Of a stretch of DNA of 64,000 nucleotides, positions 1 through 64,000 are shown piece after piece. Both the position numbers and the translations under genes were made by a program. The notes under the pieces were generated by a model. The model searched no databases, was not told where the DNA came from, and worked only from the letters and a program-made list of their open reading frames with translations. Source of the stretch: a bacterium SCSIO 12643 (GTDB lineage: Bacteria > Bacteroidota > Bacteroidia > Flavobacteriales_G > Salibacteraceae). Location: positions 3,038,001-3,102,000 of the forward strand of contig CP073750.1 in NCBI GenBank assembly GCA_024398135.1, read 5' to 3'. How positions within the stretch are numbered: position 1 is the stretch's first letter; each line of letters begins with the position of its first letter.

Positions 1-221
1 TATTGTTTATTGTAGCTAAATTAATCCGTGCGCCATTCTTCTTCCTGGCTGTAGGAAGTAAAGCGAATATTGGAGGGGCAGCATCAGCTCCGGTGGTAGC
101 TGCAGCATTCCACCCATCGTTGGCTCCTGTAGGTGTATTATTAGCGGTTTTAGGTTACGCGTTTGGAACCTATGGTGCTTTAATTTGTGGATACCTGATG
201 CAAGGTGTGGCACCGATGTAG
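1..221 (+). CDS. DUF819 family membrane protein, C-terminal end (5' truncated by window edge)
   Basis: Only the last 72 or so residues are present; the reading frame is open to the left edge and stops with TAG at 219-221. The fragment has the KLIRAPFFFLAVGSKANIGG stretch and two hydrophobic helices rich in Gly and Ala (about residues 28-46 and 50-66) that resemble the end of DUF819 (YjcL-like) integral membrane proteins. The family's substrate is not established; transport is the usual guess. A bidirectional hairpin terminator follows, facing the convergent aminotransferase gene. The family call rests on recalled resemblance of a short piece. Confidence 0.7.
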   Translation, partial: LFIVAKLIRAPFFFLAVGSKANIGGAASAPVVAAAFHPSLAPVGVLLAVLGYAFGTYGALICGYLMQGVAPM

Positions 222-237
222 CGCGAAAAAGAACAAC

Positions 238-272
238 AAAAAAGCCAGTATTGATTCAATACTGGCTTTTTT
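238..272. terminator. Bidirectional intrinsic terminator
   Basis: Perfect inverted repeat AAAAAAGCCAGTATTGA / TTCAATACTGGCTTTTTT with A-run and T-run on either side. It lies between convergent genes and can serve both. Confidence 0.9.
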
Positions 273-289
273 GTTTCTAATAGGTTTGA

Positions 290-1483
290 CTATCTATTAT
301 TGTATGCTGTAATCGCTTTATCTAAAATTTCTACTGCTTCCAGTAGCAATTCGGTCTTTAATACATAAGCAATACGTACTTCGTCCTGACCATTTCCTGG
401 GGTGGAGTAAAAACCTGAAGCAGGTGCCATCATCACCGTTTTACCATTATGGCTAAAGTCTGATAAGATCCATTGACAGAAATCATCCGCATTGTCTACA
501 GGTAATTTAGCAACGCAATAGAACGCCCCAGATGGATTCGGGCACGTAACCCCTTCAATTTTATTTAAAGCACTGACCAATGTATCTCTGCGTTCTACAT
601 ACTCCGCTTTTACTTCGTCAAAATATGACGGTGGCGTTTTTAAAGCTGCTTCGGATGCAATTTGTGCATATGTTGGAGGACTTAATCTGGCTTGAGCGAA
701 TTTCATTGCTGTAGCCATCACTTCTTTGTTTTTAGAAATAATAGCTCCAATACGTGCACCACACATGCTGTATCTTTTAGAAACCGAATCCACCAAAATG
801 GTGTTTTGTTCAATTCCTTTTAAGTTCATTACAGAGTAGTGGGTTTTGTTATCATACACAAATTCACGATATACTTCATCCGCAAATAAGAAAAGATCGT
901 GTTTCGCTACGATATCACGAATGATCTCCAGTTCTTCTTTAGTATATAAATAACCCGTTGGATTACTTGGATTACAGATTAAGATTCCTTTGGTTTTATC
1001 TGTAATTAGACTTTCAATTTCATTTACCGGAGGTAGTGCAAAACCATTTTCAATTTTAGCAGTAACCGGAACAACTTTTACTCCACTTGCTGTGGCAAAA
1101 CCATTGTAGTTTGCGTAAAATGGTTCGGGAATGATGACTTCATCGCCCGGATTAAAACAGCTTAAGAATCCAAATAAAAGAGCTTCAGAGCCTCCTGTGG
1201 TCACAATGATTTCTGAAGCATCTACATCGATATTCACCGATTTATAATACTCCGATAATCCATTTCTATAAGATTCAAAACCTGCAGAATGGCTATATTC
1301 TAAAACATCAATAGAACAATTTTTAATCGCATCTAATGCCACTTGTGGCGTTACAATATCCGGTTGTCCAATGTTTAAATGGATCACTTCATGACCGTTT
1401 TTTTTCGCAGCTTCTGCAAAAGGAACCAATTTTCTAATTGGTGACTCTGGCATTGCCAGTCCGTTATTTGAAATTGTTGGCAT
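290..1483 (-). CDS. Pyridoxal-phosphate aminotransferase, class I/II (aspartate aminotransferase-like)
   Basis: A 397-residue fold-type I PLP enzyme that would transfer amino groups between an amino acid and a 2-oxo acid in the cytoplasm. Visible motifs: NIGQPD near residue 37, NPSNPTG at 171-177, Asp202 in ADEVY, the Schiff-base Lys236 in DSVSKRYSMCGARIG, and a late RIAY arginine expected to bind the substrate carboxylate. The length is normal and the ATG start (MPTISNNGLAMPESPIR) gives the expected N-terminus. It stands alone, convergent with the DUF819 gene. Substrate cannot be told from sequence: aspartate, aromatic or alanine-type specificities are all possible. A possible -7 box (TATTATTG, one mismatch to TAnnTTTG) lies about 40 nt upstream. 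Confidence 0.88.
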   Translation of the reverse strand: MPTISNNGLAMPESPIRKLVPFAEAAKKNGHEVIHLNIGQPDIVTPQVALDAIKNCSIDVLEYSHSAGFESYRNGLSEYYKSVNIDVDASEIIVTTGGSEALLFGFLSCFNPGDEVIIPEPFYANYNGFATASGVKVVPVTAKIENGFALPPVNEIESLITDKTKGILICNPSNPTGYLYTKEELEIIRDIVAKHDLFLFADEVYREFVYDNKTHYSVMNLKGIEQNTILVDSVSKRYSMCGARIGAIISKNKEVMATAMKFAQARLSPPTYAQIASEAALKTPPSYFDEVKAEYVERRDTLVSALNKIEGVTCPNPSGAFYCVAKLPVDNADDFCQWILSDFSHNGKTVMMAPASGFYSTPGNGQDEVRIAYVLKTELLLEAVEILDKAITAYNNR

Positions 1484-1586
1484 CTTATAAAATTTTGAGA
1501 TGCAATAATAATAGGATTGTCAAAAATTGATGAATGATTTAATCTAAAATCAGAAAAATGTGAATAAATATCTACCCGTTGAAATT

Positions 1587-1970
1587 CTATTGCGCTATAA
1601 TAGTTCCCTGAATTCTAAGCTCTATGTTGGGACTTGAACTTGCATTAGAAGTGATTTTGACTGACTTTTTAAATGGGCCAACTCTTTTAGAATCGTATTT
1701 GACAACAATGACCGCTGATGCTCCTGGAGCAATGGGGTGTTGTGGCCAGGTAGGGATCGTACAGCCACATGTACCTTCAGCATTGGAAATAATCAGAGGT
1801 GCATTTCCGGTATTTGTAAATTTGAATTCATATGTGGTTGGTGTATGTTGTTTCATGCTTCCAAAATCATGAATGGTTTTTTCAAAAGTAATTTCAGGAC
1901 CTGATAATTGTCCTAAGACTGAGAAACTAAGAGAGAATATAAAGCCTAATAATAATGTAAATGTTTTCAT
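1587..1970 (-). CDS. Secreted DUF1573 domain protein (short paralog)
   Basis: A 127-residue protein with a signal peptide (residues 1-20, ending SVLGQ) and one DUF1573 domain: the ITFEKTIHDFG start, the EFKFTNTGNAPLIISN strand, the GTCGC cysteine pair and a PIAPGASAVIVVKYDSKRVG block. DUF1573 has an immunoglobulin-like (ASH/MSP-type) beta-sandwich and is very common in Bacteroidota, but its role is unknown. It lies downstream of a longer paralog at 2151-2594, in the same direction and separated by a terminator, so the two are probably transcribed separately. Confidence 0.88.
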   Translation of the reverse strand: MKTFTLLLGFIFSLSFSVLGQLSGPEITFEKTIHDFGSMKQHTPTTYEFKFTNTGNAPLIISNAEGTCGCTIPTWPQHPIAPGASAVIVVKYDSKRVGPFKKSVKITSNASSSPNIELRIQGTIIAQ

Positions 1971-2093
1971 CTTGAATGTATTTAATTTGAATGTAAATGT
2001 ACAGACAAAAACTATTGAATTATAAGCGTGTGTTAGGTGTAAGTGTTTGTTTTTGTGAAAAATAAGTTAAGTATAACAAAATAGTTAAGCGCA

Positions 2094-2125
2094 TAAAAAA
2101 ACCGTCTTCAATACATTGAAGACGG
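2094..2125 (-). terminator. Intrinsic terminator of the 147-residue DUF1573 gene
   Basis: Stem CCGTCTTCAAT / ATTGAAGACGG at 2102-2125 with seven or more U on the minus strand. It separates the two DUF1573 paralogs. Confidence 0.88.
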
Positions 2126-2150
2126 CTTTCAATATTATATTAAATAAATT

Positions 2151-2594
2151 TTAAAGCGATGTCGGAGCAGCTTCTTCCTTTTTCACAGGACTTGTAGTTT
2201 CCTTAGGTGCAGCTGAAATATTTCCAGTGATACGAATTACTTTGGTCGGTGCGTTTGTAGCATTTGAAGTAATAGTAACCGATTTATTGATAGGTCCAAC
2301 TCTTTTAGAATCATATTTTACTTTGATTACTGCTGTAGCACCTGGAGCGATAGGCTCTCTTGGCCATGTTGGAACAGTACATCCACAAGAACCTTTAGCA
2401 TTAGAAATGATTAATGGTGCATTACCAGTGTTTGTGAAAACAAACTCAGTAGTTGCATTACCATATTGTTTGATTTTACCGAAATCATGTACATCTTTTT
2501 CAAATGTAATTTCAGGACCACCTACTTGTTGTTGTGCAAATGTCCCAAGTGCAAATGCTAAAATGAATCCTAGTGCTAATGTTACTTTTTTCAT
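2151..2594 (-). CDS. Secreted DUF1573 domain protein with charged tail
   Basis: 147 residues: a signal peptide (about 1-20, ending LGTFAQ), a DUF1573 domain closely matching the 127-residue paralog (EITFEKDVHDFG, FVFTNTGNAPLIISNAKG, SCGC, YDSKRVGP), and a 20-residue Lys/Glu/Pro/Thr tail the paralog lacks. A -7 box TACATTTG (TAnnTTTG) lies at 2628-2635 on the minus strand, about 35 nt before the ATG, so the gene has its own promoter downstream of the two predicted small RNAs. Shared motifs indicate a tandem duplication. Molecular function unknown; the protein is expected in the periplasm or at the outer membrane. Confidence 0.88.
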   Translation of the reverse strand: MKKVTLALGFILAFALGTFAQQQVGGPEITFEKDVHDFGKIKQYGNATTEFVFTNTGNAPLIISNAKGSCGCTVPTWPREPIAPGATAVIKVKYDSKRVGPINKSVTITSNATNAPTKVIRITGNISAAPKETTSPVKKEEAAPTSL

Positions 2595-2710
2595 ATCTTT
2601 TAAAATTTGGGTTGGTTTAACTTAAAGCAAATGTATTCAAATCTTTGAGAGTTAAAAACCAAATAACATATCATTAACACGGAAATAAAGTGAAGAAAAT
2701 TTGTGGCTTT

Positions 2711-2747
2711 TAAAAAGCAAAAGGTCATTTGTGTGGACAAATAACCT
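2711..2747 (-). terminator. Intrinsic terminator ending predicted small RNA 2
   Basis: Read on the minus strand: AGGUUAUUUG, loop UCCACA, CAAAUGACCU (10 pairs including one G-U), then UUUGCUUUUU. No annotated gene sits just upstream, so it most likely ends a short untranslated transcript. Confidence 0.65.
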
Positions 2748-2869
2748 CTTCTTCTTGGAATCAATGGGTTTGTACATGATTGACTAAGACAACCTACAAT
2801 TGAGCCATCTGCTCAAACAATTGATTTTAATCACCAAGTAGTTAGCTTTTTCCATAGTGAATAACAATC
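2711..2869 (-). ncRNA. Predicted small RNA 2 (about 155 nt) downstream of palindrome-promoter P2
   Basis: This is inferred from a promoter/terminator pair with no convincing gene between. The transcript would start near 2869, just after a TAGATTCG box, and end at the terminator 2711-2747. It contains a hairpin TTGAGC / GCTCAA at 2800-2816 with a 5-nt loop. A 23-codon ORF (2784-2855, ATG start) is present but has no Shine-Dalgarno and no recognisable product, so a peptide is possible but not favoured. The unit is the second of two with the same promoter geometry. Confidence 0.5.
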
Positions 2870-2874
2870 GAGGG

Positions 2875-2921
2875 CGAATCTAGCCTCAAAACAAATACAA
2901 AGCAATAGGGGATATCCCCTA
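2875..2921 (-). promoter_or_regulatory. Palindrome-promoter P2
   Basis: A perfect 16-bp palindrome TAGGGGATATCCCCTA (2906-2921) abuts a minus-strand TTG (2903-2905), followed by exactly 20 nt and TAGATTCG (2875-2882), one mismatch from TAnnTTTG. The palindrome can be read as a 7-2-7 inverted repeat (TAGGGGA-TA-TCCCCTA), the arrangement used by NarL-type dimers. Its centre lies near -43 from the expected start site, an activator position. Confidence 0.65.
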
Positions 2922-2956
2922 ATTTCTGGAAAATAATCGGAACAAAAAGGAGGAAT

Positions 2957-2986
2957 AAAAAAAGGAGTTGAACATCAACTCCTTTT
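2957..2986 (-). terminator. Intrinsic terminator ending predicted small RNA 1
   Basis: Perfect stem AAAAGGAGTTGA / TCAACTCCTTTT with 3-nt loop at 2960-2986; seven U on the minus strand against four T on the plus strand, so it acts leftward. Confidence 0.8.
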
Positions 2987-3058
2987 AATGGATTTAGTAG
3001 ATCATGCTCTAGTTTAGGTTTGATAGGTTCATTAATTTGCTCTCCACTTCAAATTAAT
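2957..3058 (-). ncRNA. Predicted small RNA 1 (about 100 nt) with 5' hairpin displaying GGAGAG
   Basis: The transcript would begin near 3058 and end in a terminator at 2957-2986. Its 5' end folds into a perfect 9-bp stem (3050-3058 with 3031-3039) and a 10-nt loop AAGUGGAGAG. Immediately after is AUG of a 7-codon ORF (3009-3032; MNLSNLN) whose AU is in the stem, so the loop could be a ribosome-binding site for a tiny leader peptide or a purine-rich protein/RNA-binding loop. No longer ORF exists. It could be a regulatory RNA or a leader-peptide attenuator. Confidence 0.55.
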
Positions 3059-3062
3059 AATA

Positions 3063-3109
3063 CAAATGTAAGGCGCGCATACCATGCCTACAATAGGGGA
3101 TAACCCCTA
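3063..3109 (-). promoter_or_regulatory. Palindrome-promoter P1
   Basis: Near-perfect palindrome (plus-strand TAGGGGATAACCCCTA, 3094-3109) abutting a minus-strand TTG (3091-3093), then exactly 20 nt, then TACATTTG (3063-3070), a perfect TAnnTTTG. Same design as P2, 188 bp away. The flanking AAT...ATT also matches P2. Confidence 0.7.
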
Positions 3110-3144
3110 ATTTTATACCGGGGAGGTAGGGTATTTAGAAATAT

Positions 3145-3783
3145 CTACAGGTATGCCTTGTTTTTAGAAGCCCACGAGAATAGACTGTGCTTCTTAGAAG
3201 TGAGATCTAATTTCTTGATGATATTCGATCTATGATTGTCCACAGTCTTAGGACTAATGAAAAGTATTTCACCAATTTCCTTTGACGTTTTTTCCTGACC
3301 AATTAATCTCAAAACCTTCCGTTCTGTACGACTCAATTTATCAATATTCGGATCTTTATCCTGATCGGGATTGATATACGTTTTAAGTTGTTCTGAATAA
3401 TATGGTTCGTTATTTTCAAAATGCGTCAAACAACGATTAATTTCAATATTCGCAAAATCTTTAAGTAAGTATCCGTCCGCCCCAGCGTCTATGGCTTCCA
3501 ACATATAGCGTTCTTCTTTATGAGAAGTCAGAATAGCGACCTTAGTGTCAGGCGTATGCTTTTTAATTTCTTTTAAAACTTCAATGCCATTGATTCCAGG
3601 AAGTTCTAAGTCAATGATAGAAATATCCGGTACATGTTGCTTGGCTAAAAGAACGGCATCTGTACCATTCGTTGCCTCACCTACCAGTCGGTAACCTTTG
3701 ATATTGTCAATAATTCCTCTCAGACCAATGATGAGGAGAGGATGGTCATCTGCGATGAGAATATTTTTCGTAGTGTTGTTCAA
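3145..3783 (-). CDS. Orphan response regulator, NarL/LuxR type
   Basis: 212 residues: a receiver domain (about 5-120) with acidic pair Asp12-Asp13, phospho-acceptor Asp58 (SIIDLELPG), Thr86/Ser87 and Lys108, and a LuxR-type helix-turn-helix (about 148-208; LSRTERKVLRL, then FISPKTVDNHRSNIIKKL). No kinase gene is adjacent. The start must be TTG (3781-3783): an in-frame TAG lies three codons upstream and no in-frame ATG precedes the receiver core. A -7 box TATATTTG lies at 3814-3821 on the minus strand. Downstream are two palindromic operator-promoters suited to a dimeric NarL-type activator; that this protein binds them is inference from proximity and site symmetry. Confidence 0.9.
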   Translation of the reverse strand: MNNTTKNILIADDHPLLIIGLRGIIDNIKGYRLVGEATNGTDAVLLAKQHVPDISIIDLELPGINGIEVLKEIKKHTPDTKVAILTSHKEERYMLEAIDAGADGYLLKDFANIEINRCLTHFENNEPYYSEQLKTYINPDQDKDPNIDKLSRTERKVLRLIGQEKTSKEIGEILFISPKTVDNHRSNIIKKLDLTSKKHSLFSWASKNKAYL

Positions 3784-3863
3784 GAGGAGCTACTTTAAAT
3801 ACTTGTGTGCTAACAAATATATAATGCTTTTACATGATGAAGAGTGCTTTATACAATGGTTTT

Positions 3864-5069
3864 TTAACAATTTTGTTCCGAATTCTGAACAAAAAGTAAT
3901 TCTACAGCGCTTTTAAAGTTTTTCATTGCTTCTTCAAGGATGCTTTTAGGACAAGCAATATTCATTCGGATAAATTTCGCTCCGGATTTACCAAATCGAT
4001 CACCATTATTTACGCCTATTTTGGCATGTTTGGCCAGAAATTGAATCAGCTCAACTCCATGAATGGGTAATGCAGATACATCCAGCCAAATTAGGTAAGT
4101 TCCTTCCTGGCGTACCAAATGGACTTGAGGAATATTTTGATGTAGGTATTCATCAATATACGCAATGTTGGATTTTATATAATTATTTAGTTGATCAATC
4201 CATTCATCAGCGGTTTGAAAACCTGTTTGTATGGCAGTGTTAGTTAGCGCATTTGATCTTCCCAGATTGTATCGGAGTTTAAGTCGTTCAAATTCTGTTT
4301 TTAAATTCGGATTCGGAATGATCGCTATAGAATCAGATATTCCAGCCAAATTCAATATTTTAGAAGGAGAGTAGCAAACAATGAGTTGATGATGTATTTC
4401 TTTAAAATCCAATAAAGAAGTAAATGTATAGGGTTTAAATACCACATCAGCATGAATTTCATCGGAGATAAGTATGATGTTATTCTTAATACAGAGATCT
4501 ACAATTTTTTGAAGTTCTACTTTGGTCCATACACGACCCCCTGGATTGTGTGGATTTGAAATCAGTAAGGCCTTAGTGTTTTCATTTTGACATAAAACCT
4601 CTAAATGATCAAAGTCAATTTCATAATGGTAATCCTTAAGAACCAAATTATTTCGAAATACTGTTCTATTTGTTTTGAGAATGACACTTTCGAATTCCTG
4701 ATATACCGGTGGTTGAATAATGACTCCGTTCTGATCGTTAGTGAATAGATCGATAGCCATGGCTACGCTGGTAATAATTGTTGGAGTAAATTGGATCCAG
4801 GAAGGCTGAATCACACAATTAAATCGTCTCCTATACCATTCTACGATTCCCGACATAAAATCAACTGATCGACATTCATACCCAAATACACCATTTTGGG
4901 ATCTTAATACAAGCGCGTTTATGATTTCAGGAGATGTCTGTAAATCCTGGTCAGCGATCCAAAATGGATATAAATCCTCCGTTTGGAATATTTCCAATAA
5001 GTATTCACGTTTGAATTTGGCCGCATTACTATTAAAGCGATCAATAGGTGTGTCAAAGTTGTAGTTCAT
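3864..5069 (-). CDS. MalY/PatB-type PLP-dependent C-S lyase (cystathionine beta-lyase family)
   Basis: 401 residues from the start chosen here. The family normally begins MxYxFDxxIDR, which matches MNYNFDTPIDRF at ATG 5067-5069; an earlier ATG at 5105 would add 12 unrelated residues inside the upstream gene. Motifs: ISNPHNPGGR (near 171-179), DEIHAD (203-208) and the PLP lysine Lys237 in YSPSKILNLAG. Members cleave the C-S bond of cystathionine or cysteine conjugates; E. coli MalY also modulates MalT. The start lies 2 nt after the stop of the aldehyde dehydrogenase, so the two are translationally coupled. The exact substrate cannot be assigned. Confidence 0.85.
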   Translation of the reverse strand: MNYNFDTPIDRFNSNAAKFKREYLLEIFQTEDLYPFWIADQDLQTSPEIINALVLRSQNGVFGYECRSVDFMSGIVEWYRRRFNCVIQPSWIQFTPTIITSVAMAIDLFTNDQNGVIIQPPVYQEFESVILKTNRTVFRNNLVLKDYHYEIDFDHLEVLCQNENTKALLISNPHNPGGRVWTKVELQKIVDLCIKNNIILISDEIHADVVFKPYTFTSLLDFKEIHHQLIVCYSPSKILNLAGISDSIAIIPNPNLKTEFERLKLRYNLGRSNALTNTAIQTGFQTADEWIDQLNNYIKSNIAYIDEYLHQNIPQVHLVRQEGTYLIWLDVSALPIHGVELIQFLAKHAKIGVNNGDRFGKSGAKFIRMNIACPKSILEEAMKNFKSAVELLFVQNSEQNC

Positions 5070-5071
5070 GT

Positions 5072-6460
5072 TTAGAATAGCTTTTTGAGAATATTGAATT
5101 TCCATTTAGAAAATGGAGGGTATTTAAATGATGGCTCAAACCAGGCAGGTTTATCAATAATAGATTTGAAATGAGAAAAGTTGTCAAATCCAAATTTCCC
5201 ATGGTAATTGCCCATGCCGGATGCGCCAACACCACCAAATGGTAAATGATGATTGGCTAGATGAACAAGAGTTTCATTAAAAATACCTCCTCCAAATGAA
5301 AGTTCTTCAAGTAAACGGTTCTTATTTTTATTGCTATTGGTAAAGGCATATAAAGAAAGAGGTTTAGGACGTTTTTTAATTTTTGAAATGACATCTTCAA
5401 TCCGATCAAAAGCGATGATTGGGAGTATGGGACCAAAGATTTCTTCTTCCATAATAGGATGATCAAATTCTATTTGATCCATGACGGTAGGAGAGATGAG
5501 GTGTTTGTCTGAGTCCAATTCTCCACCAAAAATGATTTTATCTTGATCCAATAACTGACTTAAACGTTGAAAGTGATTCTCATTAATGATCTTAGATAGA
5601 AGAGGAGAGCTTACAGGTGAATCTCCATAAATCTTTTGGATATGTTTTTGAATAGCTGCAATCAGTTTTGTTTTGATTTTTTGATCTATAACTAAATAAT
5701 CCGGAGCTACACAAGTTTGTCCTGCATTGATAAATTTCCCCCATACGATACGCTGAGCGGTAACATCAATTGGTGCATCGTCAAAAACAAAGCAAGGGCT
5801 TTTACCTCCAAGTTCTAAGGTAACAGGCACCAGGTTTTTAGCCGCAGCCTCGTAAATAATTTTACCAACCGCTGTACTTCCGGTAAAGAAGATTTTATCA
5901 AATTGAAGTTGGAGTAATTTCGTACTTTCTGAAACCCCGCCTTCCTGAACATATATATAGTTGGATTCAAAATTTGAATTAATTAGATCAGCGATCACTT
6001 TTGAACTATGAGGCGCAATTTCACTGGGTTTAACAATTGCTGTATTTCCTGAAGCAATTGCAGATATGAGTGGGTGTATGGAGAGTAGGAAAGGATAATT
6101 CCATGCTCCGATGATGAAAATTGTTCCTAGCGGTTCCGGAATAATATAACTAGAGGCTGGAAAATTAACCAGATTGGTTGGAACCCTTTTTTTGGATGCC
6201 CACTGTTTGAGATGATCTATAGTGTATTTTAATTCAGAATAGATCAGTCCTAGTTCTGTTTCAAGAAATTCAAACTCAGATTTCCTTAAATCTTTATAGA
6301 TAGCTTCATTCATAAGTTCTTCGTTTTGCTGAAGTACATGAAGCAGTTTTCTAAGTTGTTTCTTCCTGAATACAATACTTTTAGTCGAATTGGAGTCGAA
6401 AAAAGTCTTTTGAGATTGGAAGGTTTCTGAAATACGTAAATTCATCATATCTGTGTGCAC
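5072..6460 (-). CDS. Aldehyde dehydrogenase, class 3-like (fatty/aromatic aldehyde type)
   Basis: 462 residues, the short length typical of class 3 / YwdH-like enzymes rather than the roughly 490 of class 1/2. Oxidises aldehydes to acids with NAD(P). Visible: GAWNYP (118-123, oxyanion Asn121), FTGSTAVGK (192-200), the general base Glu216 in LELGGKSP, the nucleophile Cys250 in NAGQTC, and the late GGVGASGMGNYHGK block. Three in-frame ATGs lie within the first six codons (residues 1, 5 and 6), so the exact start is uncertain. Probably one transcript with the MalY-type lyase, so a shared job in handling an aldehyde released from a thiol compound is possible but speculative. Confidence 0.88.
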   Translation of the reverse strand: MHTDMMNLRISETFQSQKTFFDSNSTKSIVFRKKQLRKLLHVLQQNEELMNEAIYKDLRKSEFEFLETELGLIYSELKYTIDHLKQWASKKRVPTNLVNFPASSYIIPEPLGTIFIIGAWNYPFLLSIHPLISAIASGNTAIVKPSEIAPHSSKVIADLINSNFESNYIYVQEGGVSESTKLLQLQFDKIFFTGSTAVGKIIYEAAAKNLVPVTLELGGKSPCFVFDDAPIDVTAQRIVWGKFINAGQTCVAPDYLVIDQKIKTKLIAAIQKHIQKIYGDSPVSSPLLSKIINENHFQRLSQLLDQDKIIFGGELDSDKHLISPTVMDQIEFDHPIMEEEIFGPILPIIAFDRIEDVISKIKKRPKPLSLYAFTNSNKNKNRLLEELSFGGGIFNETLVHLANHHLPFGGVGASGMGNYHGKFGFDNFSHFKSIIDKPAWFEPSFKYPPFSKWKFNILKKLF

Positions 6461-6486
6461 TCGAATTTAGGGTATTCAAAAAACAT

Positions 6487-6520
6487 AAAAAAACGGATAA
6501 TGAGCATTCATTATCCGTTT
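6487..6520 (-). terminator. Intrinsic terminator of the DEAD-box helicase gene
   Basis: Stem AAACGGATAATGA / TCATTATCCGTTT with loop GCAT and seven U on the minus strand, 23 bp after the helicase stop codon. Confidence 0.9.
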
Positions 6521-6542
6521 CTCCATTTTTGATTTTAGAAGG

Positions 6543-8429
6543 TTACCATTTGCGATTCTTTTTTCGGTCTGCTTTGCTATCCGAATTATTAAAATCACTG
6601 GATTTTTTTCTGTAGTCTTTTTTGCTCTTAGCTCTTGAACGTTCACGATCAGAACCTCTTCTTGATGATCGATCTCGATCCCCACGATTAGAGAAGTCAG
6701 AAGACCTTCTTCCTTTTGATTTTTTATCACGTTTTCCCTCTCCTGAGCTGTTTTTCATACTCACGCTAGGCTCAACAGAAAGTTTAAATCCGTCCAGGTC
6801 TTTGTTTCTAAATGCTGGCACAACTTCATCCGCTAAAGCTTTATCTACTTCAAAAAAGGCAAAGTTGTTCTGGATATCAATCTGACCAATTTCTACTCCA
6901 TCTAAAGGTGCATGTTCGTTGATCATCCCCATCAACCTTTGCGGATTTAGACGATTCGATTTTCCGGCATTAATGAAAAACCTTGCAAACTCACCGCTAC
7001 CTCTGCTGCGTCTTTGCTTACCCAAACGATCTCCACGTTCTTTACGATCCCTACGATCACGTCTGCTTTTTCGTCCTTCATCTCGATCTGATTTTGAACT
7101 TTTAATATCATTCAAATCACGGGCATCTTTATAGTAATCTAAAAAGCGATTAAATTCAGCAGAAACGAAATGTTTGATGATATCTTCTTTTTCCATATGT
7201 CCCAACTTCTCCATAACTGCAGGCATAAATGGATTGATTTGTTCCTGATTTACCTCAATTTCCTTGACGTTATCAATTAACTTCATCAATTGGATCTCGC
7301 AAATTGCCTCTCCGGTAGGAACCTTTTGTTGCGCAAATTTAAACCCAATCATTTTTTCCAGTTCTCTCACACGTCTCATTTCGCGTGTGTGGATAATGGT
7401 AATGGATTTCCCTTTGTTTCCAGCTCTACCAGTACGTCCACTTCGGTGAACGTATACTTCAGGATCGTCTGGAAGGTTGTAGTTAATAACATGTGTAAGT
7501 TCATTAACATCCAAACCACGAGCCGCAACATCTGTAGCTACCAATATTTGAAGCATACCATTTCTGAAACGATTCATCACATAATCACGTTGTGCTTGCG
7601 ATAAGTCACCGTGTAGCGAATCCGCGTTATATCCGTCTTGCATCAATTTATCCGCAACTTCCTTGGTCTCGCGTCTGGTACGACAAAAAACGATTCCATA
7701 AATATCCGGATTAATATCAGCCAATCTTTTTAATGCTAAATATCTATCTCTTGCAGAAACCATGTAATATTCATGTTCCACATCGGTATTACCTGTATTC
7801 CTTTTAGCTACTTCAATGGTATTTGGATGATCCATATAGGCCTTGGTAATCTTTTGAATCCCAGAAGGCATAGTAGCCGAGAATAATAAAGTTTGTTTGT
7901 CCTGAGGTGTTTCAGCTAAGATGGTATCCAAATCCTCTTTGAATCCCATTGACAACATTTCATCAGCTTCATCTAAAACCAACCATTGTACATTTTGAAG
8001 CTTAAGTTTCTTACGCATGATTAAGTCAATCACACGACCTGGTGTACCAACAACAACTTGTGTTCCCTTTGTAAGTGCTCTCATTTGGGGATCGATACTG
8101 GTCCCTCCATAAACTGCGGTTATCTTTAACCCTTTAATTTTTTTACTGTAGCTCTCTAAATCTTTTGAAATTTGAAGACATAGTTCGCGCGTTGGACATA
8201 AAATAATAGATTGTGTTTGCGTTGAGGTTACATCAATCTGATTAATAATTGGAAGACCAAAAGCAGCTGTTTTCCCGGTTCCTGTTTGCGCCAATGCAAT
8301 TAAATCCGTTTTGGAAGTAAGAACTTGAGGAATAGCTTCTTTTTGAATCGGAGTAGGCGCCTGATAGCCTAACTCGGTAATGGCTTCTATGATTTCATCA
8401 CGAAGGCCTAATTCTTGAAATGTTGACAT
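6543..8429 (-). CDS. DEAD-box RNA helicase with DbpA-type RNA-binding domain
   Basis: 628 residues. The helicase core shows the Q motif (PTPIQKEAIP), Walker A AQTGTGKT (47-54), PTREL (79-83), TPGRVIDL, DEAD (153-156), SAT (184-186), ARGLD and HRSGRTGR. A basic linker (SDRDEGRKSRRDRRDRK) leads to a DbpA-like RNA-recognition domain (roughly 475-560: GEFARFFINAGKSNRL, VEIGQIDIQNNFAFFEV), then an Arg/Ser/Lys-rich disordered tail. It matches the DeaD/CsdA class that unwinds RNA during ribosome assembly, mRNA decay and cold adaptation. It is monocistronic with a strong terminator. The family call is firm; the exact orthology to DeaD versus a Bacteroidota paralog is not. Confidence 0.93.
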   Translation of the reverse strand: MSTFQELGLRDEIIEAITELGYQAPTPIQKEAIPQVLTSKTDLIALAQTGTGKTAAFGLPIINQIDVTSTQTQSIILCPTRELCLQISKDLESYSKKIKGLKITAVYGGTSIDPQMRALTKGTQVVVGTPGRVIDLIMRKKLKLQNVQWLVLDEADEMLSMGFKEDLDTILAETPQDKQTLLFSATMPSGIQKITKAYMDHPNTIEVAKRNTGNTDVEHEYYMVSARDRYLALKRLADINPDIYGIVFCRTRRETKEVADKLMQDGYNADSLHGDLSQAQRDYVMNRFRNGMLQILVATDVAARGLDVNELTHVINYNLPDDPEVYVHRSGRTGRAGNKGKSITIIHTREMRRVRELEKMIGFKFAQQKVPTGEAICEIQLMKLIDNVKEIEVNQEQINPFMPAVMEKLGHMEKEDIIKHFVSAEFNRFLDYYKDARDLNDIKSSKSDRDEGRKSRRDRRDRKERGDRLGKQRRSRGSGEFARFFINAGKSNRLNPQRLMGMINEHAPLDGVEIGQIDIQNNFAFFEVDKALADEVVPAFRNKDLDGFKLSVEPSVSMKNSSGEGKRDKKSKGRRSSDFSNRGDRDRSSRRGSDRERSRAKSKKDYRKKSSDFNNSDSKADRKKNRKW

Positions 8430-8529
8430 TAATTGTTTGTTCTAATAAGCTGCAAAGAAACAACATTTTACTGCTTAAATAACGTGGTTTTAAAATACTA
8501 TTAAATATTCAGGTTAAGAGTTGTAAATA

Positions 8530-8562
8530 TTGTCAGATTTGAAATGATATTTGTTAGTTTTG
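8530..8562 (+). promoter_or_regulatory. Promoter of the pyrophosphatase gene
   Basis: TTG (8530-8532), 22 nt, then TAGTTTTG (8555-8562), a perfect TAnnTTTG. The leader to the ATG would be only about 15 nt. Confidence 0.55.
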
Positions 8563-8582
8563 GCGCCTAAAATTTAAAGATT

Positions 8583-9119
8583 ATGATGAATCCTTGGCAT
8601 GATATAAGTGCAGGAAAAGATGCTCCGGAAATGGTAACCGGAATTATAGAAATTCCTAAAAATTCAAGAGCGAAATACGAGTTAGATAAAGATTCAGGGA
8701 TGTTGATTTTGGATCGTGTATTGTATTCAGCGGTATACTATCCAGCGAATTATGGTTTTATTCCTAAAACCTATTGTGATGATGGAGACCCGTTGGATAT
8801 TTTGGTTTTATCTCAAATTGAAATCGTACCAATGTGTTTAGTAAACGCTAAGGTAATTGGTGTGATGAGAATGTTGGATCACGGTGAAGCAGATGATAAA
8901 ATTATTGCAGTTGCAGCAAATGATATGAGTGTGAATCACTTTAACGATATATCAGATTTACCTAGACACTTTAAACGTGAATTACGTGCGTTTTTTGAAG
9001 ATTACAAAAAACTAGAAGAAAAAGAGGTAAAGATTGAGCACTTCTTAGGAAAAGAAGATGCAATGAAAATTATCGAAAAAAGTTTCGAAGACTATGACGA
9101 ATTAATGTCTAAAAAATAA
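8583..9119 (+). CDS. ppa: Inorganic pyrophosphatase, family I
   Basis: 178 residues, the normal size for soluble bacterial family I enzymes, which hydrolyse pyrophosphate and so pull biosynthetic reactions forward. The signature DDGDPLD (66-72) carries the metal-binding aspartates; [14 protein letters not shown] and [12 protein letters not shown] are the other conserved blocks. There are two consecutive ATGs (8583, 8586) and either could be used. The gene has its own Bacteroidota-type promoter just upstream and converges on the DUF2807 lipoprotein gene with only 2 bp between the stop codons. Confidence 0.95.
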
Positions 9120-9121
9120 GA

Positions 9122-9844
9122 CTAATTATCATTGATAAGCTTCCCCGAACCAGTTATGTTGGAATTGATGTAGGGGAAGCCTTTATAATACAGGTCACCC
9201 TTTCCACTTAAATCCAACGTTAAATGTCTCTGAATTCTTAAGTAGGCATTTCCACTTCCGGTTATATTTGCAACCACACTGTCTGTCATTGCCTGATAGG
9301 TATTGATGTTCCCAGAATTTTGATGTATGATGTTATGGTACTCAATTTGTCCATTAATTCGTACTTCACCAGTTCCGTTAATATTGGTAGTTAGATTTTT
9401 GATATCGGTAGTAAGATCTATATCACCGCTCGATCGAATATTAAGTGTTAAATCATCCTGAACCATTTTTCCTTTAGAAATAATGTCTCCCGGACCACTT
9501 ACGGTTAAAGTGTTTAATGTATCATAATGTACGCGAACAATGATTTCGGAGTGATTGCTAAAGCAAAAACCAAGTGAAATATCCAATGTGTCATTGATAA
9601 CTTCTGTGGCCAAATGTGTTTGCAGGTTTTCTTCCACAATTAGTTCTACAAAAGGAGTCTCTTTAGCGGTATCTTTTACCAGTTCTACAATACCGGAAAA
9701 GTGAACGTTCACTGCTGTAAATGGAGGAAGTGTACGCATCACACCACGAGGGTATTGATCTCCATCAATACATTGTTTTTTTTTGCATGATGAGAATCCT
9801 AAGCTAACAAACGATAATAGTATGAAGAAATAAATCCTTTTCAT
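9122..9844 (-). CDS. DUF2807 lipoprotein (GIN-domain, auto-transporter-head-like)
   Basis: 240 residues with a lipoprotein signal (lipobox GFSSC, Cys about 20). The rest is a repetitive parallel beta structure with recurring G-S/T-G-D/N motifs (TVSGPGDI, IRSSGDI, INGTGEV, ITGSGN, LSGKGD, ITGSGK), the hallmark of DUF2807 (GIN domain). Such proteins are exported and common in Bacteroidota. No enzymatic residue is known for the family, and its role is undefined. It stands alone, convergent with ppa. Confidence 0.85.
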   Translation of the reverse strand: MKRIYFFILLSFVSLGFSSCKKKQCIDGDQYPRGVMRTLPPFTAVNVHFSGIVELVKDTAKETPFVELIVEENLQTHLATEVINDTLDISLGFCFSNHSEIIVRVHYDTLNTLTVSGPGDIISKGKMVQDDLTLNIRSSGDIDLTTDIKNLTTNINGTGEVRINGQIEYHNIIHQNSGNINTYQAMTDSVVANITGSGNAYLRIQRHLTLDLSGKGDLYYKGFPYINSNITGSGKLINDN

Positions 9845-9933
9845 TCTGAAATATCAATCGGCAAAAGTATACGTTTTATTGTGGCAGTAGTCATTTTTAT
9901 CTACGGATATAAACGACAAAATGTTTGCCAGTA

Positions 9934-12747
9934 CTAGAATTTATCTGTGATAAATTTAGCGGTATAACTTTCGGTACAATGGATCAAATCTTCAGGAACA
10001 CCGCTAAATACCAATTGTCCACCTTCTTCGCCACCTTCAGGTCCCAGATCAATAATCCAATCTGCAGATTTAATGATATCCGTATTATGTTCTACAATTA
10101 CCAGTGAATGTCCATTATCCAGTAAGGCATTAAAAGCTTTCAAAAGTTTGTGAATATCATGAAAATGCAGACCGGTGGTAGGTTCATCGAATATGAAAAG
10201 TGTCTTTTTAGCATTTTTGCCTTTAGTTAAAAAGGAGGCTAACTTTATTCTTTGTGCTTCACCGCCACTTAATGTATTGGACGATTGTCCGAGTTGAACA
10301 TAACCTAAACCAACTTCTTGTAACGGTTTTATTTTAGAAACGATTTTCTTTGCAGGTCCGGTTTTATCTTGTTCAAAGAAAGTCATGGCATCATCAATCG
10401 TCATTCTAAGAATATCCGAAATATTGTGATCCTTGTATTTGACTTCTAAAACTTCTCCGGTATAACGATGTCCATTACATTCGCTACAAACCAAATGGAC
10501 ATCTGCCATAAATTGCATTTCAACGACAATATTCCCATCTCCTTTACAGTTTTCACATCTACCACCTTCTACATTGAATGAAAAGTATGAGGGTTTATAA
10601 CCTCTAACTTTTGCCAGTTTTTGACTGGAAAATAAAGCGCGGATATCATCAAATGCCTTAACATAGGTAACTGGATTAGAGCGAGAAGATTTGCCAATTG
10701 GATTTTGATCCACAAACTCAACAGATTCTATTTTTTGAATATCACCTCCAAAAGATCCGAAATTCCCGGAAACATATTCGTGACCTGATAACAGTTTATT
10801 TAAAGAAGGGTAAAAGACATCTCTTACTAAAGATGATTTACCTGATCCGGAAACTCCGGTAATTACGGTCATAACTTCCAATGGAATCTGAATATCAATG
10901 TTTTTCAGATTGTTTTGGTGAATGGAAGTAATGTCAATATGATATTTCCATTTTCTTCTGGAAGTTGGCATCGGAATATTCATATGTCCTTTGAGATACT
11001 GAGCGGTCAGACTTTCTGTCTTTTCATTCATATCATCAAGCGTGCCTTGAAAAACCAATTGTCCTCCATGAGTTCCGGCTTCAGGACCTAAATCGATAAT
11101 CTCATCAGATTCCTGCATGATCTCTTCATCATGCTCTACGACAATTACCGTATTACCTACATCTCTTAAAGATTTAAGAACCTTGATCAGTCGTTGCGTA
11201 TCTCTTGGATGTAATCCAATACTTGGTTCATCCAGTATATACATAGAACCAACTAAACTACTTCCTAACATTGTGGAGAGGTTAATTCTTTGAGACTCCC
11301 CACCGGATAACGTATTTGATAGTCGATTTAAATCCAAATAATCCAGTCCTACATCGCTTAAATAACTTAAACGATTATTGATTTCAGTTAAGATCCTTTT
11401 GGAAATCACACGGTCATGTTCAGATAGCTGCGAAGCTAAATTTTGAGTCCATGGGAGAAGGTGCTTCACCGGAGTAAGCATCAATTCCTGGATATTTTTA
11501 TCTAATACTTTTACGTACGAAGCATCTTTTCTTAATCGGGTGCCTTTACAATCCGGACAAGTGGTTTTACCTCTATATCTGGAAAGCATTACACGATATT
11601 GGATTTTATAACTCTGAGCTTCTACTTCTTTGAAGAACGCATGAATTCCATCAAAGTATTTATTTCCATTCCAGAGTAAATCGTATTCTTTCTTTGTGAG
11701 TTCACCAATTGGACGATGAATCGGAAAGTTGAATTTAGGTGAAGCCATCACCAGTTGGTTTTTCCAGGCACTCATCTTTTCCCCACGCCAACACACTATG
11801 GCTTCATCATAAACGGATAAACTTTTATTTGGAATCACTAAATCAGGGTCAATTCCAATAACACTACCAAAGCCCTCGCATGTTTTACATGCACCAACAG
11901 GATTGTTGAAAGAGAAGAAATTTACCGATGGAGTTTCGAATGTCATTCCGTCTAATTCAAATGCATGATTGAAATTCACAGTATCCCAATCATCACCATT
12001 TTTAATCATTAGATCACATGAACCGTGACCTTCGTAAAATGATGTTTGTACAGAATCCGCCAAACGATTTCTTAAATCTTCGTCATCCGGATTTACGCTA
12101 ATACGATCTACCAGTATCGAAAGTTGATCCGTTTGATCATGTGGTGATTTTAACCACTCCGTAATGTCATGGATTTGATACTGGTCCACCAATCGATCAA
12201 AACCCTGTTGTTTTAATACAGTCAGTTGCTCCTCTATTTTACGGTTCTTTACAATTAAAGGAGCCGTAATCATCAATCTGGTTTTCGTTGGTAAGTTTAA
12301 GATGTAGTCAACCACATCACTAACGTTGTGTCTTTTAACCTCGTTCCCGGAAATAGGGGAGTAGGTTCTTCCGATCCTTGCAAAAAGCAATTTTAAATAG
12401 TCATAAATCTCAGTAGTTGTCCCAACAGTAGATCTTGGATTTCTGGTATTTACCTTTTGTTGAATTGCAATGGCCGGAGAAATTCCTTCAATGTCATCCA
12501 CTTCAGGTTTATCGATTTTTCCAAGAAATTGTCTGGCATAAGAAGACAGACTTTCTACATATCTACGTTGCCCTTCTGCATACAGCGTATCAAATGCAAG
12601 AGAAGATTTTCCTGAACCGGATAAACCCGTAACCACCACAAATTTATTTCTAGGAATACGTACATCAATATTTTTAAGATTATGCATTCGTGCACCTTTA
12701 ATAGAGATGTGACTATTACGTAGATTGGAGATCTTTTTCTTGGCCAT
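9934..12747 (-). CDS. uvrA: UvrABC system protein A (excinuclease DNA-damage sensor)
   Basis: 937 residues, normal UvrA length. It has two ABC ATPase modules: first Walker A GLSGSGKS (41-48) with signature LSGGESQRI, and second Walker [10 protein letters not shown] with LSGGEAQRI. There are three zinc-binding CxxC clusters (CKTC paired with CPDC, and CENC paired with CSEC). UvrA dimers find helix-distorting lesions and load UvrB for nucleotide-excision repair. A TATTTTTG -7 box (12765-12772, minus strand) sits about 17 nt upstream of the ATG. No other uvr gene is in the window; Bacteroidota often carry more than one UvrA, so this may not be the only copy. Confidence 0.93.
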
Positions 12748-13071
12748 AAATCAATAATTGAGGCCAAAAATACTTTCTTAAATACAATAATTGGTTTGAA
12801 AATTGCTAAGAGTTTTTACAATTATTTAAATAAAAATGTAGATTTTTTATTTTGTTTTATTTGCTTGTAAATGTGTGGTTTACGATCTGTTTTCACATTG
12901 TTGTATTTGGAATGGATTGAAAATTAAAATGTTAAAAATTTGGTATAGCCCATTTTATTTTACATTTTAGCAATCTCGAAAGTCACATATTTTAATAAAT
13001 TTTAAGTAAAAATTTGCCTATAGAATAATATCTACATTTCAACATTTTAGAACCAACTAAACGTAGATATT
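12748..13071. other. Divergent AT-rich intergenic region between uvrA and the sigma-factor gene
   Basis: 324 bp with no credible ORF. It holds the uvrA -7 box (CAAAAATA on the plus strand, 12765-12772) at the left and the inverted repeat before the sigma-factor start at the right. The middle is an A/T-rich stretch in which I see no structured RNA. Confidence 0.7.
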
Positions 13072-13073
13072 AT
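13025..13073. promoter_or_regulatory. 11-bp perfect inverted repeat reaching the sigma-factor start codon
   Basis: ATAATATCTAC (13025-13035) and GTAGATATTAT (13063-13073), 27 nt apart. The right arm includes the first two bases of the ATG. It could be an operator, or an mRNA stem hiding the start if transcription begins upstream of 13025. A weak -7-like TACATTTC overlaps the left arm (13033-13040), which would favour the DNA-operator reading. Confidence 0.5.
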
Positions 13074-13656
13074 GGTATGTGAAAAAATCTCCGATCAGGA
13101 ATTAGTTAAGAAGTATTTAAAGGGTCATGAATTAGCCCTGCAAATCTTAATTGAACGTCACCAGGAAAAAGTATTAGGATATATCATATCCAAAGTAAAG
13201 GATAGACAATTAGCCGAAGATTTATTTCAGGATGTTTTTATCAAAGTCATTAATACTTTAAGAAAAGGAAAGTATAATGAAGAAGGTAAGTTCTTACCAT
13301 GGGTGATGCGAATTTCACATAATTTGACGATCGATTATTTCCGGAATGCGAAGAAGATGAAAACGACTGCAGGAAATAAAGATTTTGACATATTTGATAT
13401 CATTCCGGATGATGAGGTGAATGCTGAAGATAAGATGGCATATGCGAATTCATTGAGTAAAGTAAAAGAGTTGATTCACCATTTACCGGCTGATCAATTG
13501 CAAGTACTCAAAATGCGGATGTACTACGAAATGAGTTTTAAGGAGATTGCAGACGAAACGAATGTTAGTATTAATACAGCATTGGGTAGAATGCGTTATG
13601 CCTTGATGAACTTAAGAAAGTTGGTAGACGAAAACAATATAAGTTTACACGTTTAA
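13072..13656 (+). CDS. RNA polymerase sigma-70 family factor (ECF/RpoE-like)
   Basis: 194 residues with the two-domain ECF layout: region 2 (about 20-90: ERHQEKVLGYI, AEDLFQDVFIKV, LPWVMRISHNLTIDYFR) and region 4 helix-turn-helix (about 135-185: LPADQLQVLKMRMYYEMSF, KEIADETNVSINTALGRMRY). It would direct RNA polymerase to a subset of promoters. No anti-sigma gene is adjacent, so it is probably regulated transcriptionally; the long upstream region with an inverted repeat fits that. A GAAA-loop terminator follows at 13683, and a small gene lies 130 bp downstream. Target regulon unknown. Confidence 0.9.
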   Translation: MVCEKISDQELVKKYLKGHELALQILIERHQEKVLGYIISKVKDRQLAEDLFQDVFIKVINTLRKGKYNEEGKFLPWVMRISHNLTIDYFRNAKKMKTTAGNKDFDIFDIIPDDEVNAEDKMAYANSLSKVKELIHHLPADQLQVLKMRMYYEMSFKEIADETNVSINTALGRMRYALMNLRKLVDENNISLHV

Positions 13657-13682
13657 TTTTTTTAAATGCGTTAGTTAGGTGG

Positions 13683-13713
13683 TGGTTTTCTCGAAAGAGA
13701 AAACCATTTTTTT
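13683..13713 (+). terminator. Intrinsic terminator of the sigma-factor gene
   Basis: GGTTTTCTC, GAAA tetraloop, GAGAAAACC, then A and eight T. Confidence 0.93.
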
Positions 13714-13749
13714 TGCCTTTTTATTTTTTTTTACAATAAACCATTTAAT

Positions 13750-13766
13750 TACCCGTTTGAGGGGTA
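13750..13766. promoter_or_regulatory. Short inverted repeat TACCC-N7-GGGTA before the 61-residue gene
   Basis: TACCCGTTTGAGGGGTA lies 22 bp before the ATG of the small gene and next to a TATGTTTA sequence. It could be an operator; the arms are only 5 bp, so chance is a real alternative. Confidence 0.3.
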
Positions 13767-13787
13767 TGTTTAACATTAAACCGATAT

Positions 13788-13973
13788 ATGGATATAACTT
13801 TACACGAAGAACTTTATGGTCAAACATTTTTAAATCCGAAGACAGAGAAATCTAACGGAGAGCCTAAAATTAGAGCCAGAAAAGAAACCATTAAAAATTT
13901 AATGGCGTATTCCAGAGCGTTATCTGTGAAAAGCTACGAGTCTTTAGGACAGCAAGAAATAATATTAAATTAA
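13788..13973 (+). CDS. Small hypothetical protein (61 aa)
   Basis: No function recognised. The product is hydrophilic and basic in the middle (KIRARKETIKNLMAYSRAL), with a C-terminal helix resembling the ILNYSKSL motif I recall in short Bacteroidota proteins. No signal peptide or membrane segment. The gene is bracketed by two strong terminators (13683-13713 and 13981-14006), so it is transcribed alone, which argues that it is real. It follows the sigma-factor gene; a functional link is only a guess. Confidence 0.65.
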   Translation: MDITLHEELYGQTFLNPKTEKSNGEPKIRARKETIKNLMAYSRALSVKSYESLGQQEIILN

Positions 13974-13980
13974 AGAATAT

Positions 13981-14006
13981 CCTCGAAAATTTTCGAGGAT
14001 TTTTTG
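13981..14006 (+). terminator. Intrinsic terminator of the 61-residue gene
   Basis: CCTCGAAAA / TTTTCGAGG followed by ATTTTTTG, starting 8 bp after the stop codon. Confidence 0.92.
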
Positions 14007-14065
14007 TTTATAGACATTCTGTACATCCCTACAATTTAGCGATATTTGCAGCCAAATTTTCAGAT

Positions 14066-15412
14066 ATGGCTAAAGCAGCAATACCTAAGGGAACACGTGA
14101 TTTTGGTCCAGCGCAAATGTTGGGGCGAAATTTCATTTTCAATACTTTAAAAGGTGTATTTCAAACTTATGGATTTCAACCCATTGAAACTCCTGCAATG
14201 GAGCGTTTGGAGACCTTAACCGGAAAGTATGGAGAAGAGGGAGATCGTTTGATTTTTAAGATCCTGGCACGTGGAGAAAAGCTAAATAAGGGAATTAATG
14301 CATTAACCTCGAATTCAGAAACTCCACTATCAGTTTTAAGCGAGGATGCATTGCGTTATGATTTAACAGTTCCATTTGCTCGTTTTGTTGTGCAGCATCG
14401 TAACGATTTGGTGTTTCCATTTAAGCGCTATCAAATTCAACCGGTTTGGCGTGCCGATCGTCCACAAAAAGGAAGGTATAGAGAGTTTTATCAATGTGAT
14501 GTAGATATGATTGGCAGTACTTCGTTGTTGAACGAGGTGGAGCTAATTCAATTGGTAAATTCTGGATTTGCGAAACTGGGATTAGCTGATGTCACCATTC
14601 GAGTGAACAATAGAAAGATTTTAGCCGGTCTGGCTGAAGTTGCGAATCAAGCTGGAAATTTTGGAACCATCACTGTAGCCATCGATAAGTTAGATAAAAT
14701 TGGAATTGAAGGTGTTGAAAAGGAATTGGTAGAAAAAGGAATTCCAACAGCAGCGATTGCTAAAATAAAGTCAGTTCTGGAATTGCAAGGTGTAGCTGAT
14801 TTGGCACAAATGAGAGCTATTTTAGAAGGCTCCGAAATTGGTCAGAAAGGCTTGGATGAACTGGATTTTATGCTGAAAGCTGCAAAAGATTTAGGTGTAG
14901 ATAATGCGGTTCCGGATTTTACATTAGCCAGAGGATTAGATTACTATACCGGAGCGATATTCGAGGTCACCCATAATGAATTTAATTCCAGTATTTGCGG
15001 AGGAGGGCGTTACGATGACCTTACTGGTGTTTTCGGATTAAAAGACATGTCGGGAGTTGGAATTTCCTTTGGAGCAGATCGTATTTATGATTTAATGTTA
15101 GCCAAAGGTTTATTCCCAAAACATACGCAAGATTCTACGCAATTGTTGTTTGTCAATTTTGGAGATCAGGAAGCTGCATATGTAATGAAGTTGTTAAAGG
15201 AAATCAGATCTCAAAACATCAATGCAGAATTGTACCCTGATAAATCGAAGATGAAAAAACAAATGAAATACGCCAATGATAAGGGGATTCCATTTGTGGC
15301 AATGGTCGGGGAGAATGAAATGAATTCAGGAATGATTCAATTAAAGAATATGGAAACGGGTGATCAGGTGTCATTGAGTTTAGAGGAGTTAGTAAAAGAG
15401 ATTAAGAAATAA
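14066..15412 (+). CDS. hisS: Histidine-tRNA ligase
   Basis: 448 residues, class II aminoacyl-tRNA synthetase that charges tRNA-His. Visible: AIPKGTRDFGP at the N-terminus, motif 2 around RADRPQKGRYREFYQCDVD, the histidine-specific LARGLDYYTG, motif 3 GVGISFGADRIYDL, and the C-terminal anticodon-binding domain (from about residue 350). Length and ATG start are typical. The next gene, 27 bp downstream on the same strand with no terminator between, is histidine ammonia-lyase, so both are probably on one mRNA. Confidence 0.95.
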   Translation: MAKAAIPKGTRDFGPAQMLGRNFIFNTLKGVFQTYGFQPIETPAMERLETLTGKYGEEGDRLIFKILARGEKLNKGINALTSNSETPLSVLSEDALRYDLTVPFARFVVQHRNDLVFPFKRYQIQPVWRADRPQKGRYREFYQCDVDMIGSTSLLNEVELIQLVNSGFAKLGLADVTIRVNNRKILAGLAEVANQAGNFGTITVAIDKLDKIGIEGVEKELVEKGIPTAAIAKIKSVLELQGVADLAQMRAILEGSEIGQKGLDELDFMLKAAKDLGVDNAVPDFTLARGLDYYTGAIFEVTHNEFNSSICGGGRYDDLTGVFGLKDMSGVGISFGADRIYDLMLAKGLFPKHTQDSTQLLFVNFGDQEAAYVMKLLKEIRSQNINAELYPDKSKMKKQMKYANDKGIPFVAMVGENEMNSGMIQLKNMETGDQVSLSLEELVKEIKK

Positions 15413-15439
15413 GGTTATAGATTTAGAAATAGGATTAAC

Positions 15440-16924
15440 ATGGAATATCATCATATATCAAGTAACGAGATTTCAGTAGCAGATGTAATCGCGATTGTAA
15501 AGAGTGGAAAGAAGTTAAAATTGTCAGATGATGCTGCACAAAAGATCGAAAAGTGTAGAAACTTTCTGAATGAGTATTTAGAAAAATCTGATGCTCCGGT
15601 TTACGGAATTAATACTGGATTTGGCTCTTTATGTGATACTACGGTTTCGAAAGATGAATTGTCTCAGTTACAATCTAATTTGGTGATGTCACACGCTTGT
15701 GGAACTGGAAGCGAAGTCCCTCAGGAAGTGGTGAAAATCATGTTGTTGCTTAAAATTCAGGGATTGTCTTATGGCCATTCCGGAGTTCAATTGAATACGG
15801 TAAATCGTTTAATTGATTTCTATAACAATGATGCTTTACCTGTAATTTATACACAGGGTTCTTTAGGTGCTTCAGGTGATTTAGCACCATTGGCACATTT
15901 ATCCTTGCCTTTGTTAGGATTGGGAGAGTTCAACTATAAAGGGAAGAGAGTAGAGGCTCAAACGGTAATGGATACTTATGGCTGGGAAGTCATTAAACTA
16001 AAATCCAAAGAAGGTTTAGCCTTATTGAATGGTACTCAGTTTATGAGTGCCTATGGTGTGTATTCGTTATATTGGGCTAAAGAACTGTGGAACAAAGCTA
16101 ACAAGATTATGGCTGTTTCTATGGAAGGGTTTGATGGAAGAATAGAACCGTTTAGTGATTTGCCACATTTGGTAAGAAAACAACCGGGACAGTTAAAGGT
16201 TGCTAGAATAATCCGTGAGTTGACGGATGGAAGTGAATTGATTTCCAGAACTAAAAAGCATGTTCAGGATCCTTATTCGTTTAGATGTGTGCCACAAGTG
16301 CATGGAGCAACTAATGATGTGTTAGAATACGTGGAAAAAGTAGTAACGAATGAGATAAACTCTGTTACGGATAACCCAACGATATTTCCGGATGAAAATC
16401 AAATTATTTCGGCAGGAAATTTCCATGGACAACCATTGGCGCTGGCATACGATCAATTGGCTATTGCAATGGCAGAAATGGGTAGTATCTCAGAACGAAG
16501 AGTATATAAATTGATTTCAGGTACCAGAGAATTGCCTGCATTTTTAGTGGCTAACCCAGGGTTGAATTCTGGTTTTATGATTCCACAATACACAGCAGCA
16601 TCTATAGTAAGTCGTAATAAATCTTTATGTACACCATCATCGGTAGATACAATTGATTCATCTAATGGGCAAGAGGATCACGTAAGTATGGGAGCTAATG
16701 CAGCGGTAAAAATGTATGATGTGGTTCAAAATACGGAGCGTGTATTAGGAATAGAACTATTTGCCGGAACTCAGGCTTTAGAGTTTAGAAGACCTGCAAA
16801 ATCAAGTGATACGATAGAAAAACTTGTGGCTGATTTCAGAGAAAACGTTGCATTTGTGGATGATGATAAAGTCATGTATTCTGAAATTGAAAAAGCAATT
16901 CAATTCGTAAAGATGATGGAATAG
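15440..16924 (+). CDS. hutH: Histidine ammonia-lyase
   Basis: 494 residues. It deaminates histidine to urocanate, the first step of histidine catabolism. The MIO cofactor triad Ala144-Ser145-Gly146 lies in GSLGASGDLAPLAHL; YGINTGFG carries the catalytic Tyr55; SHACGTG (84-90) has the His expected of histidine/tyrosine lyases rather than the Phe of phenylalanine lyases; FHGQPLALAYDQ and QEDHVSMG are further family blocks. No hutU, hutI or hutG is nearby; instead it follows hisS directly. Tyrosine ammonia-lyase activity is the main alternative, but the sequence looks like a standard HutH. Confidence 0.92.
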   Translation: MEYHHISSNEISVADVIAIVKSGKKLKLSDDAAQKIEKCRNFLNEYLEKSDAPVYGINTGFGSLCDTTVSKDELSQLQSNLVMSHACGTGSEVPQEVVKIMLLLKIQGLSYGHSGVQLNTVNRLIDFYNNDALPVIYTQGSLGASGDLAPLAHLSLPLLGLGEFNYKGKRVEAQTVMDTYGWEVIKLKSKEGLALLNGTQFMSAYGVYSLYWAKELWNKANKIMAVSMEGFDGRIEPFSDLPHLVRKQPGQLKVARIIRELTDGSELISRTKKHVQDPYSFRCVPQVHGATNDVLEYVEKVVTNEINSVTDNPTIFPDENQIISAGNFHGQPLALAYDQLAIAMAEMGSISERRVYKLISGTRELPAFLVANPGLNSGFMIPQYTAASIVSRNKSLCTPSSVDTIDSSNGQEDHVSMGANAAVKMYDVVQNTERVLGIELFAGTQALEFRRPAKSSDTIEKLVADFRENVAFVDDDKVMYSEIEKAIQFVKMME

Positions 16925-16957
16925 GGCAAAAAAAAGTGTCTTTATATCATTTGCCCG

Positions 16958-17002
16958 ACTGATCTCAATCAGTTAGTACAAGTCATATTAGGCTTAAATT
17001 TG
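16958..17002 (+). promoter_or_regulatory. FNR/CRP-like site and promoter of the universal-stress gene pair
   Basis: A palindrome ACTGAT-CTCA-ATCAGT (16958-16973) resembles the FNR box TTGAT-N4-ATCAA. A perfect -7 box TAAATTTG follows at 16995-17002; the palindrome covers the place where TTG would sit, and no TTG is present. The centre is about -41 to -43 from the expected start site, the class-II activator position. Anaerobic or redox control of the stress genes is inferred. Confidence 0.55.
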
Positions 17003-17066
17003 AGAAGCGTGTAAAGCTATTGATAACCAGTGGTTGATGTGCGTTTTGATTTTTTAAACTTTTCTC

Positions 17067-17852
17067 ATGGCTTTAAAACAAATTGTAGTTCCCCTTGATG
17101 ATACTGTAGGTGGTTTAAGTGCATTTCGATTTGTACTAAATAATTTTGGTAGTGAAAGAAATGTCCTAAACATACTATGGTTAGGTAAAAGATGTGTCCA
17201 TCCTGAAAAGGCAATTGATGTCAAATTGCCAAATTCAATGGCAAAGTTGGGGGTTTTAAACAGTGATTATCGTTTGAAGATCAAGAAGATTCTGGAAACG
17301 GAGTTTGCAGATATTCGAACGAATATCAATGTGATTACTATTGATCATTTTACGCGCAAACAAGTAACTTCCTATTGTAGTTTTTCAGATATATTGATTA
17401 GTACATATAATGTTTATAAAAAGCATTTGTTTCCATTATTTGAGAATTATTCAGGAGGGAAGAAATATGCAAAAGTTTGTTGTCCCAAAGTGATCGTTTC
17501 TGAAAAGTTCGATCATTTGGAGAATATTATTTTGATCAAGACAGATCAGATTAATACCATTGCTACGGTAAAACAGTTTTGTCATGTGTATAGTGATAAG
17601 TGTTATGATGCGAATCTAAACTTACTGGATTTACAGGAGTTTAGTGAGCGTGGAGGTGTGTTTAATTCTCAAAAATTACTGGTGGAATACCTGAAACAAC
17701 ACACACCAAGCCCTGCTATTTATCCGTATTCGGGAGAAGCACCAGAGCAATTGGCCAACATTTTAAATTTAAGTAATAATACTCTTTGGGTGAGTCCTCT
17801 TGAGAGTGTAGAAGAATTACAATTCATGACGCAAAACGTTATGGTGAACTAA
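17067..17852 (+). CDS. Divergent universal-stress-protein-like protein
   Basis: 261 residues, no signal peptide. The start MALKQIVVPLDDTVGGLSAF mimics the beta1-alpha1 opening of UspA domains, and a second half begins near HLENIILIKTDQINTIATV, suggesting two Usp folds. The ATP-binding G-x2-G-x9-G(S/T) motif is missing, so nucleotide binding is doubtful. It precedes a canonical tandem UspA gene by 36 bp and shares its FNR-like promoter, which supports a stress-adaptation role. Family membership is inferred from context and weak pattern only. Confidence 0.6.
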   Translation: MALKQIVVPLDDTVGGLSAFRFVLNNFGSERNVLNILWLGKRCVHPEKAIDVKLPNSMAKLGVLNSDYRLKIKKILETEFADIRTNINVITIDHFTRKQVTSYCSFSDILISTYNVYKKHLFPLFENYSGGKKYAKVCCPKVIVSEKFDHLENIILIKTDQINTIATVKQFCHVYSDKCYDANLNLLDLQEFSERGGVFNSQKLLVEYLKQHTPSPAIYPYSGEAPEQLANILNLSNNTLWVSPLESVEELQFMTQNVMVN

Positions 17853-17888
17853 TCAGAATTAGTATTTTTATCATAAAATATTTTAAGT

Positions 17889-18713
17889 ATGAAAGTCCTC
17901 GTTCCAACCGATTTTTCAAGCAGTGCAAGACTTGCGTTTGATTATGGTTATCAGCTCGTTAAAGGAGAAGAGAATTTAGAATTTGTTTTGTTGAACTCAT
18001 ACGAAATGCCTTCAGGAGCATCAGCCGGAGGAGTGATGATGAGTTTGGAAGAAGCTATGGCGAAAGAATCTGAAAGGGATTTAGCCTTGGAATTGAAGAA
18101 AATGAACGAGAAGTATCCGGATTTAAAGATTACAACTGTATCCAGATATGGAACTTTGGAAAATTCTATTGCCAGAACCAATAATGAGGAACATATTGAT
18201 TTAATCGTGATGGGTACGCATGGTGCGAGCGGATTGAAGAAGGCTTTGATAGGAAGTAACACTCAAGCAGTTATTGAAAATGTAGTGCGTCCGGTAATTT
18301 CTGTACCATCAGAGTGGGAGGTTAAGGATGTTAAGAACATTGTGTATGCTACCGATCTAAAAGAACTACAAAATCTGGAAACATTAGAGCCAATTAATGT
18401 GATCGCGGATTTAGCTGATGCGACTATTCATATTGTATATGTGACTGAAAATGCTTCTGATTTTGATTTGGAAAATGAAGTTACCAAGTTGCCTTTGCAT
18501 TCATTTTTTAAAGATAAAACAGTAAAGTACAAGGTGATTGAGTGTGATGACGTTGCGGAGGGAATTGATTCTTATGTAAGCGAAATCTCTGCTGATATGG
18601 TGGTGACTATTCCCAAAGAAGTTTCATTTTGGCAGAAGTTATTTAAAAGATCTGTAACGGAGCATATGGCATTTCAAAGTAAAGTGCCTTTATTATCGCT
18701 AAAGGATCAATAA
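17889..18713 (+). CDS. Universal stress protein, tandem UspA domains
   Basis: 274 residues. The first domain begins MKVLVPTDFSSSARLAFDYG and holds the ATP-binding motif GTHGASGLKKALIGSNT; the second begins IVYATDLKELQNLE and has lost that motif. Cytoplasmic proteins of this class respond to growth arrest, low oxygen and redox stress. It is second in a two-gene unit and followed by a bidirectional terminator, so the FNR-like box at 16958 probably controls it. Confidence 0.9.
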   Translation: MKVLVPTDFSSSARLAFDYGYQLVKGEENLEFVLLNSYEMPSGASAGGVMMSLEEAMAKESERDLALELKKMNEKYPDLKITTVSRYGTLENSIARTNNEEHIDLIVMGTHGASGLKKALIGSNTQAVIENVVRPVISVPSEWEVKDVKNIVYATDLKELQNLETLEPINVIADLADATIHIVYVTENASDFDLENEVTKLPLHSFFKDKTVKYKVIECDDVAEGIDSYVSEISADMVVTIPKEVSFWQKLFKRSVTEHMAFQSKVPLLSLKDQ

Positions 18714-18735
18714 TCAAATAGAGAAATTATTAGAC

Positions 18736-18768
18736 AAAAAAATATCCGCTAAAAGCGGATATTTTTTT
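18736..18768. terminator. Bidirectional intrinsic terminator
   Basis: AATATCCGCT / AGCGGATATT with A-run before and T-run after, between the convergent usp and outer-membrane efflux genes. Confidence 0.93.
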
Positions 18769-18791
18769 GTCTAATTTATTTTAAACCGGAA

Positions 18792-20240
18792 CTATTGTTG
18801 TCCCGGAATTTCATTTGGATCTAAATTGTTTTCTTCCGCTGATTTCTTTTCAGCTTCTGAAATCCAACCACCACCTAAGGCTTTGTATAAATCTATGTAC
18901 GATTGAAATAAAGCTTTTCTGGTAGAGGATAAAGAAAGTTCTGCTTCAAAAGCATAACCTTGCAATGTAATTACTTCCAGATAACTGGTCACACCTTTAT
19001 CGTATCTGTATTGCGCTAAAGTTTGTGCGTTTAATGCAGATGCGGTTTGATATTCTCTAGCTTTGAGCTCAGTCGTATATGTGGTAATTGAAATCAAAGC
19101 ATCTTCTACTTCTTTAAAAGCAGTGATAACTGTTTTTTCATAGTCATATTTGGCTTGCTCTGTTCTTGCTTTTTCAATTTCCACACGTCTTTTGTTTTTA
19201 CCCCATTGGAAGATTGGCCCAGTCAAAGTAGCTCCTGCATTCCAGGCAAAACCAACACCATTAATAGTGGATAGCTGACTGGATGCACCACCCAATAAAC
19301 TGGTTAAACCAATAGAAGGGAATCGCATAGCCTGAGCGACTCCAATTTGAGCCATTTGCGCATGATACTTAGCGGCACTAAATCCAATATCCGGTCTTCT
19401 TTTCAATAGTTCAGATGGAATTCCTGCTGGAATCGTTGGTGGAATATTTTGATCCTGGAGCTCAATACCGGTTAAAATATGCTGTGGATTAGCACCTAGC
19501 AAAACACTCATTTTGGTTTCTTCAAAAGCTATAAGTCTTTGGTATTGCGGAATAGCCGCTAATGCAATGGCATATTGTAATTCTGCATTGTTTAGATCGA
19601 TTTCAGGAACAAGTCCGGCTTCAAATTTTTCTTTAATGATGTTGACATTGTCCTCACGCAATAACACGGTATTCTGTGCAATTTTCAAGCGCCATTTGTA
19701 ATCCAATATAGAATAATAAGAAGACGAAACATCCGAAATTAAAGAGATTTGAACCGTTCTTCTTGCAAACTCATTTGCCAAAAGATCCGCTTTAGCTCCT
19801 TCAGTTGCTCTTCTGTATTTTCCCCAGAAATCAATTTCCCAACTTAATCCCATTCCTCCAAATACATTGGAAGTAGGGTCAAGAGTTACGAACCCATTGT
19901 AAGTCCCGTAAGTTCCTTGTCCTTGATATTTAAACTCGGGCCAGGTTTCTCCTTTTTTGAAACCTACAATAGCACGAGACTCTTCAATTCTCGCAGCCGC
20001 AATCAACACATCTTTATTAGAATCTAAAGCAGTGCGAATTAAAACGTTTAGCGTGGTATCACTAAACATCTCCCACCAGGAAACATTTACAGTGCTATCG
20101 GTTTGTAAGGAATCAAAAACATAGTGTGCATTTGTTTTTGGAGTGGGTTGTGAAAAATCTGGCCCAAACTTACAGCTTGATAAATTAGCGATTAACAGCG
20201 ATAACAAAATCGGATAGAGAATGTATTTTAAGTTTTTCAT
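18792..20240 (-). CDS. RND efflux outer-membrane lipoprotein, TolC/NodT family
   Basis: 482 residues with a lipoprotein signal (lipobox ANLSSC). Two OEP repeats are expected: WWEMFSDTTLNVLIRTAL and the SNKDVLIAAARIEESRA helix open the first, and RRPDIGFSAAKYHAQMAQIGVAQAMRFPSI the second; the DLYKALGGGW end is typical. It forms the outer-membrane duct of a tripartite drug efflux pump. Its start overlaps the pump gene's stop by 4 bp, so it is the last gene of the operon adaptor-pump-duct. Confidence 0.93.
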   Translation of the reverse strand: MKNLKYILYPILLSLLIANLSSCKFGPDFSQPTPKTNAHYVFDSLQTDSTVNVSWWEMFSDTTLNVLIRTALDSNKDVLIAAARIEESRAIVGFKKGETWPEFKYQGQGTYGTYNGFVTLDPTSNVFGGMGLSWEIDFWGKYRRATEGAKADLLANEFARRTVQISLISDVSSSYYSILDYKWRLKIAQNTVLLREDNVNIIKEKFEAGLVPEIDLNNAELQYAIALAAIPQYQRLIAFEETKMSVLLGANPQHILTGIELQDQNIPPTIPAGIPSELLKRRPDIGFSAAKYHAQMAQIGVAQAMRFPSIGLTSLLGGASSQLSTINGVGFAWNAGATLTGPIFQWGKNKRRVEIEKARTEQAKYDYEKTVITAFKEVEDALISITTYTTELKAREYQTASALNAQTLAQYRYDKGVTSYLEVITLQGYAFEAELSLSSTRKALFQSYIDLYKALGGGWISEAEKKSAEENNLDPNEIPGQQ

Positions 20241-23200
20241 GATTGTGCCTCCTCTTCTAATTTAGCTTGAGCGTCTCTTTTTTCAGTGTATTTAAATAGT
20301 TTTCCAATGGCAATAAACAGCATTGGATAAAAGAATACTCCCAGGAATGTAGCAACTGACATACCTCCAAGCAGTGCCATTCCCATTACTTTTCTGGACT
20401 CTGCTCCGGAACCGGAAGCAATTACCAATGGGAATACCCCAAGAATAAATGAAAATGCAGTCATCAAGATAGGTCTGAACCTGGATTTGGCTGCAGATAA
20501 TGCCGCTTCGGTTAGGCTCAAACCTTTCTGGAATTCTTCATTGGCAAATTCCACAATCAGAATCGCATTCTTGGCGGCCATACCAATTAACATCACAAAT
20601 GAGACCTGAGCGAAAATGTTATTCTCAAAAGTTGGACTGATTAAACGTCCGAGGTACAAGAATAAAAATGCGCCAAAAATCGCAAATGGAGTTCCCAATA
20701 GAATACTTAAAGGTAATGACCAACTTTCGTATTGCGCTGCCAAAATCAGGAATACGAAAACTAAAGAGAAGGTAAGGATAGCTCCTAATGAACCAGAGGC
20801 TTTGTTTTCCTGATATGACATGGCATTCCATGATGTAGTCATATCTGCTGGAAGAACTTCAGCAGCAACTTCTTTCAAAGCATTCATCGCTTGTGCAGAT
20901 GTAAATCCCGGAGCTGGACCTCCCGTAACTTCTACAGATCTAAACAGGTTAAATCTGTTGGTGTAATCGGGGCCAGAAACCGGTCTTACGGTTGCCAGAG
21001 TAGACAGAGGAACCATATCACCCTGATTATTTTTAATAAAGAAGTTATCGATTTGTTTTTCGTCTACACGATATTCAGGTTCCGCCTGGATATACGTTTT
21101 ATAAAGTCTACCAAAACGCGTAAAGTCATTAACATAAGAACCTCCCATAAATGCACCAACGGTTTCGTATAAGTCATTTAGGTTGATTCCAAGTTTTAAT
21201 GCTTTTTCTTTATCAATGTCCATATAACGTTGCGGTACATTCGCCTGGAAAGTGGTGAATGCTTTTCCAATCTCAGGACGTGCATTGGCGGCAGCTACAA
21301 ATTTCATGGTTTGTTCGGCCAGATAATCCGGAGTATTACCACCTTTATCCTGAATCATAATACTGAAACCGGATCCATTACCGAGTCCTGGAATTGCCGG
21401 TGGACCGAAGGCGAATACTTGCCCGGCATTAATCTGGGTGACCAGTAACATATTGACTTTGTCAATGACTTGTTGTGCCGTAAGATCTCTTTTGTCCCAT
21501 GGTTTTAACGAAACGAATAAGAATCCGTTATTGGATGCCATGGAAGAAGAAAGTAAACTGTATCCTGTGGCGTTGGTTACGAATTCAATTTCCGGAAGTT
21601 CCATAAGGATTTTTTCAGCTTTCTTAGAAACTTCAAGTGTACGTTGAATCGATGCAGCATTTGGAAGCTGTACGTTTACCATGAAGTAACCCATATCTTC
21701 TTCAGGAATAAATCCTCCCGGAACCAGGTTTCCAAAAAATCCGGAGCCTGCAGTTAAGATTACGATAAATATCACCCCACGTTTGATTTTACGGGTTACG
21801 ATATTTGTAAAAGACATATAGGATGTCGTTGTTTTCCCAATCCATTTATTAAATACTTCGAAGAACTTACCTAACGGACCTCCATAAGGTTTTGGTTCTT
21901 GAAGTAATAAAGAACATAACGCTGGACTCAATGTCAATGCATTTACAGAAGATACAATCACAGATACCACAATGGTAATCGCAAATTGTTGATAGAGGAG
22001 TCCGGTTATACCCGCCATCCCAGCAACCGGGATAAATACGGCAACCAGTACTAATGTTGTAGCGATTACCGGAGCAGTTACTTTGGCCATCGCATCCAGT
22101 GTGGCTTCTTTGGCAGTCATCCCCGCAGCAATATTTACCTGAACCGCTTCAACCACTACAATCGCATCATCTACTACAATACCAATAGCCAATACCAGAC
22201 CGAGTAAGGATAATACATTAACGGTAAAACCTAAACCAGGGAAGAATATGAATGCACCAATTAGGGAAACCGGAATAGCTAAAGTTGGAATTAAAGTAGC
22301 TCTCCAATCCTGAATGAATATAAATACCACCAGTACTACTAAAATAAGTGCAACAATCAATGTAACGATAATATCTTTAATACCAGCTGTAATTGGGGCT
22401 GTTGAATCCAATGAAACATCATATTTGATGCTGTCTGGAAATTCTTTCGCAATATCAACCATTTCAGCACGGATGTTCTCGGCAAGTTCCACCGCATTAG
22501 ATCCAGGTGCTTGATATGTTGCGATAATCGCTGCTGTTTCACCATTAAGACGAGGAATCATGTTATACATTTCCACACCGAGCTTAACAGTTGCGATATC
22601 TTTAATTTTTACCTGTGCGCCATCCGGATTGGTACGTACTACAATGTTTCCGAATTCCTCTTCAGAATTAAAACGCTCTGGTAAACGTACGGTATAGGTA
22701 TACTCCGTTCCAGGTGGAGCAGGTTCCGCACCAAATTTACCACCGGGTACAATTAAGTTTTGCGAGTTAATTGCTGCTTTAATTTCCGGAACGGTAATTC
22801 CCAATTGAGATAATCTATCCGGCTTCACCCAAATACGCATAGAATAGTCGGATGCTCCAAGTACATCTACACGCCCGATACCTTTAATTCTGGCTAAGCG
22901 GTCTTTAATGTTAATTAAAGCATAGTTCCCTAAGAAATCCTGATCATATCGACCATCAGAGGTCAAAGTAACCAGCAATAGAATATTCGGTAATGATTTT
23001 TTAGTAGTGACCCCGAATTTAGTTACATCGGCCGGTAGTTTGGCTGTTGCAGCCGATACACGGTTTTGCGCCAGTACCGTATTCATATCCGGATCGGTAC
23101 CTACATCAAATGAAACCTGAATGGTCATTGTACCATCATTCGAGTTGGTTGATTTCATGTAAATCATATTATCCACACCATTCATCTCCTGTTCCAGAGG

Positions 23201-23401
23201 TGTAGCAACAGATTCTTCAACGTTTAACGCATTGGCCCCAACATATGTTCCACGAACTTCAACAATTGGTGGGGTAAGGTTAGGATACTGTTCAATCGGT
23301 AGATCAACTACAGAAACAGCACCCACAATCACAATCACGATTGCAATTACAATTGCAACGATTGGTCGGTGTACAAAAAAGTTTCCTTTATTCTCTGCCA
23401 T
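20237..23401 (-). CDS. RND multidrug efflux pump, HAE1 (AcrB-like) family
   Basis: 1054 residues. Typical AcrB features: N-terminal FFVHRPIVAIVIAIVIVIVG helix, VDLPIEQYPNLTPP, the proton-relay acidic pair Asp411-Asp412 in AIGIVVDDAIVVVEA, the GSGFS-type docking region, and 12 predicted membrane helices with two large periplasmic loops. It exports drugs, detergents or dyes using proton flow. It is the middle gene of the operon: 8 bp after the adaptor gene and overlapping the outer-membrane gene by 4 bp. No local TetR- or MarR-type regulator is present. Substrates cannot be predicted. Confidence 0.95.
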   Translation of the reverse strand: MAENKGNFFVHRPIVAIVIAIVIVIVGAVSVVDLPIEQYPNLTPPIVEVRGTYVGANALNVEESVATPLEQEMNGVDNMIYMKSTNSNDGTMTIQVSFDVGTDPDMNTVLAQNRVSAATAKLPADVTKFGVTTKKSLPNILLLVTLTSDGRYDQDFLGNYALINIKDRLARIKGIGRVDVLGASDYSMRIWVKPDRLSQLGITVPEIKAAINSQNLIVPGGKFGAEPAPPGTEYTYTVRLPERFNSEEEFGNIVVRTNPDGAQVKIKDIATVKLGVEMYNMIPRLNGETAAIIATYQAPGSNAVELAENIRAEMVDIAKEFPDSIKYDVSLDSTAPITAGIKDIIVTLIVALILVVLVVFIFIQDWRATLIPTLAIPVSLIGAFIFFPGLGFTVNVLSLLGLVLAIGIVVDDAIVVVEAVQVNIAAGMTAKEATLDAMAKVTAPVIATTLVLVAVFIPVAGMAGITGLLYQQFAITIVVSVIVSSVNALTLSPALCSLLLQEPKPYGGPLGKFFEVFNKWIGKTTTSYMSFTNIVTRKIKRGVIFIVILTAGSGFFGNLVPGGFIPEEDMGYFMVNVQLPNAASIQRTLEVSKKAEKILMELPEIEFVTNATGYSLLSSSMASNNGFLFVSLKPWDKRDLTAQQVIDKVNMLLVTQINAGQVFAFGPPAIPGLGNGSGFSIMIQDKGGNTPDYLAEQTMKFVAAANARPEIGKAFTTFQANVPQRYMDIDKEKALKLGINLNDLYETVGAFMGGSYVNDFTRFGRLYKTYIQAEPEYRVDEKQIDNFFIKNNQGDMVPLSTLATVRPVSGPDYTNRFNLFRSVEVTGGPAPGFTSAQAMNALKEVAAEVLPADMTTSWNAMSYQENKASGSLGAILTFSLVFVFLILAAQYESWSLPLSILLGTPFAIFGAFLFLYLGRLISPTFENNIFAQVSFVMLIGMAAKNAILIVEFANEEFQKGLSLTEAALSAAKSRFRPILMTAFSFILGVFPLVIASGSGAESRKVMGMALLGGMSVATFLGVFFYPMLFIAIGKLFKYTEKRDAQAKLEEEAQS

Positions 23402-23409
23402 AGCTCCGA

Positions 23410-24561
23410 TTATTTAAGATCAAGATTGAACGGCACTATATTCGGAACGACTTTAGAACCTCCCTGAACTTTTTGAAGGCCTTCGAAAACGACTTTTTCT
23501 CCATCTTTAAGGCCTTCTACAATTTGCCACGCACTGTTGGTTTTTTCTCCAACTTTAACCTGTCTTGGTTCTATGGTATTGCTATCGGAAATAACCATAA
23601 CCGAGTATTGTCCCTGAGTTTCAATCACACATCTCTGTGGAACCATAATTGACCCTTTGTCATAAGCAAATAGGATTTGAACTTTTGCATATAAACCTGG
23701 TCTTAAGATTTTGTTTGTATTTGGGAAACTCGCCTGAACCAAAATCGCACCTGTTGATGTATTGATATTTCGATCTACGAAATCAATTCTTCCAGTATCC
23801 GGATAAGTGCTCCCGTCAGATAATTTTAATGTGACTTCAGCTCTTTCGCTTTCCTGTGTATTATCCAGAGATTCTTTTCTGTTTACAAATGCTTTAACCA
23901 ATGTCAGATATTGGGCTTCTGATAAGAAGAACTGTACACGCACTGTATCTAATCTTGATACAGTATTTAGAATAACTGGATTTGGATCTCGACCAACATA
24001 TTCGCCAACTCTGGCAGCAGTTCTACCAATGATTCCATGAATTGGTGAACGCATTGTTGCATAACTCAGATTGATTTCGGCCATATCCAGGTTAGCTTTT
24101 GCCGCATCTAGATTTGCCTCAGCGGCATCTCTGGTCGCCTGAGCAGCGTCAACATCAATCTGTGAAACAGCTTTGGTATGTGCAAGTGGTTTATAACGAG
24201 CCAACTCGTTCTCTGCATTTACCAGTTTAGTTTCTGCTTCAGCCACTTTACTTTGTGCTGCTGCAACGTCTGCCATAAAAGGTTGCGAGTCAATAGTGTA
24301 TAGTAATTGTCCCTTTTGAACCATTTCCCCTTCGTTAAAATCTATTGTTTCTAAGAAACCTTCCACACGCGCTCGAATTGGAATATCCTTATATCCATAA
24401 ATGGAACCCACGAACTCGCGATAAATAGGTAAGTCTAATTTGAGCGCTTTGATTCCATCAACGGGTTGTGGAGGCATGGCCTGAGGCGCTTTTTCTTTAC
24501 AAGAATTTAAAAAAAGTAAAGAAGCAAATACTAAACTAGAAACAGAGTAGATTTTTTTCAT
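23410..24561 (-). CDS. RND efflux periplasmic adaptor (membrane fusion protein, AcrA-like)
   Basis: 383 residues; lipoprotein signal with lipobox FLNSC. Visible are the lipoyl/barrel-sandwich half motif (RARVEGFLETIDFNEGEMVQ, KGQLLYTIDSQPF), a long coiled coil (about 95-165, heptad-rich AEAETKLVNAENELARYKPL) and the beta-barrel GRTAARVGEYV and GLYAKVQILF blocks. It bridges the pump and the outer-membrane duct. First gene of the three-gene operon; a TATATTTG -7 box at 24674-24681 on the minus strand gives a leader of about 105 nt. Confidence 0.94.
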   Translation of the reverse strand: MKKIYSVSSLVFASLLFLNSCKEKAPQAMPPQPVDGIKALKLDLPIYREFVGSIYGYKDIPIRARVEGFLETIDFNEGEMVQKGQLLYTIDSQPFMADVAAAQSKVAEAETKLVNAENELARYKPLAHTKAVSQIDVDAAQATRDAAEANLDAAKANLDMAEINLSYATMRSPIHGIIGRTAARVGEYVGRDPNPVILNTVSRLDTVRVQFFLSEAQYLTLVKAFVNRKESLDNTQESERAEVTLKLSDGSTYPDTGRIDFVDRNINTSTGAILVQASFPNTNKILRPGLYAKVQILFAYDKGSIMVPQRCVIETQGQYSVMVISDSNTIEPRQVKVGEKTNSAWQIVEGLKDGEKVVFEGLQKVQGGSKVVPNIVPFNLDLK

Positions 24562-24673
24562 CGGTATATATTTTTATTCTCTAGAATTAATTCATTTGAT
24601 GCTATGTAAAAACTTGTTTGTAAGTGTATTAATTTTTGTGTGTATAGCGTCATAACATCAAAACTAATCAATA

Positions 24674-24681
24674 CAAATATA
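24674..24681 (-). promoter_or_regulatory. -7 box of the RND efflux operon
   Basis: TATATTTG on the minus strand matches TAnnTTTG. No clear TTG at the usual distance, so an activator may be needed. Confidence 0.45.
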
Positions 24682-24721
24682 ATTGAGCATTTATTATATC
24701 TAATAGAAATTAAATGGAAAT

Positions 24722-24753
24722 AAAAAAAGCGATCACCGTAGCGATCGCTTTTT
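24722..24753 (-). terminator. Intrinsic terminator of the DUF2723 gene
   Basis: AAAAAGCGATC / GATCGCTTTTT with an 8-nt loop and A/T runs on both sides, 22 bp past the DUF2723 stop codon. Confidence 0.85.
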
Positions 24754-24774
24754 GAATAAGATATGGTTATGATT

Positions 24775-27700
24775 TTAAATCAAACCCTGGAACATTGTCG
24801 CATATTCCTGATATAGTTGGTTGAACTCATCTTGTACTTCCTGACTTTGCGGGAAGGTTTGCGTCACCATCATAGTTCCCTGACCAATCATACCTAAAGA
24901 TTGACGAACTTTTTGTCCAAACTTCTTGATATCCTTATTGGTTTGATCAGCGTAATAGTCTAAGTATTGACGCTCATTTTCCACTAATAATCTTAAAATT
25001 TCCAGACCTTTTTCGTTGTTCCCTGCACGGAAGTAGTTCTCTGAGATAGGCAGGATACTACCGTTATAAGAGAAGTTGTCATGAACTGCAATCTCAACTA
25101 CACGATCTAATACTTCTAGTGCTTTTTCTTTTTTACCTTCCTGAATTAATGCTTCAGCTAAACGTACAAAAGTGAAACGGATATTGGTAATGAATCTTTG
25201 GTTGTTTTCGTCCATCCATAACTCAGGATTTTCGTAACCACCCCACTCAAACTGGTTCATTAAACGATCATACATTTTATTCGTATTTACGATACCGAAA
25301 TCTCTATAACCGGTAGACTTAGTTTTGATTGGAACGAATCTGTAAGCAAAACCTTCTTGTTGGAAATAGTCTGATAAACCATAGAAAGAATCTTTACCCA
25401 TTGTAATAGAGAAATAGATTGGTCTATCCCAATTGAAATTCGCTAACATATCTAAAACTACGAGATGATTTTTAAGAATGTAGTTACTATTGATATCCCA
25501 TTTAATTTCATCAACGATTTTATGCGCTTGATCTGCTGGAATATCACCGTTAGCTAAGATTTTTTCTTTATCCACTTTGATTTTGAACTTTCTTACCGGA
25601 ATAACGTTTACCGGTTTTCTTTGTCCTACATTAACCTTTTTAGAATCATCGGTAATGTATTTTACAATGTCTCTTACATTGTAGTATGCATTTTGATCCA
25701 ATCTTTTGTCTGGGTAAACGTGCATAAAATCACGCGTTCCCTGACGGTATTTATCCGTAGTCATTGAAATTGGAATTGGCTCTCCATCGTACGCTTTTCT
25801 AGCCATTTGTTCGATGTACCAATCTGTATTTAATAACATCAGGTTGACAACTCTCACATCCGTACGAACACCTTCAACTTCCTGAAGATACCATAACGGG
25901 AATGTGTCATTATCCCCATTGGTGAATAGGATGGCATTTTGATCACAAGACTCCAGATAATTACGTGCAATTTCTCTGGCAGTATATCTGTTGCTTCTAT
26001 CGTGATCATCCCAGTTTTGAGAAGCCATTAAGAAAGGTGCTGCTAATAAAGTAACTACTGTCAATCCACCAGCTAATGCCGGACCGGTCACTTTATCTTT
26101 TAAAGCAGTATAAATACCAATGACTGCGAGTCCTATCCATATGGCAAATGCATAAAAGGAACCCACAAAAGCGTAATCACGCTCACGTGGTTGGTACGGA
26201 TACATATTCAGGAATACTGCAATAGCGATTCCGGTAAACATGAATAGTAAGAATACGACTAAAGCATTGTTTTGATCGAATTTAGCCTGGAAGAATAAAC
26301 CTATCAAACCAAGAATGAATGGTAGGTAATAATAGAAGTTCATGGCTTTATTCTTACTTAAATCTTCGGGATAATTATCCAGATTACCTAAGTACATTTG
26401 ATCGATAGCCTTGATTCCAGACATCACGTTACCATGTGTTAAACTTCCGGCATCAATATGGTGACCTTGTAAATCATTTTGACGACCGATGTAGTTCCAG
26501 GCGAAATATCTACCCCACATCCACCATAATTGGTAGTTCACAAAATATGACATGTTCTCACCAAAAGTTGGTTTCTTGATGATTTCCGTTTTATTGTTTT
26601 GCGGATTTCTATATTTAATCGGTTTCCCTTTAAAGTTGCTCCATGTTTTGTATGCTGATTTGTGAGTTCCTTTGCTACTCCACATTCTTGGGAAAATCAT
26701 ATTGAACTCACTAGCATAATTAGGTAAGTCATCTTTACGGTCATCAGCAATTTCGTAACGACCAGTCTTTTTACTTGGATAGTATAATGGACTTCCATCT
26801 TTGTACATGTCTTTACCATTGTTTTTGTTGCTCAATGGAGAGTCAAAGAAATGTCCATATAATAACGGACTTGATCCATATTGTTCACGATTCAAATACG
26901 ATAGAAGGTTTACCATATTTTCAGGGTTGTTCTCATCAATCGGAGGATTGGCATTCGAACGAATAATGATGACTCCAAAAGTCATATAACCCAATAAAAG
27001 AACGGCAAAACTTAAAGTCAATGTGTTTGCTAAAACTTTATTGTTTTTCTGCGTGTAGTATAATGCATATGAAATACCTGCTGTGATTAATAAACCCAAT
27101 ACTGTTGCCCCGGTATTGAAAGGCATTCCTAATCCATTGGTAAATAAAAGCTCAAATTTTGCAGCGATGTTGATCACCTGAGGAATCAAAACCATCTGTA
27201 CAAAACCAAGGATACCAACTGAAGAAACCAACGCAATTAACATTCCCTTAGGAGTAGGAGAATACTTTTTGAAATAGTAAACAAAGATGATTGCCGGAAT
27301 TGCCAATAAGTTCAGTAAGTGAACCCCTATAGAAATACCAACAATAAACCAAATGAAAATGATCCAACGATTTGAATGCGGCTCATCCGCAACGCTTTCC
27401 CATTTTAGGATAGCCCAGAATACCAATGCGGTCATAAACGAAGACATGGCATATACTTCACCCTCAACTGCTGAGAACCAGAATGTATCGGAAAAAGTAA
27501 AGGCTAAACTTCCCAATAAAGAACTTCCTAATACTGCAATTTGACTTCCGGTACTTAATTTATCTTCTTTCACAAATTTCAATGCCAGATAAGTAATGGT
27601 CCAGAACAAGAACAAGATGGTTAATGCACTGGTTAAAGCTGACATCATGTTCACCATGTAAGCTACATTTTCAGGAGCAACGAACATGGAAAAAACTCTT

Positions 27701-27879
27701 GCCACCAATAAAAATGTTGGGGCACCAGGTGGGTGACCTACCTCAAGTTTATATGAAGTAGCAATATATTCACCGCAATCCCAAAAACTGGTAGTTGGTT
27801 CGATAGTAGAACCGTAAGTAAAGAAGGCTATAGCGAAAACAAGAAATCCGCCAATGTTGTTGAGTTTTTTAAAATCCAT
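24775..27879 (-). CDS. DUF2723 (TMEM260-like, GT117) polytopic membrane protein
   Basis: 1034 residues from ATG 27877-27879 (MDFKKLNNIGG); an upstream ATG at 27933 would add 18 residues that do not look conserved. The N-terminal half has about ten membrane helices and the conserved STIEPTTSFWDCGEYIATSY and EVGHPPGAPTF motifs with acidic residues in an extracytoplasmic loop, as in GT-C glycosyltransferases. The soluble C-terminal half has NGDNDTFPLWYLQE and ends in TPR-like helices. The family relative TMEM260 in animals is an O-mannosyltransferase, so a protein glycosylation role is plausible. Target and donor are unknown. Confidence 0.88.
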   Translation of the reverse strand: MDFKKLNNIGGFLVFAIAFFTYGSTIEPTTSFWDCGEYIATSYKLEVGHPPGAPTFLLVARVFSMFVAPENVAYMVNMMSALTSALTILFLFWTITYLALKFVKEDKLSTGSQIAVLGSSLLGSLAFTFSDTFWFSAVEGEVYAMSSFMTALVFWAILKWESVADEPHSNRWIIFIWFIVGISIGVHLLNLLAIPAIIFVYYFKKYSPTPKGMLIALVSSVGILGFVQMVLIPQVINIAAKFELLFTNGLGMPFNTGATVLGLLITAGISYALYYTQKNNKVLANTLTLSFAVLLLGYMTFGVIIIRSNANPPIDENNPENMVNLLSYLNREQYGSSPLLYGHFFDSPLSNKNNGKDMYKDGSPLYYPSKKTGRYEIADDRKDDLPNYASEFNMIFPRMWSSKGTHKSAYKTWSNFKGKPIKYRNPQNNKTEIIKKPTFGENMSYFVNYQLWWMWGRYFAWNYIGRQNDLQGHHIDAGSLTHGNVMSGIKAIDQMYLGNLDNYPEDLSKNKAMNFYYYLPFILGLIGLFFQAKFDQNNALVVFLLFMFTGIAIAVFLNMYPYQPRERDYAFVGSFYAFAIWIGLAVIGIYTALKDKVTGPALAGGLTVVTLLAAPFLMASQNWDDHDRSNRYTAREIARNYLESCDQNAILFTNGDNDTFPLWYLQEVEGVRTDVRVVNLMLLNTDWYIEQMARKAYDGEPIPISMTTDKYRQGTRDFMHVYPDKRLDQNAYYNVRDIVKYITDDSKKVNVGQRKPVNVIPVRKFKIKVDKEKILANGDIPADQAHKIVDEIKWDINSNYILKNHLVVLDMLANFNWDRPIYFSITMGKDSFYGLSDYFQQEGFAYRFVPIKTKSTGYRDFGIVNTNKMYDRLMNQFEWGGYENPELWMDENNQRFITNIRFTFVRLAEALIQEGKKEKALEVLDRVVEIAVHDNFSYNGSILPISENYFRAGNNEKGLEILRLLVENERQYLDYYADQTNKDIKKFGQKVRQSLGMIGQGTMMVTQTFPQSQEVQDEFNQLYQEYATMFQGLI

Positions 27880-28214
27880 GTAGCTTTTAATTGATATTTT
27901 TTGATTTGTGAACGAAACACAAATATGTCGCAATCTCGTTCAAAAAGCGGCTCAAAGTAAATCAAATTTTAATATTATTAGCAAATTTTAACGACCTAAT
28001 GGTTAATTTTTATTTACAATTTATTTTGAATTTAAATAGTTGTTATTTAGGGTTTTGTGAGTGTTTTGAGTGTGAGGTAGTGTTCGTTTTTATAGAATAT
28101 TTAAATTGAGAAAAGAATATTGAATCAAGATCAACATATATGTTGTCTTAAAACTATTTTTGTTGCACGAGCTTAAATGCCCGTTTTTATGATCAAAATG
28201 ATAATAGAGAGTTT
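27880..28214. other. Divergent intergenic region with palindromic operator at its right end
   Basis: 335 bp, strongly A/T-rich, with no credible ORF. The left end contains a CATATTTG sequence (minus strand) about 40 nt before the DUF2723 ATG, one base off TAnnTTTG. The right end holds the palindrome and -7 box described separately. No terminator or structured RNA seen. Confidence 0.6.
28132..28162 (+). promoter_or_regulatory. Palindrome CAACATATATGTTG and -7 box before the OMP-queE-porE-truA operon
   Basis: A perfect 14-bp palindrome (28132-28145) lies 9 bp before a perfect TAnnTTTG box, TATTTTTG (28155-28162). It covers the -22 to -35 zone, so binding there would block polymerase or replace the missing TTG. 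Confidence 0.5.
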
Positions 28215-28910
28215 ATGTTCAGATTAGGTTTTATACTATTATTTCTTACCGCGAATAGTGGTGTTATAGGGCAAACGTTAAGGTTTTCTCTACAAATGGG
28301 AGCTGCTGTGCCAGTTGGTGAGTTTGCAAAAAGTGATTACCATCCTGAAGACGGAGGTTTTGCTCAAACCGGAATAGATATTCGGTTTGTTGGGGAAAGT
28401 GTGAGAGAAAATAATTGGTTGTTAGGTGTTAACATGGGATATTCCATATTTGGACTGGATAAAGAAGCGGTTAAAAAATTAGTTTATCCATCAGATCCAT
28501 CGAAAATTCAAGTGGAAACGCAGTCATTTCAACATTTGAATTTGCAGGTGAGAGGAGGGTATAATTTTGATCTAAATGATGATCAAATTGATATTGTACC
28601 CTTTGTAGATGCAGGTTTAGGTGTTTTTAATTCAGCCTACTATTTGATTCAGGATCCTTTTGGAAATCAGTATGCCAGAACCGGAGACACCGGATTAGGA
28701 TTTTTAATTTCACCGGGAGTAGATGTATTGGTAAAAGTGAATTCTTTTGTAAGTGTAAAAGCTTATGGAACCTATCAATTTGCGAATTATACAGTTACAG
28801 ATGAATTTCGAACGATAACTCCTCCAACATCACAACAGTTATCGTCCAGAGATGTGGAATATGAATATAGAAATGTATCTATGGGTTTAGGTGCTGTTTT
28901 TGTCTTTTAA
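28215..28910 (+). CDS. Outer-membrane beta-barrel protein (porin-like, unassigned)
   Basis: 231 residues. Signal peptide about 1-19 ending GVIGQ, then amphipathic beta strands with aromatic ends (VRGGYNF, VDAGLGVFNSAYYLI, VSVKAYGTYQFANYTV) and a C-terminal strand NVSMGLGAVFVF ending in Phe, the outer-membrane insertion signature. It fits small 8-strand barrels of the OmpW/OMP_b-brl kind. Its ligand or role is not recognisable. First gene of a tight cluster with queE (5 bp gap), the porE-like gene and truA. Confidence 0.75.
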   Translation: MFRLGFILLFLTANSGVIGQTLRFSLQMGAAVPVGEFAKSDYHPEDGGFAQTGIDIRFVGESVRENNWLLGVNMGYSIFGLDKEAVKKLVYPSDPSKIQVETQSFQHLNLQVRGGYNFDLNDDQIDIVPFVDAGLGVFNSAYYLIQDPFGNQYARTGDTGLGFLISPGVDVLVKVNSFVSVKAYGTYQFANYTVTDEFRTITPPTSQQLSSRDVEYEYRNVSMGLGAVFVF

Positions 28911-28915
28911 AACGT

Positions 28916-29524
28916 ATGGGAGAAGGATATAAATTACCAGTGATGGAGGAATTTCTCTCTGTACAGGGAGAAGGTGCGAATGCAGGGTCAGTGGCCTGGT
29001 TTATCCGTTTGGCGGGATGTGATGTCGGTTGTTCGTGGTGTGATGTAAAAGAGAGTTGGAATGAAGAAGATCATCCTGTTTATGAGGTTGACATGCTCGT
29101 GGATCATGCAGTAGAATCTGGGGCTAAAAATGTTGTGGTTACAGGAGGAGAACCTACCTTACATAATCTATTCCCATTAACAAAAGCATTAAAAGAAAAA
29201 GGTCTGACCACCTGGATTGAAACTTCAGGAACCAATGTGATATCAGGAGATTGGGATTGGATCTGTTTATCACCGAAAAAGTTTAAAGCCCCATTGGATG
29301 AAGCTTTGAAAATGGCACATGAATTGAAAGTAATTGTGCTGAACAAGACAGATTTGACATGGGCTGAAGGAATGACACCCAGGTTAAATTCTGATTGTTT
29401 GTTATATCTACAACCAGAATGGGAAAAAAGAAATAAATCATCAGAATTAATAATTGAATACGTAAAAAAACATCCAGAATGGCGCGTTTCTATTCAAACA
29501 CACAAGTATTTAGATATTCCTTAA
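28916..29524 (+). CDS. queE: 7-carboxy-7-deazaguanine synthase
   Basis: 202 residues, small radical-SAM enzyme that rearranges 6-carboxy-tetrahydropterin to 7-carboxy-7-deazaguanine in queuosine synthesis. The CX3CX2C cluster (Cys35, Cys39, Cys42 in AGCDVGCSWC) replaces the usual CX3CX2C spacing neighbours of larger radical-SAM proteins and matches QueE. EEFLSVQGEGANAG, the SAM-contact TGGEPTLH, and WIETSGTN are also typical. Its last 46 bp overlap, in another frame, the start of the porE-like gene. No other queuosine gene is in the window. Confidence 0.93.
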   Translation: MGEGYKLPVMEEFLSVQGEGANAGSVAWFIRLAGCDVGCSWCDVKESWNEEDHPVYEVDMLVDHAVESGAKNVVVTGGEPTLHNLFPLTKALKEKGLTTWIETSGTNVISGDWDWICLSPKKFKAPLDEALKMAHELKVIVLNKTDLTWAEGMTPRLNSDCLLYLQPEWEKRNKSSELIIEYVKKHPEWRVSIQTHKYLDIP

Positions 29525-31452
29525 ATTGGTTGATTTTTGTTGTCGCCCTCTTTAGTTCTTCAACAGTTTGGGCACAAACTCCTGAATTACATACAAAGAG
29601 TAAAAAGGCGGAAAAGGCATATGAAGAAGCCAAGAGGAATTATAACTTACTCTATTTTAATGAGGCATTGAGTCTTTTGGATGAAGCCATTCAAGCAGAT
29701 GAAAATTTCATTGAAGCACATTTGCTTAAAGGACAGATTTATTTTGATGATAGAGCGTATGCGGATGCGGTGATGCATTTTGGCAAAGCTTTAGAGTTGG
29801 ATGTCAACATAGATATCCCGTCCATATTTATGATGCTTGCTGAGGCAGAAATGAAAGAGGGGATGATTATGGAAGCGATTAATCATCTGGAAACGTATAA
29901 AGATTTACCTGAGGTATCAGATTATTCTAAAAAGAAAGCGGAGGAATTGATTGAACTCGGTTTTTTTAGAAAACGCATGATGGAAAATCCGGTTCCTTAT
30001 AATCCAATTAACTTGGGACCAAACATCAATACCGAGTGGGTAGAGCACTCTCCAACTTTAACTGTAGATGAGCAAACATTGTACTTCACCAGAAAGATGT
30101 CGATGGGCAATGTGGGAGGAAGAGAAATCTGGAATGAAGATTTATTTGTGAGTCATAAAGACGCAGAAGGAAACTGGCAGAAAGCAAAGGCTTTAGGTCC
30201 GGAGATTAATACTTCGTCAAACGAAGGTGCCTCGGCCATTTCACCTGATGGGAATTATTTGTTTTTTACTTCATGTGAGCGCAGAAATGGACAAGGAGGA
30301 TGTGATCTATATATTGCGAGAAAGAGTGGAGAAAAATGGGTGAAAGCGCGTAATCTTGGAGCAGTTATAAATACCCGGAGTTGGGAATCTCAGCCGTCAT
30401 TTGCACCGGATGGACGAACTTTATATTTCGTAAAGAAAGTAGGTCCAAGAGGACGCTCACATAAAGATATTTATGTGTCCAAAATTCAGGATAATGGACA
30501 ATGGACAAAACCGGTGAAACTATCTATCAATACTCCGGGAAATGAAGAATCTCCATTTGCACACCCGGATGGTGAAACATTTTATTTTACTTCAGATGGA
30601 TACCCTGGATTAGGAGGAAGAGACCTCTTTATGGTAAAGATTGATTCAACAGGAGAATTTGGTGAACCTGTGAATTTAGGCTATCCGATTAATTCTCCTA
30701 AAGATGAGGTGAGTTTGATTGTATCCGCAAATGGACGTCACGCGTATTTTGCATCAGGAATGAAAGGTGGTTATGGTAGCTGGGATTTGTACAAGTTTGA
30801 TTTACCCGAGCAGATTAGGCCTGTTCCGGTGAATTATACTAAGGGTATGGTTTATAATTCACAAACGAAAGAACCAGTAGGAGCTAAGTTTGAAATCATT
30901 GATTTGGAGACTGGAAATATTGTAGTAGAAAGTTTTTCGGATAAAAAGACCGGGCAATTTTTGGTGACTATTCCAACAGGAAGAGAATATGCTGTGAATG
31001 TTTCAGCAACAGGATTTTTGTTTTATTCTGGAAATTATAATTTGAAAGCAGGAGACGATACATCAAAAGTGTCTTTTGATGTGCCTTTAAGCCCAATTCA
31101 GGAAGGAGTAGCTGTAGTATTAAACAATGTGTTTTATGAATTCAATAGCTATGAGTTAAAAGATATATCTAAATTGGAATTGGATAAATTGGTAGCGTTA
31201 TTGAATAAGAACACTGAGATTCAAATTGAGATTGGAGGACATACGGACAACAAAGGAACTAAAGAATACAATCAGAAATTATCTGAAAATAGAGCTAAAT
31301 CAGTTTACGATTATTTGATTGAAAAAGGGATTTCTGCTTCCCGTTTGAGTTACAAGGGATATAATTTCTCTGAGCCTATCGCAAGTAATGATACAGAAGA
31401 GGGTAGAGCGAAGAACAGACGCACGGAGTTTAAAATTACCAAAGTAGAATAA
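29479..31452 (+). CDS. PorE-like outer-membrane protein: TPR, PD40 propeller, carboxypeptidase-regulatory-like and OmpA domains
   Basis: 657 residues. Domains in order: signal segment (hydrophobic core NWLIFVVALFSSSTVWAQ), TPRs (about 40-150), a PD40/WD40-like propeller (about 180-450; ISPDGNYLFFTS, FAPDGRTLYFVK, AHPDGETFYFTSDG), a carboxypeptidase-regulatory-like domain (about 455-540), and OmpA-like peptidoglycan-binding domain (about 550-657; GGHTDNKGTKEYNQKLSENRA). This order matches PorE of Porphyromonas gingivalis, a T9SS component; paralogs of other function exist in the phylum, so no symbol is given. The ATG start overlaps queE by 46 bp; a TTG at 29530 would avoid overlap but leave a signal peptide with no basic residue. 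No lipobox seen. Confidence 0.85.
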   Translation: MARFYSNTQVFRYSLNWLIFVVALFSSSTVWAQTPELHTKSKKAEKAYEEAKRNYNLLYFNEALSLLDEAIQADENFIEAHLLKGQIYFDDRAYADAVMHFGKALELDVNIDIPSIFMMLAEAEMKEGMIMEAINHLETYKDLPEVSDYSKKKAEELIELGFFRKRMMENPVPYNPINLGPNINTEWVEHSPTLTVDEQTLYFTRKMSMGNVGGREIWNEDLFVSHKDAEGNWQKAKALGPEINTSSNEGASAISPDGNYLFFTSCERRNGQGGCDLYIARKSGEKWVKARNLGAVINTRSWESQPSFAPDGRTLYFVKKVGPRGRSHKDIYVSKIQDNGQWTKPVKLSINTPGNEESPFAHPDGETFYFTSDGYPGLGGRDLFMVKIDSTGEFGEPVNLGYPINSPKDEVSLIVSANGRHAYFASGMKGGYGSWDLYKFDLPEQIRPVPVNYTKGMVYNSQTKEPVGAKFEIIDLETGNIVVESFSDKKTGQFLVTIPTGREYAVNVSATGFLFYSGNYNLKAGDDTSKVSFDVPLSPIQEGVAVVLNNVFYEFNSYELKDISKLELDKLVALLNKNTEIQIEIGGHTDNKGTKEYNQKLSENRAKSVYDYLIEKGISASRLSYKGYNFSEPIASNDTEEGRAKNRRTEFKITKVE

Positions 31453-32195
31453 TGTTGCGGTATTTTATAAAGCTTTCTTATAAAGGGACCCCATTTAATG
31501 GGTGGCAAATCCAGCCGAATGCTTCTACTGTTCAGGGAGAAATTGAAGATGCTCTAAGTAAAATTCTAAGAACTCAAGTTGGAATTACCGGATGTGGTAG
31601 AACAGATTCCGGGGTACATGCCAGTGAGTTTTTCGCGCATTTTGATGCTGAGAATCCCATTGATAAAGCTCAGGTGCAATTTAAATTAAATTGTATTCTG
31701 CCAAGAGAAATAGCTATTCATGATATTTATGAAGTACCTTTAGAATTACATGCACGATTTTCTGCGGTTTCAAGAACGTATCATTATTACATCAATCAGG
31801 AGAAAAGTGCATTCAGGTTTCAAGAATCCTGGTTTATGCATTCCCGATTGAATATTGAAGAAATGAATAAAGCTTGTGAGGTTTTGTTGGGGAGACATGA
31901 TTTTACAAGTTTTTCAAAATTGCATACCCAGACGAAGACAAACTTCTGTACTATAACTGAAGCTTTTTGGGAAAAAGAAGGAAACGGGTTGAAATTTACG
32001 GTGACCGCAGATCGATTTTTACATAATATGGTTCGTGCGATTGTCGGAACCACAGTTGAAGTAGGGAAAGGCAAACTAAATGTAGAAGGATTTAAAAATG
32101 TAATCGAAGCACAAAACCGTCAAAAAGCTGGTGCTTCCGTTCCTGCTGAAGGACTGTTTTTAGCGCGTATTATTTATCCGGAAATAAAAGCATAA
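31452..32195 (+). CDS. truA: tRNA pseudouridine(38-40) synthase
   Basis: 247 residues, normal for TruA, which modifies U38-U40 in the anticodon arm. The catalytic Asp52 lies in CGRTDSGVHA; LSYKGTPFNGWQIQPN at the start and DRFLHNMVRAIVGT late are signature blocks. It overlaps the preceding stop by one base (TAATG), showing translational coupling. queE acts at position 34 of tRNA precursors, so two of the four cluster genes affect the anticodon loop. Confidence 0.95.
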   Translation: MLRYFIKLSYKGTPFNGWQIQPNASTVQGEIEDALSKILRTQVGITGCGRTDSGVHASEFFAHFDAENPIDKAQVQFKLNCILPREIAIHDIYEVPLELHARFSAVSRTYHYYINQEKSAFRFQESWFMHSRLNIEEMNKACEVLLGRHDFTSFSKLHTQTKTNFCTITEAFWEKEGNGLKFTVTADRFLHNMVRAIVGTTVEVGKGKLNVEGFKNVIEAQNRQKAGASVPAEGLFLARIIYPEIKA

Positions 32196-32232
32196 AAAAA
32201 GACTCCGTTTACCAGTAGTAAAACGAAGTCTT
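32194..32232 (-). terminator. Intrinsic terminator of the T9SS cargo gene at 32252
   Basis: Arms AAAGACTCCGTTTAC and GTAAAACGAAGTCTT (imperfect) with a seven-U tract on the minus strand; it lies directly at the truA stop codon. Confidence 0.75.
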
Positions 32233-32251
32233 CGCTCTCAAACGTATATCT

Positions 32252-33544
32252 TTATTCTTTTACAATTTTTCTGTAAAAAGTTCTATTTTCAGTTTCTATG
32301 TGAATGACGTATACTCCACTAGAAAGGTGGCTTAGGTCAATAGATTTGATGTTGTTCGGAATTAGAATTAATTGTTCCCCGGTTAATGTATACACCCTGA
32401 TTTTATGGGCTTTAAGTTGATTTGTTTCCAAGTATAAAGTCTGGGCTACTGGATTTGGGTATAGTTTAATGTCCGGATTTTCAGAGGTCTCATTGACCCC
32501 ATTAATAATGATATTGATGCAATTTGTAGTGTCCGTAGCACAATCGCTGGTCAAAGCACAAGCATAGCTTCCGGTTTGAGTAACAGTATATACTTGTGAT
32601 GTAGCTCCGTTTATTGGAATATTTCCATTGGAACAATCAATCCATTGATAGGATGCCACGGTGTCCATTGCATGAAGGTCATTATTGCTTACGGCAATTC
32701 CGTTGTTAATGTTATTTAAGCAATTAATTTGTTGGCAAGATGAGGTGTCTATGGCACAACCATTTGTAATAATACAAGCATACGAACCATTGACTGTAGC
32801 CGTGTAACTTTGAAAAGTAGCTCCATCTATAATACTGTTGTTACTACAATCTATCCATTGGTAATTCGCGTTCGACTGATTTGAGGTTAAAGTAGCATCT
32901 ACAACTTGTATCGAGGTATCGTTGACCACATTACATGGTCCGCTTTTAAGCATAAACATTAAATCAAATACCGTAGAACCTTGAGAAGTGGCGCTATGCC
33001 AGGTAGTAATTCCCGTTCCAAATAAGTCACAGGGATCACGGATATACCATTCGTTGCCAATTGGAGTAGAACCAAATGCACCTTGAAACCATTGACCTCC
33101 TGGAGGAAGTCCATTATTAAAAGGCATAATCGCATCTACTGTAAGCCAATAGGTGCCAGCTGTTAGATGGACGGTATTGTCCAAAGCTACTTCCAAATAA
33201 TTATCCGTATTGGATGAATCCAATACCACGGTGTCTGCGTGAATGGAGTTCCCTGGTACTCCTGAATTATCATTGAAAAATGTAACAATTACCGTATCAA
33301 AATAACTACCAATACCTGTACTAAAGGTACCGTATGTAAAAACTGAATCAATATCCCAGGTACTTCCAGCAGGAACCGTAAAATCATCAGCAGTTTCAAT
33401 GGTGCAATAGCCAAAGTCAGGAAAGTACTGAGCAGGTCTTCCGCCCTGGTCAACATAACCCGTAATCTGATCTACGTATACCTGAGATTTGGTTGAGGTA
33501 AGCAAAAGAAAAAGGGAAATAAATAAGAGCGTATAGTTTTTCAT
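32252..33544 (-). CDS. Secreted protein with Ig-like repeats and T9SS sorting domain
   Basis: 430 residues. Signal peptide 1-20, an N-terminal domain of unknown fold (about 21-210) with many Thr/Asp, then two similar Ig/PKD-like units each containing YQWIDCS and GSYAC (Cys-paired), and a C-terminal sorting domain beginning IKLYPNPVAQTLYLE and ending YRKIVKE. The sorting domain marks export by the T9SS and cell-surface attachment or release. No enzymatic residues recognised; an adhesin or surface-coat role is possible. Confidence 0.82.
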   Translation of the reverse strand: MKNYTLLFISLFLLLTSTKSQVYVDQITGYVDQGGRPAQYFPDFGYCTIETADDFTVPAGSTWDIDSVFTYGTFSTGIGSYFDTVIVTFFNDNSGVPGNSIHADTVVLDSSNTDNYLEVALDNTVHLTAGTYWLTVDAIMPFNNGLPPGGQWFQGAFGSTPIGNEWYIRDPCDLFGTGITTWHSATSQGSTVFDLMFMLKSGPCNVVNDTSIQVVDATLTSNQSNANYQWIDCSNNSIIDGATFQSYTATVNGSYACIITNGCAIDTSSCQQINCLNNINNGIAVSNNDLHAMDTVASYQWIDCSNGNIPINGATSQVYTVTQTGSYACALTSDCATDTTNCINIIINGVNETSENPDIKLYPNPVAQTLYLETNQLKAHKIRVYTLTGEQLILIPNNIKSIDLSHLSSGVYVIHIETENRTFYRKIVKE

Positions 33545-33756
33545 GGTGTAGATTTATTAGTGAAATTTAGTTGTCAGCTAAGTTAAAAGAAAAAACTTAT
33601 ATTTCTAAATTTCTGTGAATCAAATGAATGACGTGATTGAGGTCAAAAAGGTTGCATCAGGTATTTTGATTTGGTTTGTTTAACGGGGTATAATTCAGCG
33701 ACATTAAAGCGTTTATAAAAGGTATTTTCAAAATGATAAAATCAAATGCTAGTAAA

Positions 33757-33790
33757 CAAAAAAAGCGCTTCAAACTGAAGCGCTTTTTTT
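33757..33790. terminator. Intrinsic terminator of rho
   Basis: AAAAAAAGCGCTTCA / TGAAGCGCTTTTTTT with loop AAC; strong in both directions, 17 bp past the rho stop codon on the minus strand. Confidence 0.93.
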
Positions 33791-33807
33791 AAATTTTTAG
33801 GCTAGAA

Positions 33808-35649
33808 TTAACCGTTCATAGAAATCAAGAATTCTTCGTTGTTTCTGGTATTGGCAATTCTATCACGTAGGAATTCCATAGCTTCAACAGGAGTCATATC
33901 CGCCAAATGTTTACGTAATATCCATAGACGTTGTAAGTGTTCTTTTGGCAATAAAAGATCATCTTTTCTGGTACTGGATGATACAATGTCAATGGCAGGG
34001 AATATTCTTCTATTCGAAATCTTACGATCCAATTGAAGTTCCATATTACCTGTACCTTTAAATTCTTCAAAGATGACTTCATCCATTTTAGACCCTGTTT
34101 CAGTTAAAGCAGTGGCTAAAATGGTTAAAGAACCTCCATTTTCAATGTTTCTTGCTGCTCCAAAGAATGCTTTTGGTTTTTGGAGTGCGTTAGCATCCAC
34201 ACCACCAGAAAGAACTTTTCCAGAAGAAGGAGCTGTTGTATTATAAGCTCTTGCCAAACGTGTAATAGAATCTAAAAGTATAACAACATCATGGCCACTT
34301 TCTACCATACGCTTTGCTTTCTCTAATACGATTCCGGCAATTTTCACATGTTTGTCTGCTGACTCATCAAAGGTAGACGCAATTACTTCGGCTTTTACAT
34401 TTCGCTTCATATCAGTTACCTCTTCAGGTCTTTCATCAATTAGCAAAATGATCATATATGATTCAGGGTGATTTTCTGCAATCGCATTGGCCACCTCTTT
34501 AAGCAATTGTGTTTTACCCGTTTTTGGTTGTGCCACAATCAATCCACGTTGTCCTTTACCAATTGGACTCACCAAATCAATAATTCTTGTTGAAATTGAT
34601 TTCGCAGATTTTCCACCAGTAATATTGAATTTTTCCTCTGGGAAAAGTGGGGTCATATAATTAAAAGGAACTCTGTCTCTAACTTGTTCAGGAGTTCTTC
34701 CATTGATATAGTTCACTTTAACTAACGGGAAATATTTTTCACCTTCTTTTGGAGGGCGTACAGCACCTTCGATCGTATCTCCGGTTTTTAAACCAAATAA
34801 TCTTACTTGTGCGGTAGAAACATAAACATCATCTGGAGAAGGTAGGTAGTTGTAGTCTGATGAACGCATAAACCCATATCCATCAGGCATCACTTCGATC
34901 ACACCTTCGGTAAGAATACGGTCTCCAAAATCGTAAGAATACTCAGGAGCTTGATTTTGTTGCTGATTACGATTACGGTTTTGATTGTTTTGTTGGTTTC
35001 TTTGTTTATCACGCTGACTCTGTTGTTGTCTTCGGTCTTGGTTTTTAGCGTGTTGGTTTTTGTGCTGTTGGTTGTTCTGAGGCTTTTGACGTTCAGTTTG
35101 AACTGCTTCAGGTGTTTTCTTCATATCTTCTTTAGGAGCGGTGGTTTCAGTAGCAGGAGTGCTTTCCTTTTTCTCTTCGGGTTTTGTCGATTTTGGTTCT
35201 TCGGTAGGTTTAGTGGTAGGAGCCTTTTTATAGACGCTTGATAATTTGTTGCTCTTTGGAGGATTCTTTTTGTTGGCCATCCTTTCTTTTACTTTAGCCA
35301 GTAAATCCATTTCTATTTGACCTCCTGAAGACTCTTGTGGTTTATCCTCTTTCTTTTCAGTTTCCTCTTTTGGTTTAACTTCTTTTTTCGGAGTGTCTTT
35401 CTTGGCTTTTGCAGGAGCTTTTTCTTTTGCCGATTTTTCTTTTGCCGGTGCTTTTTCAGCTTTTGGCTTAGTTTTTTTCGGGGCTGGTGCTTTGTCTTTT
35501 AAAGCATTAGGTTGTTCTGCTTGTGCGTCTAGGATTTTGTAAATTAAGTCTTCCTTTTTTAATCGATTAAAACTCGGAACAGACAGCTCTTTAGCCATCG
35601 CCTTTAATTCGTCAACTTTCTTAGCGTTGAGTTCTATAATGTCGTACAT
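33808..35649 (-). CDS. rho: Transcription termination factor Rho with long disordered insert
   Basis: 613 residues against about 420 in E. coli. The N-terminal Rho-N helix bundle (1-45: [20 protein letters not shown]) is followed by about 190 low-complexity residues: Lys/Pro/Glu/Ala-rich (50-180), then Gln/Asn/Arg-rich (about 185-235). After it come the RNA-binding fold (246-320: [15 protein letters not shown]) and the ATPase with P-loop AQPKTGKT (373-380). Rho threads on RNA as a hexamer and ends transcription. In Bacteroides a comparable insert drives phase separation of Rho, so similar behaviour is likely here. Monocistronic, with a terminator. Confidence 0.95.
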
Positions 35650-35777
35650 ATAATTAATGTAAAAATTGGTCTTTTAAATTTTTGTGCTAAAAACCGAATG
35701 ATTTTAATTTGAAAGAATGAAGCAAATTAGAAAGGGGAGTATTGCTTCGCGTTCGTGATGCAATATTACAATTTTTT

Positions 35778-35818
35778 TTGACTTACGTCAATTCAAGGAG
35801 TGAAAACCACTAATTTTG
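35778..35818 (+). promoter_or_regulatory. CRP/FNR-like site and promoter of the DUF4293 gene
   Basis: Palindrome TTGAC-TTAC-GTCAA (35778-35791) followed by a perfect -7 box TAATTTTG (35811-35818). Centre about -38 to -41 from the expected start site; no TTG at the usual distance. It is 3 bp closer to the -7 box than the similar site at 16958. Confidence 0.45.
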
Positions 35819-35833
35819 CGAAAAATTTTTAAA

Positions 35834-36286
35834 ATGATTCAAAGAATTCAATCACTCTACCTATTAGCGGCAATTGTATTAAATATAGCGATCCTTATTT
35901 CAGGGATGTTTTACATAAGTAATGGAACACAATTTATGATTGTTGGCGCTTTTGGAATTAAAGAAGGCGATTTGGTTATTGACCAGATTACTATGATTCC
36001 GGTGGTGGCGTTAGCCATTGTCAATATTTTGATTGGTGGATATGCGATTTCTCAATTTAAAAATAGAAAGATGCAAGCCAATTTGGCGAAGCTGGGGATG
36101 TTGATTACAGTTATCATTATGGGATGGATTGGATATGCATATTTTGCTTACACGCAGATGGACTTAACCATAAGACCTTTTATTGGAATCTTACATTCTC
36201 CCGTAATTCTTTTTGCTTTTATGTTGGCTTTAAGAGGGATCAATAAAGATGAAGCTCTAGTGAAGTCAGTAGACCGCTTGAGATAA
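35834..36286 (+). CDS. DUF4293 family membrane protein
   Basis: 150 residues from ATG 35834 (MIQRIQSLYLLAA, the usual family start; the upstream start adds six residues lying on the promoter leader). Four hydrophobic helices: about 8-28, 55-75, 88-107 and 118-137. The family is confined to Bacteroidota and usually sits beside rho, as here in divergent orientation. Function unknown. A CRP/FNR-like site overlaps its promoter. Confidence 0.88.
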   Translation: MIQRIQSLYLLAAIVLNIAILISGMFYISNGTQFMIVGAFGIKEGDLVIDQITMIPVVALAIVNILIGGYAISQFKNRKMQANLAKLGMLITVIIMGWIGYAYFAYTQMDLTIRPFIGILHSPVILFAFMLALRGINKDEALVKSVDRLR

Positions 36287-36305
36287 AATCAAATTTCAAA
36301 ATATT

Positions 36306-36338
36306 TATAAAAAAACAGCCTCAGGAAAGAGGCTGTTT
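36306..36338. terminator. Hairpin terminator, stronger in leftward direction
   Basis: AAACAGCCTC / GAGGCTGTTT with loop AGGAAA (36313-36338). The plus side has only TTT before GATCG, while the minus side has a run of seven U. It may end DUF4293 transcripts, or a leftward transcript from the gap. Confidence 0.6.
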
Positions 36339-36461
36339 GATCGATTATTGAGCAATAATCTAAAATTCTGAAACGTTAAAATTATCCGTAAACCCGTTTC
36401 AAAAAGACAACTTATACATCCCTTGGAAGATGTTAACATTAAGTTGCTTACGAATATAGTT

Positions 36462-36508
36462 AAATTATTGTAAAATAAGTAGTAAAAATTTTTTTATTAC
36501 AATAATTT
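36462..36508. repeat. 12-bp perfect inverted repeat in intergenic region
   Basis: AAATTATTGTAA (36462-36473) and TTACAATAATTT (36497-36508), 23 nt apart. It could form an A/U hairpin or be a regulator site. Confidence 0.45.
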
Positions 36509-36579
36509 GATTCTTAACCGGTACATGTTTTAATCTAAATGTGTTTGTATTGTGCGCTGAATGGTATGGTTTTAGAGTG

Positions 36580-36603
36580 ATTAACACCCATTCATGTGTT
36601 AAT
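36580..36603. promoter_or_regulatory. Inverted repeat ATTAACAC-N8-GTGTTAAT upstream of the NagZ-amidase fusion
   Basis: Perfect 8-bp arms with an 8-bp spacer, about 40 bp before the likely -7 box (TATATTTA, 36644-36651). The 24-bp size suits a dimeric regulator. Confidence 0.4.
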
Positions 36604-36680
36604 AAAAATTGAGAGTGTTTTACAAAAGAAATAGGCGAACCTCTATATTTACCGCTTTACAAAAAAATCTGTTCAATAGT

Positions 36681-39659
36681 ATGATTAAACGTTTCGGATA
36701 TATCTTGACTTTAGCGGTTATCGCTATCCTGTTTTCTTCATTTTATTTGATGAAACCATTTATGTCTACTCCTGTTTTTATGACGGAAGAAGAAACCTGG
36801 TCAGATTCTATTTTGAATAGTTTGACTTTGGAAGAAAAAATTGGTCAGTTGTTTATGGTTGCCGCCTATTCGAATAAAACACAGGAACATGTCAATGAAA
36901 TAGATCAGCTAATCGAAAAAAATCATATTGGAGGATTGATATTCTTTCAGGGAGGCCCTGTAAGGCAAGCCCGATTAACCAATAGATTTCAGGCTAAAAG
37001 TAAAGTACCTTTATTAATTGCTATGGATGCAGAATGGGGATTAGGAATGCGATTGGATTCCACTATTTCTTATCCAAGACAGATGATGTTAGGAGCAATT
37101 CAGGATAATGAGATCATTTACCGAATGGGAGAAGATATTGCAAAGCAGTGTAACCGATTGGGTGTGCATATCAACTTTGCTCCGGTGGTAGATGTAAATG
37201 TAAACCCTAAAAATCCTGTGATCAATAGTCGATCATTTGGAGAGCAAAAACAGAATGTTGGAGATAAGGGATTGGCATATATGAATGGAATGCAAAAACA
37301 CCATGTTTTGGCAGTTGCAAAGCATTTTCCTGGTCATGGAGATACCGATAAAGATTCCCACAAGGCATTACCATTGGTGAATCATGATATTAATCGTTTG
37401 AATGATATTGAATTATATCCTTTTAAAACATTGTTTGATTCAGGTTGTGGTGGAGTAATGGTTGCCCATTTATTGATTCCAGCAATTGATTCAACACCAA
37501 ACAGAGCTACAACGTTATCGCCTAAAGTTGTTACTGGTTTGTTACGCAATAAAATGGGATTTAACGGATTGGTGTTTACTGATGCTTTAAATATGAAAGG
37601 TGTGAGTAATTATTATAAGCCTGGTGAAGCTGATTTATTAGCACTTTTGGCAGGGAATGATGTATTGCTTTTCCCAAAAGATGTTCCTTTAGCTGTGAAT
37701 ATGATTAAGTCAGCAATTAAAGAAGGACGCTTGTCAGAATCTGATTTAAATGCGCATGTAATTAAAATATTGAAAGCAAAGTATTGGGCTGGATTGAATA
37801 ATTACGCTCCAATTGATGAAATGCATTTATATGAAGATTTAAACAAGGTGAAATATCAACGTCTCTATAGACAATTGATTGCAAAATCTGTAACGCTGTT
37901 AAAGAATACAGATCATCTGATTCCATATAAAGATTTGGAAAACAAAAAATTTGCGAGTGTAGCTATTGGGGGGAAGGTGAACAACTACTTCCAAAAGAAA
38001 TTAAAAAGCTATGCGGATGTTACTATGTTTCATTTACCTAAAGATGCTACGGAAGAACAAGTAAAGAAACTATTGGTCCAATTAGAGTCATATTCAGAGG
38101 TGATTGTATCATTTCATAAACCAAGTAGAAGTCCTTCCATACATTTTGGTGTGAGCCAGAAATCGCAAAGTGTATTGGGTAAAATTGCGCAAAATAAAAG
38201 TGTATCACTTGTGAGTTTTACCAATCCATATGTGTTTAACTGGGTCAAAGAAACCTCAAAATGCAATGCGGTTGTAGTCGCATACAATGAGAAAGTCACT
38301 ACTCAGGAAATCACCGCGCAATTATTATTTGGTGGTGTTGGGGCAGCTGGAAAAGTTCCGGTGAGTGCAGGTGAATTTGAGTCTGGAACAGGATTTATCA
38401 CAGATGCTATTCGTTTTTCATATAGTGTACCGGCCAACGTTGGGATGAATCCGATTAAATTGGCAGAAATTGATTCAATTGCGAATTACGCAATTGAGAA
38501 TGGTGCGACTCCAGGGTGTCAAATTTTGATTGCAAAAGACAATCAAATCGTATGGAATAAAGCATACGGATATCATACTTACGAAAAAAAAACACCAGTC
38601 CTGGCCGATGATATTTATGATTTAGCGTCCTTAACCAAGGTGGTGGCTACATTACCTGCGGTAATGCAGTTGGTGGATGCCGGAAATATTGAATTAGACG
38701 GTACTTTAGGGATGTATTTACCTGACTTGGTTTCAGGTACTGAGTATGCTAAAATTACACTTCGTGAAATGCTGGCACATCAGGCTGGATTGCGTTCATG
38801 GATTCCATTTTATTTAAATACAATGGAAAATGGAGTACCGCGATATGATATTTATTCTTTGGAATCATCACCCACTTATCCAATTAAAGTGGCGGATCAA
38901 CTTTATATCAATAAATCCTATCCGGATTCTATGATGAAAATAATCGTCAGCAAATCGTTAAAGGAGCCGGGGGAATATAAATACAGTGATTTGGGATATT
39001 ACTTTTTAAAAGAAATTATTGAACGTCAAACTTCTACGACTCTAGATGCGTATGCGATGACACATTTTTATCAACCAATGGGAATGACGACTACAGGATA
39101 CCATCCAGCAGATAGATTTCCACTCAGCCAGATTGTGCCAACTGAAAATGACAATTATTTCAGAAAGCAATTGGTTCATGGTTATGTGCATGACCCGGGG
39201 GCAGCGATGCAGGGTGGAGTTGGGGGGCATGCTGGAGTGTTTTCCAATGCTGAAGATTTGGCTAAAATCTGGCAAATGTATTTGAACAAAGGAAGCTATG
39301 GGGGAGTTCAATATATTGATTCTGCAACCGTAGTTGAATTCTCAAAGTGTCAATTCTGTGAACCAAATGATAAGGGAAATAGAAGAGCAGTGGGATTTGA
39401 CAAACCTGTTCGAGGAGATGATGGCGGGCCTACCTGTAGTTGTGTTTCGTATGCCAGTTTTGGACATACCGGATTTACCGGAACAATTTCATGGGCTGAT
39501 CCGGAAGAGAACTTGATTTATATCTTTTTATCCAATAGAATTTATCCTACCGCAGAAAACAGAAAATTGATTAGTATGAACGTTCGTACTGATATTATGG
39601 AAGTTATATATGCATCTTTAAATGATTCGACATTAGACGATATGGCGGTGTTACAATAA
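36681..39659 (+). CDS. Fused GH3 beta-N-acetylglucosaminidase (NagZ-like) and serine beta-lactamase-fold amidase/esterase
   Basis: 992 residues from ATG 36681 (MIKRFGYILTLAVIAIL); an upstream TTG frame start at 36609 precedes the likely promoter and is rejected. Signal anchor about 5-25. GH3 domain (about 40-370) with the NagZ motif KHFPGHGDTDKDSH (214-227) and nucleophile Asp301 in VFTDALNMKG. C-terminal class C beta-lactamase-fold domain (about 590-970) with Ser650-x-x-Lys653 (ASLTK), YSDLGYY and HTGFTG. In Bacillus subtilis, separate NagZ and AmiE (same two folds) act in sequence on muropeptides, so this protein probably removes GlcNAc and then the stem peptide in the periplasm. The amidase activity is inferred. 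Confidence 0.88.
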   Translation: MIKRFGYILTLAVIAILFSSFYLMKPFMSTPVFMTEEETWSDSILNSLTLEEKIGQLFMVAAYSNKTQEHVNEIDQLIEKNHIGGLIFFQGGPVRQARLTNRFQAKSKVPLLIAMDAEWGLGMRLDSTISYPRQMMLGAIQDNEIIYRMGEDIAKQCNRLGVHINFAPVVDVNVNPKNPVINSRSFGEQKQNVGDKGLAYMNGMQKHHVLAVAKHFPGHGDTDKDSHKALPLVNHDINRLNDIELYPFKTLFDSGCGGVMVAHLLIPAIDSTPNRATTLSPKVVTGLLRNKMGFNGLVFTDALNMKGVSNYYKPGEADLLALLAGNDVLLFPKDVPLAVNMIKSAIKEGRLSESDLNAHVIKILKAKYWAGLNNYAPIDEMHLYEDLNKVKYQRLYRQLIAKSVTLLKNTDHLIPYKDLENKKFASVAIGGKVNNYFQKKLKSYADVTMFHLPKDATEEQVKKLLVQLESYSEVIVSFHKPSRSPSIHFGVSQKSQSVLGKIAQNKSVSLVSFTNPYVFNWVKETSKCNAVVVAYNEKVTTQEITAQLLFGGVGAAGKVPVSAGEFESGTGFITDAIRFSYSVPANVGMNPIKLAEIDSIANYAIENGATPGCQILIAKDNQIVWNKAYGYHTYEKKTPVLADDIYDLASLTKVVATLPAVMQLVDAGNIELDGTLGMYLPDLVSGTEYAKITLREMLAHQAGLRSWIPFYLNTMENGVPRYDIYSLESSPTYPIKVADQLYINKSYPDSMMKIIVSKSLKEPGEYKYSDLGYYFLKEIIERQTSTTLDAYAMTHFYQPMGMTTTGYHPADRFPLSQIVPTENDNYFRKQLVHGYVHDPGAAMQGGVGGHAGVFSNAEDLAKIWQMYLNKGSYGGVQYIDSATVVEFSKCQFCEPNDKGNRRAVGFDKPVRGDDGGPTCSCVSYASFGHTGFTGTISWADPEENLIYIFLSNRIYPTAENRKLISMNVRTDIMEVIYASLNDSTLDDMAVLQ

Positions 39660-39739
39660 GCTATATTTGTCTTGTGAGAGACTATTTTATAAACCATAAA
39701 ATATTGACTTTGTCGGTAGCGAATCAATTAAGATAATCA

Positions 39740-40864
39740 ATGAAAATAGGAATAGTTTGTTATCCAACTTTTGGTGGTAGTGGTATAGTAGCCACGGAGT
39801 TAGGACACGTATTAGCCCAAAAAGGACACGAGGTACATTTTATCACTTATGACCAGCCGGTTAGACTGGATATCATGGATAAAAATATCTATTACCATGA
39901 AGTAAATGTACATGTTTATCCTTTGTTTGATTATCAGCCTTATGAATTGGCTTTATCTAGTCAGATGGTGGATACCGTGATGAGTAGAAAACTAGATGTC
40001 TTACATGTACATTATGCGATACCTCATGCTTATGCGGCTTTTATGGCGAAGCAAATTTTGAAAGATAGAGGTATTGATATCGCTGTAGTTACCACATTAC
40101 ATGGAACGGATATTACATTGGTTGGAAAACAACCTTCATATCTGCCTGCAGTTAAGTTTAGTATAGAACATTCTGATTATGTGACCGCAGTTTCGGATAG
40201 TTTAAAAGAGGACACAATAACCAATTTCACCACAAATAAAGAAATACATGTAGTTCCTAACTTTATCGATATTTCTCTGTATTCAGGAGATCGAAAATGT
40301 TCAGGACAAATTGCAGAACCAGGTGAAATGGTGATTTCTCATATTTCGAATTTTAGACCATTAAAACGTACTAAGGATGTGATCAAAGTTTTTGCAGGAA
40401 TTAGAGAAAAACTACCTGCAAAACTGGTTTTAATGGGTGATGGACCGGAGAGGGATATTACGATGCAAATGGCCAGAGAATTGGGAATTTTAGATGATGT
40501 GAAGTATTTGGGAAAAACTAACGATGTAGAGCGCGTTTTATGTATGACGGATTTGTTTTTACTTCCATCATCATCAGAGAGTTTTGGTTTGGCAGCGTTA
40601 GAAGCTATGGCGGCTAAAGTTCCAGTTATCTCCACCAATACCGGAGGTATTCCGGAAGTCAATATTCAAGGTGTAACAGGATTCTTGAGTAATGTCGGAG
40701 ATGTGGATGAAATGATTGAAAACAGCTTAAAAATATTGACCAATCCAGAGCTTAAAGCCAAAATGAGTCGTAATGCGTATGCACGCGCAGAGGAGTTTGA
40801 TATTCATAAGATCGTTCCGATGTACGAGGAGATCTATGAAGAAGTAACAAAAGGTAATGGTTAA
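39740..40864 (+). CDS. bshA: N-acetyl-alpha-D-glucosaminyl L-malate synthase (bacillithiol synthesis)
   Basis: 374 residues, GT4 glycosyltransferase that joins GlcNAc to L-malate, the first step of bacillithiol. The opening MKIGIVCYPTFGGSGIVATE is distinctive of BshA; LHGTDITLVG, the HISNFRPLKRTKDV loop and the SSSESFGLAALEAMA nucleotide-sugar motif confirm it. Length normal. A TATATTTG sequence at 39662-39669 may be its -7 box. Its stop overlaps by 4 bp the end of a convergent small gene. bshB and bshC are not in the window. Confidence 0.94.
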   Translation: MKIGIVCYPTFGGSGIVATELGHVLAQKGHEVHFITYDQPVRLDIMDKNIYYHEVNVHVYPLFDYQPYELALSSQMVDTVMSRKLDVLHVHYAIPHAYAAFMAKQILKDRGIDIAVVTTLHGTDITLVGKQPSYLPAVKFSIEHSDYVTAVSDSLKEDTITNFTTNKEIHVVPNFIDISLYSGDRKCSGQIAEPGEMVISHISNFRPLKRTKDVIKVFAGIREKLPAKLVLMGDGPERDITMQMARELGILDDVKYLGKTNDVERVLCMTDLFLLPSSSESFGLAALEAMAAKVPVISTNTGGIPEVNIQGVTGFLSNVGDVDEMIENSLKILTNPELKAKMSRNAYARAEEFDIHKIVPMYEEIYEEVTKGNG

Positions 40865-41121
40865 ATAATCTGCATTTGATAACGTTTATTGGCGTTATCA
40901 AATTCTTCTTTTGAAGCTTCCACCCAATGGTCATTTTCTTTTTGAATCATGTCATTAATTAAATGGAAGTCAGGTAGTGTTTTTGCTAAAACCTGATATT
41001 TAAAAAGTTTGGAACCCATAATTTGAATTTCCTCAAAACTTTTTGGAGAATCTATTCTGAAAAATGATCGGTCACCGACATACTTGCGGTAGATAGGATA
41101 TTCTAGTGTCTCATTAACCAT
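40861..41121 (-). CDS. Small conserved-looking hypothetical protein (86 aa)
   Basis: No known function. The product is soluble and rich in aromatic and charged residues (YPIYRKYVGDRSFFRI, SFEEIQIMGSKLFKYQVLAK). I recall similar short proteins in other Bacteroidota. It has an ATG start and ends 4 bp inside bshA on the other strand. It is divergent from the TPR gene, with 60 bp between the starts. The pattern of codon use looks coding, and the opposite strand here has no ORF apart from the bshA tail. Confidence 0.72.
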   Translation of the reverse strand: MVNETLEYPIYRKYVGDRSFFRIDSPKSFEEIQIMGSKLFKYQVLAKTLPDFHLINDMIQKENDHWVEASKEEFDNANKRYQMQII

Positions 41122-41181
41122 AGCGCAAAATTATGCGTTATGTGTATAAGTATTGGTAATTTTGCGACAAAGAACGAGATA

Positions 41182-41793
41182 ATGATCAATAAAGCATTTG
41201 AAAACGGAGAGGAGAAGTATAAAGAAAAGGATTATGAAGGTGCTATAATTGATTTTACCCTGGCTTTAGAAAAAGATCCGGGAAATCCCGAAATCCTGTA
41301 TCAACGTGCTATGTCGTATTTTCACTTAAAGAAAAAAAGTCTGGCCTTGTTGGATATGGATATGGCTGTTGAAATGCAACCCAATTACGCATTTAGATAT
41401 TCCAGTAGAGCATATATGCGAGATGCTTTTGGTGATGTCATTGGCGCGATTCAAGATTATAAAGAAGCTATTGCTTTGGACCCTGAAGATGCGATTTCGT
41501 ATAATAACTTGGGGATTCTTGAAGACAAGATGGGGCGAAGAAATATTTCACAGGGATATTATAATAAAGCAGATAGTTTATTGGGAGTTTCATCCAATAC
41601 ACAGATGAGTAAAATGGATTTTGAAGGAACATCCATTAATTATGATCGTAAAGAGGAAACACAACCTGAAGAGGAACTGAAAGAGGAAACCACTATTTGG
41701 AAAGAGTTTATAAAAGTATTTACTACCAGGGAATCTTTTTTAGAGTTCATCCAATTCATAAAATCAGGGTTCAAAATAAAACAGGATTCCTAA
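41182..41793 (+). CDS. TPR-repeat protein
   Basis: 203 residues from ATG 41182 (MINKAFENGEEKYKEKDYEG); an earlier start at 41140 lies upstream of a TAATTTTG -7 box (41157-41164) and is rejected. Three TPR units cover about 1-115 (YKEKDYEGAIIDFTLALEKDP, PEILYQRAMSYFHLKKKSLA, YRSSRAYMRDAFGDVIGAI). The tail is acidic (EETQPEEELKEETT), then aromatic/basic. No signal peptide: a cytoplasmic scaffold of unknown partner. The AddB-like gene follows 60 bp later and may be co-transcribed. Confidence 0.82.
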   Translation: MINKAFENGEEKYKEKDYEGAIIDFTLALEKDPGNPEILYQRAMSYFHLKKKSLALLDMDMAVEMQPNYAFRYSSRAYMRDAFGDVIGAIQDYKEAIALDPEDAISYNNLGILEDKMGRRNISQGYYNKADSLLGVSSNTQMSKMDFEGTSINYDRKEETQPEEELKEETTIWKEFIKVFTTRESFLEFIQFIKSGFKIKQDS

Positions 41794-41853
41794 AATTCTG
41801 ATGAAGGAAATGTAACCCGAAATCTGTACTTTTCCATTTCAATTATTGAAGAA

Positions 41854-44631
41854 GTGGAGATTACCTTTTTACAGAAATTTGCCAAAGAAATACATGAGAA
41901 GTATCCTGAGAAAGTGGATGATGTATGTTTTGTATTTCCGAGTAAACGTTCGGGCTTGTTTTTTAAAAAGGAACTGGCTAAACTTAAAAATGGAGCTTTT
42001 TGGGCTCCACAAATTCTGACTATAGAGTCGTTTATTGAAGAATTATCCGGATTAAAGATTATTGATCCTTTAGAACAGATTTTTCAGTTGTATCAAGTTC
42101 ACAGAAATGCGAAGATTCAACCTCAGTTAGAATTCGATAAGTTTATAGATGCAGCAAAAATCATTCTGGCTGATTTTAATGATATTGATATGGCTCTGGC
42201 CAATGCACATGATTTGTTTTCAAACGTTAAGGATTATGTGGAGTTAGAACATTGGGACCCGTCTGAAGCGGATCAGGAGAGTCTAACAAAAAAATATTTG
42301 GAAGCATTTCAAAATTTACCAAAGTATTATGACGCCTATCAATCTCAATTGTTGGAAGCCCATAAGGCTTATCAGGGATTGGTATATCGATATTTAAAGA
42401 AGCAAATTGAGTCAAATAAGCTGGATAGAATAAACAGGGTGACTCAGCAATGGAATTCGATTTATGTAGCTGGATTGAATGCCTTGACTCCTGCGGAAAA
42501 GTGGTTGATGGATTGGTTTGCACTTGAAGGGAAACTGCAAGTGTACTTTGAGGTGGAGAAACAAATGCTGGAGGATTCAGATCAGGAATCAGGTAAGTTT
42601 ATTCGCCAGTTTATCAAAGAAAAAAAAGAACCCGTAAAATGGTCTTTGGATTGGTTGTCTGATGCGGATAAAGATATTCATACCTATGCGGTGAATGGCA
42701 ATTTAGCTTTGGCGAGAACAGTCGGCAAATTGTTCAGAGATAATGCTGAATTGTCAAAGGGAAACGAAACAGCAATCATTTTAGCAGATGAAAATTTGTT
42801 AATGCCGGTTTTAGAATCCTTACCTCCTCAGATTGGTGAAGTCAATGTCACGTTGGGGTTTCCTCTGGGGCTAACCTCATTTATGAGTTTGGCTGAGCAG
42901 CTTTTTAGTATGCATAAGTTGGGGAGAAATCAATGGGGAACCTATCAGTTTTATTTTAAGGATGTATTGAAAGTAATTTCACATCCGGTTTTGGTTTCCA
43001 TTTATGGAAATCAAAGTGAGTTTGAAAAACTTCATCGAGCACTGGTGGATGAGAATAAAGTCTGGATAGATACCGATTTTATTGTGCAATGGATTTCAGA
43101 AAATGGGTCATTTATCGGATTAAAGGAAGCTTTTACGCATTGGAAAAAAGAACCATTAAAGGCTATAACATATTTAAATAAGATTATTGACCAATTTCAA
43201 TATAGAGTAGAAAAAAAGCAGGTTAAAGATGATGTTTTGTTAGAGCAGATGTACTTCTTTAAAACATCTATTCAGAAGTTTGAAAAGTATATTTCTCAGT
43301 TTGGTACCCAAATGAATCTGGATGGGATTCAAAGAGTATTTAAACAGGTTGTAGCGCCATTACAAGTACCATTTTCTGGTGAACCTTTGGCCGGGATTCA
43401 AATTATGGGGCTTTTGGAAACCAGATTGCTGAGTTTTAAAAACATTGTATTTGTATCGGTAAATGAAGGAATTATCCCTTCTAAAGGAGGGTTCCAAAGT
43501 TTTTTACCGTTTGCTTTAAGAAATGGTTTTGGAATTCAAACACATCAGGATCGGGAGTCATTATTTGCATATCATTTTTATCGTGTAACCTCGCAAGCTC
43601 AAAACATTCATTTATTATACGATACGACCACCGAAGGGGTAGGGAGTAGTGAAAAAAGTAGATTTATTCGACAAATTGAACAGGAGTGGCCGGAACGCAG
43701 TGAAAAAATTCAGTTTAGTAATCATATCGGGATATTTGAAAATGAACCTACTCATATAAATTCTACCATTGAGAAGTCCGAGCAGGTAATTCAGAATATT
43801 CGGTATTATTTAACTAGAAAAGGGCTTTCACCATCGGCATTGAATAATTATATGGAATCTCCTTTGGACTTTTATTATAAGAATGTTTTAGGAATACAGG
43901 AGCCTAACGTGATTGCCGAGGATGTAGAGCATAATGTATTTGGTACGATTGTACATGCTTGTTTAGAAGAGTTTTATACTCCATTTGAAAAGTATGTGTT
44001 AAAGCCTGAGGAGCTACGCGAAGCATTTAAGAATCTGGATCAAATCATCCATGATGAATTTATAAAGGAAATCCCGGTATATAAAAGTGGGAAACATTAT
44101 TTATCATTTCATGCGGTTCGTAATTATGTAAAACGATTTATCCAATTGGATATTGATTTTTTAGAAAAGCATGAGTTTCCAGTGACGCTGGATAAAAACG
44201 AATTAGAATTAAATGTGGTTGAACGAATCGATGGCATGGATATTCGTTTTAAAGGGTTTGCGGATAGGGTAGAAAGACGAAATGGAATTGTTCATATTAT
44301 TGATTATAAAACCGGTAGTGTAGAACAAAGAGATTTAAACGTATCGGATATTGAAGATTTGGAAGTGGGATATAAACCCAAATTTGTACAGTTGATGATG
44401 TATGCATGGTTAACTTCGAAACAGTTAAATACAGATACGATTATTTCCGGCATCTATACTTTACGTGCTACAGAACTAAAATTGCTAAAAGCAACTGTCA
44501 ATAAAGTCTCTGAGATTCGGACAGAGCAATTTGAACTATTTGATCAGTTTTTAAAATCAAAAATTTCAGAAATGCTAGATCCGAATGTGCCTTTAGAAAG
44601 GAATAAGGATTATACTTTTAATGTGTTCTAG
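41854..44631 (+). CDS. AddB-like PD-(D/E)XK nuclease/inactivated-helicase protein
   Basis: 925 residues, GTG start (41854). The N-terminal part keeps only the outline of a helicase (CFVFPSKRSGLFFKKEL in place of Walker A), as in AddB. The C-terminal nuclease domain (about 670-925) shows GTIVHACLEEFY, DRVERRNGIVHIIDYKTG (Asp-...-Asp-x-Lys) and the QLMMYAW helix, the RecB-nuclease pattern. I do not see the four-cysteine iron-sulfur cluster of Bacillus AddB. It would work with the AddA-like protein at 57696 in double-strand-break resection; the two genes lie 13 kb apart here. Confidence 0.82.
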   Translation: MEITFLQKFAKEIHEKYPEKVDDVCFVFPSKRSGLFFKKELAKLKNGAFWAPQILTIESFIEELSGLKIIDPLEQIFQLYQVHRNAKIQPQLEFDKFIDAAKIILADFNDIDMALANAHDLFSNVKDYVELEHWDPSEADQESLTKKYLEAFQNLPKYYDAYQSQLLEAHKAYQGLVYRYLKKQIESNKLDRINRVTQQWNSIYVAGLNALTPAEKWLMDWFALEGKLQVYFEVEKQMLEDSDQESGKFIRQFIKEKKEPVKWSLDWLSDADKDIHTYAVNGNLALARTVGKLFRDNAELSKGNETAIILADENLLMPVLESLPPQIGEVNVTLGFPLGLTSFMSLAEQLFSMHKLGRNQWGTYQFYFKDVLKVISHPVLVSIYGNQSEFEKLHRALVDENKVWIDTDFIVQWISENGSFIGLKEAFTHWKKEPLKAITYLNKIIDQFQYRVEKKQVKDDVLLEQMYFFKTSIQKFEKYISQFGTQMNLDGIQRVFKQVVAPLQVPFSGEPLAGIQIMGLLETRLLSFKNIVFVSVNEGIIPSKGGFQSFLPFALRNGFGIQTHQDRESLFAYHFYRVTSQAQNIHLLYDTTTEGVGSSEKSRFIRQIEQEWPERSEKIQFSNHIGIFENEPTHINSTIEKSEQVIQNIRYYLTRKGLSPSALNNYMESPLDFYYKNVLGIQEPNVIAEDVEHNVFGTIVHACLEEFYTPFEKYVLKPEELREAFKNLDQIIHDEFIKEIPVYKSGKHYLSFHAVRNYVKRFIQLDIDFLEKHEFPVTLDKNELELNVVERIDGMDIRFKGFADRVERRNGIVHIIDYKTGSVEQRDLNVSDIEDLEVGYKPKFVQLMMYAWLTSKQLNTDTIISGIYTLRATELKLLKATVNKVSEIRTEQFELFDQFLKSKISEMLDPNVPLERNKDYTFNVF

Positions 44632-44815
44632 AGAATTGGGCAAATAAAAAAACCAAAAGGAAACATCCGAGATTTTTGGGAGCAAGGAATAAAAAATAAA
44701 GATGTTTACTAATGGTTTGCTTATATAGACGTAAAAGAGCCGCTTATGGTTGTCGGCAAGCATAATATTTTTTTTGTCTAAGCTCAAATAAGAAAGAAAT
44801 ACTCTGCGTAAACCC

Positions 44816-45010
44816 TTATTCCGTGGGCTTTTTGAGTTTTTCAATAACAAATAGAGAAATAAAAGTTATTGTAGAAAAAATAACAATTAAAGACCCTAAA
44901 TCAAATAAATTCTCATTGGTTTCAACAGTTTGTGATGTGTCAGGAAGAGTGAACATGATCAATAATCCGATCACGAAAAAAACGATAGCAATAGCTCTAA
45001 AAAACTTCAT
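44816..45010 (-). CDS. Small two-helix membrane protein (64 aa)
   Basis: Unrecognised. Two hydrophobic helices (about 4-22 AIAIVFFVIGLLIMFTL and 39-57 LGSLIVIFSTITFISLFVI) joined by a polar loop, with a basic end (EKLKKPTE). ATG start, monocistronic, between the AddB-like gene and a T9SS cargo gene. The alternating hydrophobic and charged pattern looks like a real membrane protein rather than a chance ORF. Confidence 0.55.
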   Translation of the reverse strand: MKFFRAIAIVFFVIGLLIMFTLPDTSQTVETNENLFDLGSLIVIFSTITFISLFVIEKLKKPTE

Positions 45011-45145
45011 AGGTTATTTTGAGGGAAGTAACGAATCATTTAGGTGATTTATTATAAAAAATAGAGAAGTCCACTTGAAACTTTAATGTTTAAAGATTAA
45101 GATATGTACGGTACTTTATTATTATTTTAAATCATTCTGATTGTG

Positions 45146-45176
45146 TTGCATAAAACCTTAATAATTAATAGCTTTG
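45146..45176 (+). promoter_or_regulatory. Promoter of the T9SS cargo gene cluster
   Basis: TTG (45146-45148), exactly 20 nt, then TAGCTTTG (45169-45176), a perfect TAnnTTTG. It fixes the start codon of the next gene at 45203, because the alternative start at 45143 lies upstream of the promoter. Confidence 0.7.
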
Positions 45177-45202
45177 GAAAAAACCAATTATACTTAATTA
45201 TT

Positions 45203-47776
45203 ATGAAAAAGCAAATTTTAACCATTTTCGGAGCATTTATATGTTTAATATCCTCAACTTACGGCCAAGTTAATTTCCCTGATTATTTTAACGAATCTCC
45301 TTCAGAAACGTTTGTGTATACGCAAAATAAAGGACAACTTACTGATATGAATAAACAATTGGTAAATCATATTAAGTTTTATCATTGGTCTAATGCGCTT
45401 TCCGTATATCTCCATGATGGCGGAGAGGTAAGTTATACCACAGTAAGAATGGATAATGACAGTATAACACCCGATACTGTAACTAAAATAAATATGAATT
45501 GGGGTGGAGAGCTCGCATTGTGGAGTTCGCCAGTAAAATATGATGAAGTACCCGGGTATCAGAACTATTTTTTTAGCCATTGTCCGAATGGAGTTACAAA
45601 TGTGAAGAGTTACGAGCGTATTGTATATCCGTCTATATATTCAAATATCGATTTTCATTTTTATAGTAATGGACGTGGACTAAAGAATTATTTTGTCATC
45701 AAACCCGGGGGAAATCCGAATAATATTGAAATGGATTTTGACGGACATGATGATTTGGATGTGACCAACGGCTATTTAAAGATGATTATAGGAGGTGAAA
45801 AACTAATTTTTCCTACCGCTGTAGCGTATCAATTAGATCCGGGAAATAATATTGTTCCTGTAAATTGGCAACCTGTATTTGTAAAAGCATCTCCCAATAC
45901 GGCAAAAATTCAAACAGGAAGTTATAACCCTAATTTACCTTTAATTATTCAAATAGGAGCCCCGGTAACCACTCAAAGTTATCCACAGATTGATAATTTG
46001 GAATGGAGTAGTTATTATGGAGGGAATATCAATGCACAGATGTATAATTCAGATATAGACAGCAAAGGAAATTATTACCAGGCCGGAACTTCCTGGGCAG
46101 TCAACAATTTTCCGGTATCAGCTGGTGCTTATAGTTTTTATGGATACGATTATAAAGATGGGGTATTGGCAAAATTTGATGTTAATGGAGAGCGTAAATG
46201 GGCTACGTATTTTGGATCTCATGAAGCGGAACCTATTTTTATGGTAGGGATCAATAATGATGACCAGGTTTTTATGGCTGGGGAGACTTTTGGTGGATCA
46301 CAAAGCACCAATAGTTTACCATGGGGAAGTAGTCCTCCGGCCGGTGCATATGTAGATCAGATTGGTGGAGGTACCAGTAATACGGATTGGTTTGCGGCAC
46401 AAATAACAACAGATGGAACTGATGTTTTATGGAGTACCTATTTTGGTGGTCCGGAATTTGAATATTTCCATAATATAGATATTGACAACAGTAATAATAT
46501 TTATTTGGTGGGTACCGGTAAAAACTCGTCTCCATTAAAATTTAAAACTGGAGCTTTTAATGACAATACCAGTGGATCTTCTCAAAGTGGAGAAACCGGA
46601 ATGATTGTAAAATTTGATGCCCATCTGGCTTTAAACTGGGCATCACTGTTTCCCTTAACGACCAGTTTGTTTGATTGTTGTACTTCGATCAATGGTATAA
46701 CTCATGATGCTACAGGTAATGTATATATTGCGGGTAGAGCAATGGGAGGACTTAACACGGTGGACCCGGGAAATAATGCTTATTTTATTTCCAGCTTATC
46801 CAATAATACCAGCCAGGCTTTTATAGCCCAATTTGATCCCAATAATGCGCTGACATGGAGTACATATTTTGCAGACCCCAATAGTGTGAAGTCATCGGAA
46901 ATTGTGGATATAGCTATCTATAATAATTTGCTGTATCTAGGAGGCCGTACCGGTGATAGTGGATTTCCAACATTAGCGGGAGGAACGGCCTATTCGGAGT
47001 CGTTTCATGGTGTAGGAGCGAATCCTAAACCAGATGGTTTTATTGCACGTTTTAACACAAGCTCACATCAATTGGATTGGAGTACTTTTATAGGAGGAAC
47101 CGAAAATGATGACATTACCAGTGTTACATTGGATGATAGAGGGTATCTGTTTGTTTCAGGTAGAACTGAGAGCAATAATGTAAGTTATTTTAATGCCCCC
47201 AATTATTATTTTGAAAACAGTAATCAGGGAAATTCAGATGCGTATATCATGGCTTTTAAGCCGAATTTAACTCGAGTATGGTCTACTTATTATGGCGGAA
47301 ACAGATGGGATGCGTCTTTACAATTAAAAACGTATAATAATGATAAATTGTATTTTGGGAGTTTGATTAATTCGGTCAGTCCTACCTATCCGTTGGTAGA
47401 TTTAGGAGGGCAGGCATGGTTTGACAGCATTAAGGTAGATACATTAGGAGATGCGTGGATGTTGGGTCGATTTGATATTAGCCAGGTAGACCTGTTAACA
47501 TCGGTAAAAGAAGATAAAAACTCACACGGTAATGACTTAACTGTGTATCCAAATCCTGTCATGGATTTGTTACAAGTTGATCTTTCTGGCATCAAACAAA
47601 ACACCGACCTGTTAATTTCCATATTTGGTATTGATGGTAAATTGATTCAAATATTTTATCCTCAAAATATAGGAACTACCTATCAAATCAATGTAGAGGA
47701 TTTTGCCAAAGGAAGTTATTTATTAAAAGTGGTTTCGGATGAAAATATACAAGTACTTAAGTTTGAAAAATTATAA
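45203..47776 (+). CDS. Large secreted beta-propeller-type protein with T9SS sorting domain
   Basis: 857 residues. Signal peptide 1-20 (KKQILTIFGAFICLISSTYGQ), an N-terminal domain of about 250 residues (FVYTQNKGQL, NIDFHFYSNGRGLKNYFVI) of the kind found before SBBP-repeat propellers, then repeats of LxWSTYFGG with DxxxNIYLVGxT (about 270-760), and a sorting domain (LTVYPNPVMDLLQVDLSG to LKFEKL). It is exported by the T9SS; role unknown, adhesion is plausible. Its 231-bp sorting-domain DNA is almost identical to that of the next two genes. First of three tandem cargo genes with zero gap. Confidence 0.85.
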   Translation: MKKQILTIFGAFICLISSTYGQVNFPDYFNESPSETFVYTQNKGQLTDMNKQLVNHIKFYHWSNALSVYLHDGGEVSYTTVRMDNDSITPDTVTKINMNWGGELALWSSPVKYDEVPGYQNYFFSHCPNGVTNVKSYERIVYPSIYSNIDFHFYSNGRGLKNYFVIKPGGNPNNIEMDFDGHDDLDVTNGYLKMIIGGEKLIFPTAVAYQLDPGNNIVPVNWQPVFVKASPNTAKIQTGSYNPNLPLIIQIGAPVTTQSYPQIDNLEWSSYYGGNINAQMYNSDIDSKGNYYQAGTSWAVNNFPVSAGAYSFYGYDYKDGVLAKFDVNGERKWATYFGSHEAEPIFMVGINNDDQVFMAGETFGGSQSTNSLPWGSSPPAGAYVDQIGGGTSNTDWFAAQITTDGTDVLWSTYFGGPEFEYFHNIDIDNSNNIYLVGTGKNSSPLKFKTGAFNDNTSGSSQSGETGMIVKFDAHLALNWASLFPLTTSLFDCCTSINGITHDATGNVYIAGRAMGGLNTVDPGNNAYFISSLSNNTSQAFIAQFDPNNALTWSTYFADPNSVKSSEIVDIAIYNNLLYLGGRTGDSGFPTLAGGTAYSESFHGVGANPKPDGFIARFNTSSHQLDWSTFIGGTENDDITSVTLDDRGYLFVSGRTESNNVSYFNAPNYYFENSNQGNSDAYIMAFKPNLTRVWSTYYGGNRWDASLQLKTYNNDKLYFGSLINSVSPTYPLVDLGGQAWFDSIKVDTLGDAWMLGRFDISQVDLLTSVKEDKNSHGNDLTVYPNPVMDLLQVDLSGIKQNTDLLISIFGIDGKLIQIFYPQNIGTTYQINVEDFAKGSYLLKVVSDENIQVLKFEKL

Positions 47777-49117
47777 ATGAGGAGACTATTATTAGTAGGC
47801 ATTATATTACTTCTTGTACATAGGAGTTATGGACAGAACTGGCCGGATATTCAGCATTCTGATCATGCGGATGTACGTGGTTTATTTGCCGATACGTTAA
47901 CGGGAGATTTATATGTTTTACAGGGGGGGGGGGCTAATGCTTTAGTTATCCGACATCCTGATGGCAGTTATACGACACATCAAAATATTGGCCCAAAACC
48001 GGTTTTTGCAGGAATTCGGTACAAAGGGGAATTGTTTTTAGGTGGCACCGGAGGGTTAGTAAAATATGATTCTACGCTTCATGATTTTCAGTGGTTTGGG
48101 AATATTAATGGACAAATCTTAGATATGCTGGTAAAAGACGACAAGCTCTATGTTTTTGGGAATTTTAGTAAGGCGGATACGGTAAATTGTGAAAGTATGG
48201 CCATGTGGGATGGCGTCAAATGGAGTAGAGTCGATAATTATCCGGCAAGTATTCCTGAATTTGATTTATTGACTATAGCATGTGCAACATTTTATAAAGG
48301 AGAATTGTATGTAGGAGGTATTTTGTTTGATCAAATAAATGGGGGAAATGTGAGTGTAGTCCGTGGAAATGGAAGTACGTTTAAACTCGTCACAGATAGT
48401 TTACGTGGACCCTTTGATGCCGTAAATACGATGTTGATGCATAACGATACGTTGTATATGGGAGGTTTGTTTTATGAGGTATATGGCGCTCCCGGTAATT
48501 GTATTTTGGCCTGGGATGGCAATCATTTCCATCAGCTAGGTCAAGGGGTAACCAACCTGGATTTAGCACAGGTAATGGATTTGGAGATCTGGGAAAACCA
48601 ATTGGTCATGAGTGGGAATTTTAATTCGGTAGATAATATTTCAGCATCTAGAATAGCCATTTGGGATGGGCATAAATGGTGTGGTTTTGGAGGCGATTTT
48701 CAATCAGGTGTGGGAGCTTTAACCATACTTCGAGATACTTTGTTTGTTGGGGGAGGATTTAATGATATAGATGGAAATCCTCCGCATAATTTAACAAAAT
48801 GGAATGGGGGGAGTTATCGAGATACCTGTTCCTGGCCGGTAGGGATCTCAGAAAATGAGGTGCCGGAATTTAGGAGCGTGCAGATTTATCCAAATCCTGT
48901 CATGGATTTGTTACAAGTTGATCTTTCTGGCATTAAACAAAACACTGACCTATTAATTTCTATATTTAGTATTGATGGTAAATTGATTCAAACATTTTAT
49001 CCTCAAAATATTGGAACTACTTATCAAATCAATGTAGAGGATTTTGCCAAAGGGAGTTATTTATTAAAAGTGGTTTCGGGTAAAAATGTACAAGTACTGA
49101 AGTTTGAAAAATTATAA
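47777..49117 (+). CDS. Secreted propeller-type protein with T9SS sorting domain and poly-G tract
   Basis: 446 residues. Signal peptide 1-19 (MRRLLLVGIILLLVHRSYGQ), then repeats of LYVGGxF / MWDGVKWSRV / ILAWDGNHFHQLG, which resemble Kelch- or Rax2-like propeller blades, and a sorting domain from QIYPNPVMDLLQ. An 11-G run (47923-47933) encodes Gln-Gly-Gly-Gly-Ala near residue 50; any change of length other than by 3 would abolish the product. The ATG follows the preceding stop directly. Function unknown; a surface or released binding protein is likely. Confidence 0.85.
   Translation: MRRLLLVGIILLLVHRSYGQNWPDIQHSDHADVRGLFADTLTGDLYVLQGGGANALVIRHPDGSYTTHQNIGPKPVFAGIRYKGELFLGGTGGLVKYDSTLHDFQWFGNINGQILDMLVKDDKLYVFGNFSKADTVNCESMAMWDGVKWSRVDNYPASIPEFDLLTIACATFYKGELYVGGILFDQINGGNVSVVRGNGSTFKLVTDSLRGPFDAVNTMLMHNDTLYMGGLFYEVYGAPGNCILAWDGNHFHQLGQGVTNLDLAQVMDLEIWENQLVMSGNFNSVDNISASRIAIWDGHKWCGFGGDFQSGVGALTILRDTLFVGGGFNDIDGNPPHNLTKWNGGSYRDTCSWPVGISENEVPEFRSVQIYPNPVMDLLQVDLSGIKQNTDLLISIFSIDGKLIQTFYPQNIGTTYQINVEDFAKGSYLLKVVSGKNVQVLKFEKL
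47923..47933. repeat. Homopolymeric tract of 11 G inside a T9SS cargo gene
   Basis: Eleven consecutive G, in frame here; the corresponding tract in the downstream copy (49264-49273) has ten. Tracts like this change length by slipped-strand mispairing. Confidence 0.9.
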
Positions 49118-50457
49118 ATGAATAGAGCATTATTGGTATATGTTATTTTATTGCTGGCGCAAGTTAGCTATGGTCAGAATTGGCCCGATATTCAGCATCC
49201 GGATTATGCGGATGTACGTGGTTTATTTGCCGATACGTTAACGGGAGATTTATATGTTTTACAGGGGGGGGGGCTAATGCTTTAGTTATCCGACATCCTG
49301 ATGGCAGTTATACGACACATCAAAATATTGGCCCAAAACCGGTTTTTGCAGGAATTCGGTACAAAGGGGAATTGTTTTTAGGTGGCACCGGAGGGTTAGT
49401 AAAATATGATTCTACGCTTCATGATTTTCAGTGGTTTGGGAATATTAATGGACAAATCTTAGATATGCTGGTAAAAGATGATAAACTCTATGTTTTTGGG
49501 AATTTTAGTAATGCAGATACGGTAAATTGTGAAAGTATGGCGATGTGGGATGGCGTCAAATGGAGTAGAGTGGATAATTATCCGGCAAGTATTCCTGAAT
49601 TTGATTTATTGACTATAGTTTCAGCATTATTTTATAAAGGAGAACTGTATGTAGGAGGTATTTTGTTTGATCAAATAAATGGGGGAAATGTGAGTGTGGT
49701 CCGAGGAAACGGGAGTACATTTGAATTGGTCACAGATAGTTTACGTGGACCTTATGATGCGGTAAACACGATGTTGGTACATAATGACACCTTGTATATG
49801 GGAGGTTTGTTTTATGAGGTATATGGTGCTCCCGGTAATTGTATTTTGGCCTGGGATGGTAATCATTTCCATCAGTTAGGGAAAGGTGTAACCAATCTAG
49901 ACTTAGCACAAGTAACGGATTTGGAGATTTGGGAAGACCAATTGGTCATGAGTGGAAATTTCAACTCTGTGGATGGTATTTCTGCATCAAGAATAGCCAT
50001 TTGAGATAAGAATAAGTGGTGTGGTTTTGGGGGAAATATACAAAGTGCATTAGAAGCTCTAACTATACTTCGAGATACTTTGTTTGTTGGGGGAGGATTT
50101 AATGATATAGATGGAAATCCTCCGCATAATTTAACAAAATGGAATGGGGGGAGTTATCGAGATACCTGTTCCTGGCCGGTAGGGATTTCAGAAAATGAGG
50201 TGCCGGAATTTAGGAGCGTGCAGATCTATCCAAACCCGGCAAAGGATTTGTTACAAGTAGATCTTTCTGGCATTAAACAAAACACTGACCTATTAATTTC
50301 TATATTTAGTATTGATGGTAAATTGAGACAAACATTTTATCCCCAAAATATAGGAACTACTTATCAAATCAATGTAGAGGATTTTGCCAAAGGGAGTTAT
50401 TTATTAAAAGTAGTTTCGGGTAAAAATGTACAAGTACTTAAGTTTGAAAAATTATAG
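49118..50457 (+). pseudogene. Broken tandem copy of the 446-residue T9SS cargo gene
   Basis: The copy starts at ATG 49118 (MNRALLVYVILLLAQVSYGQ, signal peptide intact). Two lesions: the poly-G tract (49264-49273) has 10 G instead of 11, shifting the frame after about 50 codons, and TGG of the WDGHKW equivalent is TGA at 50002-50004. Beyond the TGA the frame runs to 50457 with an intact sorting domain. The internal pieces look like ORFs (49180-50004 and 50080-50457). A slippage event could restore the first lesion but the TGA would still remove the sorting domain. Confidence 0.9.
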
Positions 50458-50460
50458 TAT

Positions 50461-50491
50461 AAAAAAAGGGAGGCTTTTGGACCTCCCTTTT
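50461..50491. terminator. Bidirectional intrinsic terminator
   Basis: AAAAGGGAGG / CCTCCCTTTT with 8-nt loop, preceded by seven A; between the convergent T9SS pseudogene and pckA. Confidence 0.9.
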
Positions 50492-50510
50492 AAATATCTG
50501 ATATTGAATC

Positions 50511-52124
50511 TTAGATTTTAGCAAACCCTTTAGGTGCGCCATCTAAAATTTCCTGACTTGCATTGTCTGCGAATTGCTCGAAGTTCTCGTTGAATTTCTT
50601 CGCTAATAAGTTCGCTTTTTGATCGTATGCATCTTTATCTTCCCAAGTGTTACGTGGATTTAAAACCTCGTCAGGTACATTTGGACAAGTTGTTGGCATA
50701 GATAATTGGAATACTGGATCAGTTTCGAAAGTAACGTTATCTAACTCACCATCTAACACAGCTGTAATCATTGCTCTTGTGTACTTCAATTTCATACGCT
50801 CACCAACTCCGTAAGGACCACCAGTCCATCCAGTGTTAACCAACCATACGTTTACACCAGCATCTTGCATTTTCTTGCTCAACATTTCAGCGTATTTGGT
50901 TGGGTGTAATGGCATAAATGGTGCACCATAACATGCAGAGAATGCAGTTTGTGGCTCAGTTACTCCAGCTTCTGTACCTGCAACTTTAGCAGTATAACCT
51001 GAAATGAATTGGAATGCTGCCTGACCAGGAGTTAGTTTAGATAACGGAGGTAATACACCAAAAGCATCTGCTGTTAAGAAGAAGATGTTTTTTGGGTTAT
51101 GTCCGATTGATCCTGGTTGGATGTTATCGATATGGTGAATTGGGTAAGATACACGAGTGTTCTCAGTTATTGACCCATCTTCGTAATCCACTTCGTTTGT
51201 ACCCGCTTTGTAAGTTACGTTTTCTAATAACGCACCTGGTTTAACTGCAGCAAAAATGTCTGGCTCTTTTTCAGCAGAAAGATCGATACATTTTGCATAA
51301 CATCCACCTTCAAAGTTGAATACAGTGTTATCAGCTGACCATCCGTGTTCATCATCACCGATTAATTTACGTTTTGGATCCGCAGATAAAGTTGTTTTTC
51401 CGGTACCAGAAAGACCAAAGAAAATTGCAGTATCACCATCTTCACCAACGTTAGCAGAGCAGTGCATTGATAAAGTATCTTTTTGGTGAGGTAAGATGAA
51501 GTTAAGCGCAGAGAAAATTCCCTTCTTAATTTCACCAGTATAACCGGTACCACCAACGATAGCAATCTTTCTTGTGAAGTTTAAGATTGCGAAATTTTCT
51601 TGACGTGTTCCATGAACTTCAGGATCAGCTAAGAAACCTGGAGCATCGATTACGTTCCATTCTGGATCAAAAGTTTCAATTTCTTGTTCAGTTGGACGTA
51701 AGAACATGTTGTAAGCAAACATGTTTAACCAAGGATACTCAGTGGTTACACGTAAGTTCATTCTGAATTTCGGATCCGCACATGCGTATGCATCTCTTGT
51801 CCAAACTTCTTTACCAGAAAGATATTCTACAACATCGTTATAAAGTTTATCGAAAGCTTCTGGGCTAAAAGGGATATTGATATCTCCCCACCATACAGCA
51901 TCTTCGGTAATTGAATCTTTTACTATGAAACGGTCTTTTGGCGAACGACCAGTGAATTTTCCTGTTCTTACGTTAATAGCACCTGTGCTATTTTCAGTAG
52001 CCATGTTAAGTTCGATGGATTTCTTTGCTAAGTCAGCTGGAGAAATGTTCCAATTTACAGTCGCATTTTTGATTCCCAAGTCTTCCAAAGAAGCATTTGG
52101 GTTTTTTATACCATTTTGCGTCAT
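50511..52124 (-). CDS. pckA: Phosphoenolpyruvate carboxykinase (ATP)
   Basis: 537 residues, normal for the ATP-dependent enzyme that interconverts oxaloacetate and phosphoenolpyruvate. The kinase-1a P-loop FFGLSGTGKTTLSADP, the metal-binding LIGDDEHGWS, the substrate-site RSPKDRF and the late NTGWTGGPYGVGERMKL are all present. Start ATG 52124 gives the standard length. Monocistronic, convergent with the T9SS cluster. It serves gluconeogenesis, or reverse flux to oxaloacetate when sugars are fermented. Confidence 0.96.
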   Translation of the reverse strand: MTQNGIKNPNASLEDLGIKNATVNWNISPADLAKKSIELNMATENSTGAINVRTGKFTGRSPKDRFIVKDSITEDAVWWGDINIPFSPEAFDKLYNDVVEYLSGKEVWTRDAYACADPKFRMNLRVTTEYPWLNMFAYNMFLRPTEQEIETFDPEWNVIDAPGFLADPEVHGTRQENFAILNFTRKIAIVGGTGYTGEIKKGIFSALNFILPHQKDTLSMHCSANVGEDGDTAIFFGLSGTGKTTLSADPKRKLIGDDEHGWSADNTVFNFEGGCYAKCIDLSAEKEPDIFAAVKPGALLENVTYKAGTNEVDYEDGSITENTRVSYPIHHIDNIQPGSIGHNPKNIFFLTADAFGVLPPLSKLTPGQAAFQFISGYTAKVAGTEAGVTEPQTAFSACYGAPFMPLHPTKYAEMLSKKMQDAGVNVWLVNTGWTGGPYGVGERMKLKYTRAMITAVLDGELDNVTFETDPVFQLSMPTTCPNVPDEVLNPRNTWEDKDAYDQKANLLAKKFNENFEQFADNASQEILDGAPKGFAKI

Positions 52125-52235
52125 TTTTTGTGTTTTAAGTTTCTAATAATTAGATAAAAATAAAGCGGCAAACTTGGGCTTTTTTTTGGACATAGCACAT
52201 GATTTGTGATTGGTTTTTTAACATGGTTACCAACA

Positions 52236-52631
52236 CTACTTATTATTCCTAATCGCGCCAATTCCTAAAAATAGCCAGCCCAGGATCAATAATACTCCTC
52301 CAATTGGGGTAATTGGCCCAAGGAAAGAAAGTTGATCTAATCCGGTAATTTCTCTGGTAGAAAGTAGATATATAGACCCTGAAAACATCGCTGTACCTAT
52401 CAAAATGAACTTAACGGCCAGGCTTTGCCACTTCTTTGAGATATATTTTTTGTTTCCGGCAATAGCCAGTAAAACAATAGCATGAAACATGTTATAACGT
52501 GCACCGGTCAAATAACTTTCTAATGCATTTTCAGATAATACAGCTTTTAAAGCATGAGCTCCCATAGCTCCCATAATCACTGCAATTGCTCCTAAAATAG
52601 ATGCGGATAGAATAATTGATTTAGTACGCAT
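52236..52631 (-). CDS. DUF423 family membrane protein
   Basis: 131 residues from ATG 52629-52631 (MRTKSIILSASILGAIAV); an earlier ATG (52664) would add 11 unlikely residues. Four hydrophobic helices, and the family motif GAMGAHALKAVLS (about 22-34) with FHAIVLLAI and FSGSIYLLS. Small inner-membrane protein of unknown function, found across bacteria (YgdD type). It lies between pckA and the divergent fabG. Confidence 0.9.
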   Translation of the reverse strand: MRTKSIILSASILGAIAVIMGAMGAHALKAVLSENALESYLTGARYNMFHAIVLLAIAGNKKYISKKWQSLAVKFILIGTAMFSGSIYLLSTREITGLDQLSFLGPITPIGGVLLILGWLFLGIGAIRNNK

Positions 52632-52776
52632 TTTTTTTGGACAAATATAATGGGACGTTTTCAAAAAATATTATCGTTTTAAAGTCATTAATGTCAGTTT
52701 AGTTTCAGAATTGAAGAGATAATTTACGGATTTTTGATTTTTAGCCATTACAAAACTGCTTTCTTGCTTTTGTTGT

Positions 52777-52784
52777 TATTTTTG
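52777..52784 (+). promoter_or_regulatory. -7 box before fabG
   Basis: TATTTTTG, a perfect TAnnTTTG; leader of about 45 nt to the ATG. The upstream -33 element is unclear. Confidence 0.45.
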
Positions 52785-52835
52785 GCCACTATAAAAATGA
52801 ACAAGGTTTAAGATCATCATAAAAATTAGAAGATT

Positions 52836-53582
52836 ATGAAATTATTGGACGGAAAAACGGCAATTGTTACGGGAGCTACCAGAGGTATTGGTAAAGCTAT
52901 AGCAGAAACATTTGCTTCTCATGGTGCAAACGTGGCATTTACATTTGCTTCAAGCGAAGAAAAAGCAAAAGCCATTGAAGCTGATTTATTAGCAATGGGT
53001 GTAAGAGCCAAAGCATATAAAAGTGATGCTGCCGATATGGATGCTGCGCAAGAGTTGGTAAAAGATGTTTTAAAAGAATTTGGAACAATTGATGTTTTGG
53101 TTAACAATGCGGGGATTACTAAAGACGGACTGTTAATGAGAATGAGTGAAGAAGATTGGGATGCGGTAATGGATACCAACCTGAAGTCTGTGTTTAATAT
53201 GACCAAATCTGTGATGCGTACAATGATGAAAAACAGAGGAGGATCAATTATCAATATGAGTTCTGTTGTAGGAGTAAAAGGAAATGCAGGGCAGGCAAAT
53301 TATGCAGCTTCTAAGGCGGGTATCATTGGTTTTACCAAATCGGTAGCATTGGAGTTGGGTTCTAGAAATATCAGATGTAATGCAATTGCACCTGGATTTA
53401 TTGAAACTGAAATGACTGCTAAATTGGACGCTGATACTGTTCAGGGATGGAGAGATGCCATTCCAATGAAGCGAGGTGGAACTCCTGAAGATGTAGCGAA
53501 TTTAACCTTATTTTTAGCATCGGATATGTCTGCTTATGTGAGTGGACAAACGATCAATGTTGACGGAGCGATGTTAACATAG
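52836..53582 (+). CDS. fabG: 3-oxoacyl-ACP reductase
   Basis: 248 residues, the normal size. It reduces beta-ketoacyl-ACP with NADPH in fatty-acid elongation. The cofactor loop TGATRGIGKAIA (12-23) and the catalytic set Asn115, Ser143, Tyr156, Lys160 (INMSSVVG and YAASKAG) are present, with the PG-type end NVDGAMLT. The VWA-like gene follows 16 bp later, probably on the same mRNA. Confidence 0.93.
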   Translation: MKLLDGKTAIVTGATRGIGKAIAETFASHGANVAFTFASSEEKAKAIEADLLAMGVRAKAYKSDAADMDAAQELVKDVLKEFGTIDVLVNNAGITKDGLLMRMSEEDWDAVMDTNLKSVFNMTKSVMRTMMKNRGGSIINMSSVVGVKGNAGQANYAASKAGIIGFTKSVALELGSRNIRCNAIAPGFIETEMTAKLDADTVQGWRDAIPMKRGGTPEDVANLTLFLASDMSAYVSGQTINVDGAMLT

Positions 53583-53598
53583 ACCCTCTAAAATGTAA

Positions 53599-55683
53599 AT
53601 GGAAATAACTACAGAATACAATTCGTGGTATATCATATTGTGTGCAGTCCTGGCCGGACTGTACACTTTTTTTCTATACGGTAGAAATAAGCAAAATGCG
53701 GAGCTGTCAACTTTAATTGTTCGATTGCTCAGTGTACTTAGATTTGTTACCGTATTTGCTCTGGCCATTTTATTACTTAATCCCTTATTCCAGAAATGGA
53801 TTACAAGAACTGAAGCCCCTAAAATAATTTTTGCGCAGGATATTTCTGCTTCGATCAGAAATAATCTGGATTCCACCTACTACGACCAACAATATCTGAG
53901 TGATATTTCAGCACTTAAAGAACAAGTCTCGGCCAATTATGACGTGGTAGAAATGTTTTTTGGAGATGATGTGTATGTGCAAGATACTGGATTTTCCTTT
54001 GAAGATAAACGTACCAATTTTGCCAAAGTATTTGATGAAATTGAAGCTCGATATGCGGGCGAAAATATTGGCGCATTAATTTTTGCCAGTGATGGACTAT
54101 TCAATGTAGGTGCCCATCCTGATTATTATAACTTTAAACAACGCTATCCCATTTATACGATTGGATTGGGAGATTCAACGATTAGAAGCGATATCGCTAT
54201 TGTAGAATCTCGTGTGAATGATATCGTATATCTTGGAAATAGTTTTCCGGTGGAAGTTTCTATTACTTCAGATTTGCTAGAAGGGAAAGAGGCAAAATTG
54301 GAAGTCGTACATCAGGGTAAGGTCATAGAAACGCGTACACTCCAAATTGAGAAAGCACAGCAATTATTTACAGAAAACTTTGTTTTTGAAGCTGTTTCTG
54401 AAGGAACGCAACGCTACGTATTTCGAGTGACTGAATTTGAAAATGAATTTAATGTATTAAACAATACAACCCAGGTACTCATTGATGTTTTAGACAATAG
54501 AGATAAGATTTTAATCCTGGCAAATGCTCCACATCCGGACGTGGCTGCCATTAGAAATGTATTGGCAGAAAAGGAAAATTTTGAAGTTGAAGTTGGTCTT
54601 GCAAATGAATTCACGAAGTCTCTTGAAGGATATCATTTAATTATCAATCATGGATTTGCAACTTCTTCAAATAGTGCTTTATGGAGAAAAGTATGGGATT
54701 CGAAAGTGCCTATTTGGAATATTACATATAGTAAATTAGATGTACGTCAGGTAGCTACATTAACTCCCGGTTTTAATATCACGGGAGGTGGAGGAAGGAC
54801 TAATAGAATTTCTCCGTCTTTAAATAAAGAATTTAATGCATTCAAATGGTCAGAGGATATGGAACAATACTTTGATGATGTTCCACCATTACATAGCCCA
54901 TATGCGGAGATTACCGGATTTGATGCAACTCAAACGTATTTGTATCAAAAGCTAGGAGATGTGACCACAAATTTCCCATTGGTATATTTTTCGAAGAGAG
55001 AAGAAATCAAAACGGCATGGCAATTTGGTGAAGGTTTGTGGAGATGGAAAATGTTTGATTATCAGGAGAACGAATCAACCACGCATTTTAACGAGTATAT
55101 CTGGAAAATGGTTCAATTCCTTTCGGTAAAGGAAGACAAAAGCAGGTTTAGAGTGAAAGTTGAAAAACATTTTTCTGAGAATCAGAATGTGAAACTGGAA
55201 GCCGAATATTACAATAAGTCATATGAGTTGATTAATGAAGCTGAGGTAAAGCTTATTGTAAAAAATCAGGCAGATAAGCAGTTTGAATATGTATTTACGC
55301 CATACAAAAACAGTTATCAACTGGATATCGGAAAATTGTCTCCCGGAGTATATACTTATGAGGCTTTTATAGCCGGAACAAAAAATCAGGAGTTCATCAA
55401 AAAAGGATCATTTGTGGTTAAACCGGTAAATGTGGAATGGGCGAGAGTAAGTGCAGATTTCGATGTCTTAAAAAGACTATCCCAAAATACCGATGGACAA
55501 TTCTTCCTCCCGACACAATTAGAGCAATTAGGTGTTGTTTTTCAAGACAAATCCCAATTCCCTTCAATTTCTTATCAAAGTGAAAAGAAGCAGTCTGTCT
55601 TACATGAGAAATGGATCTTTTTTATCCTATTACTTTTACTCACCACCGAATGGTTAGTGAGAAAGTATAAAGGACGATACTAA
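53599..55683 (+). CDS. Membrane protein with VWA-like domain
   Basis: 694 residues. Two N-terminal membrane helices (about 10-27 and 40-60), then a von Willebrand A-like fold (about 74-200) starting IIFAQDISASIRNNL, where the MIDAS-type DxSxS is partly kept (Asp-Ile-Ser-Ala-Ser), a long extracytoplasmic region with beta-sandwich patterns, and one C-terminal helix (KWIFFILLLLLTTEWLV). It resembles BatA-like or glutamine-amidotransferase-like VWA proteins of Bacteroidota; function unknown. It shares an operon with fabG and ends 1 bp from the convergent protease gene. Confidence 0.78.
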   Translation: MEITTEYNSWYIILCAVLAGLYTFFLYGRNKQNAELSTLIVRLLSVLRFVTVFALAILLLNPLFQKWITRTEAPKIIFAQDISASIRNNLDSTYYDQQYLSDISALKEQVSANYDVVEMFFGDDVYVQDTGFSFEDKRTNFAKVFDEIEARYAGENIGALIFASDGLFNVGAHPDYYNFKQRYPIYTIGLGDSTIRSDIAIVESRVNDIVYLGNSFPVEVSITSDLLEGKEAKLEVVHQGKVIETRTLQIEKAQQLFTENFVFEAVSEGTQRYVFRVTEFENEFNVLNNTTQVLIDVLDNRDKILILANAPHPDVAAIRNVLAEKENFEVEVGLANEFTKSLEGYHLIINHGFATSSNSALWRKVWDSKVPIWNITYSKLDVRQVATLTPGFNITGGGGRTNRISPSLNKEFNAFKWSEDMEQYFDDVPPLHSPYAEITGFDATQTYLYQKLGDVTTNFPLVYFSKREEIKTAWQFGEGLWRWKMFDYQENESTTHFNEYIWKMVQFLSVKEDKSRFRVKVEKHFSENQNVKLEAEYYNKSYELINEAEVKLIVKNQADKQFEYVFTPYKNSYQLDIGKLSPGVYTYEAFIAGTKNQEFIKKGSFVVKPVNVEWARVSADFDVLKRLSQNTDGQFFLPTQLEQLGVVFQDKSQFPSISYQSEKKQSVLHEKWIFFILLLLLTTEWLVRKYKGRY

Positions 55684-55684
55684 T

Positions 55685-57505
55685 TTATTCAATGACCATT
55701 TTTTGAGGAGCACTTTCATTTATTCGAATAAAGTAAACTCCGGAACTTAAATCAGTCTTAATGTAAGGTGTTTGATTGGTATTTATATTTTGGTGATGTA
55801 CCAATCGGCCACTGATATCATAAATCGAAATTTGAGTAGATTCTGCGGAGTAATTTCCCCAATTGATTTGAAATGACCCTTGATTTGGATTAGGATAAAT
55901 TTTGATTTGTGCTGCCGGATCTAAATCGTTTACACTTACAATCCAAACGTGGATTGAATCCGTTGCGATACAACCATTTTGTTCTGTTACAGTCAATCCA
56001 TAATTACCCTGACTGATTTGTGTTAAATCGGCTGTGGTTGCACCCGTATTCCATTCATACGTATATGGTGCAGTTCCGCCAGAGATATTGGTTATAATAG
56101 CGCCATCGTTAGAACTCACAGAAGAGGCCGGAGTGATATTATACGTGATATTAACCGGAGTATAGATCATAGATTGTAATGCCTTGTACATGTTCAATCT
56201 CCCATTGGTTGCATTTTTTCCTATTAAATTTGGAACAGAATCCACAGATTGTAATAAGGATTGTCTTACCCATAATGCCAAACTATCCTGACGATGATCC
56301 AGGGCATCCTGTACATCGAATCCGCACATGGTAGAATACATAGCTCCAACTACTCCTGCTACATGCGGAGTAGCCATGGAAGTACCCGTTTTAAAACCGT
56401 AATTATGTCCAGGTGTAGTAGAACGAATGTCTGTTCCTGGCGCAGCTAAATCAATTTGTGTGGCCCCGAATCCTCCAATAACATTACCAAAAGAATTGAT
56501 ATTAGATACGGCCACCATGTAATCGCTAGGGCAGGTTGTTGGTACATCTCCATCTACGTCAACGTCTACTCCCGCATTGGATGTTGCGGCCATATTCAAT
56601 ATTCCTGCTGCTCCTAAGGTATCATAAAACGCGCACCATATAGGATAATCTGCAGGATCCGCTAAATTCACACCAAAAGAAGAGTTTGAAGCCACAATAA
56701 AAGCGCCTGAATCTCCCTGACTCTCATTATATTTTTCTCTTAACTCTAATACGTATCCATAAGCTTCAATAACGATGCTCTCAATACTGGAAGAACCACG
56801 TACAGGTAAGATTTGGCCTCCCCAAACAATTCCAGCAACACCTTCTGAGTTATTGGTTTTTGCACCCATAATCCCAGCAATGTGTGTTCCATGCGAATCT
56901 GGAGGAAGATTATCTGATTGATTAAAAGCATTCCATCCATGATAATCGTCTATATATCCGTTTTGATCATCATCAATTCCATTGTTTGGGATTTCATGTT
57001 TGTTTTTAAAAAGATTGAGATCAATATGATTGGTATCCATTCCTCCATCAATTACGGCCATGACAATGGTATCTCCGGTTATGGTCACATCATCCGTACT
57101 AATGTCCCATGCTTGAGGAGCATAAATTCTGGCTACATCATCATTACCCAAAGACCATTGTACGGGATATTCCAGATCGTTTGGAGTGATATCACGTTGT
57201 TCGATATTGGTATGATTTACCTGAACAATGGCCACACGTTCATCGGTTTTTACTCGCGAAATGACTCTTTGCACATCGTTTTTTTGATCATCAAATTCAA
57301 GTAAATAGACATGGGCTCTTTTTGAAAGTGTACGTAGTGGGTAAATCCCCAAATCTGACCAGTTTCGATTTAAGTCTATACAAATTTGTTCTACATTTTG
57401 ATTTCCATTCATCATGACGATGACCTGGTTAGAAACATATTGTTCTTGAGCTGTAACAAAAACGTGAGAAATAATCAGTGCACACAGGATAAAAAATTGC
57501 TTCAT
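55685..57505 (-). CDS. Secreted subtilisin-like (S8) protease with T9SS sorting domain
   Basis: 606 residues from ATG 57503-57505 (MKQFFILCALIISHVFVTAQ); an ORF start 336 bp earlier overlaps the divergent AddA-like gene and is rejected. Catalytic triad: Asp153 (MAVIDGGMD), His205 (DSHGTHIAG), Ser376 (GTSMATPHVAG); oxyanion Asn310 (ATSNAG). A SprB-like beta repeat (GGTAPYTYEWNTGATT) and a sorting domain (IKIYPNPNQGSFQINWG) follow. A TATATTCG -7 box lies at 57525-57532 on the minus strand. It would digest protein outside the cell. Confidence 0.92.
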   Translation of the reverse strand: MKQFFILCALIISHVFVTAQEQYVSNQVIVMMNGNQNVEQICIDLNRNWSDLGIYPLRTLSKRAHVYLLEFDDQKNDVQRVISRVKTDERVAIVQVNHTNIEQRDITPNDLEYPVQWSLGNDDVARIYAPQAWDISTDDVTITGDTIVMAVIDGGMDTNHIDLNLFKNKHEIPNNGIDDDQNGYIDDYHGWNAFNQSDNLPPDSHGTHIAGIMGAKTNNSEGVAGIVWGGQILPVRGSSSIESIVIEAYGYVLELREKYNESQGDSGAFIVASNSSFGVNLADPADYPIWCAFYDTLGAAGILNMAATSNAGVDVDVDGDVPTTCPSDYMVAVSNINSFGNVIGGFGATQIDLAAPGTDIRSTTPGHNYGFKTGTSMATPHVAGVVGAMYSTMCGFDVQDALDHRQDSLALWVRQSLLQSVDSVPNLIGKNATNGRLNMYKALQSMIYTPVNITYNITPASSVSSNDGAIITNISGGTAPYTYEWNTGATTADLTQISQGNYGLTVTEQNGCIATDSIHVWIVSVNDLDPAAQIKIYPNPNQGSFQINWGNYSAESTQISIYDISGRLVHHQNINTNQTPYIKTDLSSGVYFIRINESAPQKMVIE

Positions 57506-57695
57506 TCTTTTTGTTTGATTGGGGCGAATATACCGTTTAAAACGTAATGAAAGAAGAGTGAATTGCTTATCCATCTGAAAAATAGTGTCATAATTATTTA
57601 AAAAATGGTTAATTAAGTAGTTCAAAAATGTATGGATTTGAAGTGAGCGGTATGTATAAAGAATTATCTTTCGCTTATCATTTTCAGCTGAAGAT

Positions 57696-60600
57696 ATGGG
57701 ATTTTTGGTATATAAATCATCTGCAGGTTCAGGGAAGACATTTACACTGGTAAAGGAATACCTGAAAATTGCTTTAGGTTCAGATGATCCCAAAGTATTT
57801 GCGAGAATATTGGCCATCACTTTTACCAATAAAGCTGCCAATGAAATGACAGATCGGATTTTAGAAACGCTGGAAGAAATGGGTGGGGTAAGCCAGCAGG
57901 TTCAAAAGAGAACTTTGGATTTGATGCAAATCTTGATTCGGGAGTTAGATGTTTCTGAAGAGGTGCTAAAGAAACGGGCACGTAATACCTTAAAAAAGAT
58001 CGTTCATAATTACAGTGATTTCTCGGTAGGAACTATTGACAGTTTTGTACATAAGATCATTCGCAGTTTTGCGCAGGAGATGGGATTGAATCAGCAATTT
58101 GATGTAGAACTCAATACGGATAGTGTTTTACATCGTGCGGTTGATATGATGTTGGAAAGAGTGGGAATAGATAAGGTGTTAACAACTTTTATTGAGCAGT
58201 ATGCCAATCAAAAATTTGAAAAAGGAAGTAGTTGGAAAATTGATGAGGACTTATTTGGCTTTTCAAAACAATTACTAAATACGCATGAATGGTATTATTT
58301 AAATCAAGCTAAGGAGATTGATTTAGAGACTTATTTAGAGCGTTATAATGAATTGAAGAAATCGGTTCATATCTATGAACAATATTTACGAAAACGTGCA
58401 AAAGAGGCGGTTGGAATAGCACTCAATAACATTGAGAAGAACAAATATGCCTATGCGGGACAATTTGTTGGTTTTTTCCAAAAGATTCTTCAAAAGGATT
58501 ATGGTCCATCGGTAGGTAAAAATATGCAGACATTGTTGGATAACCCGGATAAGAAGTGGTACGCCACAAAAGCAAGTGTAGATGAACAAGGTATAATAGA
58601 GGAAAGGAAAGGTGATCTGATTCGATTATATCTGGAGATTGAGGCATATAGAAGTGAAAATGAATCGGAGTATGAATTGAATAAACTGTTACACTCCAAT
58701 TTGTATCAGGTGGCTCTATTAGCCGAGATTGATAAAGAAGTACAAAAGATCAAACAAGAGAATGATCTGGTTTTGATTTCTGATTTTACAGAATTGGTAG
58801 GACAGGTTACCCGTACTGAACCCGTACCTTTTATTTATGAAAAGTTGGGTGAGAAGTATGCTCATTTTCTTTTTGATGAATTTCAGGATACCTCATTAAT
58901 GCAATGGCACAACATGTTGCCTTTGGTGGAGAATAGTTTATCGCAGGGAGGAACGAGTCTGGTGGTGGGAGATGCCAAGCAATCTATTTACCGTTGGAGA
59001 GGAGGAGTTGTAGAACAATTTACCGAGCTTCCTAAAGCATATAATCCATATGATGATAAATATGTAAAAGAGCGGGAGTTGTCTTTGATTCATAATTATG
59101 AGGACCGCGCACCACTAAACCGAAATTTTCGATCTAATGCGGATATTGTAAGGTTTAATAATCAGTTTTTTGATAAAGCGATTACTCAATTAAATTCTGG
59201 AATTGCAGAATACTATGCGGATGTTGCTCAGGAGGTAAAAGATGAAAATAGTCAGGGCTATGTGGAGTTCAACTTCTATCATGATCTTAAGAAAGAGGAG
59301 GCTTCGGCATTGGTGTTTGAAGACATTACGAATTTAATTCGCGATCTACAAAAGGATGGTTATGCTTTAAAGGATATGGCCATCTTGACCAAAAAGAAAA
59401 ATGATACTCCGGCTTTGGTAGAGCATTTGAATCATAAAGAGATAAATGTGATCTCTTCAGAGAGTTTATTGGTCAATAACGCGCAATCAGTGAAACTGGT
59501 TTCGGCTGTCCTGAAGCACCTAAATCAGCCAGGAGAAAAGTTTTATATGTATGAAATTTTGATCCGATTTAATGAGATCAAACTCAGACCAGATTTCCAT
59601 CAGGTGATTGGTGAACGAAGTGAAATGAATATGTTAAAACTCACTTCGGTGTTGTTGGGGTGGGGAATAGAATTTAATCGGATGTCGATTCTGTCATTTC
59701 CTTTATATGAAATGGTTTCAGAAGTGTTACAGGTTTTTGGTTTAGACCAAACTAAGGACAATAGATTAGCAACCTGGATGGATTATGTTTATAAAATCTC
59801 TTTGAAATCGGGAAAAGGATTATACGATTTGTTGGATGATTGGGAAGAAGTTCAAACCAAGTTAAGCATTCAAATTCCAGAAGATATTGATGCAGTGAAT
59901 GTACTGACCATTCATAAATCAAAAGGATTGGATTGGCCGGTGGTTATTATTGCAGAAGGGAATTGGAACTCAAAACACAATAAACACTCATTTTGGGTAG
60001 AATTTCCAAAGGCCGACCCGATTCCCGTAGCAATTTTACCACATACAGTAAAACTAGAAAAGACGATTTTTTCCAAAGACTATGAATGCGAAAATGAAAA
60101 GATTGAACTGGATAATTTAAATGCGATGTATGTGGCGTTTACAAGACCATCAGAGCGTTTGTACGTGATGAGTGTAAAGCCTAATGCTGATTTTTTCAAA
60201 CCTATGTATTCGATTATCGAAGACTGGGAAGATGATCTGTTTCAGAAAGAATATAATGAAACCGGGAAGAAGGTTCTATCCAAATTTTCATATGGAACGA
60301 AAGCATTGAAAACATCTGAACATAAGGCTAAAAATGCGGAGGTATTAAAAATAGAGAACTATAAAAATTCGGCTTATCGAGATAAACTGAAGGTGAAGAA
60401 GAATTACGTGAAGTGGATGAATGATACCGGAGAACGTGCGTATGGAAATTTAATTCATAAGGCATTTTCTTACATTGATTCGGTTGAGGATTTGACGGAA
60501 GCGGTGTTGAAATTGGAAATGGAAGGGGATATCAAACCAGATGAAAAAGAGGTGATAGAAGGGAAGTTATCAGAGGTGATTCAACATCCTCAGGTGAGCG

Positions 60601-60851
60601 AATTCTTTAAGTGGGGAGTGCAGGTCAAAAAGGAAGCGGAAATTATTTTGAGTAATGGAGATTTACTTCGTCCGGATCGTGTAGTGATTGAAGATGAACA
60701 GGCTATTGTCATAGATTTTAAAACTGGTATGAAAAAGACGGATCACCATGCGCAGATTACCTCATATAAAAATCAATTGATAGGAATGGGATATCAGGAT
60801 GTCCGTGCCGTTTTGATTTATGTGGACCCGGTTGAGGTGGTAGAATTATAG
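57696..60851 (+). CDS. AddA-like UvrD/RecB-family helicase-nuclease
   Basis: 1051 residues. Superfamily 1 helicase motifs: Walker A KSSAGSGKTFTLV (7-19), ITFTNKAANEM, LFDEFQDTS, GDAKQSIYRWRGG, LNRNFRSN, TIHKSKGLDWPVV and YVAFTRPSERLY. C-terminal PD-(D/E)XK nuclease with AYGNLIHKAF, DRVVIEDEQAIVIDFKTG and the QI-type YKNQL helix. It matches AddA/RecB, which resects broken DNA ends and prepares them for recombination. The likely partner, the AddB-like gene, is 13 kb away, so they are not an operon. A TATCTTTC box about 30 nt upstream may be its promoter. Confidence 0.9.
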   Translation: MGFLVYKSSAGSGKTFTLVKEYLKIALGSDDPKVFARILAITFTNKAANEMTDRILETLEEMGGVSQQVQKRTLDLMQILIRELDVSEEVLKKRARNTLKKIVHNYSDFSVGTIDSFVHKIIRSFAQEMGLNQQFDVELNTDSVLHRAVDMMLERVGIDKVLTTFIEQYANQKFEKGSSWKIDEDLFGFSKQLLNTHEWYYLNQAKEIDLETYLERYNELKKSVHIYEQYLRKRAKEAVGIALNNIEKNKYAYAGQFVGFFQKILQKDYGPSVGKNMQTLLDNPDKKWYATKASVDEQGIIEERKGDLIRLYLEIEAYRSENESEYELNKLLHSNLYQVALLAEIDKEVQKIKQENDLVLISDFTELVGQVTRTEPVPFIYEKLGEKYAHFLFDEFQDTSLMQWHNMLPLVENSLSQGGTSLVVGDAKQSIYRWRGGVVEQFTELPKAYNPYDDKYVKERELSLIHNYEDRAPLNRNFRSNADIVRFNNQFFDKAITQLNSGIAEYYADVAQEVKDENSQGYVEFNFYHDLKKEEASALVFEDITNLIRDLQKDGYALKDMAILTKKKNDTPALVEHLNHKEINVISSESLLVNNAQSVKLVSAVLKHLNQPGEKFYMYEILIRFNEIKLRPDFHQVIGERSEMNMLKLTSVLLGWGIEFNRMSILSFPLYEMVSEVLQVFGLDQTKDNRLATWMDYVYKISLKSGKGLYDLLDDWEEVQTKLSIQIPEDIDAVNVLTIHKSKGLDWPVVIIAEGNWNSKHNKHSFWVEFPKADPIPVAILPHTVKLEKTIFSKDYECENEKIELDNLNAMYVAFTRPSERLYVMSVKPNADFFKPMYSIIEDWEDDLFQKEYNETGKKVLSKFSYGTKALKTSEHKAKNAEVLKIENYKNSAYRDKLKVKKNYVKWMNDTGERAYGNLIHKAFSYIDSVEDLTEAVLKLEMEGDIKPDEKEVIEGKLSEVIQHPQVSEFFKWGVQVKKEAEIILSNGDLLRPDRVVIEDEQAIVIDFKTGMKKTDHHAQITSYKNQLIGMGYQDVRAVLIYVDPVEVVEL

Positions 60852-60857
60852 CACGGT

Positions 60858-63503
60858 CTATTCCTGACTATTGATATGCACGTACCAATTGCGTAAACAA
60901 GACTCGATTTCAGATGTGGTAAATGGTTTGGATATATAATCGTCCATACCCGCCTGAATATATGATTGTTTATCCGTACCCATTGCATTTGCTGTCACCG
61001 CGATAATGATCGGTTTATTTTTACCATACATTCTCACAATTTCTTTGGTTGCAGAAACACCATCCAGTACAGGCATTTGTACATCCATAAAGATGATGTC
61101 AAACTGTTGGATTTTAATCTGATCTAATGCTTCCTGACCATTTGAAACAATCATAGGATTATAGCCCATTTTGTTTAGGTTGATCTGCAATAGCTTTTGA
61201 TTAATTTCATTATCCTCTGCAATCAGTATTTTCAGCGGACAAGTTACACCTAGCTCTTTGTCAAATTTAACTTTAGTTGTACCACTTGAAGGAATTGGCA
61301 TCTTATTATCTTTTTCAGCTTTAATTTTTAAATCAAACCAGAAAGTACTGCCTCGTGCAAATTCACTTTCCAGCTGAATAGATGACCCCATCATTCCCAA
61401 AATACCTTGAGAGATGGAAAGGCCTAACCCTACTCCTGAGTATTGACGGCTAACTTTAGAGTCGAGTTGATTAAAAGATGAAAAAATTTCGTTTTGTTTG
61501 TTTTTGGGCACCCCAATTCCGGAATCCTGAACTTCGAATCTTAAAGTGACCATAGAACCATTTAAGGTCGGTTCTGTTTTAATCACTTTTACGGTGAGTT
61601 TCACAAAACCTTCATGGGTAAACTTAATGGCATTGCTCAATAAATTCACAACCACCTGGCGCAGTCTTGGAGCATCAATGAAAGCAACACTTGGAATGTC
61701 TTTGTCTAGTGTTACCTCAAAATCCAGATCTTTTTCCTGGGCCAAAGGTTCAAACATATTGACCACATGTTTGAGTTCTTTATTAAGATCAGCAGGTTGT
61801 AGTTTGATACTTACTTTACCTGCCTCAACACGTGAAAAGTCCAGAATATCGTTCAACAGAATCAGCAAATTGTTACTACTAATGCTGATATTGTTCAAAT
61901 AGTTTCTTTGATAATCATCTAAATTCGTATCAGCCAATAAAGAACTCATACCAATAATGGCGTTCATTGGGGTTCTGATCTCATGAGAAACCATCGCAAT
62001 GAATTCAGATTTTACTTTTAATCCTTCTTCTGCGAGTTTGTGGGCTTCAATTAAATCCTTGGTCTTTTTTAAGTTTTCGTCAATTTGGTTGGAAAGTTCG
62101 TTGGATTGTTTTCTTCTAAAGCTGGCCTGTCTGGCTAAGGTAATGGCTACGGCTAAGGTGATGATAAAAAGACTGAATGTAATGATGAAATAGAATTTAC
62201 TTTTCTCTTTTTCTTTCTCTTTTAGTTCAGCAATTTCAATCAGGTTTTCAATGGTTTCAGAATCATTGTAGGAATTGTATTTCACCCGTAGTTCTCGTAA
62301 ACGATCCGTATTAACAGTTTTAGAAATGGAGTCATCCATAATATTGCTAATTCGCAAATGGTGATATGCCAATTCGTAATCTTCATTTAAATAAGATATC
62401 AATGAGAGCAGATTGTATGCCTTAGCCAATGTTTCTCCTTTTGGATTGTCTGAGGAACTCACCGCTTTATTCAGGTATTTTTCAGCCTTTTTGATGTCTT
62501 TGGTTTCATAGGCAATCTTTCCCAGGTCGTAGTAAATCTCAGTAATAATTGCAGAATTGTCTTTGAACTGATCAACAATGGATTCCAAATTGGTTTCAGC
62601 CTCACCCCATTTTTCCAGGTTCATAAGATGCTCTGCGTAAAGCTTGGTGGTTAAAGCCAACTGTACCTGATCATTCAATTTGGTTGAAATTGCGATAGAA
62701 GATTGAAAAGCATCATCTGCACGATCATAATCCTTCATGGTAATGAAAGTATTGGCCAGGTGATTCCAAATCTCCGCTAGTTTTTTCTGCTCGTTATATT
62801 CAATGGCAATATCCTTTGCACGATTTAAATAATCCTCAGCTTTATCCAAACTACCCAAATGCGTATAGTTAATTCCAATATTGATTAGCGTTGAAATTTG
62901 TTCTGGTTTGGGTGCAAATGCGATTTTAAGATCCAATGCACGTTTGAGATAATTTAATGCATTCTCATATTCTTGTGCCTGACTGCTTAGAATACTCAAA
63001 TTATTTAACGCCTTAGCCATAGAAACGCTATCAGAAATATCTTTAGCTAATTCCAGAGATTCATTAAAATAATTAATTGCTAATTCCCCTTTTTTAGTCG
63101 AGAGATAAACTGCTCCTAAAGACCTTTTAATATTGACCAGTGCTAATGTATCTTGCTGTTCAATCGCTAAGTTTTTAGCTTGATTCAGGCAAATCAAAGC
63201 TGAATCATATTGGGTATCATGGAAATAGATTAATCCCAGTTGATGACAAGATGTTTTCTTTAACGTAGGATCATTTTTGTCTATAGAGTAATCTACAAAA
63301 GCCTGTGCGATTAGTTTCGCTTTTTCGTGTGCCTTATTGGTATTCGCCTGAATTGCCTTTACAAATTCTTTTTCTGCTTCTTCCGTGGAAAAGTCTGAAT
63401 TAAAAAAAGATAGGGTATCGTAAGACTTTTGCCCAATCAATATGGTAGAGAAGGCGATGAGAATAAATAACGAGACGAATGTGGCAAGATGTAGACGTTT
63501 CAC
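60858..63503 (-). CDS. TPR-containing hybrid sensor histidine kinase
   Basis: 881 residues. Signal segment (5-24), about eight TPR-type repeats (60-400), one membrane helix (437-458), a short coiled coil, HisKA with His507 (SHEIRTPMNAIIG), HATPase with N box Asn624, DSGIGVP and GVGLGLSIS, and a C-terminal receiver (757-875) with Asp807 (IIFMDVQMPVLDG) and Lys859. No Hpt domain or partner regulator is next to it. The TPRs lie in the periplasm and probably sense a protein or peptide. It converges on the AddA-like gene with a 6-bp gap and diverges from the DinB-like gene. Confidence 0.92.
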   Translation of the reverse strand: MKRLHLATFVSLFILIAFSTILIGQKSYDTLSFFNSDFSTEEAEKEFVKAIQANTNKAHEKAKLIAQAFVDYSIDKNDPTLKKTSCHQLGLIYFHDTQYDSALICLNQAKNLAIEQQDTLALVNIKRSLGAVYLSTKKGELAINYFNESLELAKDISDSVSMAKALNNLSILSSQAQEYENALNYLKRALDLKIAFAPKPEQISTLINIGINYTHLGSLDKAEDYLNRAKDIAIEYNEQKKLAEIWNHLANTFITMKDYDRADDAFQSSIAISTKLNDQVQLALTTKLYAEHLMNLEKWGEAETNLESIVDQFKDNSAIITEIYYDLGKIAYETKDIKKAEKYLNKAVSSSDNPKGETLAKAYNLLSLISYLNEDYELAYHHLRISNIMDDSISKTVNTDRLRELRVKYNSYNDSETIENLIEIAELKEKEKEKSKFYFIITFSLFIITLAVAITLARQASFRRKQSNELSNQIDENLKKTKDLIEAHKLAEEGLKVKSEFIAMVSHEIRTPMNAIIGMSSLLADTNLDDYQRNYLNNISISSNNLLILLNDILDFSRVEAGKVSIKLQPADLNKELKHVVNMFEPLAQEKDLDFEVTLDKDIPSVAFIDAPRLRQVVVNLLSNAIKFTHEGFVKLTVKVIKTEPTLNGSMVTLRFEVQDSGIGVPKNKQNEIFSSFNQLDSKVSRQYSGVGLGLSISQGILGMMGSSIQLESEFARGSTFWFDLKIKAEKDNKMPIPSSGTTKVKFDKELGVTCPLKILIAEDNEINQKLLQINLNKMGYNPMIVSNGQEALDQIKIQQFDIIFMDVQMPVLDGVSATKEIVRMYGKNKPIIIAVTANAMGTDKQSYIQAGMDDYISKPFTTSEIESCLRNWYVHINSQE

Positions 63504-63577
63504 ACGCCCAAAATAAAATTAAAAGGAGTATTTGAAATCAAATTTTTTCTTTTTTTTTGTCATCCAAAATTTAGCGA

Positions 63578-64000
63578 TTGAAAGACACACAAATAGCACA
63601 TCTTGAATCTCAAAGAATTAGTTTAGTGAATAAACTGAATAATTTGGACCCTGTAAAACTTGAGTTTAGCGAAGGAGCGCAACGATGGTCTATTTTAAAC
63701 GTGGTGGAACATTTGGTGTTAAGTGAAGAGTCATCGGTAAATTATGCGCTCAAAAAAATCCAGGAGATTGAAAGTTTAAAGGGAGTTTCGTTTAAATCCA
63801 GAGTATATAGTCTGATATTAAGTACAGTTTTAAAATTTAATCTAAAGTTTAAAGCTCCGGAGGTAGCTAAACCAGGGGTAAACCCTGTAACCTTGGATGA
63901 ATTAAATGCACGTTGGGAAGCGACTCGGGTTCAATTGTATAATTTGAGTGCTGAATCACCAGATGTTTTAAACAAAGGAATTCTAAAACATCCATTTGTG
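63578..64000 (+). CDS. DinB-superfamily protein (3' truncated by window edge)
   Basis: 141 codons are open to the right edge. The best start is TTG at 63578 (MKDTQIAHLESQRISLVNKL); no ATG precedes the conserved part, and the nearest alternative is a GTG at 63625. WSILNVVEHLVLSEES resembles the first metal-ligand helix (His) of the DinB/YfiT four-helix bundle, and the KHPFV end fits the later HP motif. Such proteins are metal-dependent thiol transferases or of unknown function; in bacillithiol-making species some are bacillithiol transferases. A link to bshA in this window is only suggestive. Confidence 0.72.
   Translation, partial: MKDTQIAHLESQRISLVNKLNNLDPVKLEFSEGAQRWSILNVVEHLVLSEESSVNYALKKIQEIESLKGVSFKSRVYSLILSTVLKFNLKFKAPEVAKPGVNPVTLDELNARWEATRVQLYNLSAESPDVLNKGILKHPFV

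Follow-up and report, generated by a model that had tools for sequence, protein, structure and literature searches.

A putative palindromic operator beside paralogous NarL/FixJ-type response regulators and candidate small-RNA genes in a Bacteroidota genome

Introduction

Why should two short, gene-poor units with the same promoter layout lie in tandem beside a response-regulator gene that has no evident partner kinase? The question is raised by a locus of the bacterium SCSIO 12643 (Bacteroidota; Flavobacteriales_G; Salibacteraceae), found in a 64,000-nucleotide stretch of its genome (contig CP073750.1, positions 3,038,001 to 3,102,000) that we refer to as the window. An earlier note on this DNA had proposed that the regulator activates two small RNAs through a shared palindrome. 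Here, we follow the palindrome through the genome of the window (G000) and through other Bacteroidia genomes; genomes and loci are referred to by our own G and L numbers. Sequence comparison gives good support to an association between this type of regulator and the palindrome as its putative operator, and an RNA output of the units beside the regulator is probable.

Results

Two leftward units share one layout

The gap between the regulator gene, designated RR1, and a DUF1573 gene contains two leftward units (Table 1). Each consists of an exact TAGGGG-N4-CCCCTA palindrome, an abutting TTG, 20 nt, a TAnnTTTG-like -7 box, and an intrinsic terminator, just as the earlier note had described. Starts of the predicted RNAs u1 and u2 were placed near 3058 and 2870 by setting the -7 box at -12 to -5, as has been described for F. 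psychrophilum (PMC9723704). With these predicted starts, the TTG occupies -35 to -33 and the center of the palindrome lies near -43.5. Between 2590 and 3150, the terminator scan found four terminator-like hairpins against 0.5 expected; two of the four are the palindromes themselves.

The claim that neither unit contains a real gene also held. Inspection by eye found ATG ORFs of only 7 codons in u1 and 23 codons in u2, which fall below the 30-aa floor of the program-made ORF list, and two further ORFs (41 and 54 aa) overlap u2 at its end together with the terminator. The window carries tandem DUF1573 genes (1587-1970 and 2151-2594), and each of two congeneric genomes has one DUF1573-like gene there (L116, L117).

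Table 1. Features of the RR1 locus (window positions) and further operator sites of the genome (G000 positions)
Feature	Location	Strand	Description
RR1, NarL/FixJ-type response regulator	3145..3783	-	212 aa, TTG start
Operator 1, TAGGGGTTATCCCCTA	3094..3109	-	Exact palindrome, 35 nt past RR1 stop codon
-33 element TTG, unit 1	3091..3093	-	Read from sequence
-7 box TACATTTG, unit 1	3063..3070	-	At N20 from TTG
Predicted RNA u1	2954..3058	-	About 105 nt; ends inferred from boxes and terminator
Terminator-like hairpin, u1	2960..2986	-	Terminator scan
Operator 2, TAGGGGATATCCCCTA	2906..2921	-	Exact palindrome, 223 nt past RR1 stop codon
-33 element TTG, unit 2	2903..2905	-	Read from sequence
-7 box TAGATTCG, unit 2	2875..2882	-	At N20; 5/6 TAnnTTTG matches
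Predicted RNA u2	2712..2870	-	About 159 nt; ends inferred
Terminator-like hairpin, u2	2719..2750	-	Terminator scan
TACATTTG box	2628..2635	-	Probably promoter of the DUF1573 gene itself; similar box in congeners' gap
DUF1573 protein gene	2151..2594	-	Downstream; excluded from module
Site C	G000:544271		Predicted RNA of about 85 nt, two hairpins and terminator
Site D	G000:2444270		One-mismatch operator, 8 nt past RR2 gene
Site E	G000:2666344		Between divergent genes; directly 5' of 63-aa hydrophobic ORF

The palindrome is set in a promoter of fixed register

The argument that such a layout is unlikely by chance is borne out by the whole genome. Four exact palindromes occur in its 4.12 Mb, against 0.07 expected under a first-order Markov model built on the window sequence, and a reversed-pattern control gave no exact match in the same genome. 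A fifth genomic site differs by one mismatch. When up to three mismatches are allowed, the window contains three palindromes versus 9.8 expected; this lack of enrichment confines the signal to exact sites. In each of the five genomic sites, whether exact or one mismatch away, 5 or 6 of 6 bases agree with TAnnTTTG at a distance of exactly 20 nt from the TTG. At sites with three mismatches in 20 loci (L020-L039), the -7 box reaches at most 4/6 and none is good; five more three-mismatch matches in the genome have no entered locus and lie outside this set of 20.

Together with six sites from other genomes (see below), which have 4 or 5 of 6 matches at this spacing, the 11 sites score 53 of 66 matches to TAnnTTTG at spacing 20 and no more than 30 of 66 at every other spacing from 8 to 35, with the reservation that L110, L114, and L120 are related promoters and the 11 sites are not independent. 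Two singletons, in G003 (4/6 at N20) and G261 (3/6; L112), were excluded from the 11; their inclusion gives 60/78 by hand count. The comparison supports the view that the putative operator is embedded in a promoter of the Bacteroidota type.

Because the genome holds at least five such promoters, the two units of the gap are only part of a set. The stretch after site D is predicted to be a strongly folded RNA (139 nt, z -5.5; L014:1552-1690) and is followed by a 176-aa ORF whose C-terminus is hydrophobic. The fold predicted at site C covers 82 nt (z -3.4), and among the sites of this genome a link to type IX sorting is seen at C alone.

RR1 and RR2 are paralogues

RR1 contains a receiver domain (PF00072, 100.1 bits, cut-off 30.2) followed by a GerE/LuxR helix-turn-helix (HTH) (PF00196, 59.7 bits, cut-off 23.5), and its best matches among sequences of solved structure are EvgA and NarL. 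Its apparent start codon is TTG at window position 3783. Among the regulators of the genome, the closest paralogue of RR1 is RR2, with 49% identity overall and 66% in the HTH. Residues D12, D13, D58, T86, and K108, which we take to be the phosphorylatable aspartate and switch residues of the phospho-pocket, are identical in both proteins. RR1 and RR2 are sisters (support 97/88) in a 39-row tree, from which one regulator locus with an unclean frame (L043) and regulator matches lacking an entered locus were omitted. Two weak relatives found by a scan of genome contigs were set aside. The gene for RR2 comes after that for a 681-aa TPR/HisKA_3/HATPase kinase, and no kinase was found beside RR1 among the neighboring proteins examined.

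No homologue of RR1 above 39% identity was found in 34 other genomes of the family that were searched. A search with RR2 across 395 Bacteroidia genomes gave matches at E <= 1e-38 in 33 of them, its own genome included. The congeners G001 and G002 have aldehyde-dehydrogenase, aminotransferase, DUF1573-like, and aspartate-aminotransferase-like genes in the order of the window. RR1, u1, and u2 are absent together from this locus in both genomes, and the best matches to RR1 there have 32% identity.

Variant operators lie past related regulators in another family

The relaxed pattern TAGKGG-N4-CCMCTA-TTG occurs in four of the 395 Bacteroidia genomes: G000 (4 sites), G228 (2), G383 (2), and G261 (1). 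These nine sites barely exceed the reversed control, which gave six sites in five genomes (one with two; counted by hand). Since raw counts do not discriminate, the case stands on register and adjacency. Within the genus of G228 (36 genomes, the same set as its order), the motif was found in four genomes, G228 (2), G383 (2), G430 (1), and G432 (1), all of which belong to a different family from the window genome. In each of the four, a site sits 47-264 nt past a regulator gene. Examples are TAGTGG-TTAC-CCACTA-TTG, 264 nt past the regulator in G228 (L081), and TAGGGG-GTAA-CCACTA-TTG, 47 nt past that in G383 (L083). The recognition helix of the outside regulators reads SPNT(V/I)DNHRSN, compared with SPKTVDNHRSN in RR1, and their genes are preceded by kinase genes, seen as ORFs at L120 and L121 and by eye in the upstream DNA at L081 and L083. 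Variant operators therefore recur beside related regulators in these four genomes; neither congener (G001 or G002) has an exact operator-TTG site.

Counting RR1 and RR2, the site lies just 3' of the gene for six regulators in five genomes, which strongly supports the palindrome as the operator to which this regulator group would bind. The proposal of a circuit joining regulator and operator stands to this extent. The circuit is not private to RR1: the operator is also present at RR2, which has a kinase, the genome contains three further sites, and elsewhere the operator lies ahead of protein genes. Indeed, Pfam models identified the products of genes past four of the six outside sites as Por_Secre_tail (L110, L120) or Laminin_G_3 (L111, L121) proteins. 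A collagen-repeat gene is next in L110; judged by eye, the gene in L114 resembles that in L110 and the gene in L113 encodes an apparent signal peptide. The outside sites precede protein genes, several of them for apparently secreted products, and the operator class is therefore not specific to RNA.

A weight-matrix scan of 29 regulator-homologue loci for weaker operators gave strong scores at L081 and L083 only, both of which are among its training sites. In L105 (G060), the degenerate sequence TGAGGGTCAACCCCTA lies 47 nt past the regulator stop codon, the distance seen in L083, L120, and L121. Its score of 7.6 is at about the 99% point of shuffle maxima, and spacing 19 gives it a better -7 box than spacing 20. 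L105 is only suggestive of a weak operator beside a regulator homologue.

The units at RR1 are most likely small RNAs

Each of u1 and u2 has, by sequence, its own promoter and its own intrinsic terminator. This organization, together with internal ORFs of just 7 and 23 codons, makes regulatory small RNAs the most likely identity of u1 and u2; action in trans is plausible. Their predicted folds are modest and consist mostly of the terminators (z -2.3 and -2.5; 2 of 200 shuffles were as good in each case). A DNA search of the genome for relatives of u1 and u2 returned, apart from the units themselves, two matches to the operator and one resembling a terminator. The last of these, at G000:988848, was rejected as an RNA relative: it is a similar terminator, located just 3' to a protein ORF. 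A seed common to u1, u2, C, and D was rejected as well, the longest shared word being 9 bases of terminator T-run. Rfam gave no match at the gathering threshold in the whole window; below threshold the best E value at the units was 0.09, and a search of loci C, D, and E at looser limits matched nothing. We thus set aside assignment of u1, u2, C, and D to a known RNA family, none having an Rfam match over threshold.

Attenuated leaders or tiny mRNAs are possible for the units, and both readings are live. The first would make the terminated units 5' leaders with attenuators, read through on a signal into the type IX-tail gene (C), the 176-aa ORF (D), or DUF1573 (u2). It fits C and D best. Unit C with its terminator is upstream of the Por_Secre_tail gene, which starts 43 nt beyond the hairpin; D combines strong folding with no clear terminator that we could see; and in the other family the operator directly precedes protein genes. 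At the RR1 locus, however, u1 runs into its terminator and then operator 2, with no gene next. DUF1573 probably has its own TACATTTG box, which is kept in congeners that lack u2, and TATTTTTG, noted by eye, is a possible box for the type IX-tail gene itself. As an account of the terminated units in general, we consider attenuated leaders unlikely.

The second reading, in which the regulator would control mRNAs of tiny proteins of 7 aa (u1), 23 aa (u2), and 63 aa (site E), fits E best, where the hydrophobic ORF directly follows the site. A short ATG ORF is present in u1 and in u2, but 7 codons in a unit of about 100 nt are too few to convince, unit C contains ATG-TAA only, and neither the 63-aa ORF nor the 176-aa ORF past D matched a Pfam or NCBIfam model. 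Taken over all units, this possibility seems to us distinctly improbable.

The palindrome is best assigned to this regulator group

The operator might instead belong to another regulator, its place past response-regulator genes being secondary. The tree gives some ground for this. The six operator-bearing regulators fall in two separate clades, the four outside regulators forming one apart from RR1 and RR2; no bootstrap tree (0%) unites the operator bearers, and the tree requires two changes of the operator label. The operator could be an old property that was lost or altered elsewhere, or it could have been reached twice. Moreover, a single exact operator with TTG is present in another genome of the same family, G003 (L006, L013; 5588-5606 of L013), in which no orthologue of RR1 or RR2 was found. 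Against this, of the six or seven genomes that bear a site, five have one past a regulator of this type, and both such regulators of the present genome have one. Ownership by another regulator is therefore very unlikely in our judgment. It is hardly tenable that the palindromes form terminator hairpins in RNA or belong to a dispersed repeat. A consensus scan does score them as terminator-like and three lie 8-35 nt past a stop codon, but no T-run is next to them on the sense strand, similarity stops at the promoter, the genes flanking site E diverge, and all 11 sites keep the TTG-N20-box register.

Discussion

Assignment of the palindrome to RR1 and RR2 leads to the following model. Phosphorylated RR1 and RR2 would act as activators rather than repressors. 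Their dimers would bind TAGGGG-N4-CCCCTA set against the -33 TTG, in a class-II-like position near -43.5, and would recruit sigma-A polymerase to the TTG-N20-TAnnTTTG promoter. At the RR1 locus, two tandem promoters would yield the terminated RNAs u1 and u2, whose role is most likely regulatory. The same promoter type would serve the C RNA (upstream of the type IX-tail gene), the structured D RNA, and the 63-aa ORF at E. RR1, which lacks a kinase of its own, would receive phosphate most likely through cross-talk from the TPR histidine kinase of the RR2 operon, or from another kinase. On balance, we favor this account as a whole, including its small-RNA output.

It is tempting to speculate further that the locus represents a branch of Bacteroidota two-component regulation with RNA output. 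In this scheme, the two members of a duplicated response-regulator pair have a promoter-proximal operator in common; the copy without a kinase forms a cassette together with two small-RNA genes of its own; and the operator, of a class that precedes secreted-protein genes in other genomes, was rewired to small RNAs without CsrA. We offer this scheme tentatively, as somewhat more doubtful than an even proposition.

The nearest parallels are the GacS/GacA-RsmXYZ and BarA/UvrY-CsrBC systems of Gammaproteobacteria, in which the RNA genes are not known to lie beside the regulator gene and the rsm/csr RNAs sequester CsrA. The likeness to the present locus extends to regulator family, palindrome, and small-RNA targets, the last being predicted here. 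CsrA/RsmA (PF02599) was not found in this one genome, which is 97.9% complete (3 of 14 controls were positive, including E. coli), and a reading of the units as CsrA-titrating RNAs was rejected for this reason. The UvrY/SirA/GacA model NF007018 scores RR1 at 121.2 bits and RR2 at 107, far below its cut-off of 280, so that neither is an orthologue. In the portions of the published accounts consulted, GacA and UvrY are NarL/FixJ-family regulators that activate more than one small-RNA gene through a palindromic operator (PMC4682653, PMC2375449). The earlier note's remark that the circuit was not recognized from described systems was therefore too strong in kind. The 18-nt GacA/UvrY palindrome lies far upstream of the promoter, as far as those portions describe it, whereas the 16-bp palindrome here abuts the -33 element with its center near -43.5; the UvrY site at csrB, given there as TGTGAGAGATCTCTTACA, is centered at -183/-182, and IHF helps (PMC4682653). 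With the GacA model far below its cut-off, no CsrA, and an operator that differs in sequence and place, the predicted RR1/RR2 module works like GacA-Rsm and is not a member of that system.

With its 7-2-7 dimensions, the 16-bp inverted repeat would fit a NarL-type dimer. NarL-type dimers bind 7-2-7 inverted repeats, and the NarL heptamer differs in sequence from the half-site found here. RR1 scores 128 bits with the NarL model NF007935 (cut-off 250).

Several points of comparison come from Bacteroidota. Sigma-A promoters of this phylum have a -33 TTTG and a -7 TAnnTTTG (PMC7366714, PMC9723704). The promoters described here share TTG and TAnnTTTG-like boxes; they differ from the general type in that all 11 sites have a spacing of exactly 20 and an operator abuts the -33 element. 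PorXY-SigP ties two-component control to type IX secretion (PMC7712824). RR1 matches the PorX model in the receiver only (51.9 bits versus 300), and the genes past the operator, as annotated, carry type IX tails rather than encode the secretion machine. Small RNAs described in the phylum include GibS of B. thetaiotaomicron and Rfp18 of F. psychrophilum (PMC7366714, PMC9723704). The parts of these accounts consulted name no dedicated response regulator for them. Among the matches listed in an open-access literature search, none describes such an operator or regulator-RNA arrangement in Bacteroidota.

The case offers a testable operator, an exact promoter geometry, a candidate regulon of five sites in one genome, and, in another family, a set of loci for comparison. 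Should the RNAs prove real, the locus would provide a compact system in which to ask how regulator-operator pairs move between protein and RNA targets.

Two further observations concern RNA-like elements. The predicted C RNA (L010:4321-4410) contains GCCCCTAA twice, with one copy in the terminator loop, as well as a GGGGAG hairpin loop, and CCCCTAAT complements the half-site ATTAGGGG of the operator as well. These sequences could serve in pseudoknot pairing, as a seed, or as extra regulator half-sites. In the congeners, the gap between the aminotransferase and DUF1573 genes (L116:2762-2836; L117) contains a well conserved RNA-like element that is distinct from u1 and u2; a 24-base core of it has no match in the window even when three mismatches are allowed. 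Besides a TATATTTG box of its own, the element comprises two hairpins and a terminator rich in T (z -5.9 for L116), and it is a candidate small RNA at the place that RR1, u1, and u2 occupy in the window.
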